The notes under the pieces: generated by a model
Told to the model about the DNA's origin: nothing
Database searches by the model: none
The model's input: only the letters and a program-made list of their open reading frames with translations
Made by a program: the position numbers and the translations under genes
From: Methanobrevibacter sp. YE315
Lineage (GTDB): Archaea > Methanobacteriota > Methanobacteria > Methanobacteriales > Methanobacteriaceae
DNA length: 64,000 nt
Assembly (NCBI RefSeq): GCF_001548675.1
Contig: NZ_CP010834.1
Span: 186,001-250,000 of the forward strand
Direction of reading: 5' to 3'
Shown: positions 1-64,000 of the stretch, piece after piece
Layout of the letters: every line of letters begins with the position of its first letter
Numbering within the stretch: position 1 is the stretch's first letter

Positions 1-2186
1 AAATGTGTAAGCGGCAAATCAGTTGAATCGTGGCGTATTGTACCGTCCTTGAATGTGAATACTCCATTCTTGGCTCTAAGTATTCCCTTTTCAAGAGGTT
101 CAGGCAATTTTGACTCTGAAATCATACCTATAACCCCTTTCACCTCATCAACCCTTCTTACCTTAACATTGTCGGATGCCTTCTTAAGCATTGAACCGAG
201 AGGAACGGTTTTGGTGGAAGGTTTTCCCATTTCAGTCGGACTGCCGCATTTAGGGCAAAGAGATCCGAATGAGCTGATTCCGCATTCCGGGTTTGTACAT
301 TTTCTTCTGGATATGTCCACTTTGATGCTTCCCTTTTTAGCGGCTGTTGCAACCAGCCTTCTGGCACCTCCATTGTTGCCGATTGGAATCAGTCCGTGAG
401 GCGCAGGTCTCATCAATCTTTCCTTTGACTTTTCAGGTCTGCCTACACGTGTACCGATATAGGCAGGAGCCTTGTTTTTGATTTCAACAGGTGAAACTTC
501 ATTCAGAGCCTCTAAAGTTGTTTTCCTTTCAGGCAATTTTTTGGACAATGTCACCAGAAGCGCATAGGAATGGTCCTTGTCAATGACGATTCTGTTGTCG
601 CGCACAAGGTGGGGAACACCGATGACTTCCAAAATCCTTTTTTGATAGGATAAGTCTAATTTCAATTCTTCACCCGGCTTGTAGCCGGATTTGCATTTTT
701 CAATCAGGTCAATCAATAAGTTCAAATCTTGAATGGTCACGTCGTTATAGCAGTATGTGTATTTTGGATGAAGCGGAATGCCGTATTCTTTTGATAGTTT
801 TAAGGCATCTACTGATGATATGTAATCATGTTCGAGGCTGTCCAAATCCAAATCATTGCTGTTTTCATCAAATTTCTCGCTTCCGGTCAGCAGCTGTATC
901 CACCATTCTTCACACCATCCGGACGGATACAGGTTCTGGTTGTTTCTCAGGAATTCTCCAAACGCAACAAGCATGTCTCCCAGAAACAGTATTTCGACAA
1001 CATCCTTTTTCACTTCACGTGCCTGTTTCACGGAATCAAGAATCAATACATCGCCGTTTTTAAGCTTTACAGTCGGACCTTCAATGGAATCGACAGGAAC
1101 AACACAGTTACCTTTTCCAGGATATTCAATCTTAAGCTGTGTTCCAACGGCCAAAAAGTCAAGTAAAGCCATTGTAGCAGGATGAACGCCCATGGTTGCA
1201 AGGCCGGTATTTCTTGACCTGCCGTACCTTAGTCTGAATCCTCCCTTCTCTGAAGGATATCCTAAAACAGGCCTTCCGCCAATGATATCCTGAATGTATT
1301 TCGGTTCGCTTACAATGTCTGAATCACCGCTGTCATCTCCTGCAGAATCATCTTTTTTGGGTTTGGAATATTCTTCAAGCCAGTCCCAGTCAAGGCCTAG
1401 CTTGTTTGCAATCTTTTTGATTTTTTTGGATTTCTGGATAACCCCTTCAACCATCGCAAGCAATGCTCCTCCACGGATGTTGTTGGTTTCAACACGCTCC
1501 AGGTCCCTGTGGGACACTTCCACCTGGTCGGTTTGCTCTCCGGAAACCTCCACTGGAATGTGTGTTGCTGCAAATCTCACTTCTTCTGGTGTTGGTGAGT
1601 ACTGTAAATTTGTAACTTCGGATTCGTATAGCTCAACTTCTTCAACATACCTTTCGATTTCATCATCAATCGGCTTGAATTCATCGATGCCAATGGCCTG
1701 TCTGATTTTATCTCCCAAAAGCACGGACAATGCTGCAGCTGTACCTCCAGCACTTCTGATGGGCCCTGCAAAGTAAACTGCAATGTATTCTGTCCCGTCA
1801 AAGTTCTTTTTAATCTTTACCTGGGAAATCCCTTCCAAAGGCGCTGCCACAACTCCTTCTGTTAGAATCGCAAGGGCAGTTCTTAAAGCCTGGTCGCATT
1901 TCTGTTCCTGATTCCAGTTTGCCTTTTCGCCGACAAGCTCAAACTCGCCTGATGCGATTTCAGCGGCAATTTCAAATGCAATGGATTCCCTATCCATATC
2001 TGCTTCCAATTTCTTAATTCTTTGAGCCACACCTTCAGGGCCAACAAGCCCCTCTACTCTTTCAGCTAAATCCTTTGCAAGAGGTACTTCGGTTTTTGTT
2101 TCAACATCCAAACCTTTAGACCTTGCTTCATTAGCTATCTCGTATAGGTGATGGGTATCTGCTTCCAATCTATCAAAATAATCCAT
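1..2186 (-). CDS. polC: DNA polymerase D (Pol II) large subunit DP2, 3' end cut by window
   Basis: The reverse strand reads an unbroken frame from ATG at 2186 to the window edge, about 728 residues, beginning MDYFDRLEADTHHLYEIA. It matches the N-terminal half of the large catalytic subunit of archaeal replicative polymerase PolD, including the conserved YFAGPIRSAGGTAAALSVLL region (about residues 140-160) and the GGRPVLGYPSEKGGFRLRYG region. A four-Cys zinc motif (C-x4-C, then C-x2-C) lies near residues 629-649. The family is usually about 1,100 residues, so roughly a third of the protein, including the C-terminal zinc modules, is outside the window. It acts in replication with the small subunit DP1. 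It is transcribed divergently from the acidic coiled-coil gene at 2380. Identification is firm; completeness and any intein in the missing part cannot be judged. Confidence 0.95.
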   Translation of the reverse strand, partial: MDYFDRLEADTHHLYEIANEARSKGLDVETKTEVPLAKDLAERVEGLVGPEGVAQRIKKLEADMDRESIAFEIAAEIASGEFELVGEKANWNQEQKCDQALRTALAILTEGVVAAPLEGISQVKIKKNFDGTEYIAVYFAGPIRSAGGTAAALSVLLGDKIRQAIGIDEFKPIDDEIERYVEEVELYESEVTNLQYSPTPEEVRFAATHIPVEVSGEQTDQVEVSHRDLERVETNNIRGGALLAMVEGVIQKSKKIKKIANKLGLDWDWLEEYSKPKKDDSAGDDSGDSDIVSEPKYIQDIIGGRPVLGYPSEKGGFRLRYGRSRNTGLATMGVHPATMALLDFLAVGTQLKIEYPGKGNCVVPVDSIEGPTVKLKNGDVLILDSVKQAREVKKDVVEILFLGDMLVAFGEFLRNNQNLYPSGWCEEWWIQLLTGSEKFDENSNDLDLDSLEHDYISSVDALKLSKEYGIPLHPKYTYCYNDVTIQDLNLLIDLIEKCKSGYKPGEELKLDLSYQKRILEVIGVPHLVRDNRIVIDKDHSYALLVTLSKKLPERKTTLEALNEVSPVEIKNKAPAYIGTRVGRPEKSKERLMRPAPHGLIPIGNNGGARRLVATAAKKGSIKVDISRRKCTNPECGISSFGSLCPKCGSPTEMGKPSTKTVPLGSMLKKASDNVKVRRVDEVKGVIGMISESKLPEPLEKGILRAKNGVFTFKDGTIRHDSTDLPLTH

Positions 2187-2379
2187 GGTTATCGCCACAA
2201 GTTACAAAATTAATTTAGCATATAATCTATTGACCTTCATAATATTAATAATATTTGTAATTTTCAAAATCAATGTTGCAGCGCCTATTCAATAATACTT
2301 AAATATTCTAAAATTCAAATTCATTATTTGTATATCGTAGTTGAATTTTAAATTATTATTGCTATTTTTGGTGATATTA

Positions 2380-3507
2380 ATGTCAGATGAAAAACCAATG
2401 AATGCCATGTATGGCCAAAAAGTTAAATTAGATTTAGATAAAATTAAAAGTCGTTCTAAAACTGAAGAAGAAACTGTTGAAACTGAAGTAGTTGAAGAAC
2501 CTGTCGTAAATGAGGTTGTTGAGGAACCTGCTGAAGAGGCTGTTGAAGCTGAAGTGGTCGAAGAGGTCGCCGAAGAAGAGACTGCTGAAGAGGTTGAAGA
2601 GGAAGCTGTTGAAGAGGCTGAAGTAGAAGTGGTTGAAGAGCCTGTTGCTGAGGAACCTGCTGAAGAGCCTGCTGTTGAAGAGGCTGAAGTAGAAGTGGTT
2701 GAAGAGCCTGTTGCTGAGGAACCTGCTGAAGAGGTCGTCGAAAAAACAGCTGAAGAAAAACCTAAAGACAAATCCTCAAAAAGCAATGATTCAAAAATTT
2801 TAGATGATTTAAAAGCAAAATTAATCGAAAGAGAAAAGAAATTATCTAATCAATCTAGTGAACTTAATTATCTAACCAACAAAGTCATTCCTAAACTCAA
2901 AAAGGAAAATGCCGAGTTAAAGCAGCTTAAAAGGGAATTGACTGATGCGTTAGAAAAAAGTACTAGAAAATACTTTGATCAGCTTGACATTAATGCGGAT
3001 TTAAGTAATCAGATTGGTAAATTAGGTGCAGAAGGTGCAGTTAATAAGGTAAGAGCTGATAAGCTTGAAAATGAAATAGGTTCCATTAAGGAAAAGCTTG
3101 AATCTCAAATTAATGAATACAAGGAAAAATTGGCTTCAATCAACATTGAAGACGTTAAAAACGAGAATCAACAACTAACTGATGAAGTCAACGATTTGAA
3201 AGACAAGTTATCTAGTGCTAGAAAAGAAAACATAAGTATTTCTGAAGAGCTCGACAAGCTAAGAGCAGAAATAATCGATCTCGGTAACTACAAGGATGAA
3301 GTTGACAGCCAAAACAAAAAAGAAATTGAAAGCTATAAAAGCGAAATTTCTTCCCTTACAACTCAACTCAAACTTAAAGAAAGTAGTTACGACAAATTGT
3401 CTAATGATTCCAAAAGTACAATTTCCAAATTAAACAACGAAATCAAGCAACTTGAAGAAGCATTAGAAAAAGAATCCAATAAAGGACTATTCAATAGATT
3501 TAAATAG
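2380..3507 (+). CDS. acidic-repeat coiled-coil protein of unknown function
   Basis: I do not recognise a named family. The start is taken at ATG 2380 because GGTGAT lies just upstream; an in-frame ATG at 2341 would add hydrophobic residues of leader sequence. The 375-residue product has a short N-terminus (MSDEKPMNAMYGQKVKLDLD), then about 100 residues made almost only of Glu, Val, Ala and Pro, then a Lys/Ser linker. From about residue 140 to the end it is a long heptad-rich coiled coil with no membrane segment. The acidic part contains an exact 63-bp duplication (2605-2667 and 2671-2733). The same plan, acidic repeats followed by coiled coil, recurs in the SerB fusion at 54281. A TATA-like element (TTAAATAT) lies near 2299. 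A structural or scaffold role is possible but not shown. Confidence 0.75.
   Translation: MSDEKPMNAMYGQKVKLDLDKIKSRSKTEEETVETEVVEEPVVNEVVEEPAEEAVEAEVVEEVAEEETAEEVEEEAVEEAEVEVVEEPVAEEPAEEPAVEEAEVEVVEEPVAEEPAEEVVEKTAEEKPKDKSSKSNDSKILDDLKAKLIEREKKLSNQSSELNYLTNKVIPKLKKENAELKQLKRELTDALEKSTRKYFDQLDINADLSNQIGKLGAEGAVNKVRADKLENEIGSIKEKLESQINEYKEKLASINIEDVKNENQQLTDEVNDLKDKLSSARKENISISEELDKLRAEIIDLGNYKDEVDSQNKKEIESYKSEISSLTTQLKLKESSYDKLSNDSKSTISKLNNEIKQLEEALEKESNKGLFNRFK
2605..2733 (+). repeat. tandem duplication inside the acidic coiled-coil gene
   Basis: Two identical 63-bp units (2605-2667 and 2671-2733) are separated by one CCT codon, giving a 66-bp period. They encode the repeated peptide AVEEAEVEVVEEPVAEEPAEE. 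Absolute nucleotide identity suggests recent slippage or unequal exchange, so copy number may vary between strains. Confidence 0.9.
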
Positions 3508-3543
3508 ATGATTAAATTCATCTAAAATCTATCTTTTTTTAAC

Positions 3544-4014
3544 ATGACATCTGATAATTTTTTCATGCAGGAAGCTATTAGGGAAGCGGAAAAATCCTTA
3601 AAGGAAGGTGGCCTTCCAATCGGGGCCGTTTTAGTTAAAGATGGTGAAATAATATCCAGAGGTCATAACCGTTTAATTCAAAATGATTCTGCTGTTTTGC
3701 ATGCTGAAATCGATGCAATTGAAAACGCAGGACGCCTGAACTATGAAGATTATATCAAATGCACACTTTATACAACCTTATCTCCATGCCCGATGTGTTC
3801 GGGAGCTGTAATCTTATACAATATCCCTCGTGTTGTAATAGGTGAAAATACAACATTGATGGGAGCGGAAAACCTGCTCAAATGCAACGATGTCGAAGTT
3901 GTTGTTTTGAATGACATTAGGTGCAGGGATCTGTTTTTAGAATTCGTTTGCAATAACTCTGAAATTTGGGACTGCGAACTTGAAAAAGTCGGAAACACAA
4001 CTGAGGTCAAATAA
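3544..4014 (+). CDS. cytosine deaminase, yeast Fcy1-like
   Basis: This 156-residue zinc deaminase has the HAE motif (LHAEIDAIENAGRL, about residues 57-70) and the PCxxC motif (TTLSPCPMCSGAVI, about 78-91), which supply the His/Cys zinc ligands and the catalytic Glu. GGLPIGAVLV near the N-terminus and the C-terminal DIRCRDLFLEF...IWDCELE segment resemble fungal cytosine deaminase more than tRNA adenosine deaminase TadA, which ends differently. The expected reaction is cytosine to uracil plus ammonia in pyrimidine salvage. It overlaps the next gene by one base (TAATG), so the two are probably co-translated. A guanine or other nucleobase deaminase remains possible; the family is certain and the substrate likely. 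Confidence 0.85.
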   Translation: MTSDNFFMQEAIREAEKSLKEGGLPIGAVLVKDGEIISRGHNRLIQNDSAVLHAEIDAIENAGRLNYEDYIKCTLYTTLSPCPMCSGAVILYNIPRVVIGENTTLMGAENLLKCNDVEVVVLNDIRCRDLFLEFVCNNSEIWDCELEKVGNTTEVK

Positions 4015-4400
4015 TGGAAATCATAGTAACTGATGAAAGAGATGAAAGATTCATTAAATTTTGCGATTCATTCGGATGCTTTTTAGAAGAGCCGCAGGTG
4101 GTATTGCTGCTAACAAGCTTCGGCAAGACTGTAGGATGCACAAGCTTTAAAGTCTATGACAGCGATTCGGCTGAAATCACTACACTATTTTTAAATTCCT
4201 ATGATGATCGTGAAAGAATAGCTTACAAATTAATCAGGCAGCTGGAAAAGATAGCCATTGAGTACGATTTCAAAAGCATCATCGTTAATTTCGACAGTGA
4301 AGAGGATATTCTAATAGGCATCTTTGAAAAATTGGACTATGTAAAAGTTGATGGTGCCGGTGAGGTCCAGTACAAAAAAGAGTTCAAAACCTTGTTTTAA
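4014..4400 (+). CDS. GNAT-like N-acetyltransferase domain protein
   Basis: This 128-residue protein has the alpha/beta layout of the GNAT fold: a central strand (QVVLLLTSFGKTVGCTSFKVYD), an acidic beta strand (AEITTLFLNSYDDRERIAYKLI) in the position of the acetyl-CoA-binding motif, then a helix and IIVNFDSEEDILIGIFEKLDY, typical of the C-terminal half. The acetyl-CoA loop is poorly conserved (DDRERIAYKL rather than RGxGxG), so activity is uncertain. Its start codon overlaps the stop of the deaminase gene, forming a two-gene unit that converges on lysS. No substrate can be proposed. Confidence 0.6.
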   Translation: MEIIVTDERDERFIKFCDSFGCFLEEPQVVLLLTSFGKTVGCTSFKVYDSDSAEITTLFLNSYDDRERIAYKLIRQLEKIAIEYDFKSIIVNFDSEEDILIGIFEKLDYVKVDGAGEVQYKKEFKTLF

Positions 4401-4420
4401 AAAAAGAAAAATTTAAAAGA

Positions 4421-6004
4421 TTAAGCTTCTTGTCTTAATCTTTTTACAACGAAATCCTTATCTAAGCTTAATAGGAATGATGCTGCTCTTGGACCTTGTT
4501 TTTGACCAAGAATCATTTTATAAATAGCTTGGAAACCTTTTTGAGGTTTTAATCCTTGAGCTTCTAGGAGTTCATACATTGCATCGTGCAATTCGGTTGC
4601 GTCTGTAAATTCATTGTTTTCCATCAAATCAGCCAAATCAGATAGGAATTTTGTTTGCTCATCAGTCAATGGCAATTTTGGAATGCTTTTTTCCTGCACT
4701 TGGAATTTCACGAATTTAGGCGCATAGGTATCCAACCAGTAAATTACATTGTCAACCCTTTCACGGTATTGGGATAATTCCAGTTCGGTCAAGTCGCCAA
4801 ATTCTTTATCCTTAAAGCTTTCAGTTAATTGTGAGTTTTTCTTTAGGATTTCAAAGATTTTTTCAAGGTCGTCTCCTGCAATCTGGTATGCATTGACCAG
4901 GAATCTGAATGGCGGTCTGAAAGGTAAAGGCTGACCTTCATGAATTTGAGCGATTTCATAGATTTCCTTGAATTTTTTGCCTTCTTTTTCTGATGGAGCT
5001 TCTTCTTCATCATAGAATACTTTTTCAACAGTGTCAAATTGGTCAATAAAGTCTAAGAAAGGCATTTTTGGTGAGAAATCTTTCGCTTTCATTGGTTTTG
5101 ATCTGAACAGGTAATAGTTAAGACTTTCTGCAGGTCCGATTTTCAACCATTCGTCAGGAGCAAAGAACACTCCATGGGATTTACTCATCGCTTCACCGTC
5201 AAGAGTAATCCATTCGTATGGCACAGGGAAAGGTGCAGGGTAGTCGAAAATCTTTTCAGATATTACGCTACTTACATCGTATGATCCGCCACTGGCCGCA
5301 TGATCTTTTCCGAATGGTTCACAGGTGGTTCCGAAGATTTTCCATCTTGCTGCCCATTCCACTCTCCAGGTGAGCTTACCGTTTCCAGATTTAATGTCCA
5401 TTTCACCTTCGTGGCCACATTCACATCTGTATTTGATGATGTCTCCGTCAAAATCGTAGGCGTAGGTAGTATTTACTCTTCCACATTCATCACAAATCGG
5501 ATTGTATGGCAACCAATCGTCAGCCAAAGGTTCTCTTCTGTATTCGTTGAATATTTCCTTGATTTCCTCAACATTTTCAAGGGAAGTTCTGATGTAATCG
5601 TTATAATCTCCGTTTTTGTACATTTCAAAACCGGATTTGGCTTCCATTTCAATTCCATAATCGTCCATCACGCTTAATAATGGTTTTTCGAAGTGTTCTA
5701 CGAAGTTTGCGCAGCATCCGTCAGGACATGGAATCATTGAATATGGCATACCTAAGTATTTGTCGTAATCTTCAGGTAAAGGATATGGGACTTTTCTTAA
5801 GGGGTCGTGGTCATCTGCAATCCAGATGGTTTTTGCTTGCTTTCCCATTTCCCTTAATTTCTTTCCAATCGCGTTAGCAATAAATATGTCGCATGAGTTT
5901 CCAATATGAATAGAACCTGAAATTGAGGTTCCGCTTGCAATAATGTGCTCTTCTACATCTCTTTTTGCTAGTTCAATAGCTACATTTTCAATCCAATGTG
6001 TCAT
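4421..6004 (-). CDS. lysS: lysyl-tRNA synthetase, class I
   Basis: This 527-residue protein is a class I LysRS, the form used by many archaea in place of the class II enzyme. The HIGH-type signature is SGSIHIGNS (about residues 26-34) and the KMSKS-type signature is GEAMSKSHG (about 271-279). A zinc module with C-x2-C pairs lies between them (CDECGRV...CECGHEG, near residue 170-200). It charges tRNA-Lys in the cytoplasm. The ATG at 6004 is preceded by GGTGAAT. It is convergent with the deaminase/GNAT pair, with only 20 bases between the stops. Length is normal for the family. Confidence 0.97.
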
Positions 6005-6084
6005 TTATATTCACCGTTTTAATAAAAAAATTATCGTAAAATAAGTTATACTAATTAATATTTCTAATTATTAATATAAAAATA

Positions 6085-6747
6085 TTAAGTACAAGATTGG
6101 AATTCCATGATTTCCAGAAATGAAGTGTCATGGCAGACAATCTTTTCAAGCATTTCGGCATCTGCTGTGATGAAAATCAAATCCCCATGTTTGAGTCCGC
6201 AATCATGGGCATCGGCAATGATTTTGCAGTCAGGTGAATGAACTCCCCATTCATACAATTGTTTTGCATAATCCAGATATTTCAGATAATTGTCTAAGCC
6301 ACAATTGTGGAGAATTAAGTGATTATTTAAATCTTTGTCTCTTTTTAAGTACATTTTTTTAAAATTTCGGTTAAAATTTCTAAATTTTAAATAAATTATT
6401 TCAGATATTCCCTCGTGCCCTACACAGTTGCTCCAAAAATATTCCAATATTTTTCGTTTTTTAATATCATCTAAATTACATATTTTAGTTCTTTTAAGAA
6501 TATCTTTTTCAAAAATATAATAACTAGAAAAATCTTTTTCATTGCTTTTTAGGATGTTTAAAGTGATTTTTAAAAAAATATTTATATCATCTAGAATATC
6601 ATCTAATTTTGCTGTATACTCGTCCTGAACTAGATTAGACCAAAATATGTTAGAATTGGAGTTGATAAATTTATTTGAAGCCTCATGCCATTTGTCATGG
6701 ATTACTGTATATCCCACAGCCATATTTGTGTCTATAAAGAAAGGCAT
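6085..6747 (-). CDS. PIN-domain protein, putative ribonuclease/toxin
   Basis: The 220-residue product opens with MPFFIDTNMAVGY, the first strand and Asp of a PIN nuclease (D6). It ends with PDCKIIADAHDCGLKHGDLI then FITADAEML, the usual last acidic cluster (D179, D196); E43 in VQDEYTAKL is a candidate for the second metal ligand. A helical insert of about 100 residues separates the two halves, making it longer than a typical VapC of about 130. The start ATG at 6747 follows AGGGATTG and lies five bases after the stop of the upstream partner at 6752, so the two form one unit. Expected activity is Mg-dependent RNA cleavage. The low-GC, Asn/Lys-rich composition compared with neighbours suggests an accessory gene. 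Confidence 0.65.
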   Translation of the reverse strand: MPFFIDTNMAVGYTVIHDKWHEASNKFINSNSNIFWSNLVQDEYTAKLDDILDDINIFLKITLNILKSNEKDFSSYYIFEKDILKRTKICNLDDIKKRKILEYFWSNCVGHEGISEIIYLKFRNFNRNFKKMYLKRDKDLNNHLILHNCGLDNYLKYLDYAKQLYEWGVHSPDCKIIADAHDCGLKHGDLIFITADAEMLEKIVCHDTSFLEIMEFQSCT

Positions 6748-6751
6748 GTTT

Positions 6752-7279
6752 TCAATCCCTTAAACTTTTTGCGAATTCATACATTTGTTTTTCATCAAAA
6801 TCATCACTATATTCATAGATATTCCAATAAAATTCGCGCCTATACTCATGATATTTTTCTTTAAAATTATCTTGTATTATTGTATATTCATCAGAATTAA
6901 CATTCTGGGGGGAATTGTAATATTTTATATTTGTTTTGAATATTTCCATAAAGAATTCTAGTAGTTCAAGAGCAAAATTACAGTATCCAAATGTCGAATC
7001 AATTGAATTTGCTTGGATAATGTATAGAATATAATCTGAAATTGAAATGAAATAATTTAACTCGGAATATAATTTTAATTCTTTTAATTTGAATGAGATG
7101 TCATCAAATTTCTGATCTAATTCATTATATAACTTAAAATTTGGTTTTTTGTTAATAATTTTATCATGTTCTTTTTTAACAAATGTTTTAAGTTTTTCAA
7201 ATCCTTCTTCTATCATTTCCTTGATTTTAGTTAGGATTTCTGGGTCATAAACAATGGAAAGGTCTTTATCAACGTTCAT
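6752..7279 (-). CDS. hypothetical helical protein, partner of PIN-domain gene
   Basis: I do not recognise this 175-residue protein. ATG 7279 is preferred over the in-frame GTG at 7288 because that GTG is part of the ribosome-binding site GGTGAAT. The sequence is almost entirely charged amphipathic helix, with a Lys-rich N-terminal third and several Phe/Tyr-rich helices after it. It shows no DNA-binding motif, signal peptide or membrane segment. It is the first gene of a two-gene unit with the PIN protein, and its stop overlaps the ribosome-binding site of that gene, an arrangement typical of antitoxin-toxin pairs. An antitoxin role is inference from position only. Confidence 0.5.
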   Translation of the reverse strand: MNVDKDLSIVYDPEILTKIKEMIEEGFEKLKTFVKKEHDKIINKKPNFKLYNELDQKFDDISFKLKELKLYSELNYFISISDYILYIIQANSIDSTFGYCNFALELLEFFMEIFKTNIKYYNSPQNVNSDEYTIIQDNFKEKYHEYRREFYWNIYEYSDDFDEKQMYEFAKSLRD

Positions 7280-7513
7280 ATTATTCACCTTGTATGGTTG
7301 GTTATTAATATGAATTTAATTGTATATAAATATTTTCTAAAATAAACGATTATTGGCCCATTAATTTCTAAATAAGATTATTTTAATGCTTATTTATAAA
7401 ATTGAAGTAATTTTATAATATTGTTGTGAAATTGAAAAATTTTATTGAGTTATTCAATATCAATGTAGAATAGATTGATTAAAAAAGAAAAAAAGAAAAA
7501 TAGATTTAAGAAT

Positions 7514-8812
7514 CTATTTAATTAAGTCAGAATCGGATTGGTCTAACCATTCGTTAACGATTTTTACCGCACAGAAGTTACCACACATGGTACAGGTGTC
7601 TTCTTCTTCAGGAGGTCTTTGATCCCTTTTGGCACGTGCAGCTTCAGGGAACATTGCACATTCATATTGTGCTTCCCAATCGAGTTTTTTACGTGCTTCA
7701 GCCATAGCCAAATCTTGTGAACCATCGATTTGTCCGCTAGCCAAGTCTCCAGCATAAGCTCCGATTTTGGTTGCTATTACTCCTTCCCTTACATCGTCAG
7801 GGTTTGGAAGAGCCAAGTGTTCGGCAGGAGTTACATAACAGATGAAGTCTGCTCCAGCTTTTGCGGAGGATGCTGCACCGATTGCAGATACGATGTGGTC
7901 GTAACCAGGTGCTACATCACATACAATAGGTCCTAACATGTAGAATGGGGCGTTTGAACACATTTTCTTTTGAATCATCACGTTTGTTGGAATTTCATTA
8001 ATTGGAATGTGTCCTGGTCCTTCAATCATACATTGCACTCCAAATTCACGGGATCTGTCGATTAATTCCCCTAAAATGATCAATTCTTGTATTTGTGCCC
8101 TGTCGGTTGAATCAGCAATGGACCCTGCTCTCATACCGTTTGCAAGTGAAAGCACAACATCATGCTCTTTAGCTATTTCCAATACATAATCGAAGTTTTC
8201 GTATAATGGATTTTCCTTTTCATTTTCAACAATCCATCCGGACATGAATGATCCTCCACGGGATACGAGTCCGGTTACACGGCCTTGCCTTTTGAGTCTG
8301 GTCAAGGTTTCGATGTTGATACTACTGTGAACAGCCATGAAGTCAATACCATCTTTTGCTTGCTTTTCGATGGTGTTGAATAAATCATCTTCATCCATGT
8401 AAATTACAGAACCGTCACGTCTAATGCTTTCAATAGCCGCTTGATAAACAGGTACGGAACCCACTGGTAAAGGAGACATGTCAAGCACTCTATTTCTTAT
8501 TACGTCTAAGTCTCCACCAATACTTAATTCCATCAAACAGTCTGCACCGTTATCAATAGCAATTTGAGCTTTTAAAACTTCTTCATCAAAATTAACGATG
8601 TCTGTTGAGGTTCCAACAGTTGCATTTACTTTAGTTCTTAATCCCGCACCAATACCTGATGCTTCAATATCTCTATTCACGTTGCTTGGTATTACAATGG
8701 TACCTTCAGCTACAGATCTTAAGATAAAATCTTCTGAAACATTTTCTATTTCTGCAACGTGTTTCATTTCATCGGTTAAAATTCCCTTTTTCGCATCACT
8801 AATTTGTGTCAT
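7514..8812 (-). CDS. thiC: phosphomethylpyrimidine synthase ThiC
   Basis: This 432-residue radical-SAM enzyme converts aminoimidazole ribotide to hydroxymethylpyrimidine phosphate in thiamine synthesis. Family signatures include [42 protein letters not shown] and [15 protein letters not shown]. The C-terminal C-x2-C-x4-C cluster-binding motif ([12 protein letters not shown], about residues 405-416) is present. The start is set at ATG 8812, since the upstream in-frame GTG is the GTGAT ribosome-binding site. I looked upstream for a TPP riboswitch and saw no CUGAGA-type core. It stands alone, between the PIN pair and a PfkB kinase. Confidence 0.95.
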
Positions 8813-9062
8813 ATTTATCACGTCATAGTCAAATTAGATTTAAAACAGTCAAATTTATTTTATAATAATCTCATATTTAGTTGATATTGTGTTATATTAT
8901 TTTATTACTATTTAAATTAGTAGGATTTATTTTAATTCCAAATTAATTGATATGAATAAATTGATTTTTAAAAAAATAGTCATTTGGTTTCAGTAAATTG
9001 AAATTAAAGCAATATTGATAAAAATAAAGTTAACTTTAAAAAAATTTAAAAAAAGAATAGAT

Positions 9063-9977
9063 TTAGTAAAATTCATCCATTCTTTCAAATGCTTCATCAA
9101 AACTAGGCATATTGGTTTGACAGCCTTCATGTTCAACAATAAATGATGAAACTGATGATGCAAATTTTGCAGACTCTTCAAGAGATTCTCCATTTAGGAA
9201 TCTTGATAAGAATCCTGCTCTATATGAATCTCCAGCGCCGGTTGGGTCTACTGCCTCTCTGGTTATTGCATCGATTTTTATTTTTTCTTCATTTGAATAA
9301 ATCTCACTGCCGTTTGCCCCGCAGGTTTTGACAATGATTTTTGGACCTAATCCTCTAAGGCCATCCAAGTCAACTTCGAGGGCATCCAATATCCTTTCAA
9401 TCTCATGATGATTTCCGAAAAGGATTGTGGTATTTTCAATGACTTCTCTTAATTTTTTAGTGTCATACATTCCAAGGTCTTGGCCCGGATCAAATGAGAT
9501 AAGCAAGTCTTCGTTTTTTGCCTCTTCTGAACATTTCCAATTAAAGTCAGGGTCTCCGGTAGCCAAATGGATTGCATTTGCATCTTTAATTGCAGATGTC
9601 GGAACTTTGCTTTCTGCAAACTCGCGTGCCGCACCCCAGTAGAAATAACTAATCTGGTCTTCATTGTCGTCGGTCAAGACGAATGCTGTAGGTGTTGCTT
9701 CACCCGGAACAATGATTAGTGATTCTGTGTCGATTCCCAGATTCTGCATATGTTCATAATATTCGGTTTTTTTGAAATCTCCACCAACTGCAGAAACCAA
9801 TGAAGTTTTTAATCCTAATTTTGCTCCAACACAAGCAACATTTGCAGCAGCTCCTCCATTGAAAGTTTTTAAGTTAGTAATTGGAGCTGAAAAATTTGCT
9901 TTTGGAAATTCAGGCACTCTAATAATATAATCATGAGCAGAGTGGCCAATCGCTAGTAAATCTCTGTTTTTTGCCAT
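9063..9977 (-). CDS. PfkB-family nucleoside/sugar kinase
   Basis: This 304-residue ribokinase-fold kinase has the N-terminal GGAAANVACVGAKLG motif (about residues 40-54) and the C-terminal DPTGAGDSYRAGF motif (about 243-255), which carries the catalytic Asp and anion hole. The sequence is closest in my memory to the Methanocaldococcus jannaschii nucleoside kinase MJ0406, sharing HLATGDPDFNWKC, ISFDPGQDL and VEHEGCQTNMP-like stretches. It probably phosphorylates nucleosides such as inosine, guanosine or cytidine at the 5' position. A different sugar substrate cannot be excluded. It is monocistronic and followed by AT-rich spacer. Confidence 0.85.
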   Translation of the reverse strand: MAKNRDLLAIGHSAHDYIIRVPEFPKANFSAPITNLKTFNGGAAANVACVGAKLGLKTSLVSAVGGDFKKTEYYEHMQNLGIDTESLIIVPGEATPTAFVLTDDNEDQISYFYWGAAREFAESKVPTSAIKDANAIHLATGDPDFNWKCSEEAKNEDLLISFDPGQDLGMYDTKKLREVIENTTILFGNHHEIERILDALEVDLDGLRGLGPKIIVKTCGANGSEIYSNEEKIKIDAITREAVDPTGAGDSYRAGFLSRFLNGESLEESAKFASSVSSFIVEHEGCQTNMPSFDEAFERMDEFY

Positions 9978-10144
9978 AATATCGCCTTTAAATATTTCAA
10001 TTTAATATTGTTTTTTATCATTATTTAATCTTTTGAAAATACAGCTTCATGATAAATCACAAAAAAATTTTCCCGATTGATGTAGATAATAATATATTAT
10101 CATATTATAAATCTGATTTTTCTAAGAGCATTTGAAAAGTAATT

Positions 10145-11011
10145 TCACATAGGTGCAAAACCTTGTCTTTCAAGATGGTTCTGCCCTTCGTTTGTCAGAT
10201 AAGTAATCAGTTCATTAACTTCCGGCTTGTCGTCGTTGACCTTAATCAGGCTGATAACGTGCCGTGTATCGAATTTTAAAAGTTCATTGCCTTTGAAGTA
10301 ACTGGCATTCAAAAAAGTATGCAGATTTTCAGAGTTCTTGACAAGTTTGAAGGCATCGAATTGGGAGTTCACGCTTTCTTTGAGATTGAAATCTATATCA
10401 TAATGCCTTAGACTGTTCCATGCAAGCCTTTGGGCCGATCCGGACACTTCCACAAAATCAAGACCCTCCAAATCGGAAATGCTTTCAATCTTTTTGGATT
10501 TTGGGCTTGAAACCAGAACAAGATAATCGTAGGCTATCGGAAAGAAATTTAAATCCCTTTCAAAAGCTATCAAAGGATCGTCCAGTGTCAGAATATCAAC
10601 AACACCTCTTTTTGCCAATTCAAACGCATCTTCGTCGTTGCTGCTGTAAATGTTAACGTCGAATGGCAGTTCAATACTTTCCAGAAGGCCTGTGCTGATG
10701 TGGCCTCCGACTATGTTGATGCTGGATGTCTTTTCAATCTGGATATCATATTTCCTGAATTCCTCCAGCAGGCCCAATCCTTCTTTTGTAAGTATTGTCC
10801 CATTTCCCACTTTTTCAGTAATTTTGAACCCTAATTTATCTTCGGCCTTCAATAACCTTCTGTTGAATACTGTATGTGAAATGTTAAGTTCCTTTGCCGA
10901 TTTCCTTTGGGATTTTGTTTTGGATAAGGATTCCAAGCTTTCATATAATTTATAGTCATAAATTTTCCCGTCAATGTTTAGGCTTATCAATCCCTGACTT
11001 TGAATTTTCAT
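10145..11011 (-). CDS. ModE/LysR-like HTH regulator with periplasmic-binding-protein-like sensor domain
   Basis: The 288-residue product has a winged helix-turn-helix at about residues 20-80 (SAKELNISHTVFNRRLLKAEDKLGFKITEKVG), resembling the ModE/LysR N-terminus. A two-lobed binding-protein-like domain follows from about residue 95 (INIVGGHISTGLLESI...DILTLDDPLIAFERDLNFFPIAYDYLVLVSSP). This is a one-component sensor in which the ligand, plausibly a small oxyanion or organic acid, is bound by the C-terminal domain. It is divergent from hxlB across only 58 bp, so that spacer is a likely target, and fdhD lies one gene away. Proximity to molybdoenzyme genes makes molybdate or tungstate a reasonable guess; the sequence does not prove it. 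Confidence 0.7.
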   Translation of the reverse strand: MKIQSQGLISLNIDGKIYDYKLYESLESLSKTKSQRKSAKELNISHTVFNRRLLKAEDKLGFKITEKVGNGTILTKEGLGLLEEFRKYDIQIEKTSSINIVGGHISTGLLESIELPFDVNIYSSNDEDAFELAKRGVVDILTLDDPLIAFERDLNFFPIAYDYLVLVSSPKSKKIESISDLEGLDFVEVSGSAQRLAWNSLRHYDIDFNLKESVNSQFDAFKLVKNSENLHTFLNASYFKGNELLKFDTRHVISLIKVNDDKPEVNELITYLTNEGQNHLERQGFAPM

Positions 11012-11069
11012 TAATTATATATAAAATTGTAATCATAATTAATAATATTGATTTTGGGAATTAGATAAA

Positions 11070-11660
11070 ATGGAAATAATGAAAACTTCTATTGAGGCTA
11101 TATTAGATAACATAAAAGGTGCTGAAGACTATTTGGATGAAGAGGCTATTGATAAATTTGAAAATATTATTATAGAGTCTAAAAATATTTTTGTTACAGG
11201 AGCGGGAAGATCTGGTCTTGCAGCGAAGGCATTTGCAATGAGATTGATGCATTTAGGTTTAAGTGCTTATGTTGTAGGCGAAACCATCTCTCCAGCTATT
11301 TATGAAGACGATTGTATAATCGCCATTTCAGGTTCCGGTGAAACAAATACCATCGTTTCTGCCGCTAAAATAGCTAAAAATAGAGGTTCAAAAGTTATGG
11401 CTTTGACTTCATATCCTGATTCAACTTTAGGACAGTTATGTGATTGCTATATCCTTGTTAAAGGTAGGACCAAAAAAGAAGTTGATGATGAAAATTATAT
11501 AAAACGTCAAATTCATGGAAACTACACTTCATTAACCCCATTGGGTACCGCATTTGAATTGACAACATTAGTATTTTTGGATGCTATCGTTTCCGAGCTA
11601 ATGGAAAAAATGCAACAAACCGAAAGTGACTTGAAAGCAAGACACACTGTTTTAGAGTAG
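11070..11660 (+). CDS. hxlB: 6-phospho-3-hexuloisomerase
   Basis: This 196-residue protein has one SIS domain. VTGAGRSGLAAKAFAMRLMHLG (about residues 40-61) and ISGSGETNTIV (about 90-100) are the phosphosugar-binding segments, as in M. jannaschii PHI (MJ1247). It interconverts 6-phospho-3-hexulose and fructose 6-phosphate. In methanogens it works with hexulose-phosphate synthase to make ribulose 5-phosphate from fructose 6-phosphate. No hexulose-phosphate synthase gene lies nearby. ATG 11070 is used; a second ATG at 11079 is possible. A TATA-like ATATATAAAA at about 11016-11025 fits the promoter. The gene ends one base before the convergent fdhD stop. Confidence 0.9.
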   Translation: MEIMKTSIEAILDNIKGAEDYLDEEAIDKFENIIIESKNIFVTGAGRSGLAAKAFAMRLMHLGLSAYVVGETISPAIYEDDCIIAISGSGETNTIVSAAKIAKNRGSKVMALTSYPDSTLGQLCDCYILVKGRTKKEVDDENYIKRQIHGNYTSLTPLGTAFELTTLVFLDAIVSELMEKMQQTESDLKARHTVLE

Positions 11661-11661
11661 T

Positions 11662-12411
11662 TTAGTCAAAAATTACTCTATTTTGATTATTATAGATATT
11701 ACAGCGTTGGCCTCTTAGGAATCCGACGAGAGTAATATTTCCTTTTTTTGCAATATTGTATCCTGAATTAGCGGGAGCTGCGTTTGATGCCAAGATTGGA
11801 ACGCCGGCTCTTGTCATTTTTATAACCATGTCCGCAGGCATTCTTCCGCTGTAAATCACATAGGAATGGTTTAAATCGAATCCATGTATTAATCCGTATC
11901 CGATTACTTTGTCAACTGCAACATGGCGGCTCACGTCTTCCTTTACAACGAATTGGTCTTTATAGACGATTCCTGCAACGTGTGTTCCTCCGGTTGCCTG
12001 CCAGATTTCCGCATTGTCTTTGAGCTCTTCTATTCTTGCTATCAATTCTTTTACGCTTACCTGGAAATCGGACTCGACAGGATTTACCTCTTTTATTTTG
12101 CTTCTCCATCCTCCTGCAGAGTCGGAACAGAGCACGGTTTCATTTGTTCTTAAGAGTTTATCGTCAATTTCAGCGTTGATTTGAGGGCCTTCAATTTCTA
12201 TTTTTTTAATGTCCTCCATTGACTTTACCATATTTTCATTGAATAGGTATCCGACTGCAAACTCCTCAAGTGAATCTTCTATTGCAGATAGGCTACGCGA
12301 AATGCTTCCGTTGATTGTTAATGTGATTGTTTCGTCTTTCACGACATTTTCTTTTACGTCACATGCTTTTTCATTTCTATATTGAATAGCATCTATTTCT
12401 TCAATTTTCAT
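11662..12411 (-). CDS. fdhD: formate dehydrogenase accessory sulfurtransferase FdhD
   Basis: FdhD moves sulfur to the Mo/W-bisPGD cofactor of formate dehydrogenase. The 249-residue sequence has the family landmarks LEEFAVGYLFNE (about 48-59), TGGTHVAGI, KEDVSRHVAVDKVIGYG, YSGRMPADMVIKMTRAGVP and ASNAAPANSG. The loop that carries the C-x2-C pair in E. coli FdhD here reads VLCSDSAGG, with C95 and no second Cys. The methanogen enzyme may therefore relay sulfur through one Cys, or a different residue may be used. It is convergent with hxlB and lies upstream of the ABC-importer operon and the fdhC-fdhAB genes it would serve. Confidence 0.93.
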   Translation of the reverse strand: MKIEEIDAIQYRNEKACDVKENVVKDETITLTINGSISRSLSAIEDSLEEFAVGYLFNENMVKSMEDIKKIEIEGPQINAEIDDKLLRTNETVLCSDSAGGWRSKIKEVNPVESDFQVSVKELIARIEELKDNAEIWQATGGTHVAGIVYKDQFVVKEDVSRHVAVDKVIGYGLIHGFDLNHSYVIYSGRMPADMVIKMTRAGVPILASNAAPANSGYNIAKKGNITLVGFLRGQRCNIYNNQNRVIFD

Positions 12412-12685
12412 ACTTTTCCCCTATATTTAATATGTCGAGTGTTTTATTTAAGTTTATTTAAGTCAATGCTTTATTAATCAAAATACTAACGATAATTTAT
12501 TTTATTATTGTATTTTAGCAAATATAACTCATTAAAATTTGATTTAACCAATATATTTATTTTAAAATATATTTATACATTTTTATAATTGAATTAATGA
12601 TAATTAAATTATTTATTGGAAAAGTTATTTAATAACTTAGTGAATATATATTCCTATCGAAGTGATTTTTATTCGGGGGTTTATA

Positions 12686-13792
12686 ATGGAAAAGAAAATG
12701 AAGGTAATACTATTAATATTGGCTATTTTAATAGTTTTGGGTGTTGCTACCCACATATTTTTAACTCCTTCAACTGTAGAGAATTCCGGTTCTCAAAATA
12801 TAACTGATATGATTAATAGGTCTGTAGAGATACCTCAGGGGATTGGTAATGTTGTAGCCACTTCTCCTCCAATGACCACTGTGCTTTATATGATTGCGCC
12901 CGATAAGCTAAAGGCGGTTAACTTTCAATGGACAGATGAGGAACTGAAATATGTTCCAAGTCAATATGCCAATTTGCCGGTTGTTGGAGGTTGGTTTGGT
13001 ACTCAAGATGGTAGTTATGAGGAATTTATTGCTTCAGAACCGGATATTGTAATAGAATCTATTGACGAAGGAGGGGACGGAGATTTGTCCACTGTTAATG
13101 AACGTCAGGAAAAATTCGGTTCAATTCCAGTTGTCGCCGTTCGAGATACAACCAATGTTGAAAAAGTAGGAGAATCAATATTGTTCATGGGCAAGATTGT
13201 AGGCGCTGAAGATAAGGCCAATCAGCTCAATGACTTTAATAATAAATATTTGGACATGGTGCATGATAAATCATCAAAATTATCTGATGGCGATAAAAAA
13301 ACTGTTTACTATGCATCTGGTGATGATGGACTTCAAACAAGTCCTTCCGGTTCATCACATGGGCAATTGATTGATTTGGTTGGTGCAAAAAACGCCGCTG
13401 ATTCATTAAATCAGGGCAATACAACAAGCAGCATACAAGTTTCAATAGAACAGGTAATGAGTTGGAATCCTGATGTAATCATCACTACTGACCCTGAATT
13501 CTATGCAGGAGTGTATAATGATTCAAATTGGGCCCATATTAAAGCGGTTCAAAATAAGGAAGTTTATCTCTCACCGCAATCTCCATTCAAATGGTTTGAT
13601 AGGCCGGTAGGAGCCAACATGATTATCGGTGTTCCATGGACTGCAAAAGTCATTTACCCTGACGATTATAAGGATATCAACATGGTGGGCACGGTTAAGG
13701 AATTTTACAGTAATTTCTATCATTTTGATTTAAGCGATGATCAAGCGAAAGAAATTTTGATAGGTTCAGGAATGAAGGAATCTAATTTATAG
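12686..13792 (+). CDS. FecCD-type ABC importer, substrate-binding protein (PF01497)
   Basis: The 368-residue product starts at ATG 12686, after GGGGGT. It has a single N-terminal hydrophobic segment (about residues 5-25), probably an uncleaved signal anchor facing the outside. A class III binding-protein fold follows: VVATSPPMTTVLYMIAPDKLKAV, EPDIVIES, VYYASGDDGLQTSP, VSIEQVMSWNPDVIITTDPEF. This family binds ferric siderophores, haem, cobalamin or, in the MolA branch, molybdate/tungstate. The permease follows 10 bases later and the ATPase overlaps it, forming an operon that continues into an FmdE-like gene. That neighbour and the molybdoenzyme surroundings favour an oxyanion, but iron chelates remain possible. 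Confidence 0.85.
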   Translation: MEKKMKVILLILAILIVLGVATHIFLTPSTVENSGSQNITDMINRSVEIPQGIGNVVATSPPMTTVLYMIAPDKLKAVNFQWTDEELKYVPSQYANLPVVGGWFGTQDGSYEEFIASEPDIVIESIDEGGDGDLSTVNERQEKFGSIPVVAVRDTTNVEKVGESILFMGKIVGAEDKANQLNDFNNKYLDMVHDKSSKLSDGDKKTVYYASGDDGLQTSPSGSSHGQLIDLVGAKNAADSLNQGNTTSSIQVSIEQVMSWNPDVIITTDPEFYAGVYNDSNWAHIKAVQNKEVYLSPQSPFKWFDRPVGANMIIGVPWTAKVIYPDDYKDINMVGTVKEFYSNFYHFDLSDDQAKEILIGSGMKESNL

Positions 13793-13802
13793 AGGAATTT
13801 CA

Positions 13803-14816
13803 ATGGATAAGGAGTCAAAGGAGATTATCAGCATTGTACTTTTAATTTTCCTCCCAATCATTTTATTTTTTGCATCATTTCTGCTTGGAAGATATCCGGT
13901 CAGTCCGATTGATGTAATAAATACGATACTATGCCCGATATTCCCGCAATTGGAAGTTTCACCAACAATAACTACAATCGTTTATGAAATAAGGCTTCCA
14001 AGGATTATTGCAGCCATTGTCGTTGGCGCTGCCTTATCCATGGCGGGGGCTGCATTTCAGAGCATTTTTAAAAACCCTCTTGTATCCCCGGATTTGCTTG
14101 GAGTATCCAACGGTGCAGGTTTTGGTGCGGCTTTAGCTATTTTAATCAGCGGAGCGGGTGTTGTAACACAGATATTTGCATTCGTTTTTGGAATAATTTC
14201 AGTTTCAATTACCTATTTGATTTCAAGGGCATACAAGGCCGGAGGAATATTGATATTGGTCCTATCAGGTGTTGCCATTTCGGCATTCTTCAACTCTCTG
14301 ATTTCAGCCATTAAGTTTATTGCAGATCCTGATGATAAACTGCCTGAAATAGTTTATTGGCTGATGGGAAGTTTGGCTTCTGTTAATTTAGACAAGTTAA
14401 TCATGATTCTGATTCCAATAATCATAGGCACAATTATATTGATGGCACTTAGGTGGCATATGAACTTGCTTGCCATGGGTGATGAAGAGGCACAGTCTTT
14501 AGGTTTAAACCCTACAAGAGTCCGATTGCTGATTATTGCAGGATGCACATTGCTCACATCAGCAGCAGTATCCATAAGTGGAATTATAGGATGGGTAGGC
14601 CTTGTTATACCTCACATGACTCGTATGATTGTAGGTCCTGATAATAGAGTTTTAATTCCCGCTTCTTTGAGTTTGGGTGCAAGTTTCTTGCTTCTGGTGG
14701 ACAATATTTCACGCGCATTGATTTCAATTGAAATTCCGATTGGAATTCTAACCGCAATAATCGGTGTTCCAATATTTTTATATTTACTTAAAAAGGGGTA
14801 TTCAGAGTGGTCGTAG
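13803..14816 (+). CDS. FecCD/BtuC-type ABC importer permease
   Basis: This 337-residue protein is strongly hydrophobic with about nine to ten membrane segments. It carries the BtuC-family hallmarks RLPRIIAAIVVGAALSMAGA (about 68-87), FKNPLVSPDLLGVSNGAGFG (about 95-114) and the C-terminal GIIGWVGLVIPHMTRMIVGPDNR, which contains the coupling helix. It would form the homodimeric channel of a type II importer with the preceding binding protein and the following ATPase. The ATPase start codon overlaps its last ten bases, indicating translational coupling. Length is typical. Confidence 0.93.
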   Translation: MDKESKEIISIVLLIFLPIILFFASFLLGRYPVSPIDVINTILCPIFPQLEVSPTITTIVYEIRLPRIIAAIVVGAALSMAGAAFQSIFKNPLVSPDLLGVSNGAGFGAALAILISGAGVVTQIFAFVFGIISVSITYLISRAYKAGGILILVLSGVAISAFFNSLISAIKFIADPDDKLPEIVYWLMGSLASVNLDKLIMILIPIIIGTIILMALRWHMNLLAMGDEEAQSLGLNPTRVRLLIIAGCTLLTSAAVSISGIIGWVGLVIPHMTRMIVGPDNRVLIPASLSLGASFLLLVDNISRALISIEIPIGILTAIIGVPIFLYLLKKGYSEWS

Positions 14817-15610
14817 ATACTAGATTATTTGAAGTTAAAAATATTTCTTTTTCATATGAAGATGAGAAAATATTCTCGGATATCAGCTTTTCTATAGATA
14901 AAGGGGATGTATTATGTATTTTAGGCCCTAATGGAACAGGCAAGACTACTTTAATCAAATGCCTCAATGGATTGCATGAGGTCGATTCGGGCGAAATATT
15001 AATCAATGGTAAAAATATCAAAAAATTATCGTTTTCTGAAATCTCAAGGCATATCGGTTATATCCCTCAGGCTCATGTGCCGTCATTTCCGTTCACTGTT
15101 TTGGATGTTGTTGTAATGGGAAGGGCGCCGTATTTAAATTTGACTTCTTCCCCTAAAAAAGAGGATATTGAAATAGCCTTGGATTCTCTTAAAACTTTAG
15201 GAATCGAGCATTTAAAGGATAAGGAATACACAAATTTAAGTGGTGGAGAAAGGCAGCTGGTATTTTTAGCAAGAGTTCTATGCCAGCAACCAGATATATT
15301 AATATTGGATGAACCTACCTCACATTTGGACTTTGGAAATCAGATTAAACTTTTGGAAATAATCGATAATTTATCAAAATCAGGACTTTCGATAATAATG
15401 TCTTCACATTTTCCGGATCATGCATTTTTGAGTTCAAATAAAGTAGCAATAATGAAAGACATGAAATTCATAGATTTCGGCAGTCCTGAAGAGGTTATAA
15501 CTGAAAAAAATTTAAAAAATGCTTATTCAATTAATGTTAAATTAATAGAATTGGACGATGAAAGAAAGGTATGTGTACCTTTAAAGACAAATTTAAAATT
15601 AGACTTGTAG
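14807..15610 (+). CDS. FecCD-type ABC importer ATP-binding protein
   Basis: The 267-residue ATPase begins at GTG 14807, overlapping the permease, with AGGGGT seven bases upstream. Walker A is GPNGTGKTT (about residues 43-51), the signature is LSGGERQLVFLARVL (about 143-157), and Walker B is ILILDEPTSHLD (about 164-175). The switch His is in MSSHFPDHAF. All catalytic residues are present, so it should hydrolyse ATP normally. It powers import through the adjacent BtuC-like permease. The FmdE-like gene begins eight bases after its stop. Confidence 0.94.
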   Translation: MVVDTRLFEVKNISFSYEDEKIFSDISFSIDKGDVLCILGPNGTGKTTLIKCLNGLHEVDSGEILINGKNIKKLSFSEISRHIGYIPQAHVPSFPFTVLDVVVMGRAPYLNLTSSPKKEDIEIALDSLKTLGIEHLKDKEYTNLSGGERQLVFLARVLCQQPDILILDEPTSHLDFGNQIKLLEIIDNLSKSGLSIIMSSHFPDHAFLSSNKVAIMKDMKFIDFGSPEEVITEKNLKNAYSINVKLIELDDERKVCVPLKTNLKLDL

Positions 15611-15618
15611 GTGATATG

Positions 15619-16188
15619 ATGGATATAAAAGATTATGACGAACAATTAAAAATGGCAGGTGAATTTCACGGAGAAATCTGTGGAGGAATAGCTATTGGAA
15701 CCAAATTGGCAATGTACGGTCTTGAATTGATGGGAATGGAGTTGAATCAAAGGCATAAAAATTTAATCGTATTTTTGGAAATTGACAGATGCATGGCCGA
15801 TGCGGTTCAGGTCGTTACCAAATGCACTATGGGTAAAAGGGCTCTCAAACAGATGTATTATGGAAAATTTGCCGTAACCTTCTATAATATGGATACGGAT
15901 GAGGCCTTAAGAATTTCCGATGCGGATGCAAACAAAAAGGAAAAAAACAAAGAAACAAGAGAAGAAATGGTTGCACGTTTCAGAAACACCCCTCCTGAAG
16001 AGCTATTCAAAGTAGAAAAGGTTAAGGTAAAATTAACTGAAGCGCAAATGCCAGGTAAACCTCACACATCCACTTTCTGTTCCGTTTGCGGTGAAAAGGT
16101 TACTGACGGCAGACATTTAATCAGGGGAGGAAGGCCAGTTTGCATCTCCTGTGCCGAAGGATCATATTATGAATTGATTGAAGATTAA
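15619..16188 (+). CDS. FmdE-domain protein with C-terminal zinc ribbon
   Basis: The product of about 189 residues has the FmdE signature GEFHGEICGGIAIGTKLAMYG at the N-terminus, with the usual His and Cys. A helical linker follows, then a C-terminal C-x2-C...C-x2-C zinc ribbon (CSVCGEKV...CISCAEG). FmdE was named from a gene co-transcribed with the molybdenum formylmethanofuran dehydrogenase, but it is not a catalytic subunit and its role is unsettled. I chose the second of two tandem ATGs (15619), because AGGTGAT abuts the first. It is the fourth gene of the importer operon, suggesting a role in handling the imported metal or in signalling its state. Confidence 0.85.
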   Translation: MDIKDYDEQLKMAGEFHGEICGGIAIGTKLAMYGLELMGMELNQRHKNLIVFLEIDRCMADAVQVVTKCTMGKRALKQMYYGKFAVTFYNMDTDEALRISDADANKKEKNKETREEMVARFRNTPPEELFKVEKVKVKLTEAQMPGKPHTSTFCSVCGEKVTDGRHLIRGGRPVCISCAEGSYYELIED

Positions 16189-16346
16189 GTAATATCATGA
16201 TTTCAAATATTAATTTAATCTTTTTATTTTCTTATTTTATTGATATTTTTAATTAATTTTTAATTTATAATATTTAATTATCTTTTTTACTTTTTTTAGC
16301 TGATTTCCATTGGGTAATTTATTTTTTAATAATTCATTACGATATG

Positions 16347-16355
16347 TTTATATAT
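16347..16355 (+). promoter_or_regulatory. TATA box of the ExbB/ExbD-like operon
   Basis: TTTATATAT sits about 50 bases before the start of the 16406 gene, in the context CGATATGTTTATAT. The identical 14-mer occurs at the ferredoxin promoter (28740-28753), hinting at shared promoter architecture. Confidence 0.6.
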
Positions 16356-16405
16356 TCATGTTGAATAATATACAATTATAAATAATAGAATGTAGTGGTT
16401 GAAAT

Positions 16406-17050
16406 ATGGATTTGATTGCAGGATACTTATTAATAATTATAATATTATTTTCGGCGAATTTGGCGCTGTTGCTTGGGGGCAATAATATTAATAATATTAG
16501 GTTATTGATGATTTCTTTAGGTTTTTCAATTGTTTCATTCGTGTTAATGAATGTCTCTATATATTTGACTCATGCTTTCTCATTTCTAATGGATTATTAT
16601 AGCTATCTGTTTTTCATCATTGCAATAGCCATTTTTGGCATAATGCTGGCTTATAGAAAATATGGTTTTAAATATCCATTCTATTTGCTTTCGATTCTAT
16701 TTGTTATTTCAACCTTATTGTTTGCATGTCAATCAAAACTAGTTTTCATTGACATGGTTTTATATTCTTTATTTGTTTTTATCATAGTATTTTGTGTTTA
16801 TAAGACAACAAAATTATTAGTTCATGCAAAACGACCATATCCGGTTATTGTTGGGGAGTATATGACTTTATTTTCAATATTGATGTTTATTTTTGCTTTT
16901 ACTTACAATTCTACTCGAGGATTGGATTACACCATGTTCACCTCGTTTTTAATTTTAACTCCGACATATCAGATAATATACATGATTATAGCCGTTGCAA
17001 TCATCATGGTCATAGGCGTGGTTTTAAATGAGAATGGAGGAAATTCATGA
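16406..17050 (+). CDS. six-to-seven-pass membrane protein of unknown function, ExbB-operon
   Basis: The 214-residue protein is almost wholly hydrophobic, with about seven predicted membrane helices and short loops (for example LIAGYLLIIIILFSANLALL at the N-terminus). I see no enzymatic motif. It resembles the uncharacterised membrane proteins that accompany MotA/TolQ-like and DUF2149 genes in methanogens, but I cannot name its family with confidence. Its stop overlaps the start of the ExbB-like gene (ATGA), so the two are translationally coupled, and the three genes 16406-17992 form one operon. It probably contributes to the same membrane complex. Confidence 0.65.
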   Translation: MDLIAGYLLIIIILFSANLALLLGGNNINNIRLLMISLGFSIVSFVLMNVSIYLTHAFSFLMDYYSYLFFIIAIAIFGIMLAYRKYGFKYPFYLLSILFVISTLLFACQSKLVFIDMVLYSLFVFIIVFCVYKTTKLLVHAKRPYPVIVGEYMTLFSILMFIFAFTYNSTRGLDYTMFTSFLILTPTYQIIYMIIAVAIIMVIGVVLNENGGNS

Positions 17051-17688
17051 TAATTCAAGGTACTGAAACACTGACTTCATTAATTCATATCCTTTCAGAA
17101 AGTCTGCTGACACCTGTTATTATTTTGCTGGTTATTTCAGTAATTATCGTTATTCTTTCTTTTGGAGGGGTCATTAATGAGTATATATCAAGAAAACCGA
17201 TTAGTTCCAAAGAATTGGAGGACTTAATAAGAAAGGTTTCTTTTTCAAATAATGTTTCTGAGATGAAAAGCGTGATTGAAAAAAGCAATCTATTTGATTA
17301 CCAGAAGGAAATTTTAGTTAGAATAGCTAATAATCATGATATTGGCAGTGATGCAAGAAAAGCATTAGCCAGTGAATTGATTTCCAGTGAAGAAACAAGA
17401 CTTATTAAAAAAACCAATAAAACAGATATCCTGATTAAAGTCGGTCCAATTTTAGGTCTTTTAGGAACTTTAATTCCATTAGGGCCTGGTCTGGCATCAT
17501 TGGGCACAGGGGATATATCTGTACTTGCGCAAGCTTTAACAATTGCTTTCGATACTACTGTCACAGGTTTATCGGTCGGTGCATTATCATACCTGATTTC
17601 TAAATATAAAAAGCAGTGGTATGAATCAGATCTGATTAATGTGGAAACTATTGCCGAAGCGGAGTTAGAGACTTTAAACAAATGGTGA
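17047..17688 (+). CDS. MotA/TolQ/ExbB proton-channel family protein
   Basis: The 213-residue product has three membrane helices (about 15-40, 133-155 and 160-185), with a cytoplasmic segment of about 90 residues between the first two. The C-terminal pair carries the family pattern VGPILGLLGTLIPLGPGL and ALTIAFDTTVTGLSVGALSYL, matching the ExbB/TolQ helices that line the proton path. In bacteria these stators couple proton flow to TonB, Tol or flagellar work. The next gene encodes an ExbD-like single-pass protein. A pseudomurein-walled archaeon has no outer membrane or TonB, so the driven process is unknown. Confidence 0.88.
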   Translation: MIIQGTETLTSLIHILSESLLTPVIILLVISVIIVILSFGGVINEYISRKPISSKELEDLIRKVSFSNNVSEMKSVIEKSNLFDYQKEILVRIANNHDIGSDARKALASELISSEETRLIKKTNKTDILIKVGPILGLLGTLIPLGPGLASLGTGDISVLAQALTIAFDTTVTGLSVGALSYLISKYKKQWYESDLINVETIAEAELETLNKW

Positions 17689-17692
17689 AATA

Positions 17693-17992
17693 ATGCTTAG
17701 GAAAAGAAGAAGGATTTCTGAATCTGCTGATGATGACCCTATGAGCGGTTTAAATAACCTTTCTGATGCCATGCTTGTTTTGGCATTGGGATTTTTAATT
17801 TTTGCCATAATGGCCTTATCAGCTAATCCCGATTTAATTTCAGAATCTCCTAAAACACAGGATGTTTCAACAGCAGATACGTTCAATCAAAATTATACGG
17901 ATGCTGGCGGGCTTGAAGATAGTGGATTTAGGGAAGTTGGAAAAGTTTACGAAGACCCTAGGACCGGTGAATTGGTCATGGCATCGGGTTAA
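17693..17992 (+). CDS. DUF2149, ExbD-like single-pass protein
   Basis: The 99-residue protein has a basic cytoplasmic start (LRKRRRIS), then one membrane helix (about residues 26-43) preceded by D25 in NLSDAMLVLALGFL. An Asn/Asp-rich external domain of about 55 residues ends in YEDPRTGELVMASG. The membrane part closely mimics ExbD/TolR, in which a single Asp at the start of the helix carries protons. The domain order fits the DUF2149 family of methanogens. It starts five bases after the ExbB-like stop, and that stop is part of its ribosome-binding site (GGTGAAA). I infer an ExbB-ExbD-type motor. Confidence 0.8.
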   Translation: MLRKRRRISESADDDPMSGLNNLSDAMLVLALGFLIFAIMALSANPDLISESPKTQDVSTADTFNQNYTDAGGLEDSGFREVGKVYEDPRTGELVMASG

Positions 17993-18400
17993 CTTTTCTA
18001 ATTTTATCCTCTTATTTTTTTTCATGATGTGAATTAATTCATGTAATTCGAAAAAAATTTAATCAGCTGTTTTTACAACAAATTGCATAATTCTCGCTAA
18101 AATTAATCTATTTTCAATATTAACGATTTTTACAATGATTTTGTGAAAATTAAAATCTTTAAATTATATTTTGGTTAAAAAAAGAAGAATATCACGATAT
18201 TAAAACTATTCATCATGATTTATCATTAAGTTTAATTTTATTTCCTCGTACTATTTAAATATTTCTTTTACGTCCTAATAACAAATCCTTTTTATATATA
18301 AACAACTAATATATTATCATAATACTTTGAAAATCTTAAATTGTGGAATTCATTAGTATTATAAAAAATTTAATTTAAAGGGAATAAAGAGGTTGATAAT
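17993..18400 (+). promoter_or_regulatory. fdhC: 408-bp intergenic region with fdhC promoter
   Basis: The spacer is AT-rich and without a credible ORF. A good TATA box, TTTATATA, lies at 18291-18298, predicting transcription from about 18322 and an 80-base leader before fdhC. GAGGTTGAT precedes the ATG. A short ATCATGAT dyad near 18212 is the only other symmetry noticed. The TGTGTAGT palindrome of the fwd region is not present here. Confidence 0.6.
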
Positions 18401-19207
18401 ATGAGTTCATCTTTTAAAAGTCCAGTAGAAACCGCAAAAGCAATTTCCGGTACTGCTGGAGCAAAAAACTCTGCAAATATTGTTAATGTAATATTGCTCT
18501 CCTTCTTAGCAGGAGCTTATATTGCATTTGGTGGTTTATTAGCTGTTGTTGCAAGCGCAGGTATGTTAAAAGCAGGCGCTCCAATCGGTTTAGAAAAATT
18601 TGTTTTCGGTGCAGTGTTCCCTGTAGGTTTGATTATTGTTGTAATCGCAGGATCTGAATTGTTCACTGGAAATGTAATGTTCATGACTCTCGGTGTATTA
18701 GACGGTTCCGCTACTGTTGGCGGTCTCGCTAAAAATTGGGCACTCAGTTGGGTATTCAACTTTGTAGGTGCATTATTCGTTGCTTACGTTCTCGCTTTCA
18801 TGGGCGGTATTTGTCCTACTGACGCATCCGCACCAGCATACGCTATTTCTGCTAAAGCTATTTCTGTAGCAGAAGGTAAAGTTACAATGCCATTCTTAAC
18901 TGCAATGATTAAGGGTATTGGTTGTAACTGGCTTGTATGTTTAGCTGTATGGTTAGCTAACGCATCCGACGATGTCATCGGTAAAATCGTGGGAATCTGG
19001 TTCCCAATCATGGCGTTTGTATGTATCGGATTTGAGCACAGTGTTGCAAACATGTTCTTCATACCATTAGGTATGTTCTTAGGTGCTGAAGGTGTTAACT
19101 GGGGTACTATCATTATTAATAACTTAATCCCTGTAACTATCGGTAACATCATCGGTGGAGCAGTCTTTGTAGCATGTATCTACTGGTACACTTTCCTCAA
19201 AGAATAA
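18401..19207 (+). CDS. fdhC: formate transporter FdhC (FNT family)
   Basis: This 268-residue, six-helix FNT-family channel begins with a short cytoplasmic segment. It carries the signature [14 protein letters not shown] (about residues 85-98), in which the omega loop forms a constriction, and [11 protein letters not shown] (about 175-185). [11 protein letters not shown]-type residues near 212-222 ([14 protein letters not shown]) include the conserved channel His. It brings formate in for the adjacent FdhAB. A hairpin terminator follows at 19228, so some transcripts probably end before fdhA. Codon use, rich in GGT, AAC and GTA, suggests strong expression, as for fdhAB and fwd. Confidence 0.96.
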
Positions 19208-19227
19208 GCTAGTAAATTTTAAACAAT

Positions 19228-19253
19228 AAGAAGCTTTTAAAGCTTCTTTTTTT
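19228..19253 (+). terminator. hairpin terminator between fdhC and fdhA
   Basis: A perfect 10-bp inverted repeat (AAGAAGCTTT / AAAGCTTCTT, one-base centre) runs directly into a T tract. It would attenuate readthrough from fdhC into fdhAB. Whether fdhA also has its own promoter is unclear; the AT-rich ATAAAATATATATTTT at 19264-19279 is close to the ATG. Confidence 0.65.
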
Positions 19254-19291
19254 AAATTATTTTATAAAATATATATTTTGGAGATTATAAA

Positions 19292-21457
19292 ATGGTTGAG
19301 ATAAAATATGTACCAACAATCTGTCCGTACTGTGGTACTGGTTGTGGACTCAACTTCGTTGTTAAAGACGGAAAAATTGTTGGTGTAGAACCTTTAAAAA
19401 GACACCCTGTAAACGAGGGTAAAGTATGTCCAAAAGGAAACTTTGGATACCAATTTATTAATAGGGAAGACAGATTAACTACTCCTTTAATAAAAGAAAA
19501 CGGTGAATTTAGAGAAGCTTCTTGGGATGAAGCATTAGACTTAGTTGCTAACAAACTCAAAGAAGTATCTGACGAAGATCCAAACAAAGTTGGATTCTAC
19601 GCATGTGCTCGTTCACCTAACGAAAACATTTACATCACTCAAAAATTAGCAAGAGTAGCTTGTGGTACTCAAAACGTAGACCACTGTGCACGTATCTGTC
19701 ACGGTCCTACCGTAGCAGGTTTAGCTACCACTTTCGGATCAGGTGCTATGACCAACGGATTCGACAGTATTAAAGAAGCTGACTACATTTTCTGTATTGG
19801 ATCAAACAACATGGAAGCACACCCATTGTTTGGACGTAAAATGATTCAAGCTAAACAAAACGGTGCTAAATTAGTTGTATTAGACCCAAGATTTACTCCT
19901 ACTGCTAAAATCGCAGATGAATATGTACAATTTGAAACTGGTACTGACGTAGCTTTAATGAATGCTATGATTAAAGTCATCATCGACAATGACTTGCAAG
20001 ATGATGAGTTTATCGCTAACAGAACCAAAGGTTACGAAGAAATGAAAGAAGTTGTTCAAAAATACACTTTAGAAATGGCTTCTGAAATTACCGGTATCAA
20101 ACCTGAAGTAATCGAACACTTAGCTATTGAATACGCATCTGCTGACAAAGCTGCTATTGTATACTCATTAGGTATTACTGAACACTCTCACGGTGCTGAC
20201 AACGTTATGTCCACTGCAAACCTCGCAATGTTAACTGGTAACATTGGTAAACAAGGTACTGGTGTAAACCCATTAAGAGGACAAAACAACGTACAAGGTG
20301 CTTGTGATATGGGTGCATTACCTTCCGATTACGTAGGTTACAGAAAAGTTAAAGACCCAGAAACTACCGCATGGTTCAACGACTACTACAGTGGAGAAGG
20401 TTACGAAGTAAACTTACCAACCACTCCTGGTTTAACCTTAGTAGAAATGATGAACGCTGCTCACGCTGGTGACTTAAAAGTATTATACATCCACGGGGAA
20501 GACCCAGTTCTCTCTGACGCAGACGTACAACACACCAAAGAAGCACTTGAAAACTTAGAAATGTTAGTTGTACAAGAATGTTTCTTAACTGATACCGCAC
20601 AATGTGCTGATGTTGTATTACCTGCAGCAGGTTGGGGTGAACAAGAAGGTACCTTCACCAGTGGTGAAAGAAGAGTACAATGCTTACACAAAGCACAAGA
20701 ACCTCCTGAAGGCGCATGGTTAGATTGGAAAATCATGGAAGAAATCGCAGTCAGAATGGGCGTACCAAGACCATTATTCCACTACGAATCTGCTGAAGAA
20801 ATCTTTGAAGAAATCAGAGAATGTGCTCCTATCATGGCAGGTATGAACCGTGAAAGATTAGACACTCCTGAAGCACTTCACTGGCCTTGTCCTTCCGAAG
20901 ATGACCCATGTCAACCATTAATGCACAAAGAAAAATTCGCACACCCTGATGGTTTAGGTGTCTTCCAAGCATTAGAACACAAAGGACCTGTTGAAACCGT
21001 AGATGATGAATACCCATTATTATTAACCACTACAAGAATCTTGTTCCACTATCACGCTGCAATGACCAGAAGATGTGAAACATTATCCAACGAAGTTAAA
21101 ACTGGATTCATCGAAATCAACAGTAAAGATGCTGAAGCAAGAGGAATTTTAAATGGTGAAGTTGTAAGAGCTTTCTCAAGAAGAGGAGAAATCGCAATTC
21201 CTGCTCGTGTAACTGACGACATCAGAGAAGGTATTGTAAACATTCCAATGCACTTCGTAGAATGTGCTGCAAATGTATTAACCAACTCCGATTCATTCGA
21301 CCCTAAATCTAAAATGGTTGAATTAAAAGCTTGTGCTATCCAAGTAGAAAAACTCCCTGAAGTTGTTGAAATGAAAGGAGAAGTCTACAAAGAAGGTACT
21401 GACACAGAAATTAAAGCTGAAAACATGGCAACTACCACCGTAAAAGTAGGTAAATAA
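19292..21457 (+). CDS. fdhA: F420-dependent formate dehydrogenase, catalytic alpha subunit
   Basis: This 721-residue molybdopterin oxidoreductase oxidises formate to CO2. The N-terminal [4Fe-4S] site is C11, C14, C18 and C46 (CPYCGTGC...VCPKG). The metal-coordinating residue is C136 in [12 protein letters not shown], with His next to it as in other FDHs; selenocysteine is not used, since the codon is TGT. bisPGD-binding motifs such as [15 protein letters not shown] and [25 protein letters not shown] are present. The C-terminal domain (about 585-690) is the dinucleotide-binding fold. FdhB follows 17 bases later. FDH supplies F420H2, and in related methanogens can pass electrons to heterodisulfide reductase. 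Confidence 0.97.
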
Positions 21458-21474
21458 ATGAGGAGTAGATTTAA

Positions 21475-22680
21475 ATGAGCGCAAAAATTAACGATATGTA
21501 CTACGCATACTCTGCTATTGAAGATATCAAAGAAAAAGGTGAATACGGTGGAGTAGTAACTACTATCATGAAATACTTATTAGAAGAAGGTATCGTTGAC
21601 GGTGTTGTAGGTGTAACCGAAGGTCACGATATTTACGATGGTGTTCCAACTCTTGTAACTGACCCAGCTGATGTAATCAAAACCGCTGGTTCAATTCACT
21701 GTGGTACTTTAAACATAGCTAAATTTGTATCCAAATACTTAGATGGTGCAAGATACATGAAACTTGCTGTCGCATGTAAACCATGTGATGCAATGACCAT
21801 CAGAGAATTAATGAAAAAAGGCAAAATCATCGAAGAAAACGTAATTATGATCGGTGTTAACTGTGGTGGAACAATGTCACCTGTTCCAACTATGAACATG
21901 ATTAGAGATGTATACGAATTAGATCCTAAAGACGTTATCAAAGAAGAAATCTCAAAAGGAAAACTCATCATGGAAACAGCTGATGGTGAAAAAGGTTTCA
22001 AAATCGATGAATTAGAAGAACAAGGTATGGGAAGAAGAGAAAACTGTCAAAGATGTAACCTCAAAATCCCATCCAATGCCGACTTAGCTTTAGGTAACTG
22101 GGGAGTTATCGGTCCTTTAGCAGGAAAAGCTACTTTCGTTGAAGTATTTTCAGACAAAGGTGCTGAAATATTGGATAAAGTTATTGAAGCTGGCTTAATC
22201 GCAACCGAAGAACCTATCGAAAAAGGTATCAAAATCAGGGAAAACATCAACAACTTTATGCTTAAAGAATCCCAAGCTAAAAAAGATGTTGATTACGCAG
22301 GCACTACCGGAGACATCATTGATGTATTCTACCAATACGAAGATGAATTCTCCAAATGTATGAAATGTTACGGATGTCGTGAAGCATGTCCATTATGTTT
22401 CTGTGAAGACTGCTGTCTCGAAGCTGAAGGTCCTGAATGGGTTCCTGGTGGATACACTCCTGCTGCTCCATTCTTCCACTTAACACGTATGGTGCACATG
22501 GTTGACGCATGTACTAACTGTGGTCAATGTTCCGATGTATGTCCATGTGAAATCCCTGTAGCTAAAGTATGGAGTACCGTAAACAACAAAGTAAGAGAAA
22601 TCTACGGATACATCCCAGGTATGGTCACTGACGATCCAATTCCATTCACTGATCACGTATCCAAAGCTAAATGGTTATAA
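21475..22680 (+). CDS. fdhB: formate dehydrogenase beta subunit, F420-binding
   Basis: This 401-residue FrhB/FdhB-type flavoprotein passes electrons from FdhA to coenzyme F420. The N-terminal half has the FrhB fold, with [15 protein letters not shown] and [38 protein letters not shown] supplies another cluster ligand set. The C-terminal extension has two ferredoxin-like sites, [12 protein letters not shown]...CFCEDCC (about residues 297-312) and [14 protein letters not shown] (about 345-358). Together with FdhA it completes the F420-reducing enzyme. It is followed by a T-rich stretch (22690-22720) that probably terminates the operon. Confidence 0.96.
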
Positions 22681-22876
22681 GGTTTTATCCTTATATCCAA
22701 TTTTTTCTTTTTTTTATCCCTCTTAACTTAACAGTGTTATATTCAAAATAAGAATGTAACATTTTTTGAACATTTACAGATATAACTAATAATATACTTG
22801 TTAATTGGATAGAAAATAAGTTGTTAATTATTTTTTTATTAAATATTTATTAATGAAAAAATAAAAATTAAATAAT

Positions 22877-24586
22877 ATGGTCAGTTTATTGTCGCCATTG
22901 AGAAAGAATATTAAAACGATAATCCTTATAATAATATTGCTGGTTCTTGAAGCATACTTCACATTAAGGTTGCCGGAATATACTGCAAACATTGTGGATA
23001 TTGGTATTGCAAATGCGGACATGGCATACATTTACAGTGCAGGAACAGCAATGATAACACTTACTATTCTTGTTACAAGTCTTGGGATAATTGTTTACTT
23101 TTTTTCAAATAGGGTCGCATCAGAATTTGCACAAGACTTAAGAATAATCCTTTTTTCAAAAATTTTGAAATTTTCAAACCATGAGCTCAATGACATACCA
23201 AAAGCTTCATTGATTACTCGAACAACAAATGATGTGTCATATATCCAATCGATTTTATGGTGGATATTGGATGTGATTGTATTCGCGCCGGTCATGGCAA
23301 TTGGGGGCGTTATAAAAACAATCCAACTGGGAACAGACTTATACTGGATTATAGTAATGATATTGATTATTATTCTCTTTTTCATGTATATGCTTTTAAG
23401 GAAAGCCCTGCCTAAAATGGGTAGGATGCAAGAACTGCTCGACGATATCAATAAAAGGGTTAGTGAAATCATTACGGGCATGGCGGTTATTAAAACATTT
23501 GTCAGACAGGACTATGAATCAAAAAAATTTAAAGATATAAATGACGAATTCAAAGAGACAAGATATTTCATTAAGAAAACAACTCTATTAATGAATCCGG
23601 CAATGGCATTGCATTCATCAATCATGATTGTCTCAATACTTTACTTCGGATCCCATCAAATAGGATCCGGAACAATTCTAACTGGTGATTTGCTTGCATT
23701 TATTCAATATGCAAGCCAAATTGTAGCTGCTGTTCTAATGGTTGCAACATTCTTTACATATCTTCCAGATTTACTTGTTTCCATCAATCGTGTGAAAGAA
23801 ATACTGAATACAGAATTAAACATTGTTGATGGGGAAATTGAGACAATTGATGAAGGAAGGTCCACAATCGAATTTAAGAATGTTTCTTTTCAATATCCTA
23901 AAAGTGAAAAGGACGTATTGACAAATATTAATTTTAAATTAGAGCCGGGAAAAACCGTGGCAATAATTGGAGGTATTGGCAGTGGCAAATCCACAATCCT
24001 AAATCTAATACCTCGTCTTCAGGACCCTTCTGCGGGTGAAATACTGATAAATGGAGAAAACATAAAAAACCTTAAACTGAAAACTTTAAGGGAAAGGATA
24101 AGCTTAACTCCACAAAAGGCCCACTTGTTCAAAGGAACAGTGAGGTCCAACATGACAATTATTGACGCAGATGCAAGTGACGAAAATATTAAACATGCAT
24201 TAAGCAGGGCTAATGTGAACTTTATAGACAGTTTAGAGGATGAAGTGTTGCACGAAGGTTCAAACTTCTCTGGCGGACAGAAACAACGTTTATCCATTGC
24301 CAGATCAATTTTAAAGGATGCTGATTTCTACATATTCGATGATCCATTTTCAGCTTTGGATATGAGTACCGAAAAAGCAATAAGGGACAATCTGAAAGAA
24401 ATGGGAGACTCTTCAATTCTAATAGTATCCCAAAGAATTTCAACCATAAAAGATGCTGATGAGATACTGGTGCTGGACAACGGACAGATAATCGATAGGG
24501 GAACCCACAACAGATTAACCGAAAGTTGTGAAATCTATAGGGAAATAGTAAAAAGCCAAACCGAAACATTAAACGAGGGGATATGA
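22877..24586 (+). CDS. heterodimeric ABC exporter subunit with degenerate ATP site
   Basis: This 569-residue half-transporter has six N-terminal membrane helices (about 1-300) and a nucleotide-binding domain. Walker A is GGIGSGKST, the signature is FSGGQKQRLSIARSI and Walker B is FYIFDDPFSALD. The residue after Walker B is Asp instead of the catalytic Glu, as in the inactive half of asymmetric exporters such as TM287/288. Its signature motif is intact, so it completes the active site of its partner. The ATG at 22877 lacks an obvious ribosome-binding site. The next gene overlaps its stop (ATGA). It probably exports a drug, lipid or peptide; the substrate is unknown. Confidence 0.9.
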   Translation: MVSLLSPLRKNIKTIILIIILLVLEAYFTLRLPEYTANIVDIGIANADMAYIYSAGTAMITLTILVTSLGIIVYFFSNRVASEFAQDLRIILFSKILKFSNHELNDIPKASLITRTTNDVSYIQSILWWILDVIVFAPVMAIGGVIKTIQLGTDLYWIIVMILIIILFFMYMLLRKALPKMGRMQELLDDINKRVSEIITGMAVIKTFVRQDYESKKFKDINDEFKETRYFIKKTTLLMNPAMALHSSIMIVSILYFGSHQIGSGTILTGDLLAFIQYASQIVAAVLMVATFFTYLPDLLVSINRVKEILNTELNIVDGEIETIDEGRSTIEFKNVSFQYPKSEKDVLTNINFKLEPGKTVAIIGGIGSGKSTILNLIPRLQDPSAGEILINGENIKNLKLKTLRERISLTPQKAHLFKGTVRSNMTIIDADASDENIKHALSRANVNFIDSLEDEVLHEGSNFSGGQKQRLSIARSILKDADFYIFDDPFSALDMSTEKAIRDNLKEMGDSSILIVSQRISTIKDADEILVLDNGQIIDRGTHNRLTESCEIYREIVKSQTETLNEGI

Positions 24587-26364
24587 TGGGTTCACAAGAA
24601 AATAAATTAGGGCTTAGAAAAATTAATAAAATTATCTTTCGTTTAATGAGAATGCATACTGCAGCATTCATTTTTACAGGCATTTGTGCAATATTATCCA
24701 TTATTTGCGCCGTTATAGCTCCTATACTGTTAGGGGATGCAATCAACATAGTCATTGAAGGTTCAGCCAGAATAATTGACCACAGCGGAACAATCGATTT
24801 TCCTAAATTATACTATACTTTATTTATTATAGGAACTTTATATTTCATCGGCAACGTATTTTCATACTTATATGAATATTATACAAGTAAAGTAACAACA
24901 GACATTCTTTATACATTAAGAGAAAGGATAATTACTAAGATTTTATCCCTGCCAATGAGTTCCATTGATGAAAAAGAAAAAGGAAGTGTAATATCACTAT
25001 TTTCAAATGAAATGGACTTTCTAAGAGAGGCATTTGTCTCATCATTTTCAAAACTCACATCTTCTCTCATTACAGTAATATTCACATTGGTAGTCATGTT
25101 AACCATTAACATTTCGATGACCGGGGTCATCATTCTTGTAGTTCTATTGACTTTGGTCGTTATTCTAATACTGCAAAGATTTTCCAAAAGATATTTCAAT
25201 AAACAAATAGCTGTTCAGACCACTGCAACGGAACAGATTGAAGAAATATTCAGTGGGCAGGAAGTGATACGCTCACTAAATTATGAAGAACAGGCATTAG
25301 AAGAATTTATTGGTAATGTAGGAGAATGGAATAATCAGGAATGGAAATTTAAATTCATTTCTGCCACAAACTATCCAATCATGGATCTAAGTTCTAATTT
25401 AGGATATGTTTTGGTTGCAATTATCGGAGGAATCCTAGTTATTCAAGGTGCAATGTCCGTTGGCAGAATCTTGACATTCATTGAATATTTAAAAAATTTC
25501 AACACTCCTCTTAAAGATGTTACAAAACTGTTACCTCAACTTCAAGCAGGCATGGTGGCTGCAGATAGAATTTTTACCTTTTTAGAGATGGAAGAAGAGG
25601 AAAATCCATCCGGTAAGGAGCTTAAATCTTTCAATGACGAGATAAAATTCGAAAATGTCAGTTTCGGTTACACTGAAGACAAAAAAATCATAGACAATTT
25701 CAATTTAACAGTTAAAAAAGGTGAAAAGATAAGCATCATCGGCGAGACAGGATCCGGAAAAACAACCCTTATCAAATTGCTTATGAGGCTTTATGACATC
25801 GATTCCGGTGAAATAACGATTGATGGAGTAAACATCAACGAATATGATAAACACTCGTTAAGGTCATTTATGGGAATGGTATTGCAGGAGTCTTGGCTAT
25901 TTTCAGATACCATTGAAGAAAACATCCGATACGGCAATTTGGATGCATCAGATGATGAGATTATAACTGCATCAAAGCAGGCCAACACAGATGATTTTAT
26001 CAGAAAGTTCCCTGACGGGTATAAAACTCTATTGAATGAGGCGGGGGATAGTCTTTCTCAAGGTCAAAGACAACTTCTGACAATTGCAAGGGCAATTATT
26101 TCTCAAAAGGAGATTTTGGTTCTTGACGAAGCCACATCCAATGTTGATACAAGGACAGAGTTATTGATTCAGCAATCCCTGGACAAATTGATGGAAAATA
26201 AGACCAGCTTTATCATAGCGCATAGGTTATCAACCATCAGAAATGCAGATAAAATCATTGTGCTCGGACGAGGCGGTGTGATTGAGCAGGGAAACCATGA
26301 AGAGCTGCTAGCTAAAAAAGGGTATTATTATAATACATTGAATTCCCAAAATGAAAATTCCTAA
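24583..26364 (+). CDS. heterodimeric ABC exporter subunit with canonical ATP site
   Basis: The 593-residue half-transporter has six membrane helices and a nucleotide-binding domain with Walker A GETGSGKTT, Walker B ILVLDEATSNVD (canonical catalytic Glu) and switch IAHRLST. Its signature is LSQGQRQLLTIARAI, with Gln replacing the first Gly of LSGGQ. That matches the partner: the degenerate site pairs the partner's Asp with this Gln-substituted signature, and the active site pairs this Glu with the partner's intact signature. The start overlaps the preceding stop (an adjacent ATG at 24586 is equally possible), so the halves are made together. It is convergent with moaA. Confidence 0.9.
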   Translation: MMGSQENKLGLRKINKIIFRLMRMHTAAFIFTGICAILSIICAVIAPILLGDAINIVIEGSARIIDHSGTIDFPKLYYTLFIIGTLYFIGNVFSYLYEYYTSKVTTDILYTLRERIITKILSLPMSSIDEKEKGSVISLFSNEMDFLREAFVSSFSKLTSSLITVIFTLVVMLTINISMTGVIILVVLLTLVVILILQRFSKRYFNKQIAVQTTATEQIEEIFSGQEVIRSLNYEEQALEEFIGNVGEWNNQEWKFKFISATNYPIMDLSSNLGYVLVAIIGGILVIQGAMSVGRILTFIEYLKNFNTPLKDVTKLLPQLQAGMVAADRIFTFLEMEEEENPSGKELKSFNDEIKFENVSFGYTEDKKIIDNFNLTVKKGEKISIIGETGSGKTTLIKLLMRLYDIDSGEITIDGVNINEYDKHSLRSFMGMVLQESWLFSDTIEENIRYGNLDASDDEIITASKQANTDDFIRKFPDGYKTLLNEAGDSLSQGQRQLLTIARAIISQKEILVLDEATSNVDTRTELLIQQSLDKLMENKTSFIIAHRLSTIRNADKIIVLGRGGVIEQGNHEELLAKKGYYYNTLNSQNENS

Positions 26365-26373
26365 AAGAATAAA

Positions 26374-27303
26374 TTATTTGTTGAACGGTTCGCGGTTGTT
26401 GATGCCGGTTATGAAAATCTCTTCCAGTTCATCTTCGCTTGCACCGTTTCTGACATGTGAAATCAATTCAACCAGATTGTCGTTTCTTAGAAGGCATGGT
26501 TTGATTTTACCATCAGGAGTTATCCTTAATCTGGAGCAATTTGCGCAAAAGGTAGAGTTATCAACTGGCTTAACTACCTCGATTTCTCCACCGTCTATGT
26601 AATATTTTTTACGTCCTTGCATAAATTCACGTTCACGCACGTCATCAGCTATATCAGCCAACTCTTTTTCAATGTCATCTAGCTTATAATGATAGTCTGC
26701 GCTGAATTTGTCGTCGTCACAGTTTTCGCTTTCAATAAGTTCGATGAGCTGAAGGACAATGTCGTGCTTTTTGCAGAATTTGAACATCTCATCGATTTCA
26801 TCCTGATTGATGTCCTTCATGATGACCATATTGATTTTAACAGGGTACAGTCCAACTTCAACGGCCTTCAAAATTCCTCTTTTGGCATCTTCAAGATAGT
26901 CCTTTTTTGTGATGAATTCGAATGTTTCGCGGTTGAGGGTATCAAGGCTTACATTTACACGGTCAAGACCAGCATCCTTTAAATCCTGCGCGTATTTTTC
27001 CAAAAGTGTTCCGTTGGTGGTCATGGAAATATCCTTAAAGTCGAGGCTGCTGATTTTTCTCACGGTTTCGACAATATCCTTTTTAAGCAATGGTTCTCCA
27101 CCTGAAAGCCTGATTTTTCTAACACCAATCTTTTTGGCCACTTTACAGATTGTATACACCTCATCAGCGGTCATTTCATCTTTGGATTTGACCATTCCGT
27201 CGTGATGGCAGTATAGACAATTAACATTACATCTGTTTGTCAGTGTGATTCTCAGTGAAAGAATCGGTCTTTCGTATTTATCCTTAACAACATTTTCCAT
27301 CAT
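26374..27303 (-). CDS. moaA: GTP 3',8-cyclase MoaA
   Basis: This 309-residue radical-SAM enzyme makes the first committed intermediate of molybdopterin from GTP. The SAM cluster is C-x3-C-x2-C in [14 protein letters not shown] (about residues 21-34). The C-terminal cluster that binds GTP is C-x2-C-x13-C in [19 protein letters not shown] (about 249-267). The C-terminal GG motif of bacterial MoaA is replaced (protein ends NREPFNK), as often in archaea. The gene follows mobB with a four-base gap, so the two form one operon transcribed away from the fwd cluster. Confidence 0.94.
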
Positions 27304-27307
27304 AGTA

Positions 27308-28342
27308 TCATTCTTCCACTTTGATTGTAATTTTTTTAATCTCTGAGTCGATTTTCAGGGAATTGACAATTGCATAAATTGTCTCTTTCAGGATTCCTTG
27401 GGTAAACTCATTCAGTTTAACGTCATGATTATTGGTTTTAAGCATGATATTTGCATTAGTCAATTCATCTTCAATGTCTGTTATTTCAATGGCTATGGTT
27501 TTAACATCATCTTCGGTCTTGATTGAGTTAACCATTCCTTTAATTGAATTTGCAACAATGGTTTTTGTAAATTCGTTGATTTCAAGGTCCTCATCATTGA
27601 TTAGAATGCTGCATTCTGCATCACTTGGATTTTTCGCTGTTTCATCGTTAGGAATTACCAGCTCTATTTTTCCGATATCTTCAACACCATAGTCTTCGAG
27701 GTTTAGTGTGCTGATTACTCCAATTACGCTCTGTTTTAGATAATCGCTTACAAACCTGTTCATTCCGACTACCTTGCCGTCTATTGACAGATAGCTATGC
27801 ACATTATCCAGATCACCCACACTTAGATTTCCTTGACGAATTTCCTTGGCTATTGCCTCACCATTATTGAATCCGCAGTTCTTTGCAAATAAGGTGTCTA
27901 CAATGTCGTGGCCTCTCTCTTCGATGAGGTCTGCCAGTTCGCTAACGCCTTGCTCATCAATTGTAAATGAATCAACTTCTTTTATTGTGTATTCATCTCT
28001 TACATTAGGGGAGGTAATGATTTTCGGATAGTTGTATTTTTTGTAGCCTTCGACAATTACAAAGTCAAATTCATCCATGTGCTTTATCAAAAATAGTATC
28101 CTGTTCAGATCCATTTCCTGTCGGACATTGAAGAATGTGGTTGATCCGACACCCACTACCAAGTTCGCACCGGCCTGCTTATGTTTCCAGGTATCAGTAT
28201 TTTCTTTATCCATCTCAATTGAGTGGTGCGAATGCTTGATGGAGGCTACGTTATAACCTCTTTTTGTTAACTCTTCAATGATTTTTACTGTCAGTGAAGT
28301 TTTTCCAGTATTTTTTCTCCCGACTATAGAAACTATTTTCAT
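27308..28342 (-). CDS. mobB: molybdopterin-guanine dinucleotide biosynthesis protein MobB with triplicated C-terminal domain
   Basis: The 344-residue product has an N-terminal MobB GTPase-like domain: P-loop [11 protein letters not shown] (about residues 7-17), [19 protein letters not shown] and [14 protein letters not shown]. It is involved in attaching GMP to molybdopterin. Residues about 184-344 are an extension containing three imperfect repeats of roughly 45 residues (R1 184-230, R2 244-287, R3 297-342). Each has the pattern xNxFxxxxLxxxIxGxxxSL then an Ile/Val-rich strand. The extension is absent from E. coli MobB. GGGGATTTG precedes the ATG. The promoter region contains a copy of the TGTGTAGT palindrome at 28402-28418. 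Confidence 0.9.
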
Positions 28343-28401
28343 TTCAAATCCCCTTATACTTTAATATAGGTTTTTGTATTAATTATATTTTTTTGATGTA
28401 T

Positions 28402-28418
28402 GGTGTTGTCACTACACT
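28402..28418. promoter_or_regulatory. degenerate copy of the fwd-region palindrome
   Basis: GGTGTTGTCACTACACT matches the perfect palindrome TGTGTAGTTACTACACA at 13 of 17 positions. It lies just upstream of the likely mobB TATA box on the reverse strand, exactly 50 bp from the perfect copy, close to five helical turns, which would allow cooperative binding. Confidence 0.55.
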
Positions 28419-28451
28419 CATTTTGGAAATGTCTTATATTCTTTACATTTA

Positions 28452-28468
28452 TGTGTAGTTACTACACA
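28452..28468. promoter_or_regulatory. perfect 17-bp palindromic operator, copy 1
   Basis: TGTGTAGTTACTACACA is an 8-1-8 perfect inverted repeat. The identical 17-mer recurs at 30111-30127. It lies 110 bp upstream of mobB and about 345 bp upstream of the 28813 ferredoxin gene. The nearby HTH-ferredoxin protein (30464) is the obvious candidate to bind it. Confidence 0.75.
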
Positions 28469-28745
28469 TAAAATAACGTTTTTTTATCTGTTTAAATTTC
28501 TTCATTTCTTTCAATACTATGCGTATTTTATGGATTTTATTTTAACTTGAAGCCTTGCTGCCAGTTATTAAAATATAATTTTCATAGGGTATGAATCATG
28601 TCAAATAAATATGTATAAATTTAATTTTTTTAAAAAAATCTTTAAACCTACTTATTTTTAATATAGATTGTGGAAAACTTAAATTAGGTTATCCTAAATC
28701 TTAAAAATCGCCAATTTTTCGAAATTAGGAAAAAATAATCGATAT

Positions 28746-28753
28746 GTTTATAT
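28746..28753 (+). promoter_or_regulatory. TATA box of the ferredoxin-polyferredoxin operon
   Basis: TTTATATG in the context CGATATGTTTATAT, the same 14-mer as at the 16.3-kb promoter. Expected transcription start is about 28777, with a 35-base leader ending in GAGAGGTAGT before the ATG. Confidence 0.6.
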
Positions 28754-28812
28754 GTACAATTCGATAAAAATCTTAATTGGCTTAGCTATAAATATTTTGA
28801 GAGGTAGTAAAT

Positions 28813-29004
28813 ATGGCAGTAAAAATTGATTCAGAAGCTTGTGGACACATTGAAAATTGTCCAGTACAAGGATTATGCGTAAAAATTTGCGAACAAGGAG
28901 CACTTATTGAGGAAAATGGTGATGTGACTATTGTCCCTGAAAAATGTGATGATTGCGATTTATGCATTCAGAATTGTCCAAATCAAGCAATTTCAAAAGC
29001 GTAA
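28813..29004 (+). CDS. small 2[4Fe-4S] ferredoxin with an atypical first cluster motif
   Basis: The 63-residue protein has eight cysteines. The second cluster is ordinary, C45-x2-C48-x2-C51-x3-C55-P. The first is C10-x5-C16-x5-C22-x3-C26, with wider spacing than the C-x2-C-x2-C-x3-C rule. That pattern may change the potential or nuclearity of the cluster. The gene is preceded by GAGAGGTAG and followed 12 bases later by a polyferredoxin gene, so the two are co-transcribed. It probably carries electrons to or from formylmethanofuran dehydrogenase or a partner complex. It could correspond to one of the small iron-sulfur genes of fwd/fmd operons, but I cannot assign the letter. Confidence 0.85.
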   Translation: MAVKIDSEACGHIENCPVQGLCVKICEQGALIEENGDVTIVPEKCDDCDLCIQNCPNQAISKA

Positions 29005-29016
29005 GAGAGGAGTATT

Positions 29017-30033
29017 ATGTTTAATATAGAAAGAGATGGTAGTGAACACAGGGTATTGTCCTACAAAGATCAAAATTGTGTTGGTTGTGGGATCTGTACC
29101 GAAGTCTGTCCAACCGATTCATTGAGATTGGGACCTACCGTACCTATTGCACGAGGATTAATAGAAATGGATTTGGTATCCGTTAATGAAAATTCATGTG
29201 CATTTTGCGGTTTATGTTCTGTAGCATGTCCATTCAATGCCTTAGATTTATCAATTGATGATGTAAACATTAAAGAATTGGATATTTATCCTGAATGGGA
29301 TGTTGAATCAACTGTTGATGATGAAGATTGTATTTACTGTGGCAGATGCTATGAGGTTTGTCCTCAAGATTCAATTATTTTCAAAAGAGAACTTCCTGAA
29401 CGTTCTGCATTAGTAAGAGGAGAAATAAGCATTGATGATGAAAAATGTATCTTCTGTTCATTCTGTGCTGATTTATGTCCTGCAGGAGCTATAACTGTTA
29501 AAAATGTTCCTACAGCAAGCAATGATGTTTTAAATAATTCAATTGAAGTGGATTTATCCAAATGTATTTTCTGCGGAATCTGTAAAAGGGTATGTCCTGA
29601 AAATGCAATCAGAGAAGTCTGTTCAACATGTATGTATGCAGATGATATTGAAGTTCCGGAAGTCACTGGTGAAACATTCATCATTGAAAATTCATGCGTA
29701 AGCTGTTCATGGTGTTCTGAAATTTGTCCTAAAGATGCGATTACAATTACCAAACCATTTGAAGGTACATTAGAACTAAATGAAATTGAAGAAGAGGAAA
29801 AAATCTGTAAAGGCGAATCTTGCCATGCATGTCAGGATGTATGTCCATGTAATGCCGTTGAAATCGTTGACGGAAAAGCATTTACTAATTTGGACTTCTG
29901 TAATTTATGCGGGGCTTGTGTAACTGCATGTCCACAAAATATCAGAGTTGTTTCAAGAACAGCTATGAAATTAAACAATATTAATTCCAGAGCCTGGAGT
30001 GAAATTTTGGATTCACTTCTTGTTGGAAAATAG
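29017..30033 (+). CDS. polyferredoxin, FwdF paralogue, eight [4Fe-4S] sites
   Basis: The 338-residue protein contains seven canonical C-x2-C-x2-C-x3-C-P motifs (for example CVGCGICTEVCP at about residue 20) and one spaced site, C-x4-C-x2-C-x3-C (CKGESCHACQDVCP, about residue 269). That makes eight clusters in total. A lone CSTCMY pair lies in the middle, as in the FwdF encoded at 30915, with which it shares domain order and the ending SRAWSEILDSL. It should be a soluble electron wire. Because a second copy is part of the fwd operon, this one may serve another condition or another electron donor such as formate dehydrogenase. GAGAGGAG precedes the ATG. Confidence 0.9.
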   Translation: MFNIERDGSEHRVLSYKDQNCVGCGICTEVCPTDSLRLGPTVPIARGLIEMDLVSVNENSCAFCGLCSVACPFNALDLSIDDVNIKELDIYPEWDVESTVDDEDCIYCGRCYEVCPQDSIIFKRELPERSALVRGEISIDDEKCIFCSFCADLCPAGAITVKNVPTASNDVLNNSIEVDLSKCIFCGICKRVCPENAIREVCSTCMYADDIEVPEVTGETFIIENSCVSCSWCSEICPKDAITITKPFEGTLELNEIEEEEKICKGESCHACQDVCPCNAVEIVDGKAFTNLDFCNLCGACVTACPQNIRVVSRTAMKLNNINSRAWSEILDSLLVGK

Positions 30034-30110
30034 TATTTCAAGTTCACCAATAATAACTGTCACCATATAACCACTTTTTTTCATTTTTTCGGAAATTTTT
30101 CTCAAATTTA

Positions 30111-30127
30111 TGTGTAGTTACTACACA
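30111..30127. promoter_or_regulatory. perfect 17-bp palindromic operator, copy 2
   Basis: TGTGTAGTTACTACACA, identical to 28452-28468, lies 337 bp upstream of the HTH-ferredoxin start. In copy 1 the distance to the downstream gene is 345 bp, so the two regions have similar geometry. Confidence 0.75.
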
Positions 30128-30434
30128 TTTTAGGTTAACCAAAAAAATAAAACAAATTTTTTGAGATTTTGTAATACTTTTTGACTAAATTCGTATTAAA
30201 AATTTTAAGTAAAATTTTCATTTTTTCAATGATTTAAGATATAAAAATGATTTATTGAATAAAATATTTTTATTTAAGGTTATTTTATTTGATTCAATTA
30301 ATATTTAACATTATTTTTAAAATTAAATAATTTTAATTGATTTTTAAAAAATTTTTTGTGTAGTATTCCCACAGTAGTATATAAATCTTTCTATTTAATT
30401 CTAGTAGGCAACTATATTTATATAAGTAAACATA

Positions 30435-30451
30435 TGTGATATCATTACACA
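30435..30451. promoter_or_regulatory. degenerate palindrome in the HTH-ferredoxin promoter
   Basis: TGTGATATCATTACACA keeps both outer half-site ends (TGTG and TACACA) of the palindrome. It lies ten bases after TATA-like TTTATATAA (30417-30425) and twelve bases before the ATG, covering the expected transcription start. That position suits autorepression. Confidence 0.55.
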
Positions 30452-30463
30452 TTGGTGGTTAAA

Positions 30464-30922
30464 ATGCCGAAACATATTGCATCTGGTCTTAAATATTTGG
30501 CTGCGGTCAAGTTGAAGGATGCTGGGAAAAGTCATCAAGCAATTGCTGACGAGTTGGGCGTTGATAGATCCACAATATCACATTATTTGAATGGCAGAAA
30601 CCTTTCATGGAATTCAATTGATGTTGCAAGGACTATCATTGACTTATCTCCCAGAGATTTCTTAAGAATGACCGAGGCGATATTTGACGAACCAGAACAG
30701 AGTCGAAAAATTGTGAATATTTGCAGAGAAAGAGATTTCGAAGTAATTATAGAAGATTCTTGTATTGGTTGCGGCTTATGTGTAAATGCATGTACAATGA
30801 AAGCTATTGAATTAGAATCATTGAAAGCCCATGCAGACTCCATACAATGTTGTGGTTGTGAGCTATGTAGTGAAGACTGCCCAACAAGTTCTATAAAAAT
30901 TTTGGAGATTGAATATGATTAG
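30464..30922 (+). CDS. HTH-ferredoxin fusion, putative redox/Fe-S-sensing regulator of the fwd operon
   Basis: The 152-residue protein has a Cro/Tfx-like helix-turn-helix at about residues 22-46 (KSHQAIADELGVDRSTISHY). A helical linker follows, then two [4Fe-4S] ferredoxin motifs: C101-x2-C104-x2-C107-x3-C111 and C130-x2-C133-x2-C136-x3-C140-P. Such a fusion is expected to change DNA binding when its clusters are oxidised, reduced or lost. ATG 30464 is chosen because GGTGGTT precedes it. The FwdF gene starts inside its last codons (eight-base overlap), so regulator and fwd subunits are translated from one message. It is distinct from Tfx of Methanothermobacter, which has no ferredoxin part as far as I recall. 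Its binding target is inferred to be the nearby palindromes. Confidence 0.8.
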   Translation: MPKHIASGLKYLAAVKLKDAGKSHQAIADELGVDRSTISHYLNGRNLSWNSIDVARTIIDLSPRDFLRMTEAIFDEPEQSRKIVNICRERDFEVIIEDSCIGCGLCVNACTMKAIELESLKAHADSIQCCGCELCSEDCPTSSIKILEIEYD

Positions 30923-32012
30923 AAATTTAAAAGAGGTTCAAGACAACAACTTTGACATCACAAGAGATGCTGAAGAAGTTAGAAAATTGTCTTTCAATGA
31001 CCCTACTTGTTTAGGTTGTGGGATTTGTGAATCAACTTGTCCTGTCGAAGCAATTACCTTAAACGCAATTGCTGTAGACGCACGTCACAGAATCTCAAAC
31101 GACATCTACTTCAGTGGTCATGAAAAGATTGCTCAAAACTTCAAAGACGAATTTGATGTTCAAAGAGTAAGCATTGACGAAAGTAAATGTGTATTATGTG
31201 GTATGTGCAGTGGTTTATGTCCTGTTGATGCGTTAGTATTAACTATTGACGGCGTACCAATCAAAGAAATTGAAGCATATCCTCATTATAACGCTTTCTC
31301 AGAAATTGATGATGATGAATGTATTTACTGTAAAAGATGTGAAATCGCATGTCCTCGTGATGCAATTGTCATTGAAAGAATTTTACCAGACCGTGCTGAT
31401 TTAGTGACTGGTGAAATCGAAGTAGATGATAATGAATGTATTTACTGTGGCATTTGTGAAGAATTATGTCCTGCAGAAGCAATCGTCGTGGACAAAGAAA
31501 CCGGAGAAGAATCTATTGTCATTGACAAAGATAAATGTGTATACTGTTTAGTATGTAAAAAATCCTGTCCTACTAACGCTATTAAAGCACTTTGTAGAGC
31601 ATGCAGTTATGGTGAATATGATTTAGATCCTGCTAAAGCTGTCGTAACTGGAAACTCTGTAATTGACTCAAGTCTCTGCGTATTCTGTGGATGGTGTGAA
31701 GGAGTTTGTCCAACCGATGCAGCTAAACACAAAAAACCATTTGAAGGTTCTATTGAAATCGATGACGAAAAATGTCAAGCTTGTGGAGCTTGTGTAGATA
31801 TTTGTGGATGTAACGCTTTAGCATTCCCTGTATCTTCTGGTCCTGGTTCAAGAATGGAACACGTTATTGCAAACAGCGATTACTGTGTAAAATGTAAAGC
31901 ATGTGCAAAAGCATGTCCTAACGGAGCTATTACCGTAACAAGAACTGAAGTTGACCACACTCCTATTAACTCCGCTACTTGGAAAGAAGCTTTAGACGCT
32001 ATTAAAGACTAG
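30915..32012 (+). CDS. fwdF: formylmethanofuran dehydrogenase polyferredoxin subunit FwdF
   Basis: The protein of about 365 residues has eight C-x2-C-x2-C-x3-C sites in four ferredoxin-like pairs, from CLGCGICESTCP to CVKCKACAKACP. In the Methanothermobacter wolfeii enzyme, FwdF clusters form a long wire joining two catalytic halves. The seventh site ends CG instead of CP. The start is ATG 30915 (GGAGATTG upstream); the in-frame TTG at 30909 is unlikely. It overlaps the HTH-ferredoxin gene and precedes fwdG by eight bases. The operon order here is F-G-D-B-A-C, unlike the H-F-G-D-A-C-B order I recall for Methanothermobacter. Confidence 0.93.
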   Translation: MIRNLKEVQDNNFDITRDAEEVRKLSFNDPTCLGCGICESTCPVEAITLNAIAVDARHRISNDIYFSGHEKIAQNFKDEFDVQRVSIDESKCVLCGMCSGLCPVDALVLTIDGVPIKEIEAYPHYNAFSEIDDDECIYCKRCEIACPRDAIVIERILPDRADLVTGEIEVDDNECIYCGICEELCPAEAIVVDKETGEESIVIDKDKCVYCLVCKKSCPTNAIKALCRACSYGEYDLDPAKAVVTGNSVIDSSLCVFCGWCEGVCPTDAAKHKKPFEGSIEIDDEKCQACGACVDICGCNALAFPVSSGPGSRMEHVIANSDYCVKCKACAKACPNGAITVTRTEVDHTPINSATWKEALDAIKD

Positions 32013-32020
32013 GTGATTGG

Positions 32021-32251
32021 ATGGAACTTAAAGTTAATCAAGATAATTGTTTAGGATGCGGGATTTGTGTAATCGCATGTCCTGTTAATGCAGCTATCAG
32101 TCCTGAAAATGCTGGTGGTAATGGTGCAAAGACTGAAGAAGTTATTATGATGGTAGAAAACGGATTTATCAAACTTTTCAGTCCGGAAAAATGTGAAAAA
32201 TGTGGAACATGCCAAATGTTCTGCCCAGTAAATGCTATATGGTTAGAATAG
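32021..32251 (+). CDS. fwdG: formylmethanofuran dehydrogenase ferredoxin subunit FwdG
   Basis: This 76-residue 2[4Fe-4S] ferredoxin has the sites CLGCGICVIACP (about residues 10-21) and CEKCGTCQMFCP (about 58-69). The loop of about 36 residues between the sites (AGGNGAKTEEVIMM region) is longer than in bacterial ferredoxins, as in other FwdG proteins. It links the tungsten site of FwdBD to the FwdF wire. GGTGATTGG precedes the ATG, and fwdD starts 12 bases downstream. Confidence 0.92.
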   Translation: MELKVNQDNCLGCGICVIACPVNAAISPENAGGNGAKTEEVIMMVENGFIKLFSPEKCEKCGTCQMFCPVNAIWLE

Positions 32252-32263
32252 GGGGATTACAAT

Positions 32264-32833
32264 ATGCATTATGCTAATACTTATTTAGAAAAACCTGTAG
32301 TACCTGATGTAAAAATCACTGGTGAAGGAACAACCGATGTTCTCAAATGTATGTTAAACACCGGATCTGACATCTATCAAGGTGCTTGTAAAAAAAGAGG
32401 ATCCACCTTAAAAGAAGAATACAAAAACGCTTCAGGTACTTGTTACATGGATCCTAGAGACATGGCAAAATTAGGTGTAAACAACTGGGATACCGTACTT
32501 GTTAAAACCGATTTCGGTGAAGTAGTAGTAAACTGTGCTGTATCAAGAGACGCACCTCACGAAGGAACAGTATTCATTTGTAAAGGTCCATGGGCTAACA
32601 CTATCGTAAGCCACGATACCTACTGCTGCTCTGACCCTACTTACAAAGGTATTAGATGTACTGTTGAAAAAACTGATAGAAAAGTATTACTCATGGCTGA
32701 CTTAATGAGATGGGTATACAAAAAATACGTTGATGAAGAAGATGACGATGTTGTTGAAAACATGGAATCTTTAGGTGAATTGCCTGTTTATCACGGACGT
32801 AAATGGGAGGAGTTGATTGACCATGACTTATGA
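32264..32833 (+). CDS. fwdD: formylmethanofuran dehydrogenase subunit FwdD
   Basis: The 189-residue subunit is the molybdopterin-dinucleotide-binding domain that closes over the active site of FwdB. The core [22 protein letters not shown] is the usual cap-domain pattern found at the C-terminus of fused enzymes such as FdhA. It has an extra Cys-rich part ([17 protein letters not shown]) and a charged C-terminal tail, making it somewhat longer than the roughly 130-residue form I associate with the family. The fwdB start overlaps its end by eleven bases. Confidence 0.92.
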
Positions 32834-34199
32834 ACCACCTGTAACTGATTATGATTACATTGTTGAAAACTGTACCTGTGCATTCTGTGGTTGTAACTGT
32901 GACGACTTAGACTACTTAGTCAAAAACGGTCATGTAGTTGCTGTAAGACACGCATGCAGATTAGGTGCAAGTAAAATTATGGAAGATATGGATCAAAGAT
33001 TAATTGTTCCAATGATTAGGGATGAAAACGGAGAACTCAAAGAAGTTGACTGGGATACCGCTTTAGACAAAGCTGCTGAATACATTGCTAATTCCATCAG
33101 ACCAGTATTCTACGGTTGGTCAGAAACTTCTACTGAATGTATGAAAGAAGGAGTAGCATTAGGTGAATACATCGGTGCAGTATTAGACAACCAAGCTACT
33201 ATCTGTCACGGTCCTTCTCTCCAAGCTGTACAAAACGCAGGTTACCCTATTCAAACCTTAGGAGAAGTTCAAAACAGAGCTGACGTTATTGCATACTCTG
33301 GAAGTAACGCTATGAACTCTCACCCAAGACACATGGCAAGATACGCTGTATTCTGCCGTGGATACTTCAGACAAAGAGGAAGATTCGACAGAACCGTTAT
33401 TACCATGGATCCAAAATTCTCAGACACTGCAAGATGTTCTGACAAATGGATTGGATTCGAACAAAACGGTGACTACGGTTTCTACAACGCTATTAGAGCT
33501 GTATTAAGAGGAAAAGAATTATACCAAGACGTAATTTCTGGAATTCCTAAAGAAGACATTTACGAATTAGCAGAAGAAATGAAAAACGCTGAATTCGGTG
33601 TTCTCTTCTTCGGTTTAGGTTTAACCCACACATTATCAAAACAAAGAAACATTGATATTGCAATTAAAATGGTACAAGACTTAAACAAATACAGTAAATG
33701 GGGTCTTACTCCAATGAGAGGTCACTTCAACGTAAACGGTTTCAACATTTTCATGGCATTCGAATGTGGATTTGCATTTGGTGTTGACTATGCAAGAGGT
33801 TACCCAAGATATATGATGGGTGAAACCAACACTATCGATTTATTAGTAAGGAAAGAACCAGACTGTTTCATGGTTATTGCAGCTGACCCTGGTGCTCACT
33901 TCCCTAACGGAGCAAACCAACACTTAGCTAACATTCCTGTTATTCAAATCGATATCCACTGGGGTCCATCTACCGAACTTGCTGACGTAGTATTGCCAGG
34001 TTCATTCATCGGTGTAGAATGTGCCGGTACCAGTTATCGTATGGATGGAGTTCCTATCTACATGAAGAAAGCTATCGACAAACCAGAAACCTGTCGTGAC
34101 GACGAATGGATTGTCCGTGAATTGAAAGAAAGAGTAATGAAACTCAGAGAAGAGCCAAACGTAGCTCCAAAATATGTGCCAAATCCAAACGCACTCTAA
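32823..34199 (+). CDS. fwdB: formylmethanofuran dehydrogenase catalytic subunit FwdB
   Basis: This 458-residue Mo/W-bisPGD subunit reduces CO2 to formate inside the Fwd complex. The N-terminal [4Fe-4S] site is [10 protein letters not shown] with a later Cys (RHACRLG). The metal ligand is C128 in [12 protein letters not shown], so this is the Cys form, not the selenocysteine form. Pterin-binding segments include [20 protein letters not shown] and [17 protein letters not shown] 32823 follows GGAGGAGTTGATTG. Whether the metal is tungsten or molybdenum cannot be read from sequence, so fwdB rather than fmdB is a convention here. It is followed by fwdA. Confidence 0.93.
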
Positions 34200-34209
34200 A
34201 GGTGATATA

Positions 34210-35925
34210 ATGGAATATATTCTTAAAAATGGTATTGTCTACGACCCAGCTAATGAAGTCAATGGGGAAAAGATGGACGTAATGTTCAAAGACGGTATTA
34301 TTGTAGATGATGTTTCTGCAGATGCTGAAGTATTAGACGTTACCGATAAAATAGTCATGCCAGCAGGTATTGACCCTCACGCACACGTTGCAGGTCCTAA
34401 ATTAGTAGTAGGAAGATTATACAGACCTGAAGATTCCAGAAGAGGTGTTACTCAAAAGACCAAAGTATTAAGGTCTGAATCTGGTTTCTCCATCCCAAGT
34501 TGTCCTGCAACTGGTTACAGATACTCAAGATTAGGTTACGGTACTGTTGTAGAAGCAGCTATGCCTCCTCTTGAAGCAAAACACACTCACGAAGAAATTG
34601 CAACTATTCCAATGATTGATATTCCAGCTATGCCGTTATTCGGTAACAACTGGTTTGTAATGGAATACGCAAAAGATAACAATATTGAAGACATTGCAGC
34701 ATTTGTATCTGCATGGTTAAAAATCTCAAAAGGTTACGGAATTAAAATCGTAAACCCATGTGGAAGTGAAGCATGGGGATGGGGTATGAACGTACACGGT
34801 GTAAATGATAAAGCACCATACTTTGACGTAACTTCCAAAGAAGTCGTTATCGCTTTAGCAAAAGCTAACGAAATGTTGAACTTACCTCACTCTATTCACA
34901 TTCACCCTAACGATTTAGGACACCCTGGTAACTACACTACCACTCTCGAAACCATGGATGCTGTTAAAGATGTTAAAAAAGGTTCCAAAGCAGCTGAAAT
35001 AAGAGACCAAGTTATGCACGTTTGTCACTTACAATTCCACGCATACACTGGTAACAGCTGGAAAGACGCAGGATCTGCAGCACCAGAACTCGCTGATTAC
35101 ATTAACAAAAACAAACATGTAACCTGTGACGTAGGTCAAGTAACCTTAGATGAAACCACAACCATGACTGCAGATGCTCCAATGGAATACGACTTATTCA
35201 AATTATCCGGTCTCAAATGGACCAACAAAGATATTGAATGTGAAACCGCAGCAGGTATCATTCCATGTATTTACTCAGGTAAAAACCCAGTTAACACATT
35301 ACAATGGGCTATCGGTCTTGAATTGTTCTTAGGCATTGAAAACCCATGGCAAGTATGTTTAACTACTGACCACCCTAACGCAGGACCATACACTAGATAT
35401 CCTAGAATCATCTCCTGGTTGATGAGTAACCAAAGAAGGATGGAAATGATGGAAAACGGAGAAGTCCACAAATGGGCACAAAGAAGAACTACTCTCCCAA
35501 CTCTCGACAGAGAATACGATTTCTACGAAATTGCAACTATTTCCAGAGCTGCTCCTGCTAGAATCTACGGATTCACTGACAGAGGTGCACTCACCCCTGG
35601 TTACAGAGCAGACATTGCAGTATATGACATAAATCCTAATGAAATTGATCCATCCAGACAAGCTGCTGAAATCGAAAAAGGTTTCAATGTTGCTGAATAC
35701 ACTATTAAAGATGGTCAAATCTTAGTGAAAGATAAAGAAATCGTAAAAGTTAAAGAAAGTCAAAACATTTGGGTTAACGTAAAAGGATGGGAACAAAACG
35801 AACAAAAAGTTATCAACAACATCATGCCGTTCTTTACTCAATACTACTCAGTTAAATGGGAAAATTACCCAGTACACGACCACTACGTATCTAACCCAAT
35901 TAGAATAGATGTTGATGGTAAATAG
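34210..35925 (+). CDS. fwdA: formylmethanofuran dehydrogenase subunit FwdA
   Basis: This 571-residue amidohydrolase-fold subunit joins formate and methanofuran to give formylmethanofuran. Metal ligands are visible in [13 protein letters not shown] (about residues 55-67), [15 protein letters not shown] and [10 protein letters not shown]; a Lys in [13 protein letters not shown] is the likely carboxylated bridge. The C-terminal [16 protein letters not shown] is the closing beta-sandwich. The start is ATG 34210 after GGTGATAT. Length and motifs are as expected for the intact enzyme. fwdC begins 11 bases after the stop. Confidence 0.95.
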
Positions 35926-35936
35926 GGGTGTTTAAT

Positions 35937-36803
35937 TTGAAAACTATAACTTTTGATCAAATAAAAACTTCTTCAATCGCTTTAGAATTTGATGAATTAA
36001 TTCCTGATGAAATTTATTCATGGACTGAAGCAGATTTTGCAAAATATCAAGTTCCTATCGGAAACTCCAGATTCCCAATTACAGATTTCTTCGACATTAC
36101 TGTAGTAGGAGAAGCTAATGGACCTGATGACGTTGAAATGATTCTCAACGGTGATTTAAACAGAGTTAAATACATCGGTTGTAAAATGAGCGGCGGTAAA
36201 ATTTTATGTAACAGCAGTGTAGATTTACACGTTGGTGCAGAAATGTCTGGCGGTTCTATCCTTGTTAAAGGTGATGCAGCTGCTCACGCTGGAAGAGAAA
36301 TGTCCGGTGGATACCTTGAAATTGAAGGAAATACCAAAGAATTCACTGGTGCTTCTTACATTGGTGAATGGAGAGGTATGACCGGTGGAGAAATTGTTGT
36401 CGGCGGTAACGCAGGTAAACAATGTGGTGAATGTTTAACCGGTGGTAAAATCCACGTTAAAGGTAACTGTGATATCTTAGCTGGTATTCACATGACTAAA
36501 GGTATCATTGAAATCGACGGTGACGTAAACCGTTGGCCTGGTGGACAAATGAAAAACGGTAACATCATTATCCACGGATTCCTTGGAAGATTACTCGAAG
36601 GATTCGTTCTCGACGGTATTGTTGTAGATCCTGAAGTAGACGGTATCACTTTCGAAGGTAAATATATTAAATATACTGGAGATATTGGTCTTAACGGTAA
36701 AGGTAACCTTTACTTAGGTGCTGAAGCTAACAAAGAAAAATTAGCTGAATATGGCGAATTAGACGACGAATATACTTCAATCAGAGAATACAGGAATTTA
36801 TAA
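35937..36803 (+). CDS. fwdC: formylmethanofuran dehydrogenase subunit FwdC
   Basis: The 288-residue protein is built of repeated Gly-rich turns ([45 protein letters not shown]), the right-handed beta-helix shared with the C-terminal domain of glutamate synthase. It scaffolds FwdA and FwdB. The start is taken at TTG 35937, six bases after AGGGGTG; the in-frame GTG at 35928 belongs to that ribosome-binding site. It is the last fwd gene. Convergent T-rich sequence at 36815-36830 probably ends the transcript. Confidence 0.93.
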
Positions 36804-36845
36804 TTCCTCTCTCTTTTCTTTTTTTTAATATTTTGATGTGGTAAT

Positions 36846-37136
36846 ATGATAGAAGAAGTTCAGATGACATTTGACGAAGCATTGGATTATGTCAAGGACG
36901 TTGTTGAAGTTGGAGATACTTTAGAAATTTCCTATAATCGTATTTTTGCTCCAGGTGAAGTTCTAGGTTTTACTGAAGAAGATGAACAGACCGGAGAAGG
37001 TTATAGGGTTGGTCTTCAGTTGAATGGTGAAATTTTAAATCAAGCTATTGAAGTTGATTTCAAAGAAATTGCAGATGATTTAATTGAAATGCGCCATATT
37101 ACTGATGATAAAGAAATTATTATAGAAATTTTGTAA
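36846..37136 (+). CDS. DUF2097-type small protein, copy 1
   Basis: This 96-residue acidic protein contains the segment LEISYNRIFAPGEVLGF (about residues 28-44), followed by a beta-rich half. It is a paralogue of the next gene, with which it shares AxxYxK(D/E)xVxxxDxxExSYNRIFAxGEV. I associate this with DUF2097, a methanogen-restricted family, from memory. It has no cysteines, membrane segment or catalytic motif. It sits directly after fwdC and could be carried on the same transcript. Confidence 0.7.
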   Translation: MIEEVQMTFDEALDYVKDVVEVGDTLEISYNRIFAPGEVLGFTEEDEQTGEGYRVGLQLNGEILNQAIEVDFKEIADDLIEMRHITDDKEIIIEIL

Positions 37137-37257
37137 TTTCTCTCTTTTTTTCATATTTATTTTTTTTAGGATTTTCCACAAATCATTAAATTTGTTCGTA
37201 AAAATACAAACAATTATATATGATGAAGTTAATTATTATGTATCGGAGTTGATTATC

Positions 37258-37548
37258 ATGAAAGAATTAGAATTAACAACCAAAGATGCAGTAAGTTACT
37301 TAAAGGAAAATGTAAAAATTCATGATAAAATCGAAATCTCATACAACAGGATTTTTGCTGAAGGTGAAGTTCTTAACGTTGATTTTTCAGAATATTTCGG
37401 AGAACCAGGTTTCAAGATGCTTGTTTCCCTTGATGAAAGCCAAATTGGCTCAACCGTCGAAATCGATATCTACGAGTTTGAAGAGGACATTATAGAATTT
37501 GTCCACTATCCGAAAAATGGTGAAAGCGTGGATGTTACTGTAATTTAA
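37258..37548 (+). CDS. DUF2097-type small protein, copy 2
   Basis: The 96-residue paralogue of the preceding gene shares IEISYNRIFAEGEVL (about residues 26-40). The ATG at 37258 gives the same length and N-terminal alignment as copy 1; an upstream start at 37192 would add 22 hydrophobic residues of probable non-coding origin. An AT-rich segment with TATATATGA-like sequence near 37214 suggests its own promoter. It ends exactly next to the convergent nrpR stop. Function unknown. Confidence 0.7.
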   Translation: MKELELTTKDAVSYLKENVKIHDKIEISYNRIFAEGEVLNVDFSEYFGEPGFKMLVSLDESQIGSTVEIDIYEFEEDIIEFVHYPKNGESVDVTVI

Positions 37549-39231
37549 TTACAGTCTATCCATTTTTTCAAAAGGCAATAATTTTTCAATAGCCTTTATT
37601 TCCACGTCCATTCCTTTTTCTTTTAGAGCACCAATTGAATTCAAACCACTTCCTGTAACAACGCCAAAATTATAGTTGTCTGCTTTTGCATTGTAGGTCA
37701 ATTCCCTTGGCTTTCCTATTTTATAAATTGAAAATCCAATATTCTTCAATATATCTAAAAGATGAACGCTGTAATCGCGGGATATGTATGGAATTTCTTT
37801 AAAACTAGCTAATATTTTTTGCGGCTTGCCTGTTTTGCTTATTGATGTCATGTTTTTTGATAGGAATATGTTGTGAGGATCTTCTGTTGAACCGTTGTAT
37901 GAAATCAGCTCAATAAATAGGGGAGGTTCTGTAAGTTCAAGCAGTCCTCCATATTTCGGATTGCTCATGATTCCATTGTCTATTAAAATTCCATCAATAC
38001 TCAGGCTGCATATAGTTGCAATTCCAATTTTATCATCGTCATCTGGGTGTTTTATAATTTTATAGTATGGATTGATGTATTTAGGGCTTGAGATATATGT
38101 TTCTTCCATTATGTTTAATGCGGAATCCAAATCATCCTTGTCTATATAGGACACGTTAGAAATGATGTCTCCTTTTCTGGTTTCTATGTTGAAGTCAACT
38201 TGCTGTATCAGATTCCATGTTTTTGAAAGTAAAAATGATATTTTCGGTTGAATGTCATGTGTTACAGGTTTTAATGAGTTCCTTACCTTTGAAGTTATTG
38301 GGGCCAATGTTTTAAAGTCTCTTATTTCTTCAGCTATTTTTATGTCGATTTTTTGTCCTTTTTCTTGAACTGCACAAAATGGGCTTGTTCCACCGACAAT
38401 GACTATTCCAACCATTCCTTTAGGGACAGGTATTCCTAAGATATCTTTACCTTCATCAGAAACGGCTATTACTCCGCCAATTCCGATTTTGTCAAGATTA
38501 TTAATAATGCTTATTGCCTTTTCTCTTCCGATTCCAGGTATCAATCTGAAGTTTGCAGGGATTATTCCGCTTCCGGTGTCCACAACATCCATTATTGATG
38601 TCAATCCTGGGGTGGAAAATGCATCTAGGGGAGTCATAGATGTCTTTTTATATGATATCAATTCTGTAAATTTAATCGGCTGTGAATCTTCAATTTTCAG
38701 AAGTCCTCCATATTGCGGTTGTGATGGTATTCCCTCATTGAGCAGCACTCCATCTATTGTTGTACCGCATAAAGTTGTAACTTCTATTTCGTCTCCGTTT
38801 CCAACCCTATTTAAATTAACATAAGGACTAACAGAAAAGCCACTTTCAATAATCTTTTTAATTATATCAATCGATTCTTCATTATAAATGGTTGATGTAT
38901 TGACAACTACATTCCCATTTTGTTTCATATAGTTGAAGTCAGTCAAATAAATCATTTCTTCAAATTTTGAATAGATGAAATCGACCTGGTCATATATCAG
39001 TCCCTTTTCTAATTTTTCGCGACCAAGAGTTGTAATGCATCTTCCAGAATATCCCATCCTTTCGGTATAACCCTTTTCATCTAAAATTTGCATGTGATAT
39101 CTGACTGCACGCTCACCTAAATTGAAACCTTTGTTTTTTAGCTCATCAGCTATTAATTTGGATCCTATAGGCTTATCTTGCTCACTTAATATTCTTAGAA
39201 TTTCAATCATTCTATGTTCGGATTCTGGCAT
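37549..39231 (-). CDS. nrpR: NrpR global nitrogen repressor
   Basis: The 560-residue protein has an N-terminal winged helix (about residues 5-70; KLIADELKNKGFNLGERAVRYHM) and two homologous NrpR/DUF128 domains (about 80-310 and 325-550). NrpR represses nitrogen-assimilation genes and is released by 2-oxoglutarate in Methanococcus. Having both effector domains and the DNA-binding domain in one chain corresponds to the Methanococcus-type protein. The start is ATG 39231, since GGAGATTTTTC upstream is its ribosome-binding site. It lies 54 bases downstream of glnA in the same orientation, and glnA has a matching operator. Confidence 0.93.
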   Translation of the reverse strand: MPESEHRMIEILRILSEQDKPIGSKLIADELKNKGFNLGERAVRYHMQILDEKGYTERMGYSGRCITTLGREKLEKGLIYDQVDFIYSKFEEMIYLTDFNYMKQNGNVVVNTSTIYNEESIDIIKKIIESGFSVSPYVNLNRVGNGDEIEVTTLCGTTIDGVLLNEGIPSQPQYGGLLKIEDSQPIKFTELISYKKTSMTPLDAFSTPGLTSIMDVVDTGSGIIPANFRLIPGIGREKAISIINNLDKIGIGGVIAVSDEGKDILGIPVPKGMVGIVIVGGTSPFCAVQEKGQKIDIKIAEEIRDFKTLAPITSKVRNSLKPVTHDIQPKISFLLSKTWNLIQQVDFNIETRKGDIISNVSYIDKDDLDSALNIMEETYISSPKYINPYYKIIKHPDDDDKIGIATICSLSIDGILIDNGIMSNPKYGGLLELTEPPLFIELISYNGSTEDPHNIFLSKNMTSISKTGKPQKILASFKEIPYISRDYSVHLLDILKNIGFSIYKIGKPRELTYNAKADNYNFGVVTGSGLNSIGALKEKGMDVEIKAIEKLLPFEKMDRL

Positions 39232-39285
39232 GAAAAATCTCCGCACTATTAATACAGACTTAAAAATAAAAAATTAATATTTAGA

Positions 39286-40641
39286 TTAGATATCTAAATA
39301 TTTTCTTTGTTCGTATCCGAATACTTGAACTCTGTATTCGTCCCATTCCTGATATTTCAATTCAAGGAATTTTTCACTTACGTGAGGTCCTAGGGCATTT
39401 AATATGAGTGGGTCTTTTTCAAGGGAATGGTAAGCTTCCCATAAACTTGCAGGTAAAACTTCAATTCCACGTTCTTTTCTTTCTTCTTCACTCATTTTGA
39501 AAATATCGAGTTCAACAGGGTCACCAGGATCAATTTTATTTACAATACCGTCAATACCTGCTTCAAGCATTACGGTAAATGCCAAATATGGGTTACATGC
39601 AGAGTCAGGTGATCTGTATTCAATACGGGTTGCTTTACCACGGGCTGAAGGCACTCTGATTAATGCGGTTCTGTTTCTAAGACCATATGCCTTGTAAACA
39701 GGTGCTTCATAGCCAGGCACTAAACGTTTGTATGAGTTTACAATAGGATTGGTGATTGCTGTAAGTGCAGGGGCATGTTTTAACAATCCGCCTATGAAGT
39801 AGATTGCATCTTTTGAAAGTCCAGTTTCGGAATCAGGGTCGTAAAATAGGTTTTTATCTCCTTTAAATACGGACTGGTGACAGTGCATTCCACTACCGTT
39901 CACGCCGAAGAATGGTTTTGGCATGAATGTTACCCTATAATCCAATTGGTCAAAGGTAGCCATATTGTCTACGATTGCTTTGATAGCTTGTTTAAATGTA
40001 ATTACTGCATCTGCAGTTTTTAATGCATCTTTAAATTTGAATGCGATTTCATTTTGACCCGGAGCTACTTCGTGGTGGGAAGCTTCTACTTCAAAGTCCA
40101 AATCCTCTAGGTTTAAGGTTAATTCTCTTCTAAAGTCAGGTCCCTTATCGAGAGGTTCCACATCAAAGTATCCTGCTTCATCGTAAGGCATAGGATATCC
40201 ATTTTCATCAATATCTACAATAAAGAATTCTGGTTCTGGACCAATATTATATTGTAAGCCCATCTTAGCAATTTTAGCTAATGATTTTTTAAGCACTCCT
40301 CTTGGGTCTCCTATGAACGGTTTGTTTTCATGTGTCCATATGTCACAAATGAATCTGCAGGTTGCGGATTCTTCAGGTCTCCAGGAAAGTCTTGAGTAAG
40401 TGTTGATATCCGGTTTTAATAATAAGTCACTGTCATTTACTCCAACAAATCCGGCGATTGATGAACCATCGAATAACATTCCTTCGTTGAATAGCTCATC
40501 CATGTCTTCACCGTTAAATGGGATGACAATATTTTTTACGGTTCCATTTATATCAACAAATTGTAAACGGATAAATTTGATATTATCCTCTTTCATTCTT
40601 TCTTCTATACTTCTAATTTTTTCTTCAGGAATATCGCCCAT
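39286..40641 (-). CDS. glnA: glutamine synthetase, type I
   Basis: This 451-residue GlnA condenses ammonia and glutamate. Signatures include [19 protein letters not shown] (about residues 51-69), [10 protein letters not shown] (metal-binding Glu), [25 protein letters not shown] and [16 protein letters not shown]-like ATP/glutamate residues ([13 protein letters not shown]). No adenylylation-site Tyr motif is obvious near the C-terminus. The start is ATG 40641, preceded by GGAGCTTGAT. The promoter has a TATA box at 40729-40736 and an NrpR operator at 40688-40701. nrpR is immediately downstream. Confidence 0.97.
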
Positions 40642-40687
40642 TAAAATCAAGCTCCATTAATTATAAAATTGAGTTTAAAACACAGTC

Positions 40688-40701
40688 GGAAATGCGTTTC
40701 C
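40688..40701. promoter_or_regulatory. NrpR operator in the glnA promoter
   Basis: GGAAATGCGTTTCC is an exact GGAA-N6-TTCC site, the consensus for NrpR in Methanococcus and relatives. It lies just downstream of the expected glnA transcription start, about 47 bp before the ATG, where bound repressor would block polymerase. Confidence 0.85.
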
Positions 40702-40728
40702 TATGAGAATTATATCTTAATTTTGTAG

Positions 40729-40736
40729 TATATAAA
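40729..40736 (-). promoter_or_regulatory. glnA TATA box
   Basis: On the reverse strand this reads TTTATATA, about 28 bp upstream of the NrpR operator. The expected start of transcription is close to 40705. Confidence 0.7.
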
Positions 40737-40894
40737 GATTTTGAAAAAATAGTTAGATATAGCTATTCTTTTGATTTTACTGGATTTATGTCTATGTTTT
40801 AGCATATTTGTTTGATTTTTGGAGGATATATTAAAAAAAGAGTATTAATTTGTTCAATTGATTATAAAAAAAGAATAGATAAATGATTTGTTGT

Positions 40895-41647
40895 TTAAAT
40901 TTCTTCTATTGTAAATGAATTGAAATCCAACAAATCGAATGTTAAAATTTTCGGCGCAACAGTCACTCTTCCAATGCCTGTTAATATTTTAAAGGCTTCC
41001 ATGGCTTCAAGACATGATACAATATTTGGAGTAGGACCAATAACCGGAGGCTTGCCTGAAGTCACATTTTTAAGCTCACCGATTACCTCGTCAGTTAGCT
41101 CTTTTCCAAGTGAAGGCAAGTTGAACATTTCTTCATAGCTTTTGGTGTTGGGCAAAAATACGGTAACCTGGCCTAAAGTTCCATGGACTGCTCCGTGAAT
41201 GTATGGGATTCTTTTCTCATTAGCCTTTCTTGAAACGATAACCCTTGTCAGGATATTGTCCAAAGCGTCAATAACGATATTGGAATCTCCGATTATTTCA
41301 TCAATGTTTGATTCATCAACATGCGCATTATAATTGGTTACCTTAACATGGGGATTGATCAATTCGACTTTCTGCTTTGCGACTTCACTTTTTTCAAGGC
41401 CCAATGTTTCTGTAGAGGATAGGCTTTGCCTATTGAGGTTGGTCAAGTCAAACACATCTTCATCAACCAGAATCAGCTCGCCGATTCCCATTCTTGCAAG
41501 CATTTCGATGGTCTGGCCACCTATTCCGCCACATCCGATGACAGTAATTTTCCCGTTTCTGAATTTTTCCTGCTCTTCTTTTGTTACTATGCTCATTTGT
41601 CTTGTTGCTATTTGCCAATATGTTTCTTCATCGAAGTTGTTTGTCAT
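40895..41647 (-). CDS. ThiF/MoeB/HesA-family E1-like adenylyltransferase
   Basis: The 250-residue protein has the E1 nucleotide-binding core: VIGCGGIGGQTIEMLARMG (about residues 35-53), DEDVFDLTNLNRQ (about 62-74) and NIVIDALDN. It would activate the C-terminus of a small ubiquitin-like sulfur carrier such as MoaD, ThiS or SAMP. The two C-x2-C pairs that bind zinc in MoeB and ThiF are absent, as in some shorter HesA-like forms. It forms a unit with the aldo/keto reductase gene upstream (gap of eight bases). A role in pterin or thiamine sulfur transfer is plausible, since both pathways occur in this window. Confidence 0.88.
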   Translation of the reverse strand: MTNNFDEETYWQIATRQMSIVTKEEQEKFRNGKITVIGCGGIGGQTIEMLARMGIGELILVDEDVFDLTNLNRQSLSSTETLGLEKSEVAKQKVELINPHVKVTNYNAHVDESNIDEIIGDSNIVIDALDNILTRVIVSRKANEKRIPYIHGAVHGTLGQVTVFLPNTKSYEEMFNLPSLGKELTDEVIGELKNVTSGKPPVIGPTPNIVSCLEAMEAFKILTGIGRVTVAPKILTFDLLDFNSFTIEEI

Positions 41648-41655
41648 TTCATCAC

Positions 41656-42822
41656 CTAAAAGTGGTCAAATTCACTGCCAAAGTATTCATGAACTTTAAC
41701 AAGTTCTTCCGGTATGTTCAACATTTGAGTACAGAATGGAAGACACTCTTTACAGTCTATGCAGCTATCCGCTCTTGAATCATCATCAATCAGAGTGAAA
41801 TATTGCATTGCGCTGGCTTTAGGGTCACCCATCATATGCGCTATATTGTATTCTGTCAAGCAATTAATGATGTCCACGCCATGAGGACAAGGCATACAAT
41901 AGCCGCATCTGGTACATCTATTTCCCATAAATGTTCTATAGGTTCTTGCAACTTCCCTAATTATTTCCTGATCGTAGTCGCTAATGATGTCTTCGGTTGA
42001 AGCTATTCTGACATTGTCTTTTACCTGTTCCAGGCTTGTCATCCCACTTAAAACACAGTCAACATCATCCCGGTTCCATAAATATTGCAAAGCCCATTCA
42101 ACAGGGGTTCTTTTGGTTTCAGCCATGTCCCATATTTCCTGAACCTCTTTCGGTATGTTTTGAACCAATCTTCCTCCACGGAGAGGTTCCATAATCATGC
42201 TACCGACATTCACTTCTTTTAGATAATTAAGTCCCATCACTCCTGACTGGTAATACTCATCAAGATAATTCATTTGGGTTAAAACAACTTCCCATTTAGA
42301 ATATTCGTCCAAAATCTCAATTAAGTAGTCCACTTCAATATGTGATGAAAATCCAACATGCTTAACCTTTCCGCTTGAAAGGCAATCATCTAAAAAGTCC
42401 AGGACATCAAGATTTTTCACCTTTTCCCAATCGGGCACGGTAAGTGAATGCAATAAGTAAATATCGATATAGTCTGTCTGGAGTTTTTCTAATTGCTCGT
42501 CCAGATACATGTTGAAATCCTGTTTGGTTTCAATCGCCCATGAGGGGGATTTTGTTGAAATCAGAACTTCATCCCTTAGGGAATTTTCTTTTAAGAATTT
42601 TCCAACGAACCTTTCACTGTTTCCGCTGCCTTCCAATGTATCGTTATGGTAGGGATATGCAGTATCGATAAGATTAATTCCATTTTCAATTCCATATTTA
42701 AGCATTTCTGATGCTTCTTTTTCATTAATCTGTGAGTTGGAATTAACTGTTGGAAGCCTCATTGTTCCAAAGCCGAGCCTTGATACTTCAAGACCTGTTT
42801 TTCCAAGTGTGTTATATAACAT
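41656..42822 (-). CDS. aldo/keto reductase with C-terminal [4Fe-4S] domain
   Basis: The 388-residue protein has an N-terminal TIM-barrel AKR domain: LGFGTMRLP, NLIDTAYPYHND with the catalytic Asp and Tyr, and IDIYLLHSL. A C-terminal ferredoxin-like part follows from about residue 295, with RCTRCGYCMPCPHGVDI and SCIDCKECLPFC. This fusion is common in anaerobes, and its physiological substrate is unknown. The start is ATG 42822 with GAGGT seven bases upstream; a TTG two codons earlier is unlikely. The E1-like gene follows after eight bases. tRNA-Met is the next upstream gene, in the same orientation. Confidence 0.9.
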   Translation of the reverse strand: MLYNTLGKTGLEVSRLGFGTMRLPTVNSNSQINEKEASEMLKYGIENGINLIDTAYPYHNDTLEGSGNSERFVGKFLKENSLRDEVLISTKSPSWAIETKQDFNMYLDEQLEKLQTDYIDIYLLHSLTVPDWEKVKNLDVLDFLDDCLSSGKVKHVGFSSHIEVDYLIEILDEYSKWEVVLTQMNYLDEYYQSGVMGLNYLKEVNVGSMIMEPLRGGRLVQNIPKEVQEIWDMAETKRTPVEWALQYLWNRDDVDCVLSGMTSLEQVKDNVRIASTEDIISDYDQEIIREVARTYRTFMGNRCTRCGYCMPCPHGVDIINCLTEYNIAHMMGDPKASAMQYFTLIDDDSRADSCIDCKECLPFCTQMLNIPEELVKVHEYFGSEFDHF

Positions 42823-42939
42823 TTTCAAACCTCAATTGCTTAACAAATGATATATTATTAAAAACGAGTATAAAATAATTATGTTTTGAAAAAAATATCT
42901 TTAAAAAATAGTTTAGATGGAAAATTCCTGGGATATGGA

Positions 42940-43049
42940 TGCCGGGGGCGGGATTCGAACCCGCGATCTCACGGTATCCCAGGAATAAGTCAGAGCACTG
43001 CTTTATTACCCTATGAGCCGTGCGCTCTAACCAGCTGAGCCACCCCGGC
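42940..43049 (-). tRNA. tRNA-Met(CAT), elongator, with 36-nt intron
   Basis: On the reverse strand all arms pair: acceptor GCCGGGG/CCCCGGC with discriminator A, D stem GCTC/GAGC, anticodon stem CACGG/CCGTG and T stem GCGGG/CCCGC with loop TTCGAAT. The anticodon loop reads CTCATA, then a 36-base insertion, then A, placing the intron after position 37, the usual archaeal site. AATAA/TTATT in the intron can pair to form the bulge-helix-bulge substrate of the splicing endonuclease. The mature length is 74 and no CCA is encoded. The acceptor stem starting G-C fits elongator rather than initiator tRNA. Confidence 0.93.
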
Positions 43050-43317
43050 ATCTAACAATTATATATTATTTTATCATTACATTTAAAGCTTTGCTTTTTT
43101 TGACATTTTCCCGTAAAATTAATCATTTTATAAAAATTTAAAACTGCATCTTGTTAAAAAAATTGGAGGGTTGCTGATTGTCGGTAATTGTTAAATGGGC
43201 TTTGGATCTGATTGTTGTCTAATCCTTTAAAAGTTATATTTTATTTTATAAATCTTTTAAAATATTTATTTTTCAATTTAACTTATTAATAATTCGTTTT
43301 TTAATTTTTTACGATGC

Positions 43318-43329
43318 AAGTGGGCACTT
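43318..43329. promoter_or_regulatory. AAGTGGGCACTT dyad, copy 1
   Basis: An inverted repeat AAGTG-GG-CACTT sits 13 bp upstream of the TATA box and is conserved in all three copies within TGCAAGTGGGCACTTACACT. Its position suits an activator site. Confidence 0.65.
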
Positions 43330-43392
43330 ACACTCGAAAAACTTTATATACTGCCTTGTTTATATAATTAAACTGTACGAGGACAATTAATT

Positions 43393-43418
43393 CGGAAAAA
43401 AATTGAATTTGTTTTCCG
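43393..43418 (+). ncRNA. leader hairpin of surface gene 1
   Basis: CGGAAAA (43393-43399) pairs with TTTTCCG (43412-43418), and inner AAA/TTT can extend the stem. The same element occurs before genes 2 and 3. In copy 3 the closing C-G pair becomes T-A, which preserves pairing. Confidence 0.6.
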
Positions 43419-43470
43419 AGTTATTCGGACTCAAATTAAACTTACATTAATAATATCGGAGGAATCAAAA

Positions 43471-43857
43471 ATGAAACTCAACAGCAAAATCTTATCAATA
43501 ATGGCAATATTTTTAGTTCTCATTTCAGCAGGATCAGTATGCGCTGCTGAACATGTAGCAGAAGTAAATGACGCAACCCCAGTAACTGACGTAAACGCAA
43601 CAGATGTAAACAACACAACCAATGTAACCAACGACACCGATGTAGCTCCATCAAAATACATCATCCCACCTGACGCAAACCATGATGAACAACACCCATT
43701 CAACCCTAACGCAACAAACACAACAAACGCAACCAATGCTACTGTTAAAGCAGCTGTACAACACACAATCTCTGTACAACACGCTACTGGTAACCCAATC
43801 CTTGCATTATTAGCAGTATCTGCTATCATCGGTGCATACAGCATTAAAAGAAGTTAG
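43471..43857 (+). CDS. small secreted, sequon-rich surface protein, copy 1
   Basis: The 128-residue protein has a signal peptide (about residues 1-25, ending VCAAEH). A low-complexity Asn/Thr/Asp region carries nine N-x-S/T sequons, with a conserved core IIPPDANHDEQHPFNPNAT (about 65-83). A C-terminal hydrophobic helix follows, ending in IKRS (about 108-128). The C-terminus resembles the tail anchors of Methanobrevibacter adhesin-like proteins. It is probably a glycosylated cell-surface protein held in the membrane; aglB in this window would supply glycosylation. GGAGGAATC precedes the ATG. I do not know its function. Codon use suggests strong expression. Confidence 0.8.
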   Translation: MKLNSKILSIMAIFLVLISAGSVCAAEHVAEVNDATPVTDVNATDVNNTTNVTNDTDVAPSKYIIPPDANHDEQHPFNPNATNTTNATNATVKAAVQHTISVQHATGNPILALLAVSAIIGAYSIKRS

Positions 43858-43886
43858 GTAGATTCATCCTACCTATCTTTTTTTTT
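43855..43886 (+). terminator. terminator of surface gene 1
   Basis: TAGGTAG pairs with CTACCTA (43869-43875) across a seven-base loop and is followed by a long T run. The stem overlaps the stop codon. Confidence 0.7.
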
Positions 43887-44345
43887 ATTCTTTTTTTTAC
43901 ATTTTTTTTTTTAAAACGATTTAACTTTTTTTTTGACATTAATAATTTCTGAAACAATAATGATTATGGCTTGCGATTAAAACTTGTACTCTCTTAAAAA
44001 AATGGGGGATTTTTTGCTAGTGATCTTTGAAGTCTGTGAGATTCCATGTTAATTTGTTAAAATTCATGTTTTTGAATTCATAATTTTGAAAGTTAAATTT
44101 CTTTAAAACTTTTTAAATATTTAATAGCTCTTTTATGTTATTTATTTTTTGATAATATTTGTTATTTATTTGTTTTTTTGTATTTATCGATGCAAGTGGG
44201 CACTTACACTCGAAAAACTTTATATACTATCTTGTTTATATAATTAAACTGTACGAGGACAATTAATTCGGAAAAAAATTGAATTTGTTTTCCGGTTTTT
44301 TGAACTCAAATTAAACTTACATTAATAATATCGGAGGAATCAAAA
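43858..44345 (+). promoter_or_regulatory. 488-bp region with promoter and leader of surface gene 2
   Basis: After the terminator of gene 1 the region repeats the conserved block: dyad AAGTGGGCACTT (44194-44205), TATA TTTATATA (44219-44226), ACTGTACGAGGACAATTAAT and hairpin CGGAAAA...TTTTCCG (44269-44294). The 44074-44190 segment is also present, nearly unchanged, upstream of gene 3 but not gene 1. Confidence 0.75.
44269..44294 (+). ncRNA. leader hairpin of surface gene 2
   Basis: CGGAAAA (44269-44275) pairs with TTTTCCG (44288-44294), identical to copy 1. Confidence 0.6.
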
Positions 44346-44732
44346 ATGAAACTCAACAGCAAAATTTTATCAATAATGGCAATATTTTTAGTTCTCATTT
44401 CAGCAGGATCAGTATGCGCTGCTGAACATGTAGCACAAGTAGACGACGCAACCCCAGTAACTGACGTAAACGCAACAGATGTAAACAACACAACCAACGT
44501 AACCAACGACACCGACGTAGCTCCATCAAAATACATCATCCCACCAGATGCAAACCATGACGAACAACACCCATTCAACCCTAACGCAACAAACACAACA
44601 AACGCAACCAATGCTACTGTTAAAGCAGCTGTACAACACACAACTCCAGTACAACACGCTACTGGTAACCCAATCCTTGCATTATTAGCAGTATCTGCTA
44701 TCATCGGTGCATACAGCATTAAAAGAAGTTAG
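44346..44732 (+). CDS. small secreted, sequon-rich surface protein, copy 2
   Basis: The 128-residue protein differs from copy 1 at only four positions by my alignment (E/Q and N/D near residues 31-33, and I/T and S/P near 95). Signal peptide, nine sequons, the IIPPDANHDEQHPF core and the C-terminal anchor helix with KRS are all conserved. The near identity, with separate promoter and terminator, indicates recent duplication or gene conversion between copies 1 and 2. The start is preceded by GGAGGAATC. Function unknown; surface location inferred. Confidence 0.8.
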   Translation: MKLNSKILSIMAIFLVLISAGSVCAAEHVAQVDDATPVTDVNATDVNNTTNVTNDTDVAPSKYIIPPDANHDEQHPFNPNATNTTNATNATVKAAVQHTTPVQHATGNPILALLAVSAIIGAYSIKRS

Positions 44733-44761
44733 GTAGATTCACCCTACCTATCTTTTTTTTA
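44730..44761 (+). terminator. terminator of surface gene 2
   Basis: TAGGTAG pairs with CTACCTA (44744-44750), followed by eight or more T residues, matching copy 1. Confidence 0.7.
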
Positions 44762-45147
44762 TTCTTTTTTTACATTTCTTTAATTTGATTCAATAACTTC
44801 TTTTAACATTAATGATCTTGCATCCTCTTTAAAAAATTCAGGGGATTTTTAGGCTAATGATTCTTTCCAGATTTTGAATCCATAATTTTGAAAGTTAAAT
44901 TTCTTTAAAGCTTTTTAAATATTAAAGACTCTTTTATGTTGTTTATTTTTTGATAATATTTGTTATTTATTTGTTTTTTTTGTATTTATCGATGCAAGTG
45001 GGCACTTACACTCGAAAAGCTTTATATATTGTCTTGTTTATATAATTAAACTGTACGAGGACAATTAATTTGGAAAAATGAATTAATTTTTCCAGATTAT
45101 TCGAACTCAAATAAATCTTATATTTAATAATATCGGAGGAATAAAAA
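44733..45147 (+). promoter_or_regulatory. 415-bp region with promoter and leader of surface gene 3
   Basis: Third copy of the block: dyad AAGTGGGCACTT (44996-45007), TATA TTTATATA (45021-45028), ACTGTACGAGGACAATTAAT and a hairpin variant at 45071-45094. The 44872-44990 segment matches that upstream of gene 2. Confidence 0.75.
45071..45094 (+). ncRNA. leader hairpin of surface gene 3, covarying variant
   Basis: TGGAAAAAT (45071-45079) pairs perfectly with ATTTTTCCA (45086-45094) around a six-base loop. Compared with copies 1 and 2, the closing pair changes from C-G to T-A with both sides altered, which supports selection for RNA structure. Confidence 0.65.
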
Positions 45148-45531
45148 ATGAAAACCAACGGCAAAATTTTATCAATAACGGCAATATTTTTAGTTCTCAT
45201 TTCAGCAGGTGCCGCATGTGCTGCTGAACATGTAGATCAAGTAATGACAGACGAAAACCTCAAAATTGACCTAAACGCAACAAACACCACCAACACCACC
45301 AACGTAACTAACGACACTGACATCGCTCCTGCAAAATTCATTATCCCACCAGATGCAAACCACGATGAACAACACCCATTCAACCCTAACGCAACAAACA
45401 CAACAAACAACAGCACTCTAAATGCAACAGCAGCTGTTGGAACATTACAAAAAAATGCTACAGCTAACCCAATATTAGCATTATTAGCAGTATCTGCTCT
45501 CGTTGGGGTATACAGCATTAAAAGAAGTTAG
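45148..45531 (+). CDS. small secreted, sequon-rich surface protein, copy 3 (diverged)
   Basis: The 127-residue paralogue has the same plan: signal peptide ending ACAAEH, Asn/Thr region with about eleven sequons, conserved IIPPDANHDEQHPFNPNATNTT, C-terminal helix and IKRS end. It is clearly more diverged from copies 1 and 2 than they are from each other, mainly in the segments flanking the core (MTDENLKIDL; STLNATAAVGTLQKNA). Conservation of the His/Asp/Glu-containing core suggests it is the functional part, perhaps for metal or sugar contacts. The downstream hairpin is weaker (TAGGTGGC...ACCTA). It is followed by ahcY. Confidence 0.8.
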   Translation: MKTNGKILSITAIFLVLISAGAACAAEHVDQVMTDENLKIDLNATNTTNTTNVTNDTDIAPAKFIIPPDANHDEQHPFNPNATNTTNNSTLNATAAVGTLQKNATANPILALLAVSALVGVYSIKRS

Positions 45532-45668
45532 GTGGCTCCGCCATACCTATCTTTATTACATTTTTTTTTAATTGACTTGACAACTTTTTTTTAATTTAAT
45601 TAAATCATTAACTTTAAAAGCTTACAAAACGATAGAATATATTATTATAATTTTTATGGTGAATATTT

Positions 45669-46919
45669 ATGAGTAAAGTTAAAGACATGTCACTAGCTCC
45701 TGAAGGAGTTAGAAAAATTGAATGGGTTCAAAAACACATGCCTGTTTTGGAACATATTAAACAAGAATATTTGGAAACCCAACCTTTTAAAGGGATAACT
45801 ATCGGGTCATGTTTACATTTGGAACCTAAAACAATTAATTTAGGTTTAACATTGATGGCCGGTGGAGCAGAAGTCGCGATGACCGGATGCAATCCTCTTT
45901 CAACACATGACGATGCAGTTGCAGGAGCGGCTGATTTAGGATTAAACGTCTACGGTTGGAGAGAACAGGACGATGAAGAATACTACCAGACAATTAATAT
46001 GGTCTTGGATCACAAACCTGACATAATCATTGATGACGGAGCAGACATGATTATGGTTTTACATAATGAGAGAACCGAATTGTTAAAACATATTAAAGGG
46101 GCATGTGAAGAAACCACAACTGGTGTTCACAGATTACAGGCAATGCACGCTGACGGCGCATTAAAATTCCCGGTAATCGCTGTAAATGACGCTTATACCA
46201 AATACTTATTTGACAACCGTTACGGAACTGGTCAATCAAGTTTCGATGCAATCATGGGAACTACCAACATGGTTATTGCAGGAAAAACAGTAACCGTATG
46301 CGGATACGGTTGGTGCGGCCGCGGACTAGCTTTAAGGGCAGCAGGTCTTGGAGCTGATGTTATCGTAACTGAAGTGGATCCAATCAGAGCATTGGAAGCA
46401 AGAATGGACGGTTACCGTGTAATGACTATCCGTGAAGCAGTAAAACAATCAGATTTAATCATTACAGTAACAGGTAATGCTGACATTATCTGTGGAGACG
46501 ACTTCAAATACATGAAAGATGGATGTATGCTTGCAAACTCAGGACACTTCAATGTTGAAATCAACAGACCAGACTTAGAAGCAATTTCAACAGAAGTAAA
46601 AGAAGTGCGTGAAAGCATTGAAGAATTCACAACCAAAGACGGACGCAAACTTTATCTTTTAGCAGATGGCCGTTTGGTAAACTTATCTGCAGCACGCGGA
46701 CAAGGACACCCAGCTGAAATCATGGACATGAGTTTTGCAGTACAGGCATTATCCGCAAAACACATCCTGGAAAACGATTTGCCTGTTGGCGTAACCAAAG
46801 CCCCTGATGAAATCGACTACAATGTAGCGACCATGAAATTGAAAGCTATGGGAATTGAAATCGATTCATTAACAGATAAACAAAAAGCTTACATGGCAAA
46901 TTGGCAAGAAGGAACCTAA
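45669..46919 (+). CDS. ahcY: adenosylhomocysteinase / S-inosyl-homocysteine hydrolase
   Basis: This 416-residue NAD-dependent hydrolase removes the product of SAM-dependent methylation. Signatures include GITIGSCLHLEPKTINL, NPLSTHDDAVAGA, DDGADMIMVLH, EETTTGVHRLQAM and the NAD-binding GKTVTVCGYGWCGRGLALRA (about residues 208-227), then NSGHFNVEI. In M. jannaschii the homologue prefers S-inosyl-homocysteine after deamination of SAH; substrate preference here cannot be read directly. GGTGAATATT precedes the ATG. It is followed by a DUF2119-like gene 21 bases downstream, possibly on the same transcript. Confidence 0.94.
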   Translation: MSKVKDMSLAPEGVRKIEWVQKHMPVLEHIKQEYLETQPFKGITIGSCLHLEPKTINLGLTLMAGGAEVAMTGCNPLSTHDDAVAGAADLGLNVYGWREQDDEEYYQTINMVLDHKPDIIIDDGADMIMVLHNERTELLKHIKGACEETTTGVHRLQAMHADGALKFPVIAVNDAYTKYLFDNRYGTGQSSFDAIMGTTNMVIAGKTVTVCGYGWCGRGLALRAAGLGADVIVTEVDPIRALEARMDGYRVMTIREAVKQSDLIITVTGNADIICGDDFKYMKDGCMLANSGHFNVEINRPDLEAISTEVKEVRESIEEFTTKDGRKLYLLADGRLVNLSAARGQGHPAEIMDMSFAVQALSAKHILENDLPVGVTKAPDEIDYNVATMKLKAMGIEIDSLTDKQKAYMANWQEGT

Positions 46920-46940
46920 TTCCTTCCTTTCTTTATTTTT

Positions 46941-47591
46941 ATGTCTTATTTTAGATACATTGATAATGGTGATGGACCAACAAAGCTGTTCGTTGGCGGG
47001 GTTCATGGCAATGAAGGCTTAACCTCAATAAGATTCATGAAAAAAATCAAAGAAGAGGATTTGTCGCCTGGACAGTTCTATTTCTATAACTTTGATAGAA
47101 CACCCTATGTTTCAACAATTAAAAAGGAATTTTACGAATCCGGAATCGGCTTGAAAATTTTAGATTTAATCGAATATCTTCAGCCGGATTTTTACACTGA
47201 GCTTCATTGTTATAATCTTAAGAATTATGAGAGATTAACCTCTATTGAGAGGTATAAAAAAACAGGCATTCCACCACTCATTAAATTGGGAAATCATATT
47301 CTGGTGTCATCCGTATCCCCGTTAATCAGAATGACTTATTTTTCAACAGAAACAGTTTGCAAAACACTTGAATTTCCCTGCATTGAAAAATTAACTCCGG
47401 AAATTATTGAAAAATATAATTTCAATAAAGAATTGGCCATTGAGACTTATGAAGATCTGCTTAATCTGATTTTAATTTCTCCTTCAAGAGAGAATTTCGA
47501 AAAGGAAATGATGATTCATCATGCCGACCAAGTTCATTTGGCGATGAGATATGCTGAAAAAGTTTTTGGCAAGGATTTCCCACCATATTAA
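46941..47591 (+). CDS. DUF2119-type protein with M14 carboxypeptidase/deacylase-like zinc motif
   Basis: The 216-residue protein starts FRYIDNGDGPTKLFVGGVHGNEG, with an H-x2-E pair (HGNE, about residues 20-23) like the first zinc ligands of the M14/aspartoacylase superfamily. TELHCYN near residue 94 could supply the third ligand His. Later parts are helical, with a terminal segment DQVHLAMRYAEKVFGKDFPPY. I place it in DUF2119 from memory; a hydrolytic role on an N-acyl or amide bond is inference. No signal peptide is present, so it is cytoplasmic. It follows ahcY closely and converges on fen1. Confidence 0.7.
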   Translation: MSYFRYIDNGDGPTKLFVGGVHGNEGLTSIRFMKKIKEEDLSPGQFYFYNFDRTPYVSTIKKEFYESGIGLKILDLIEYLQPDFYTELHCYNLKNYERLTSIERYKKTGIPPLIKLGNHILVSSVSPLIRMTYFSTETVCKTLEFPCIEKLTPEIIEKYNFNKELAIETYEDLLNLILISPSRENFEKEMMIHHADQVHLAMRYAEKVFGKDFPPY

Positions 47592-47648
47592 TTGTTTCTT
47601 AAGAAAAATAATTTGATTTTAGAAGATTATCTCTTCTAAAAACTTTTT

Positions 47649-48632
47649 TTAAAACCATGCGTCAAGGCTTCCCTGACTTGAACTTAAATTTTTAAGTTTA
47701 TCTGATGCTTTGATTACACGGTCTTCGGAAAATCCGTGCTCATAGCATAAAAATTCAATTATTTTGTCTTGCTTTGGTTTTTCCCATTTAATTTTATAGT
47801 CTGTATTTACGTTGTGGTTTAGGAAAATCTCTCTTACTTCATCCAAATCATGGGTTGATTCCTTTTGAAGCTCGGCGATTTTTTCTTTTAATTGGCCTTT
47901 ATGCGCTAGTTTAAGTGCGGTTTTTGCACCTACACCTTTTAAACCTTCACAAAAATCGGTTCCAATTAATATTCCCATGTCAATCAGTTCTTCTCTTGTT
48001 ATCTTTAATTCTCTTAAAACCCTGTCCAGTTCATAGTATTCAAGATTTCCAAGATTGGAATTCACTGCCAGGTTTCTGACAACCCTTTTGGCTCCAAATA
48101 ATAGGCAATCGTAATCTTGTGATGCCACAGCATATGCATCTCCTTTTGATACCAGATATGCTGCTTGAGCTTCACCTTCCCCTTTAGCATCAACATAAGG
48201 AATTCCCATCAATGTTAATAGTTTTTTAGAAGATTCAATTATCTCAGGTGATAGTTTGCTGGATCGCATTGCGAATTTTCTTGCTTTTTCAGTATCTCCA
48301 GAGGCAAGTGCATCCTTATAGATTTTTTCCGCTTCATCCCTGACTTCTCTTCTTTTAGCCTGGGTTTCGCTTTTGAGTTCGGGTGCTTTTCCGTCAAAAA
48401 TATAAATTGGCTTAATGTCCTTTTCAATCATTGAAGAGTTTCTGTATAATATTCCGCTTAAGTGAGAAGTAATGTTGCCGTTTTCGTCGGTTAAGGGCCT
48501 GCCGTCCCTTTGTCTGATTGTGGATAGGAACTGGTATAGAGTGTTAAATGCATCTATAGATACAGTTCTTCCTTCCAAATCTTTAAAGCTGATAGATTTA
48601 GGTTCAATTATATCCTTTAATTTCACACCCAT
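47649..48632 (-). CDS. fen: flap endonuclease 1
   Basis: This 327-residue FEN1 removes 5' flaps during Okazaki-fragment maturation and repair. The N-domain has SIDAFNTLYQFL and YIFDGKAPELK with metal-binding Asp residues. The I-domain has EGEAQAAYLVSKGDAYAVASQDYDCLLFG, and IGTDFCEGLKGVGAKTALKL is the helix-hairpin-helix. It ends in QGSLDAWF, a PCNA-interacting box. The start is ATG 48632 with AGGTGTTG upstream. It is the last gene of a minus-strand operon with coenzyme B genes (spacing nine bases to the preceding gene). Confidence 0.96.
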   Translation of the reverse strand: MGVKLKDIIEPKSISFKDLEGRTVSIDAFNTLYQFLSTIRQRDGRPLTDENGNITSHLSGILYRNSSMIEKDIKPIYIFDGKAPELKSETQAKRREVRDEAEKIYKDALASGDTEKARKFAMRSSKLSPEIIESSKKLLTLMGIPYVDAKGEGEAQAAYLVSKGDAYAVASQDYDCLLFGAKRVVRNLAVNSNLGNLEYYELDRVLRELKITREELIDMGILIGTDFCEGLKGVGAKTALKLAHKGQLKEKIAELQKESTHDLDEVREIFLNHNVNTDYKIKWEKPKQDKIIEFLCYEHGFSEDRVIKASDKLKNLSSSQGSLDAWF

Positions 48633-48641
48633 TTTCAACAC

Positions 48642-49205
48642 CTAGATTTCTGCAAAATAGCTTACCGGGAACATCTCTTTAATCCACATTAAAATTTCGC
48701 CGTTGTTGATGATAACATAATCACGAGCCAGGAAGTCTTCATCTGTGTTAAACAATTCTTTTAATGTGTCGTTTGGCTTTTCAATGAAAATGTTTTTCAC
48801 TTCTCTTCTGGATTCAATATGGTAGTTTTTTAAGATTCTGCCGATTGGTATGTCCGCTCTGAGCAAATCGGCACAAACTTCCTTGGAGCATCTGCCTAAT
48901 GGAACATGTGAGATGGCATATATCAAAGGTTGGTCTTCCTTATGCATTATAACTTCTCTGAAGTTGATTTCCTCACCCTCTTCAACATTCACCAGTTTTG
49001 CATGTTCAGCATCTGCATTTTCAAGATGTTGGTCCAGGGTATCTAAAGTAATTTTACCATACAAAACATCCAGAATTGCGGTAATGGACCCGTCAGTTGT
49101 TAAAAGAATTTTTTGGGTATTTGAAAATGTCTGACCATAATCTTTTTCGAGGTCATTCATTTTTTCAATGAGTCTTTTGTTTGCTTCGTTTTTATCGTTT
49201 ACCAT
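48642..49205 (-). CDS. chorismate lyase-like (DUF98) protein
   Basis: The 187-residue protein has the UTRA/chorismate-lyase fold pattern: a helix, TFSNTQKILLTTDGSITAILDVLYG, then NFREVIMHKEDQPLIYAISHVPLGR, and REVKNIFIEKP. Archaeal members of this group have been linked to removal of pyruvate from chorismate to give 4-hydroxybenzoate; I regard that activity as likely but unproven here. The start is ATG 49205, with GTGATTC as ribosome-binding site. It lies between leuC/hacA-like and fen genes with gaps under ten bases, so all four minus-strand genes 47649-51644 look co-transcribed. Confidence 0.75.
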   Translation of the reverse strand: MVNDKNEANKRLIEKMNDLEKDYGQTFSNTQKILLTTDGSITAILDVLYGKITLDTLDQHLENADAEHAKLVNVEEGEEINFREVIMHKEDQPLIYAISHVPLGRCSKEVCADLLRADIPIGRILKNYHIESRREVKNIFIEKPNDTLKELFNTDEDFLARDYVIINNGEILMWIKEMFPVSYFAEI

Positions 49206-49214
49206 TTGAATCAC

Positions 49215-50468
49215 TTATAAGTCTTTAGGATTTGTAATAACTCCTGTAATTGCTGAGGCAGCTACCACTTTTGAATTTGCCAAGTATACTGAAGAAGCAG
49301 GGTCTCCCATTCTTCCTTTAAAGTTTCTGTTGGTAGTGGAAATACAGGATTCTCCTTCGGATAAAACTCCCATATGTCCTCCAAGACATGGACCGCATCC
49401 AGGATTACAGATAATGGCGCCGGCATCAATGAACGTGTCAATATAACCGAGATGCATTGCTTGCTTGTAGATTTCTCTTGAAGCCGGCAGGATGATTAGT
49501 CTAATGGAATCATTGATTTTTTCCCCTTCCAATATTTCTGCAGCTTCCTTTAAATCGGAAAGCCTGCCGTTGGTACATGAACCAATCAGGCATTGGTCGA
49601 TTGATGTGCCTTCTATTTTGGATATTGCCTTAACGTTATCCACATCATTTGGGCATGCGATTTGGGGTTCCATATCATTAATGTCAAAGTGCATTTCCTG
49701 AGCGTAAGTTGCATCATCATCTGATTTTACAATATTTAATTCAGATTCGTTTTTGCCAGTTCTTTGGCAAATATAATCGATAACTTCGCGATTAGGTTCC
49801 ATTATTCCATTTTTAGCACCCATTTCAATAGCCATATTGCACATGGTTGCTCTTCCTTCAACGCCCATGTTCTCTATGGTTTCACCGCAGAATTCCGCAG
49901 TCTTATAGGTTGCTCCGGCTATTCCAATTTCGCCGATGATGTTTAGAATAATGTCTTTTGGCGCTATATATGAATTCAATTCACCTTCAACTTCCATTCT
50001 TATAGCTTCAGGAACCATAAACCATGTTTTGCCGGTTGCCCAAACCATTGCAAGGTCAGTTGCACCCATACCTGTTGAAAATGCTCCGAATGCACCATAA
50101 GTGCATGTATGGGAATCAGCACCGACAACAACCATTCCAGGCTCAACCAATCCCATTTCAGGAACAACCTGGTGGCAGATACCTTCGCCATGAATGAAGT
50201 TTTTGGTAATGTTTTGAGTTTTGATGAAGTCACGACAGACCTTTTGAAATTCAGCCGAACCGATTGTATTTGCAGGGATGTTGTGATCAAAAATAATGGC
50301 TATTTTTTCAGGATCCCATACTTTATCAGATACTTTTTCAAAGGTTTTAATGGCTGGTGGGGATGTTCCGTCGTGTGACATTGCAAGGTCAACCGGAATC
50401 TCGATTATTTCACCGGGTGTTACTTCGTGACCTGCTTTTGCAGATAATATCTTTTCAGTAATATTCAT
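49215..50468 (-). CDS. hacA: homoaconitase/isopropylmalate isomerase large subunit
   Basis: This 417-residue aconitase-family large subunit has the three cluster Cys ligands in IGSCTNGRLSDL (about residues 296-307) and NPGCGPCLGGH (about 355-365), and GADSHTCTYGAFGAFSTG for substrate binding. Methanogens have two such enzymes, one for leucine and one for the 2-oxosuberate chain of coenzyme B. The large subunits are hard to tell apart. The gene directly follows an AksA-like homocitrate synthase (gap six bases), which favours the coenzyme B enzyme (AksD/HacA). No small subunit gene is adjacent. leuC is the alternative name. Confidence 0.88.
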   Translation of the reverse strand: MNITEKILSAKAGHEVTPGEIIEIPVDLAMSHDGTSPPAIKTFEKVSDKVWDPEKIAIIFDHNIPANTIGSAEFQKVCRDFIKTQNITKNFIHGEGICHQVVPEMGLVEPGMVVVGADSHTCTYGAFGAFSTGMGATDLAMVWATGKTWFMVPEAIRMEVEGELNSYIAPKDIILNIIGEIGIAGATYKTAEFCGETIENMGVEGRATMCNMAIEMGAKNGIMEPNREVIDYICQRTGKNESELNIVKSDDDATYAQEMHFDINDMEPQIACPNDVDNVKAISKIEGTSIDQCLIGSCTNGRLSDLKEAAEILEGEKINDSIRLIILPASREIYKQAMHLGYIDTFIDAGAIICNPGCGPCLGGHMGVLSEGESCISTTNRNFKGRMGDPASSVYLANSKVVAASAITGVITNPKDL

Positions 50469-50474
50469 CTTAAT

Positions 50475-51644
50475 CTATTCCTTTTTACTGATTTTTTTAA
50501 CAATATCCTTGAATACTTGGTCGTTGATGTATTTTCCTTCTTCCCTTGATTTTTTAACTTGTTTTACGATTTCGATAAGCTCTTCATCACTGACATCAAG
50601 TTCGCATTCATTCAATTTGGCTCTAACGGCTCTGCATCCTGAATGCTTACCTAAGACAAGCTGCCTTTTTTGGCCAACCAATTCTGGAAGATATGGTTCG
50701 TAGCATAACGGCTCTTCAATAACAGCATCAACATGGATTCCGGATTCGTGTCTGAATACATTATTTCCAACAATAGGTTTATTGTATGGGATTGGAAGGC
50801 CGCTTGCATTTGATACAAGGTCGGATAATTCTTTGATGTATTTTGTTTTAAATCCGTAGTCTTTTCCATATAGGATTTTCATTGCCATAATAAGTTCTTC
50901 TAAAGATGCATTACCTGCCCTTTCGCCGATACCATTGACTGTTGTTGAAACAGCTTTTGCACCTGCTAAAACACCTGTAATGGAGTTGATAACAGCCAAT
51001 CCGAAATCATTGTGAAGGTGAACGGCAAGGTCAATTTTGATATCTTTGACAAGCTCTCTTACTAGATAGTCAATTCCTTGAGGGGTAATTGCTCCGGTTG
51101 TATCGGCAATGTGGACTCTGTCGGCACCGCATTCTTGAGCTTTTCCATAAATACGTTTTAAAAATTCGATGTCGGTTCTTGTAGCGTCTTCTGCTGAAAA
51201 TGCAACAAACAAACCGTGGTCTTTAGCATAATCCACTGCAGTTTCACATAAGTTGATTGCATCCTGCCTTGTAATGTGCATTTTGTGGTCTAAATGGATG
51301 TCGGATGTTCCAACAAATGTAATTATACCGTCAACATCACAATCAAGTGCAGCGTCAATATCTCCCGGTTTTGTTCTGGTTAATCCAAGAATTGTAGCAT
51401 CAAGCCCTTCATTGGCAATTGCCTTAACTGTTTCCTTTTCTTTTTCGGAAACAATTGGAAATCCTGCTTCAATCTGGTGTATTTTGAATTGATCCAGTTT
51501 TCTTGCAATCTCCATTTTATCATCAAAGCTAAAACAAACGCCAGGGGTCTGTTCACCGTCCCTTAATGTTGTGTCATAAATTGTTATGTCATCTGGGAAT
51601 GTCAATTCAGATTCTTTGTTATAATGACTTATAAAATATTGCAA
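50475..51644 (-). CDS. aksA: homocitrate synthase AksA-like
   Basis: The 389-residue member of the isopropylmalate/homocitrate synthase family has YDTTLRDGEQTPGVCFS (about residues 22-38) with the metal Asp, and VHLHNDFGLAVINS (metal His pair). The C-terminal extension lacks the LeuA allosteric domain, so it fits AksA or NifV rather than LeuA. It condenses 2-oxoglutarate-type acids with acetyl-CoA at the start of 2-oxosuberate synthesis for coenzyme B. The likely start is TTG 51644, four bases after GTGAT; the in-frame GTG at 51653 is that ribosome-binding site. It begins the operon with hacA. Confidence 0.88.
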   Translation of the reverse strand: MQYFISHYNKESELTFPDDITIYDTTLRDGEQTPGVCFSFDDKMEIARKLDQFKIHQIEAGFPIVSEKEKETVKAIANEGLDATILGLTRTKPGDIDAALDCDVDGIITFVGTSDIHLDHKMHITRQDAINLCETAVDYAKDHGLFVAFSAEDATRTDIEFLKRIYGKAQECGADRVHIADTTGAITPQGIDYLVRELVKDIKIDLAVHLHNDFGLAVINSITGVLAGAKAVSTTVNGIGERAGNASLEELIMAMKILYGKDYGFKTKYIKELSDLVSNASGLPIPYNKPIVGNNVFRHESGIHVDAVIEEPLCYEPYLPELVGQKRQLVLGKHSGCRAVRAKLNECELDVSDEELIEIVKQVKKSREEGKYINDQVFKDIVKKISKKE

Positions 51645-51694
51645 TATAATCACTTCTTTAAAAAATAAATTTAGTATATAAATATTATTGATAT

Positions 51695-52243
51695 TTAGTT
51701 TATATTAAAAGTTTCTAAAAGTTCCAGATAGGAAGTTCTCTCAAAGCCATCTGTGATGCCTAATTTTTCAAAAAGTTCAAAAATAGAATTTTGAGCTTCA
51801 GTATAATCTTCACCATCGTTTAAACCTATTTCAATCTCCATATATGGGTCAAGTCCTTCAACATCATCTAATGATATCTCAAAGTCTTCATAAGAATAAT
51901 ATTGTCTGTTTTTTCTAACGGCCCTAACTTTTTTAAAGCCGATGGCTTCAAAAATGTCTGAGCATTCCTGAGCATTTTCAATACCCATTTCGATTTCCTT
52001 TCTGGTTTTTGCCTCTTTGTTGATTTTCGGCCCCTTGTAGGTTATGAAAATATTTTCTTCATCGTTTTCTTTTGTTGTCCTGATTCTTAATGCTTCATCG
52101 GTTTTTGCAAAATCAACTACAGGGCTATTGAAGTAGATATCTTCCTGAAACTCTTTTTTAGTTTTTGTCGCCCCGATTTCAGCCAGTTTCTCTTCCATCT
52201 CTTCAAAACTATTGATTTTAGCTTTCACTTCAACTTCTATCAT
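51695..52243 (-). CDS. CYTH-domain protein (class IV adenylyl cyclase/triphosphatase family)
   Basis: The 182-residue protein starts IEVEVKAKI, the E-x-E-x-K motif that defines the CYTH tunnel (residues 3-7), followed by DEALRIRTT, ITYKGPK and SLDDVEGLDPYMEIEIGL with further Arg/Lys/Glu residues lining the active site. Members hydrolyse inorganic or organic triphosphates such as thiamine triphosphate, or cyclise ATP. In archaea, triphosphatase activity is the safer guess. It lies 15 bases from the upstream glycosyltransferase gene, so the two are probably co-transcribed, without an evident functional link. Confidence 0.88.
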   Translation of the reverse strand: MIEVEVKAKINSFEEMEEKLAEIGATKTKKEFQEDIYFNSPVVDFAKTDEALRIRTTKENDEENIFITYKGPKINKEAKTRKEIEMGIENAQECSDIFEAIGFKKVRAVRKNRQYYSYEDFEISLDDVEGLDPYMEIEIGLNDGEDYTEAQNSIFELFEKLGITDGFERTSYLELLETFNIN

Positions 52244-52258
52244 GTTATCAACTGTTAA

Positions 52259-53215
52259 TTAACTTACATTTATTTTGCTATTTAATGTTTTTAATAGGAA
52301 TATAATCAATCCATACTGATTATGGTGAAGCGCTTTTAGGTATATTCTGTAAAATAGGGGGAGTTGCTTTATTCCCTTGTTTTCATGCCAATTCGGATAT
52401 TTCTCATTAACGTAATTTACCATTTCTTTTATGGTATCTGCATTAAAATCATCTCTGAAACTGCTTCTGTAAACTGTCCCGACCAGGATGTGATAGACAT
52501 TAATGTATTCAAGTTCGTCATAATATTTATTGAATATGTCATTTTTTTTGGCAAAATCCTCATTGGTTTCTGTTATGTCGTAAATCTGATAGATCCTATC
52601 GTCATAAGTGTGCATAATTGATGATGAGTGTTGAATGTAGTAATATAAAGGTTTTTTGACAATTGAAATTTTTTTAGATTTCATTAATAACTTGGGGAAT
52701 GTTCCCAAGTCTTCATACCATTTTCCAAGAGGGAATGAAATGTCGTTTTCTTTAAACAATGAAGTTTTGTATAATTTATTCCATGCAGCAGGAAACCTGA
52801 CAAGATTATAAAATCCTTCTTTCACTTTGTTTAATTCTGTTTTTTTATCATAAACTCTATAAAAATAACAAATTGAAATATCAGAGTCATTTTCGATTAA
52901 ATTGTTATACAGTTCCATAAGATAGTCCTTGTCAATATAATCGTCACTGTCTATAAAACAAATGTATTTCCCAGTTGAGATTTCCAAACCAAAGTTTCTA
53001 GCAGATGAAAGACCCCCATTTTCCTTATAAACATATTTCATTCGTTCATCATCTTTTATATTTTCTTTAATAACTTTTTCTGTGGAATCCTGACTGCCAT
53101 CATCTACAAATATCGCTTCGAAATTTGTGTAGCTTTGATTTTTTATGGATGAGATGCATTTGGCAACTAATTTTTCCATATTGTAGCATGGTATGACTAT
53201 ACTTATTTTTTCCAT
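52259..53215 (-). CDS. family 2 glycosyltransferase
   Basis: The 318-residue GT-A enzyme has the N-terminal fold ISIVIPCYNMEKLVAKCISS, EAIFVDDGSQDST (about residues 34-46) and YICFIDSDDYID (about 88-99), the metal-binding DxD region. WYEDLGTFPKLL carries the acidic residue near the catalytic base. The C-terminal third is Tyr-rich and lacks membrane helices, so it is cytoplasmic or peripheral. It probably adds a sugar to cell-wall or glycoprotein precursors. Composition is more AT-rich than neighbours, common for surface-glycan genes. It is followed by the CYTH gene. Confidence 0.9.
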   Translation of the reverse strand: MEKISIVIPCYNMEKLVAKCISSIKNQSYTNFEAIFVDDGSQDSTEKVIKENIKDDERMKYVYKENGGLSSARNFGLEISTGKYICFIDSDDYIDKDYLMELYNNLIENDSDISICYFYRVYDKKTELNKVKEGFYNLVRFPAAWNKLYKTSLFKENDISFPLGKWYEDLGTFPKLLMKSKKISIVKKPLYYYIQHSSSIMHTYDDRIYQIYDITETNEDFAKKNDIFNKYYDELEYINVYHILVGTVYRSSFRDDFNADTIKEMVNYVNEKYPNWHENKGIKQLPLFYRIYLKALHHNQYGLIIFLLKTLNSKINVS

Positions 53216-53722
53216 TGAATTTTCTCCTAACTGCTATTAAGTTTAGAATCCATTATATAAATAATATGTAGAATTTTATTATTCTCTTTAAAGGTTATAG
53301 TAATTTGCTGAATTTTATTTTTACTTTAAATTTTCATGTTTTTTATTTAAAGGTTGGTTGTAATATTTCAATATTTTTCATTAAGATTTTTGTGTTGTTT
53401 TTTTTAAGTGATTTTTGAAAAATGTTTATTTGATTTTTCTTTTTTTAAAATCAAGTATTTTCATTTTACTTATAAATGCTTTTTATTTTTTCAGATTATT
53501 TTCATGATTTTTTTTAATAGGTTAATATGCTTAGTATTTAAAGAAATTATCAAAATTAAAGTTATTTTATTTGTCTTTTTTCAAAATTTTTTAAATTTTC
53601 TTTAAATAAACATACATTTATATACTATTTAAATTAAATATTTTATTAGTAAAAATTTAACTAATTTTTTGTTTTCTTAAATTTTACTATTCTACTTTTA
53701 ATAATTAATTGGAGGTTTTAAA
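53216..53722 (+). promoter_or_regulatory. 507-bp AT-rich region with tbp promoter
   Basis: Most of the region (53216-53600) is extremely T-rich without a credible gene. The tbp promoter has TATA TTTATATA at 53617-53624, predicting transcription from about 53650 and a 70-base leader. GGAGGTTT at 53711-53718 precedes the TTG start. No repeats or dyads were recognised elsewhere in it. Confidence 0.6.
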
Positions 53723-54268
53723 TTGACCGATGTTGATATAAAAATTGAAAACATTGTTGCTTCTGCAAGCATTGGTAAAGACATTGTTCTTACTGAAGTG
53801 TCCCAAGCTTTAGAAGGGGTTAATTTTAATCGTGAACAGTTTCCGGGATTAGTATTTAAACTTAAAGATCCTAAAACCGCAGCATTAATCTTTAGCTCTG
53901 GTAAGCTTGTTTGTACTGGAGCAAAATCTATAGATGATTCTAAATTAGCAATCAAAAAAACTGTAGATTTGATGAGGACTATTGATACTGAAATTCCTCA
54001 TGAATTCGATATTAAAATTCAAAACATTGTGGCATCTGCAAACTTAGAGTCCACATTAAACTTAGAAGCAGTAGCTTTAGAACTTGAAGATACTGAATAT
54101 GAACCTGAACAATTCCCAGGTTTAGTATACAGATTATCTGACCCTAAAGTGGTTTTATTATTATTTGGTTCTGGTAAGGTCGTATGTACCGGTGCTAAAA
54201 CCAAAAGCGACGCTAAATTAGGCGTCGAAAGAGCTTACGATAGATTAAGTGAGCTAGATTTAATATAA
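53723..54268 (+). CDS. tbp: TATA-box-binding protein
   Basis: The 181-residue protein consists of two direct repeats (about residues 5-90 and 95-181), each with the pattern IKIxNIVASA, a helix, EQFPGLVF/Y-L-DPK and FxSGKxVCTGAK. It bends promoter DNA and recruits TFB and RNA polymerase. The start is TTG 53723, five bases after GGAGGTTT. It lacks the long acidic C-terminal tail of some archaeal TBPs. The SerB fusion gene begins 12 bases after its stop, so both are probably on one transcript. Confidence 0.97.
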   Translation: MTDVDIKIENIVASASIGKDIVLTEVSQALEGVNFNREQFPGLVFKLKDPKTAALIFSSGKLVCTGAKSIDDSKLAIKKTVDLMRTIDTEIPHEFDIKIQNIVASANLESTLNLEAVALELEDTEYEPEQFPGLVYRLSDPKVVLLLFGSGKVVCTGAKTKSDAKLGVERAYDRLSELDLI

Positions 54269-54280
54269 TTGGTGGTATTA

Positions 54281-56047
54281 TTGATTAAACTTGTAGTATT
54301 TGACTTAGATAACGTTATTATTGATGGTGAAGCAATAGATGAGATAGGAAAATTAGCAAATGTTGAAGATGACATAGCTGCAATTACTGAAAAAGCTATG
54401 CAAGGGGAAATAGACTTTGAAACTTCTATTAAAGACAGAGTACAACTTCTCGAAGGTACTTCTATTGAAGACATCGAAAAAGTTGCTGAAGATCTTCCAT
54501 TAATGCCTGGAGCTTGCAAAACCATCAATTGTCTAAAAGATAAAGATGTAGATGTAGCTATCATTAGTGGTAGTTTTGATGTAGTGGCTGATAAAATTAA
54601 AGATAAACTTGGAGTTGACACAGTTTATACTAATAGTTTCACAGTCGAAGATGGTAAATTAACTGGTGAAGTGACTGGTCCTTTAGTATCTGGTACTAAA
54701 TTAGATGTATTAAAAGACCATGTTGAAAAAGCAGGAATTACTTTAGATGAAGTAGTTGCTGTTGGAGATGGCGCTAACGACATTTCCATGATTGAATCAG
54801 CAGGTTGCGGAATTGCTTTCAATGCAAAAGATTCTGTAAAAGAAATTGCTGATGTAGTAGTAGAAGAAAAAGACTTGTGCAAAGTCTTATGTGAAATCCT
54901 TAATCAATTAACCACTGATGATGCTGAAACTGAAACTGAAACTGTAGAAGAAGAAGTAGCTCAAGAAGCTGAAGCTGAAGCTGAAACTGAAGAAGTAGCC
55001 GAAGAGGCTGAAGAAGCTGAAGAAGAAGTTGAAGAAACTGAAGCTGAAACTGAAGAAGTAGCCGAAGAGGCTGAAGAAGTTGAAGAAGAAGTTGAAGAAA
55101 CTGAAGCTGAAACTGAAGAAGCGGCTGAAGAGGCTGAAGAAGTTGAAGAAGAAGCTAAAGCTAAAGAAGCAAAACCTAAAAAAGCTGATAAAGGTCTTCC
55201 TGAATCCAATTTTGTTCTCGCTGACACTATGGAAGGTGTAAGAAAACAAAAAGATGAAAAAGAAGCTGAAATCTCCAAAGTTGCTGATGAAAGAGAAGAA
55301 TATAACAAAATAGCTAAAGAACAACGTAAAATTAGAGATGAATTAAACGCATCTTTAAAAGAAAACTTAAACAAAGCTATTGAATACAGAAACGAGCGTA
55401 ATGAAATCAACAAACAAGTTGAAGAAGCTAAAAAAGCTCGTAATGATGCAAATAATAAAATTAAAAGTTTAGAATGGTCTTCAGGTAAACGCGACAAAAT
55501 CAAGATAGAAAATGAAATCAAAAAGATTGATAAAATCATTGAAACTCGCGTTTTAGACATCAAAAAAGAAAATCAGCTTGTTAAAAATGCAAACGATCTC
55601 AGAAAACAATTAATGGAAATTCATGAAGATGAATCCGTTAAAAATGAGGCTCAAGAACTCAAAAAATTATCTGAAGAAGAACACGAAAAAGTTATTACTC
55701 TTTCCGAACAAGCTCAAGCAGCTCACGAAGAAATGCTTACCTACTTCAGAAAAACAGATGACATCAGAACCGCAGCTGATGAAGCTCACAAAAAATTCAT
55801 CGAAGCACGTAAAAACGCATCTGCTAAACATGAAGAGTTCAAAGCTATCTTAAGCGATATCCATGTTATCAACAAAAAATTAGGTTCCAACAAACCTAAA
55901 AAGAGGAAAAACGATAACAAACCTTCTGGCGGTAATAAAAACCGTGAAGAAAAAGAAAGAGCTGAAGAGATCTTTGAAAAATTCAAACAAGGTGGAAAAG
56001 TTTCTACTGAAGAGATTTTACTCTTGCAAAAATATAATATAGGTTAA
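54281..56047 (+). CDS. SerB-like phosphatase fused to acidic repeats and a coiled-coil domain
   Basis: The product of about 588 residues has three parts. Residues 1-210 are a HAD phosphatase with motif I VFDLDNV, motif II AIISGSFDVV, a later Lys, and motif IV VAVGDGANDISMIESAGCGIAFNA, all like phosphoserine phosphatase. Residues about 211-300 are acidic repeats with a 21-residue period (TEAETEEVAEEAEEVEEEVEE). Residues about 310-588 form a long charged coiled coil resembling the uncharacterised archaeal coiled-coil proteins of COG1340, ending in KVSTEEILLLQKYNIG. The start is TTG 54281 after GGTGGT. Motif I has Asn where SerB has Ser/Gly. Serine synthesis is the likely role of the first part; the tail is unexplained. 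Confidence 0.88.
   Translation: MIKLVVFDLDNVIIDGEAIDEIGKLANVEDDIAAITEKAMQGEIDFETSIKDRVQLLEGTSIEDIEKVAEDLPLMPGACKTINCLKDKDVDVAIISGSFDVVADKIKDKLGVDTVYTNSFTVEDGKLTGEVTGPLVSGTKLDVLKDHVEKAGITLDEVVAVGDGANDISMIESAGCGIAFNAKDSVKEIADVVVEEKDLCKVLCEILNQLTTDDAETETETVEEEVAQEAEAEAETEEVAEEAEEAEEEVEETEAETEEVAEEAEEVEEEVEETEAETEEAAEEAEEVEEEAKAKEAKPKKADKGLPESNFVLADTMEGVRKQKDEKEAEISKVADEREEYNKIAKEQRKIRDELNASLKENLNKAIEYRNERNEINKQVEEAKKARNDANNKIKSLEWSSGKRDKIKIENEIKKIDKIIETRVLDIKKENQLVKNANDLRKQLMEIHEDESVKNEAQELKKLSEEEHEKVITLSEQAQAAHEEMLTYFRKTDDIRTAADEAHKKFIEARKNASAKHEEFKAILSDIHVINKKLGSNKPKKRKNDNKPSGGNKNREEKERAEEIFEKFKQGGKVSTEEILLLQKYNIG
54974..55162 (+). repeat. three 63-bp in-frame repeats in the SerB fusion gene
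   Basis: Units begin at 54974, 55037 and 55100 with a 21-codon period. The second and third start ACTGAAGCTGAAACTGAAGA. Differences are few, so the array is young and may vary in copy number between strains. Confidence 0.85.
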
Positions 56048-56086
56048 TTTTTTTAACCTAACTTTTTTTATTTTTTAGGTTTTAGC

Positions 56087-56233
56087 ATGTCAGAGGAAAA
56101 AATTGAAACCTGCTTTATTTGCGGTAAAAAATTCGATATGAACAAAGCAGAGCTAGGATACTATCGCTATGATAAATTTCCAATCTGTGATTTCTGCGCT
56201 GACTTTTATCGTTTTTATAATGAAGATCTTTAA
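56087..56233 (+). CDS. 48-residue zinc-ribbon-like protein
   Basis: This short ORF begins MSEEKIETCFICGKKFDM and has two C-x2-C pairs (C9/C12 and C34/C37) separated by 21 residues, a likely structural zinc site. The sequence between is aromatic and charged (AELGYYRYDKFPI), and it ends DFYRFYNEDL. The preceding TTTTTTAGGTTTTAGC offers a weak ribosome-binding site (AGGT). It lies 39 bases after the SerB-fusion stop and 118 before topA. The regular Cys spacing and lack of rare codons make it credible as a gene despite its size. Function unknown; nucleic-acid or protein binding is possible. Confidence 0.7.
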   Translation: MSEEKIETCFICGKKFDMNKAELGYYRYDKFPICDFCADFYRFYNEDL

Positions 56234-56351
56234 GATTTCAGACTATTTTTCTAATTTTTTAAAATGCTTTTTTTCATAGAAATATTTTTATATTAGATAT
56301 TCTTTAAAATTTTATTCATATCATTTTTTAATATCGTGAGGGAAGTATAAA

Positions 56352-58508
56352 ATGCATGAAGTAATAGTATGCGAAAAACCGACATCTGCTGAAAAGATAG
56401 CTAAAGCACTTTCTCCAAGTGCAAAAAAGAAAATATATAATAAAAAAGTGAAATATTGGGAACTTAAAAGGGATTCAAAAGACATTACAGTCGTTTCTGC
56501 TGTTGGACATTTGTATTCGTTGACTCCCGATAATCCAAAAGACAAAGTTTATTTCGATCTTCATTGGGCTCCAGCCTATGAAGTCAATAAAAAAGGCAGC
56601 GGTTTTACAAAAGATTATGTTAGGGCTATCAAGAAAATCGGTAAGAATGCCGATTCATACATTCATGCATGCGATTATGATACTGAAGGAACCTTAATAG
56701 GATACAATGCCTTAAAATATGCTTGCGGCCAGGATAATTTAAGCAAAATTTCCCGTATGAAATTTTCAACCTTAACCAAAAAGGATTTGGTTGAAGCATA
56801 CGAGAACAGAATAGACCTGGACATGAACCAGGTAGATACAGGAATCGCAAGGCATGTCTTGGACTATTACTTCGGTGTAAATATCTCCAAGGCTTTAATG
56901 AAATCTGTCAGCAGAGCCAAATACAGATTTTTAAAACTATCAGCAGGCCGTGTTCAAACACCTACATTATCCATTTTGGTTGATCGAGAAAAGGAAATTA
57001 AAAATTTCGTTCCCGAACCTTACTGGCTAATCAAAGCAATTATCGAAGGCAAAATTGAAGTCGACCATGTTGACGGCAAGATTTTTGATAAGTCAAGGGC
57101 CGATGAGATTATGGCAAAATGTCAGGGAAAAGATGCATTGGTTGATAAGATTACCTTATCAAATTCATCCACTAAGCCGCCAGTTCCATTTAATTTAGGT
57201 GGTCTTCAGTCTGAAGCGTATAATGTTTTTGGATTTTCTCCTAAAAAAACACAAACCATTGCGCAAAACCTTTATACATCAGGTTATACTTCTTATCCAC
57301 GTACTTCATCTCAAAAATTGCCTGAAAGCCTTGATTTCAAATCTATTTTTGCTCAATTGAGTCATGACGGCGAATTCAGGAAGCATATTTCACAGCTTCC
57401 ATCCAAACTGAAACCTAATAATGGTAAAAAGGATGATGCTGCTCACCCTGCGATTCACCCTACAGGAATATTGCCTCAAGGTTTGTCTAGAGATGATAAA
57501 AAGATTTATCAGCTCATCGTTTACAGATTCATTTCAGTGTTTTTCGAAGCAGCCAAATTTGAAACAATGAGCACCACTTTGGACATTGAAGGTGAAAAAT
57601 TCCGTTTCAGACGTAGAAGAGTAACTCATAAAGGCTGGATGGAACATTACCCATATAGAAAAATCGATGATGAAGAGTTCCCGGATATCAAGGAGGGGGA
57701 TTTGATTAAAGTTTTAGATTTGATTGCTGATGAAAAAGAGACAAAACCTCCTGCAAGATATAATCAGGCTTCTTTAATTAAAGAGCTTGAAAAAAGAGAA
57801 CTCGGAACTAAAGCTACCCGTGCAGATATCATTGATAAACTCTATGACCGTAAATACATAACAGGTACTCAGCAAATCGAAGTGAATCAGTTAGGAGAAA
57901 ACATGATTGATACTTTGAGCACCTACTGTAAGGATTTGACTTCCGAAGAACTCACACGAGCCTTTGAAAACAAGCTCGAAGGTATCGATAACAATACTTC
58001 AACTCGCCAGGAAATTATAAAGGATGGTAAAAAGGAAGTTACTGTCATTTTAGGCGATATTGATAAGAATTATAAGGAAATCGGCACTAAATTATATGAA
58101 TCTTATCAGGAAAGCAACATTGTTGGAACCTGTCAGGCATGTGGCGGAAATCTTGTTAAAAGATATTCCCCTAAAACCAAAAGCTATTTTGTAGGATGTT
58201 CCAATTATCCTGATTGTACAACAGTCTATTCCATTCCTAAAGGCACTCATTTCTTGAAAAAGACTTGTGAAAAATGTGGCCTTCCAATTATTTCTTTTGG
58301 AAAACCTCGTCAGCGTGCGTGTCTTGATCCTAATTGTGGCAAGGATAAAACCAAAGTCCATAATCCTGAAGAGGTTGGTCTTTGTCCTGAGTGTGGCAAA
58401 CCGCTTCTTAAACGTTCTGGACGTTATGGTGAATTTATTGGTTGTAAAGGATTTCCGAAATGCAGGTTCACTTGCTCTGTTGAGGAACTTGAAAGCAAGT
58501 TGGATTAA
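56352..58508 (+). CDS. topA: DNA topoisomerase I, type IA
   Basis: The 718-residue enzyme relaxes negative supercoils. The N-terminal Toprim domain starts [18 protein letters not shown] and includes [16 protein letters not shown] (acidic metal site). The active Tyr is in [12 protein letters not shown] (about residues 309-320). The C-terminal third has three four-Cys zinc ribbons, each of the CxxCGxxL...CxxYPxC type (about 600-710). The protein is intact and of usual length for methanogen TopA. TTTTTTAATATCGTGAGGGAAG precedes the ATG, with GAGGGA as ribosome-binding site. Confidence 0.96.
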
Positions 58509-58834
58509 TCATTTCAAATCTTTTTAAAATCAATTTTATCTTTATTCAATTATATATTATCTTACAATTTTTTTTTAAGGATTGTTAAGAAACCGAACTC
58601 ATTTTCATATTATTGAAATAATTTTTTAAATTTTTTATCATTTTGTTTTGTTTAGGATATGCAAAATACTTAATAATGTTGAAAAATAAATCTATAATCT
58701 AATAAAAATATTTTATATTAATTACAATTTCAATATTTTTATTTTGTTTAGAAAAATTTAATGTAACGATTAATTTATTGTTTTGATAATTATTATTGAA
58801 ACAATATTCTTCAATAAATTTAATGAGGATTTAT
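58509..58834 (+). other. 326-bp AT-rich spacer between topA and aglB
   Basis: No ORF, dyad or repeat of interest. T-rich sequence at 58569-58578 probably terminates topA. Possible TATA elements (TATTTTATATTA near 58709-58720) could drive aglB but are not distinct from the background. GAGGAT at 58825 is the aglB ribosome-binding site. Confidence 0.5.
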
Positions 58835-61534
58835 ATGAATAAAGAAACAGCGATGACAATAACTAAGTCAGTAATTATCATTTTAATCTTGTTAGCCGTT
58901 GTTTTTGCTATTAAAATGCCGGCCGCAGATTTAAATGCAATTCCTGACGATGCTAAAGGATATTATACTGATTCTTCAGGTCTTCCTTATTTCAGTGAAA
59001 TGGATTCATATTATAACTTGAGGTTGACTGAAGATTATGTTGATCATGGTTTTGTCGGAGACAAAATGATAAATGGTAGCGAATGGGATATGCATAGGCT
59101 CGCTCCAGATGGAATGGAAGTTAATTATGAGCTTGGAATTGTGCAAGTCACATCATTCCTTCATGATATGGCCAATAAGTACCTTGGAAATTACTCTGTT
59201 AAAGAGGTGGCATTTTGGACAGGTGCAATCATATCTACTTTCGCAGTAATTCCGGCGTATATCTTTTCAAGAAGATTGACAAATGATTATGGGGCAATAG
59301 TCGCAACGTTGCTTATAGTACTAGCTCCAAACTACTTTGCGCACACATTCCCAGGATTTTTCGATACAGATATGTTCTACTACATTTGGGCATTATTCTT
59401 CATATTCTTCTTTGTAGAGAGTATACGTTCAGAAAATATTGTATTCAAGATTTTATTTGCAATTTTATCAATTGTTTCAGTGGGATTATTCTCACAATCA
59501 TGGACTGGTTACATATTTTACGTAGGTCTCATGGGCGTATTCTCAATTGTATATTTAATTGCTTGTTACTTCTTTAATGTTGGAGAAGATAGTCCGAATG
59601 AGTACTCTAGCAAATTGCAATGGTTTGTTCACCAAATTGACTTGAAATCCATTATTATTTTAGGTGTAATCGGATTTGCAGGTCTTGCAATTTTCAAAGG
59701 ATTAAGTGGTGTAACCGGTATTTTCGGAAGTTTATTATCATTACTTTCCTTGCAATCCGCTTCTAGGGTTGTTAGTGGGTTCCCGAACGTTCTCGTTTCT
59801 GTTGCAGAGATGCAAATTCCATCAATGCTTGGTAAAGGTATGGAATCCATGTTTTTAGCTAACACAAATGGTGCAGTTAACGGTATAGGTGGTATGGCTG
59901 TCTTGTTAGCAGGTTTATCTGTATTATACACTTTTGTTTCAAAAGCTCTTAAATTCAGACCTGAAAAAAGAGATTCCACTTCCTCTTCCAGTAAAAAACC
60001 GCATAAATCCAAAAGGGAATCTTCATCCAAAAAGCTTGATGATAAATTCAAATTTAACCTTGATTTGTCTGGAGTTAAATTCAGTTCAATTGATGAAATC
60101 TTATCAGATAAACGTTTAACTATATTATATGCATCATTATTTGTTGTATGGGTAATTGGTACTGCACTTGCGGTAACTAGAGGTTCAAGATTTATTACTA
60201 CTCTTGCATTGCCATTTGCTCTTTTAACAGGTATTTTTGTAGGATTTGCTATAGATTATATTAAAAATAAATTAACTGATGACAGGTGGCTATTAGTAAT
60301 CATCGCTTTGGCAGCATTTTTAACTGCTGTTCCATTGTCTAAGATTAATCTAGTTTGGGGAATAGCAATATTTGCAATAATTGTAGCTGCAGGTGCTGTT
60401 ACAACTTATGTTCTCAAATCCAATTCAGCATCCAGTAAAAATATTCCAATTAAAAAGTATGTTGCCGTTATAGCGATTGTACTTGCATTGACATCACCTG
60501 TCGTATGTGGTGCTTACCAAACTTCAGAATATGTTGTTCCGGGTACAAGCGACCCGATGTGGAATTCAATGCAATGGATTAATGAAACTCAGAGCGACGA
60601 TACTGTAATCACATCCTGGTGGGACTTCGGTTACCTCTTTGAGATTGCTGCTGATAAACAAGTAACATTCGATGGGGGTTCTCAGTCAGGTGACCGTGCG
60701 TTCTGGTTAGGTCAGGCGATGACTACCGACAATCTGGAATTGTCTGCAGGTATTTTCAGAATGCTTGATACATCAGGAGATAAGGCTGTTGATGCTTTAG
60801 TAAACATTACCAATGATACTGGTAAATCAACAGATATCCTTATTGATATTTTACCGAAAACATCTTCCGATGCTCAAAAAACATTGGTAAACAAATATCA
60901 CTTGTCAAGTAGCCAAGCTAAAGATGTAATTCAATACACTCACCCTTCAAATCCACGTCCGGTAATATTTGTAGCATCTTCAGATATGCTTCAAAAAGCA
61001 GGTTGGTGGACCTACTTCGGTGAATGGGACTTTGAAAAACAAGATTCCACAAACTACAATTATCATATTCCAACAGAACAGCTAGAAGTTAAACCAGGAC
61101 AGTCCGGTAAGTTAGCATTGTATAAAGAACAAGGAACAACCATTAATGCAATCGTTGAAAGAGGCACTGGTAATAATACTACTACTGCACACACCGAAGC
61201 GGTTTATACAGAAACCGGAAAACAGATTATGATAAACGATACCCCATATAACCCATTAAACATATCTAATCTCATGGTTGTTGAAGATGGGCGTTTAATG
61301 AAAAACGAATCTGTTGGTGATGTAAAAGATGCAAATTACACTATGTTCTTGATTGGCCAAGATAATATGTACACACCGATATTGATGAGCAATAACTTGA
61401 CTAATTCAATGTTCACTAGACTATATCTTTTAGGCGGTGCGGGTCAAGAAATATTTGAAAATGTCCATTCAGATAGTGGTGTACTACTGTTTAAAGTAAA
61501 CTTTGATAAAACTGCAGCTGGCAAAGGTAGTTAG
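58835..61534 (+). CDS. aglB: oligosaccharyltransferase AglB (STT3 family)
   Basis: The protein of about 899 residues transfers a lipid-linked glycan to Asn in N-x-S/T sequons on the outer face of the membrane. The N-terminal half has about 13 membrane helices with DSYYNLRLTEDYVDHG (first metal-binding Asp region, about residues 38-53) and FDTDMFYYIWALF. The soluble domain holds the signature SWWDFGYLF (about 594-602). A Ser/Lys-rich cytoplasmic loop of about 45 residues (EKRDSTSSSSKKPHKSKRES) interrupts the helices. The start is ATG 58835 after GAGGATTT; upstream ATGs are unlikely. The sequon-rich surface proteins in this window are plausible substrates. Confidence 0.95.
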   Translation: MNKETAMTITKSVIIILILLAVVFAIKMPAADLNAIPDDAKGYYTDSSGLPYFSEMDSYYNLRLTEDYVDHGFVGDKMINGSEWDMHRLAPDGMEVNYELGIVQVTSFLHDMANKYLGNYSVKEVAFWTGAIISTFAVIPAYIFSRRLTNDYGAIVATLLIVLAPNYFAHTFPGFFDTDMFYYIWALFFIFFFVESIRSENIVFKILFAILSIVSVGLFSQSWTGYIFYVGLMGVFSIVYLIACYFFNVGEDSPNEYSSKLQWFVHQIDLKSIIILGVIGFAGLAIFKGLSGVTGIFGSLLSLLSLQSASRVVSGFPNVLVSVAEMQIPSMLGKGMESMFLANTNGAVNGIGGMAVLLAGLSVLYTFVSKALKFRPEKRDSTSSSSKKPHKSKRESSSKKLDDKFKFNLDLSGVKFSSIDEILSDKRLTILYASLFVVWVIGTALAVTRGSRFITTLALPFALLTGIFVGFAIDYIKNKLTDDRWLLVIIALAAFLTAVPLSKINLVWGIAIFAIIVAAGAVTTYVLKSNSASSKNIPIKKYVAVIAIVLALTSPVVCGAYQTSEYVVPGTSDPMWNSMQWINETQSDDTVITSWWDFGYLFEIAADKQVTFDGGSQSGDRAFWLGQAMTTDNLELSAGIFRMLDTSGDKAVDALVNITNDTGKSTDILIDILPKTSSDAQKTLVNKYHLSSSQAKDVIQYTHPSNPRPVIFVASSDMLQKAGWWTYFGEWDFEKQDSTNYNYHIPTEQLEVKPGQSGKLALYKEQGTTINAIVERGTGNNTTTAHTEAVYTETGKQIMINDTPYNPLNISNLMVVEDGRLMKNESVGDVKDANYTMFLIGQDNMYTPILMSNNLTNSMFTRLYLLGGAGQEIFENVHSDSGVLLFKVNFDKTAAGKGS

Positions 61535-61587
61535 ATTAGGTTTTTTCCTAATCTTTCTTTTTTTTATTTTTGTAATATGGTGATTTA

Positions 61588-62682
61588 ATGGGGATAGAAG
61601 AGAAAATAAAAGACATTGAGGAAGAGATTCAAAAGACACCATATAATAAAGCTACCTCACACCACATTGGTAAACTCAAAGCAAAATTATCTAAATTAAA
61701 AGAGGAATCTTTACAAAGAAGCAGTGGCGGGTCTAAAGGACAAGGTTTCCACGTTAAAAAAAGCGGTGATGCTACTGTAGTGCTTGTAGGATTTCCTTCT
61801 GTTGGTAAATCTACTCTCTTAAATGAAATTACCAATGCTGAAAGTAAAGTTGGAGCTTATCAATTTACTACATTAGACATTGTTCCAGGAGTAATGGAAC
61901 ACAAAAATGCAAAAATTCAGGTATTCGATATTCCAGGAATTATTACCGGAGCAAGCAGCGGTAAAGGAAGAGGTAAAGAAATCCTATCTGTAGCCCGAAC
62001 TGCTGATTTGATTTTAGTTGTTTTGGATACCTTAAATCCACAACATTTGGATGTTATTTTAACTGAATTAAGAAATATTGGTATTAGGCCTAACGAAAGA
62101 CCTCCTGATGTTACAGTTAACAGAAAAAAACTTGGTGGAGTTAAAGTTTCTTCAACCTGTCCGCTTACTCATTTGGATGAAAAGACAATAAGGTCAATCA
62201 TTAATGAGTACGGTATGCATAATGCAGATGTGCTTTTCCGTGACGATGTAACTATGGACCAATTTATTGACGTACTCGATAGAAATAAAACATATGTTCC
62301 ATTGTTGGTTTTATTAAATAAGGTGGATCTTGTCGATGAGGCATACATTGAAGAGCTTAAGAAATACATTCCGGAATTCATTCCAATTTCCGCTGATAAA
62401 AAAACAAATATTGAAGAGCTTAAAGATATAATCTTTGATAATCTGGATCTGGTAAGGGTTTATTTAAAACCTCAAGGAAGAAAGGCGGACATGGAAGATC
62501 CGTTGGTTATCAAGAAAGGTTCTACCGTAATAGATGCATGCGGCAAACTCCATAGGGAATTTGTTAAAAACTTCAGGCATGCGAAAGTTTGGGGAACATC
62601 AGTTAAATTCCCAGGTCAAAAAGTCGGTCCCGACCATGTACTTGAAGATGAAGATGTTTTAAGAATTATTTTGAAAAAATAA
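61588..62682 (+). CDS. DRG-family GTPase
   Basis: The 364-residue GTPase of the Obg/DRG group has G1 GFPSVGKST (about residues 67-75), G2 around [10 protein letters not shown]3 [18 protein letters not shown] and G4 NKVD. A Ser/Gly-rich N-terminal region follows a short coiled coil. The C-terminal TGS domain (about 288-364) starts RVYLKPQG. Members associate with ribosomes or translation stress. The ATG at 61588 is preceded by GGTGAT. An AK6-type kinase gene follows within about 20 bases, suggesting a shared transcript and a shared link to ribosome assembly. Confidence 0.94.
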
Positions 62683-62700
62683 TTCTTTTTTTTGATTTTT

Positions 62701-63246
62701 ATGAGCCAAGCTATTTTTATAACAGGAACTCCTTGTACAGGAAAGACAACTGTCAGTGAAGTTTTATCTTCAAAATTAAACTGTAAATTAATTAAAATCA
62801 ATGATTTGGCAATTGATAATGATTTTGTTTTAGGTATTGACGATGTCAAAGGATATAAAGTCATTGATATTGATGCATTAAACGAAAAGGTTTCAGACAT
62901 TATTTCAAAAAGCAATGAATTAACTATTTTTGAAGGGCATTTAGCGCATTTGTGCTCTGGAGCAGATAAAGTAATTGTCTTAAGGGTGCATCCTGATATT
63001 CTACGTGAAAGACTCGAAGCACGCAATTATTCCGAGTCAAAAATCCGTGAAAACCTTGAAGCTGAAGCAATGGGCGTTTGTACTGCAGAAGCTTTTGAGG
63101 AGTACGGCGATAAGATTTCTGAAATTGATGTCAGCGAATTGTCCATTGAAGAGATCGTCAATGTTATTTCAGATATAATCAACGGAAAAGTTGAGTTTCC
63201 CGTCGGTGAAGTCGATTTCATGGAATGGCTGATTTCAAATGCCTAG
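62701..63246 (+). CDS. AK6/Fap7-type adenylate kinase-related protein
   Basis: The 181-residue P-loop kinase has FITGTPCTGKTTVSEVLSSKL (about residues 5-25) and a lid-like RLEARNYSESKIRENLEAEAMGVC. It matches the archaeal AK6 group, whose eukaryotic homologue Fap7 acts in late small-subunit ribosome maturation as well as interconverting adenylates. The start is ATG 62701. It lies just downstream of the DRG GTPase gene. Annotation as simple adenylate kinase would be incomplete; methanogens have a separate classical enzyme, though it is not in this window. Confidence 0.88.
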   Translation: MSQAIFITGTPCTGKTTVSEVLSSKLNCKLIKINDLAIDNDFVLGIDDVKGYKVIDIDALNEKVSDIISKSNELTIFEGHLAHLCSGADKVIVLRVHPDILRERLEARNYSESKIRENLEAEAMGVCTAEAFEEYGDKISEIDVSELSIEEIVNVISDIINGKVEFPVGEVDFMEWLISNA

Positions 63247-63542
63247 TTTTTTTACATCAATTTTTTACACTTAAAACAATTTTCTTAAATCGCCCCAATT
63301 TTTATAAATCACTATAATTTTTATTATTTTTATCAATACGTACTTGTGCTTTTTTGTAGTTTAAAAATATTTAAATATAATTTGTTTCATATATTTATTT
63401 GACTTTTCTAGCTAGTTTAGTTCAAAAGTGTTTGTGTATTTAAATATTTAATAGCTTTTGAACAATAAAACTTTGATAAGGTTGTGATATTATCGTTAAA
63501 ATAAGTTTTGATATTGATGATAATCTATTAAATGGTTTAAAA
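63247..63542 (+). other. intergenic region holding the apparent 5' extension of an antitoxin frame
   Basis: Mostly AT-rich spacer with TATA-like ATTTAAATATAATTTG near 63369. From 63489 to 63542 the frame of the next gene continues without stop and translates as coding-like IIVKISFDIDDNLLNGLK, preceded by GGTTGTGAT. This suggests the antitoxin reading frame really begins here with a non-AUG codon or has lost its ATG. Confidence 0.55.
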
Positions 63543-63872
63543 ATGCAAGCATCGAAAAATAAATCTCAAAAAGAAGATTTGATTAAAAAATATATCATAA
63601 ATGGCTTAAATTATGAAAATGGGGTCGATAATATGCAGTCAGTAAATATACCTGATGAGATAATGTTAAAGATGAATGATAGATGTAGAAAAATCCATTG
63701 TAATCCTGAAAAACTGATACATGCAATACTTTTTGATTATTTGAGAACTGTTGAGAGAATTCCCAGCACAATTGATTGTCAAAAACTTTATAGCATGCTT
63801 GAACATGACAATCCGGATGGTGATGATATTTTAGAAAAACTTAGCCGTTTGGGAGATGTCGGTTGGGAATAA
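63543..63872 (+). CDS. VapB-like antitoxin with one or two ribbon-helix-helix segments
   Basis: From ATG 63543 the product is 109 residues. Reading upstream in frame to 63492 adds VKISFDIDDNLLNGLK, giving a complete ribbon-helix-helix unit (strand, then MQASKNKSQKEDLIKKYIIN as the helices). A second similar unit begins at internal M31 (63633), MQSVNIPDEIMLKMNDRCRK, preceded by GGGGTCGAT, and may be an independent start yielding 79 residues. The gene therefore looks like two fused or coupled antitoxin modules, the first lacking a canonical start. It precedes a PIN-domain gene by 30 bases. DNA binding and neutralisation of the toxin are expected of the family. Confidence 0.7.
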   Translation: MQASKNKSQKEDLIKKYIINGLNYENGVDNMQSVNIPDEIMLKMNDRCRKIHCNPEKLIHAILFDYLRTVERIPSTIDCQKLYSMLEHDNPDGDDILEKLSRLGDVGWE

Positions 63873-63902
63873 TATTCATTAAACACCACAGGGAGTTGAA
63901 TC

Positions 63903-64000
63903 ATGATTTTCTTAGATACTTCTTATATTATTGGATTAATTATTAAAAACGACCGTTACTGTAATATTTCTAATGATATTAAATCAAATTTGAAAAATGA
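63903..64000 (+). CDS. PIN-domain (VapC-like) toxin, 5' end only
   Basis: An open frame from ATG 63903 to the window end (32 full codons) starts MIFLDTSYIIGLIIKNDRYC, the first strand of a PIN domain with metal-binding Asp at residue 5. AGGGAGTTGAATC just upstream is its ribosome-binding site. The position after a ribbon-helix-helix gene makes it the toxin of a VapBC pair. The rest, including the other acidic residues, lies outside the window. Confidence 0.75.
   Translation, partial: MIFLDTSYIIGLIIKNDRYCNISNDIKSNLKN

Follow-up and report, generated by a model that had tools for sequence, protein, structure and literature searches.

Hydrogenotrophic methanogenesis, also that of rumen and gut methanogens, starts with the reduction of CO2 by formylmethanofuran dehydrogenase. 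The tungsten form of the enzyme in Methanothermobacter is listed with an operon, fwdHFGDACB, in which fwdH is the gene in front of fwdF, and is described as formed constitutively (PMC3087415). FwdH has the same position before fwdF in the locus studied here, and in Methanothermobacter it is counted with the enzyme (PMC3087415). A literature search found neither a dedicated regulator of the tungsten fwd operon nor a regulator role for FwdH; it did not reach the original papers of 1996 and 1999, which may hold an earlier mention of a helix-turn-helix (HTH) in FwdH.

Tfx is reported to be a DNA-binding protein encoded in front of fmdECB that binds near the promoter (PMC3087415, citing Hochheimer 1999). 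Like FwdH, it has its gene beside an operon for formylmethanofuran dehydrogenase; unlike FwdH, it acts on the operon of the molybdenum enzyme, fmdECB. FwdH had no match to the Tfx family in Pfam or among the 25 best NCBIfam results. To our knowledge, Tfx has no ferredoxin domain.

Bacterial Fe-S autoregulators such as IscR and SufR are winged-helix proteins with three or four cysteines. FwdH is like them in joining a DNA-binding domain to an Fe-S cluster, with an operator (in FwdH a putative one) in its own promoter and an Fe-S-rich operon, and differs in its DNA-binding fold and in carrying a complete two-cluster ferredoxin domain. With XRE/Cro-like multi-operator repressors (lambda CI, C.Esp1396I), FwdH shares matches to HTH_3/HTH_31 and palindromic operators around the core promoter. 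It differs from these in its archaeal TATA/BRE promoter, its ferredoxin sensor domain, and the lack of a significant structural match.

Palindromic sites around fwdH and mobB-moaA

The window is the whole stretch of DNA that was analysed, 64,000 nucleotides of the Methanobrevibacter sp. YE315 genome. In it, the minus-strand genes mobB (27308-28342; PF03205 and TIGR00176 above cut-off) and moaA, for GTP 3',8-cyclase (26374-27303; NCBIfam PRK00164/TIGR02668 above cut-off), lie opposite a plus-strand series of fd63, fwdF2, fwdH, fwdF, fwdG, fwdD, fwdB, fwdA, and fwdC. The gene fwdH (30464-30922, plus strand), which encodes an HTH protein with two [4Fe-4S] clusters, overlaps at its end with the next gene of the operon, fwdF, for a polyferredoxin (30915-32012, plus strand; NF042909 above cut-off). 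The genes fwdG, fwdD, fwdB, fwdA, and fwdC follow (32021-36803, plus strand), with FwdB assigned by TIGR03129 above cut-off, and FwdD and the others by similarity and order. The ferredoxin gene fd63 and polyferredoxin gene fwdF2 (28813-30033, plus strand) form an insertion that separates mobB from the control region of fwdH. This insertion occurs in a subset of close relatives only; other relatives are without the pair, in an otherwise identical gene order.

The 17-bp palindrome TGTGTAGTTACTACACA has exactly two perfect copies, at 28452-28468 and 30111-30127, in the whole 2.27-Mb single-contig genome, as the first-pass annotation had it for its own stretch. A genome pattern search for TGTGTANNNNNTACACA with no mismatches likewise returned these two places and no others. 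With up to three mismatches, 0.13 matches are expected by chance in the window, and none of 100 shuffles reached four.

Both perfect copies had been placed about 340 bp ahead of the plus-strand start that follows. This distance means different things for the two. The copy at 30111-30127 (S1) lies at -353 from the fwdH ATG and is the conserved site of this gene, found at about -352 throughout the home genus. The copy at 28452-28468, which is at -361 of the fd63 ORF, is also 126 bp 5' of mobB, on the opposite strand, and is paired with a degenerate operator at -76 of mobB (28402-28418, 13 of 17 matches), the conserved mobB-proximal position. That degenerate copy was borne out by the sequence, as was the one at 30435-30451 (S3, TGTGATATCATTACACA), which is conserved and lies at -29 of fwdH. 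The site at 30357-30373 (S2) had been reported as a half-site; the site is real and more than half, with TGTGTAGTATTCCCACA forming a full degenerate operator where relatives have well-formed ones. S2 is at -107 here and at -104 to -109 in 110 regions from four families. The TATA box of promoter P1 (30378-30384, plus strand) begins 4 bp after S2, and a second TATA-like box, of the putative promoter P2, is at 30417-30423 (plus strand). The suggestion that the long distance from the perfect copies reflects an unannotated transcript gained no support, as an Rfam scan of 26-33 kb gave no match and no leader RNA family.

An inverted repeat, GTAATACT-N-AGTATTAC, is located 3' of S1 at 30172-30200; it is conserved in many relatives and degenerate in the window.

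The probable operator array upstream of fwdH

The palindrome, with at most two mismatches, is present in 106 of 139 family genomes. Of 30 loci fetched from the family search, 26 show the fwdH gene neighbourhood directly, and locus L039, cut at a contig end, has the same site pair. Conservation upstream of the orthologous genes is complete: all 97 of the 97 distinct fwdH upstream regions carry sites at fixed positions (244 sites, vs 6.4 on average in shuffles). These sites persist while the flanking sequence diverges. Relative to the fwdH start, S3 is near -28, S2 near -105, and S1 near -352.

S1 occurs near -352 in the home genus and several other genera, and is absent from several genera and from the other families. 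In genus g9, a pair of S1 sites is located at about -385 and -410. S1 keeps its place, about -352 to -362 of fwdH, even where mobB is 1.1-3.5 kb off (L186, L177), which indicates that S1 belongs to fwdH. Families f2 and f3 retain S2 and S3, and the outermost family, f4, has both in clearly degenerate form; some genomes have only a weak S3. The operator of f3 has drifted to TGTGTG...CACACA, with little change in the recognition helix of FwdH, and S3 is TGTGTGATTAACACACA in most f3 genomes.

The S2-S3 spacing is 77-78 bp in 74 of the 78 regions in which both sites are above threshold. In 94 of the 110 regions from the four families, S2 is followed by an exact TATATA that starts 2 or 4 bp behind it; S2 thus sits where the BRE of an archaeal promoter is expected. 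The second TATA-like box is near -47; most regions have a match of the TTTATAT type between -43 and -51. The end of S3 immediately precedes the Shine-Dalgarno site. The palindrome is almost certainly a cis-regulatory element and very probably acts as a DNA operator. We regard it as a genuine DNA switch, conserved over great evolutionary distances, at the genes with which methane formation begins.

Phasing between S1 and S2 was examined within the home genus, in 48 distinct genomes and with a fwdH gene tree, using search ranges that allowed distances of 216-332 bp. The distance is 244-248 bp in 44 of the 48 and 256-257 bp in the other four, with none between. Of the four changes that these four cases require on the fwdH gene tree, at least three are imposed by branches with good support. 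The added bases seem to be at different places, at least in L089 (against L088) and in L079. The standard deviation is 0.75 bp over 246 bp, as against 6.1 bp for the adjacent mobB-S1 spacer of ~62 bp in the same genomes. Two preferred distances one helical turn apart, with nothing between, favor DNA looping, since a loop would tolerate a step of that size. In genus g9, the S1 pair is 281 and 305 bp from S2, out of phase with 246 bp, and so the spacing amounts to support for looping rather than proof. The looping suggested in the first-pass annotation is thus plausible and has gained support from this constraint; we consider the case for a loop between S1 and the promoter sites, judged from spacing, to be evenly balanced. 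Loop-based control with phased operators would be unusual for an archaeal metabolic operon.

A block of sequence in genus g9, TTCGATATAAA...TTACATATTGGAGATATAATT, is strongly conserved (L026-L040) about 40-60 bp 3' of the S1 pair. It is possibly another promoter or operator.

FwdH as candidate regulator

The gene at 30464 is immediately 5' of fwdF and fwdG/fwdD in the window and in L254-L266. We named its product FwdH because of this gene order and because full-length orthologs (E about 1e-74) occur in f2 and f3. The gene order in f3 is fwdH-fwdF-fwdG-fwdD, and from gene order we infer that the family with FwdH orthologs is that of Methanothermobacter. FwdH was found in 99 of 139 genomes and 14 of 17 genera, in single copy in nearly all carriers, and fwdH is directly 3' of its own sites in every genome that has the gene.

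The N-terminal part of FwdH matches the Pfam families HTH_3 (24.8 bits vs a cut-off of 23) and HTH_31 (27 vs 27). Its recognition helix, R-S-T-x-S-H-Y-L-x-G-x-N, is nearly invariant among 23 sequences from four families. Eight invariant cysteines would hold two [4Fe-4S] clusters, and Fer4 is above cut-off. The AF2 model of FwdH has a pLDDT of 92. The PDB chain search gave matches to the ferredoxin domain only, none at full length, and a fold search with the whole protein likewise gave ferredoxin matches only. In a fold search with the HTH domain, the best natural matches were C.Esp1396I and others at E 0.5-1, which is not significant.

Three of 17 genera, g12, g14, and g16, lack FwdH, and precisely these three also lack MoaA (PF06463). 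Genus g12 is presumably Methanosphaera, which we take to be unable to make molybdopterin. Of its 20 genomes (G107-G126), 19 retain FwdB and none has FwdH. The palindrome pattern has four matches in this genus, as against 13 for the control, and all four are in coding sequence. Regulator and operator have thus been lost together, and with cofactor synthesis rather than with the enzyme. Genus g12 is in itself a case of fwd genes without molybdopterin synthesis.

The nearly invariant recognition helix, the position next to the sites, and the joint loss in g12 leave the 30464 protein as the best candidate binder, in line with the first-pass proposal, and we hold it quite probable that FwdH binds the palindrome. 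FwdH is most likely an overlooked Fe-S DNA-binding protein that is usually listed as an enzyme subunit. The likely reading is that the palindrome is its operator and that it acts as an Fe-S autoregulator on the fwd operon and, where this is the divergent neighbour, also regulates mobB-moaA. Counting against this reading are the HTH domain's lack of a significant structural match, the weak S3 of some genomes, the absence of S1 from several genera and the other families, the g9 distances, and the operator drift in f3 alongside a little-changed helix. In the predicted mechanism, a FwdH dimer would read TGTGTA-N5-TACACA. S2 would touch the BRE/TATA of P1 and S3 would cover the start region or leader before the ATG, so that FwdH would control fwdH-F-G-D-B-A-C. 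Dimers on S2 and S3 would repress or tune P1 and P2, mainly by repression. Where S1 is present, protein bound there would probably contact S2 (and S3) by looping and so strengthen control, and the sites at 28402 and 28452 would place mobB-moaA under FwdH wherever mobB is the adjacent, divergent gene. The Fe-S clusters would most likely report iron-sulfur or redox status, and synthesis of the cluster-rich, W/Mo-pterin-dependent Fwd enzyme could thereby be matched to supply. We give such Fe-S sensing by FwdH about even odds. Reading this gene as one for a regulator, rather than for the enzyme subunit it is listed as, supplies a specific protein, an operator consensus, positions, and a phasing prediction.

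It is unlikely that the sites are operators of some other factor encoded elsewhere, for instance a W/Mo or redox sensor, with FwdH a co-regulated electron-transfer subunit. The PDB and fold searches, which match the ferredoxin domain of FwdH only, fit such a subunit, and FwdH as binder is our deduction; against this, the HTH of FwdH has kept its recognition helix nearly unchanged, and the protein is encoded beside the sites in every genome and disappears with them in g12. The HTH, the adjacency, and the co-loss make autoregulation by FwdH the simplest reading. Far less probable is that the palindromes are RNA hairpins in a leader, exerting translational control through S3 at the Shine-Dalgarno site. 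S3 is immediately 5' of the ribosome-binding site and could form a short hairpin, but S1 and S2 are upstream of the TATA boxes and so outside the same transcript, the mobB sites are upstream of the mobB promoter region, and Rfam had no match.

Extent of the proposed regulon and adjoining elements

The genome was scanned with mismatch-tolerant pattern searches, with the reversed pattern as control. Beyond the two perfect copies, the full palindrome has no further copy at 0-1 mismatch. At up to three mismatches there are 10 places genome-wide, vs 16 for the reversed pattern; there is thus no excess of unrelated copies, the enrichment is local, and the palindrome does not mark a broad regulon. 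The genomic matches with two or three mismatches that were examined are within coding sequences, save one 5' of hdrA; the near-site at 431228 is in a short inter-ORF gap. Apart from the sites at fwdH, mobB, and hdrA, none with a regulatory appearance came to light. A pair of near-sites at 579346 and 581129, considered as a second locus, was rejected as both are within coding sequence (581129 in an adhesin-like gene). The near-sites TTTGTAGTAACTGCACA and TGTGAAGTnACTACACT, which recur in relatives, proved to be codons of conserved proteins, and TGTGTACTCATTCCACA, which recurs in f3, is within coding sequence.

Among 68 distinct regions upstream of mobB, 52 have a strong site, in most cases between -75 and -85 of the mobB start, and the proximal site is at -76 in most of the distinct regions that have a site. 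Where mobB is codirectional or relocated, there is no site upstream. In the fd63-fwdF2 clade, two mobB sites are exactly 50 bp apart (-126 and -76 in the window; also L155, L161, L164, L171, L150, and L184). That mobB keeps both sites though far from fwdH speaks for a separate control of mobB-moaA in these genomes.

The hdrA upstream region in the home genus contains TGTGTnnnnACTACATA/T in 28 of 30 regions scanned, about 55-100 bp 5' of the gene and beside a TATA-like box, and one more of the 30 has a form with three mismatches. The hdrA site in L012:4770 (genome 88769) is the operator-like TGTGTATTTACTACATT, and in one distant genus the equivalent position is taken by TGTGTTAGTGATACACC. Sites of this type are absent in f2-f4 and in several genera of the family. 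Solved complexes in the PDB search contain both HdrA and Fwd, as an electron-bifurcating system; since HdrA works in complex with Fwd, hdrA is a sensible, though weaker, candidate target. It may be a weak, lineage-specific extra target.

The proposed regulon linking molybdopterin synthesis to fwd therefore stands in part: mobB-moaA and fwd share the palindrome, mobB only as a divergent neighbour. Its extension to a broad Mo/W-pterin regulon (fwd, fmd, fdh, moa/mob) could appeal to the operator common to mobB-moaA and fwd, but is very improbable and already largely refuted, since the genome-wide searches gave no excess and no sites at other Mo/W genes, with hdrA as the sole further candidate. 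The conserved core would be autoregulation of fwdH-fwd. A neutral repeat, or a remnant of a duplication or mobile element, might be read from the perfect copies that flank the inserted fd63-fwdF2 pair, but is refuted by the fixed positions in all 97 fwdH upstream regions, which are the same without the insertion and class-wide, in diverged flanks.

S1 is adjoined by a TTTAGG-N4-CCTAAA-like box (30129-30144), whose half-sites agree with the DtxR/IdeR consensus given in PMC7762939. With up to two mismatches, this box is beside S1 in 65 of 94 upstream regions, vs 0.6 expected. The form TTAGG-N4-CCTAA occurs in 20 boxes genome-wide, vs four for the control; three are 5' of feoB, and others are near cbiM and transporter genes. 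A metal-responsive repressor probably shares control of the fwd locus, to judge from these boxes. We put forward only tentatively, and with some doubt, the full combination of an Fe-S-sensing archaeal FwdH, a helically phased S1-S2/S3 loop, a first step of methanogenesis tied to Fe-S and molybdopterin supply, and a DtxR-type metal box in the distal element.

The box TTAGGTTATCCTAA (28684-28697), 5' of fd63-fwdF2, is kept in nine of 10 relatives with fd63. The gene fwdF2 encodes a second FwdF-type polyferredoxin, and the fd63-fwdF2 pair has a conserved TATA (ATGTTTATATGTACA) and the TTAGG box. The set of TTAGG-N4-CCTAA boxes resembles a metal regulon of DtxR type, with fd63-fwdF2 among its members. 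One genus that lacks FwdH has TGTGTAGGTAATACACA about 100 bp 5' of a ferredoxin ORF (L149, G137:C6:16375).

Follow-up and report, generated by a model that had tools for sequence, protein, structure and literature searches.

FwdH, the protein encoded directly before the formylmethanofuran dehydrogenase genes fwdFGDBAC in the 64,000-nucleotide stretch of DNA analysed here (the window), is probably a site-specific transcription factor that binds palindromic operators, represses its own operon and has its DNA affinity set by two [4Fe-4S] clusters. What has been taken for an enzyme subunit is the best candidate for the dedicated regulator of that enzyme, and it comes with defined candidate operators. 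Hydrogenotrophic methanogenesis begins with formylmethanofuran dehydrogenase, whose reaction consumes ferredoxin; beyond Tfx and the molybdenum isoenzyme, control of the level of this enzyme has, to our knowledge, been an open matter.

The fwdH gene and its product

The fwdH gene (30464–30922, forward strand) is a single uninterrupted reading frame of 152 codons for amino acids that runs from ATG 30464 to TAG 30920–30922. Alternative in-frame starts are present at TTG 30452 and GTG 30455, and conservation among homologues begins only at ATG 30464 (MPKHI). A Shine-Dalgarno-like GGTGGT (30454–30459, forward strand) precedes this ATG and is kept beside it in relatives. The protein joins a lambda-repressor-type helix-turn-helix (HTH) domain (residues 2–87) to a 2[4Fe-4S] ferredoxin domain (residues 91–149). 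Pfam, AlphaFold2 and the alignment agree on this architecture, as a sequence-only reading of the same DNA had proposed when it placed an HTH and two complete [4Fe-4S] motifs in one chain. The N-terminal half matches PF01381 (HTH_3, residues 18–46) with 24.8 bits against a cut-off of 23, and PF13560 (HTH_31) with a score at its cut-off; the C-terminal half (residues 94–144) matches PF00037 with 35.4 bits (cut-off 21.1) and PF14697 with 35.9 (cut-off 35). The AlphaFold2 model, built with 50 homologues (pLDDT 93.5, pTM 0.86) and preferred to a discarded earlier run with 20 sequences (pLDDT 58.6), predicts helices at residues 2–19, 24–31, 35–42, 49–59, 63–74 and 77–87, followed by a small beta/alpha ferredoxin fold.

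The HTH motif proper (residues 23–46; 30530–30601, forward strand) is covered by the HTH_3 and HTH_31 matches and by model helices 24–31 and 35–42. Its recognition helix, RSTISHYLNGR (residues 35–45), is among the best-conserved parts of the protein: R35, S36, T37, S39, H40, Y41 and G44 are invariant across 50 FwdH sequences, and SHYL-GR persists into homologues from Methanococci. The alignment places the first [4Fe-4S] motif at C100-x2-C103-x2-C106-x3-C110 (30761–30793) and the second at C129-x2-C132-x2-C135-x3-C139-P (30848–30880), both on the forward strand. The motifs therefore stand as first read, with numbering that is one residue lower (100–110 and 129–139, not 101–111 and 130–140). None of the eight cluster cysteines varies in the 50 sequences, which span Methanobacteriales, and it is very probable that FwdH carries clusters. 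A further cysteine, C87, appeared invariant in 20 sequences and fails in 50. Searched against the PDB with phmmer, residues 1–90 find mainly lambda cI repressors, weakly, and the PDB matches returned by Foldseek either cover the ferredoxin part or are of poor quality; none reaches E ≤ 0.001, and there is no significant viral match.

The end of fwdH overlaps the start of the next gene, as had been claimed: the fwdH stop and the fwdF start share 8 nt (ATGATTAG) because fwdF starts at ATG 30915. The polyferredoxin gene fwdF (30915–32012, forward strand; NF042909, 430.9 bits) is the first structural gene of fwdFGDBAC and is followed on the same strand by fwdG, fwdD, fwdB, fwdA and fwdC (32021–36803). 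Overlap or a very short gap between fwdH and fwdF is seen again in relatives, including Methanocaldococcus-type genomes. Directly 3' of fwdC lie tandem paralogues of DUF2097 (PF09870; 36846–37136 and 37192–37548), a family of unknown function.

Identity and distribution of FwdH

Over 152 amino acids the protein is 55% identical to an orthologue in genome G047, which we take to be M. thermautotrophicus deltaH, and 47% identical to one in genome G049. The G047 orthologue heads fwdHFGDACB, and upstream of it lie a formate-dehydrogenase-like gene and the genes moaA and mobB. MTH1553–1559 are listed in the literature as fwdHFGDACB and the enzyme is called FwdA-DFGH, so that FwdH is counted as a subunit (PMC3087415). 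Because the orthologue begins the G047 fwd operon and the operon is listed in this way, the window protein is identified as FwdH, an identity that the sequence-only reading had missed although its view of the protein as regulatory has good comparative support. No DNA-binding, HTH or regulatory role for FwdH was found in the open literature searched, and an earlier mention elsewhere is possible.

The published listing (PMC3087415) suggests another reading, in which FwdH belongs to the tungsten enzyme as a subunit for electron transfer, its HTH is a relic or a protein–protein interface and the operators are used by another factor. Co-translation with FwdF and the resemblance of the FwdH ferredoxin domain to FwdF segments point the same way. 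This is unlikely, however, given that the recognition-helix residues are invariant in 50 sequences and kept into Methanococci, that dedicated operators are almost confined to the fwdH locus and that PDB Fwd complexes contain no FwdH-like chain. The HTH half matches no PDB chain even though Fwd complexes are present there, and absence from a crystal is not proof.

Within the phylum, 112 of 152 genomes encode a full-length homologue; the genomes that lack one are largely incomplete assemblies together with one genus, g26. A profile search finds homologues in all 36 genomes of a second GTDB phylum, at 1e-27 to 1e-34. We take this phylum to be the Methanococci because genome G357 matches M. jannaschii. 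The homologue lies directly before fwdF in all 14 fwd-linked Methanococci copies mapped in detail (L205–L217 and L219), and comparison of orthologue neighbourhoods, which the sequence-only reading had recommended, places the fwd-linked copy upstream of fwdF wherever it was mapped in both phyla. The first motif of the fwd-linked Methanococci homologues is CxxCxxCxxC, one residue shorter, with all eight cysteines kept. An HTH–ferredoxin paralogue also occurs in Methanococci downstream of korABG-like 2-oxoacid:ferredoxin oxidoreductase genes (L204 in G193 and L218 in G417). In these kor-linked paralogues both motifs have the regular CxxCxxCxxxC form. Neither gene is directly followed by a fwd operon, and neither locus has a FwdH operator that could be recognised.

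Candidate operators in the window genome

The candidate operator is a 19-bp palindrome with TGTK-N9-MACA arms. Its perfect form, ATGTGTAGTTACTACACAT, occurs at 28451 and 30110 and nowhere else in the genome, with 0.03 occurrences expected in the window. The sites near 28.4 and 30.1 kb to which attention had been drawn earlier are these two perfect palindromes: one lies upstream of mobB (28451–28469, forward strand) and the other, O1 (30110–30128, forward strand), lies near −354 of fwdH. A third genome-wide match, the sole other one at ≤3 mismatches (it has 2), is inside a coding sequence and was rejected. A degenerate operator between the perfect site and mobB (28401–28419, forward strand) is the fifth-best PSSM match in the window.

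The degenerate operator that had been noticed at the promoter of fwdH itself proves to be two copies, one on either side of that promoter. O2 (TTGTGTAGTATTCCCACAG; 30356–30374, forward strand) has a conserved position about −106/−107 from the ATG and ends 3 bp before the predicted TATA box of the fwdH–fwdFGDBAC promoter (TATATAAAT; 30378–30386, forward strand), at a conserved distance. O3 (ATGTGATATCATTACACAT; 30434–30452, forward strand), conserved at about −28/−29, lies just 5' of the Shine-Dalgarno element. Just 3' of the TATA box, Methanobrevibacter-type genomes have a conserved TCTAGTAGGCAACTAT stretch (30400–30412), which is probably an initiator or transcription start. O3 is palindromic and is situated in the probable 5' leader beside GGTGGT, and could be viewed as an RNA leader hairpin that controls translation from before the Shine-Dalgarno element. 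Such a role is very improbable, because the motif also occurs as O2 and O1 on the 5' side of the TATA box, in DNA that the fwdH promoter leaves untranscribed, and no Rfam family matched.

The mobB side of the locus

The mobB-like gene (molybdopterin guanine dinucleotide synthesis protein B; 27308–28342, reverse strand; PF03205, 111.7 bits) is divergent from fwdH. Between the two genes in the window are a small ferredoxin gene (fdx) and a second FwdF-type polyferredoxin gene (fwdF2; 28813–30033), and one of the two perfect operators lies close to either end of this pair. The fwdF2 product is 39% identical to that of fwdF and scores above the FwdF model cut-off. Besides the window genome, 8 of 35 related loci have this fdx–fwdF2 module, and with an operator near each end the region looks as if it had been duplicated or inserted. 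In relatives without the module, mobB–moaA is divergent from fwdH and O1 is ~60 bp from mobB; the 30.1-kb site corresponds to this mobB-proximal operator, a correspondence that had escaped the sequence-only reading. O1 is still near −354 of fwdH in one relative (L113) despite another intervening gene. The local regulon would likely comprise mobB–moaA and fwdHFGDBAC, with mobB and moaA together as probable members and fdx–fwdF2 possibly included. In a ruminantium-type clade (L149, L151, L155 and L159), a strong operator pair 24 bp apart lies near −410/−386 of fwdH; mobB–moaA is co-directional with fwdH there and O3 is a half-site only.

Operators across Methanobacteriales and Methanococci

A 17-mer of the operator allowed ≤1 mismatch falls at the fwdH locus in 37 same-genus genomes, with one exception. 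A relaxed pattern with twelve fixed bases, run on 61 genomes, picks out the fwdH locus in most genomes of the Methanobrevibacter type and in most Methanothermobacter-like ones, and has six matches elsewhere; reversed and control patterns have zero matches in the same scan. Off-locus matches in relatives were rejected: three of the five that were opened are inside coding sequences and none is at a shared promoter. Methanothermobacter-like genomes have sites at the fwdH promoter only.

Mean palindromicity across 49 non-redundant upstream regions peaks only at O2 (4.69 of 9 pairs) and O3 (4.57 of 9), where the highest value among 300 shuffled sets is 3.73. The spacing between O2 and O3 is 77–79 bp in 43 of the 49 regions, and in 33 of 48 the distance from the end of O2 to a TATA-like box is exactly 3 bp, with 0–4 bp in nearly all others. 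The twin-operator layout holds through Methanobacteriales. Candidatus Methanoflexus (L132) has no sites at −106/−28 and carries two sites 79 bp apart at −300 and −221.

Methanococci provide an independent test because the operator sequence differs there: it is shifted to TGTGAG.. or TGTTAG.. and stands before the fwdH homologue and fwdFGDAC. A site was required to be a 19-mer with at least 7 of 8 TGTK-N9-MACA arm letters, at least 5 of 9 pairs and a TATA element exactly 3 bp downstream. Such operator–TATA combinations are present at 24 of 34 loci (200 shuffles gave 0.065 on average and never more than 2), in a test that is not fully blind since arms and register came from Methanobacteria and were widened to TGTT after the first Methanococci loci. 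Methanocaldococcus-type TGTGAG sites at −104/−103 fit the original arms with no widening. Strong second operator copies occur 77–78 bp away. Covariation between recognition helix and operator (TGTG versus TGTT arms) was too inconsistent to claim, as RSI helices occur with both. That Methanobacteria and Methanococci share a twin-operator promoter implies that this regulatory wiring is very old. The earlier suggestion that FwdH controls the operon with which it is co-translated gains comparative support from the retention of operator position and spacing across two phyla while the sequence drifts, and further support from the lack of tfx in the genome and the loss of fwdH together with the locus operator in one genus.

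Genomes without fwdH and the identity of the binding protein

In the two genomes of genus g26 that were read (L200 and L201), the locus retains fwdGDBAC and lacks the operator as well as fwdF, fwdH, mobB and moaA. This is the picture that we would expect of Methanosphaera, which presumably has lost its molybdopterin genes. NrpR and small ferredoxin genes adjoin the fwd remnant in both genomes. Same-genus genomes without fwdH give no independent test because the whole locus is missing through assembly gaps. In four of these (G007, G013, G019 and G022) fwdB and mobB are missing along with fwdH and the operator, and in a fifth (G017) the contig ends shortly after fwdF2, which is an assembly gap rather than a loss.

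Tfx is an HTH protein encoded beside the formylmethanofuran dehydrogenase operon fmdECB and is thought to be its regulator (PMC3087415). Tfx, a ModE-like protein or another Mo/W regulator might bind the palindromes, with FwdH acting elsewhere or as a co-factor. An operator common to mobB and moaA points to Mo/W-pterin metabolism, and tungstate represses tfx in Methanothermobacter (PMC3087415). Yet tfx (PF14601) is absent from the window genome and from five other relatives tested, three of which have fwdH, and the two genomes that do encode Tfx have no operator near its gene. TFX_C (PF14601) is not among the best 25 families in the Pfam scan of FwdH. Tfx is ruled out as the binder here by the absence of PF14601 and the lack of an operator near tfx elsewhere, and a binder other than FwdH is improbable because in both phyla the operator goes with the fwdH locus. 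Binding of the palindromes by FwdH itself would be the simplest reading, since they track its locus in both phyla, Tfx is ruled out and the recognition helix is highly conserved.

Proposed regulation by FwdH

The conserved arrangement of genes and operators makes it very likely that FwdH regulates its own operon. A FwdH dimer would occupy the 19-bp palindromes on either side of the core promoter of fwdHFGDBAC. O2 would overlap or abut the BRE position beside the TATA box, and O3 would lie ~25–45 nt into the transcript, counted from a start estimated from that box. In Methanobrevibacter-type genomes FwdH may also bind beside the divergent mobB–moaA. Bound FwdH would most likely hinder TBP/TFB and polymerase escape and so repress its own operon. 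The positions of O2 and O3 suit repression, although an activator could also act at O2, and we favour a repressor over an activator. Simple looping is disfavoured because the O2–O3 spacing, at ~7.4 helical turns, falls between whole turns. In Methanothermobacter the tungsten enzyme is reported to be formed constitutively (PMC3087415), so regulation by FwdH may be modest.

The 2[4Fe-4S] domain would most likely set DNA affinity through cluster occupancy or redox state, in which case CO2-reducing capacity and the pterin cofactor would be matched to reduced-ferredoxin or Fe-S status. The leading candidate for the signal is Fe-S occupancy or redox state because a ferredoxin domain is fused to the HTH, and a ferredoxin-linked signal fits with the paralogue that adjoins korABG, which encodes a ferredoxin-dependent enzyme. 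Sensing by ferredoxin-type clusters, as the sequence-only reading had envisaged, is plausible given eight cysteines that are kept in every homologue read; ferredoxin redox state, iron, W/Mo or cofactor supply and titration by FwdF would all fit the observations alike. We lean towards the clusters being the sensor.

A less likely account, which nevertheless carries some weight, is that FwdH regulates in response to assembly or cofactor supply, by titration with FwdF or the Fwd complex or by W/Mo-pterin sensing, and that its clusters are structural or serve docking. The 1:1 translational coupling of fwdH and fwdF in Methanobacteria and Methanocaldococcus-type genomes is consistent with this account, as is the joint absence of fwdF and mobB/moaA with fwdH in one genus. 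Against it, the eight cysteines are present in all homologues, even in kor-linked paralogues with no fwd operon directly downstream, which suggests that the clusters matter on their own. If the clusters of FwdH are the sensor, ferredoxin redox state would be linked to transcription in rumen and gut methanogens. More tentatively, FwdH may be a direct switch from ferredoxin potential to transcription, a low-potential 2[4Fe-4S] sensor with an HTH of its own that was already present in the common ancestor of Methanobacteria and Methanococci. It would determine how much of the first CO2-reducing enzyme of methanogenesis is made, and would be the founder of a wider family of HTH–ferredoxin regulators encoded beside ferredoxin-dependent enzymes such as fwd and kor.

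Comparison with known systems

FwdH of Methanothermobacter (MTH1553) is an orthologue by sequence (55% identity) and by its place before fwdF; it has been described as an enzyme subunit (PMC3087415), whereas a regulator is proposed here. Fe-S-dependent HTH regulators are known as a kind, and a two-cluster ferredoxin on a repressor-type HTH for fwd appears undescribed in the searchable literature. Tfx resembles FwdH in that it is an HTH protein whose gene adjoins a formylmethanofuran dehydrogenase operon, but it has a C-terminal PF14601 domain and no ferredoxin. Lambda-repressor-like (XRE/HTH_3) regulators share with FwdH a five- to six-helix N-terminal domain, the HTH_3 family and palindromic operators, and FwdH differs from them in its C-terminal domain, a 2[4Fe-4S] ferredoxin. 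FNR, IscR, NsrR, SoxR and WhiB each use a single cluster in a dedicated fold, and we know of no clostridial-type two-cluster ferredoxin domain in any of them. What FwdH would have in common with these five, judging from its domain fusion, is an HTH protein whose activity depends on Fe-S clusters.
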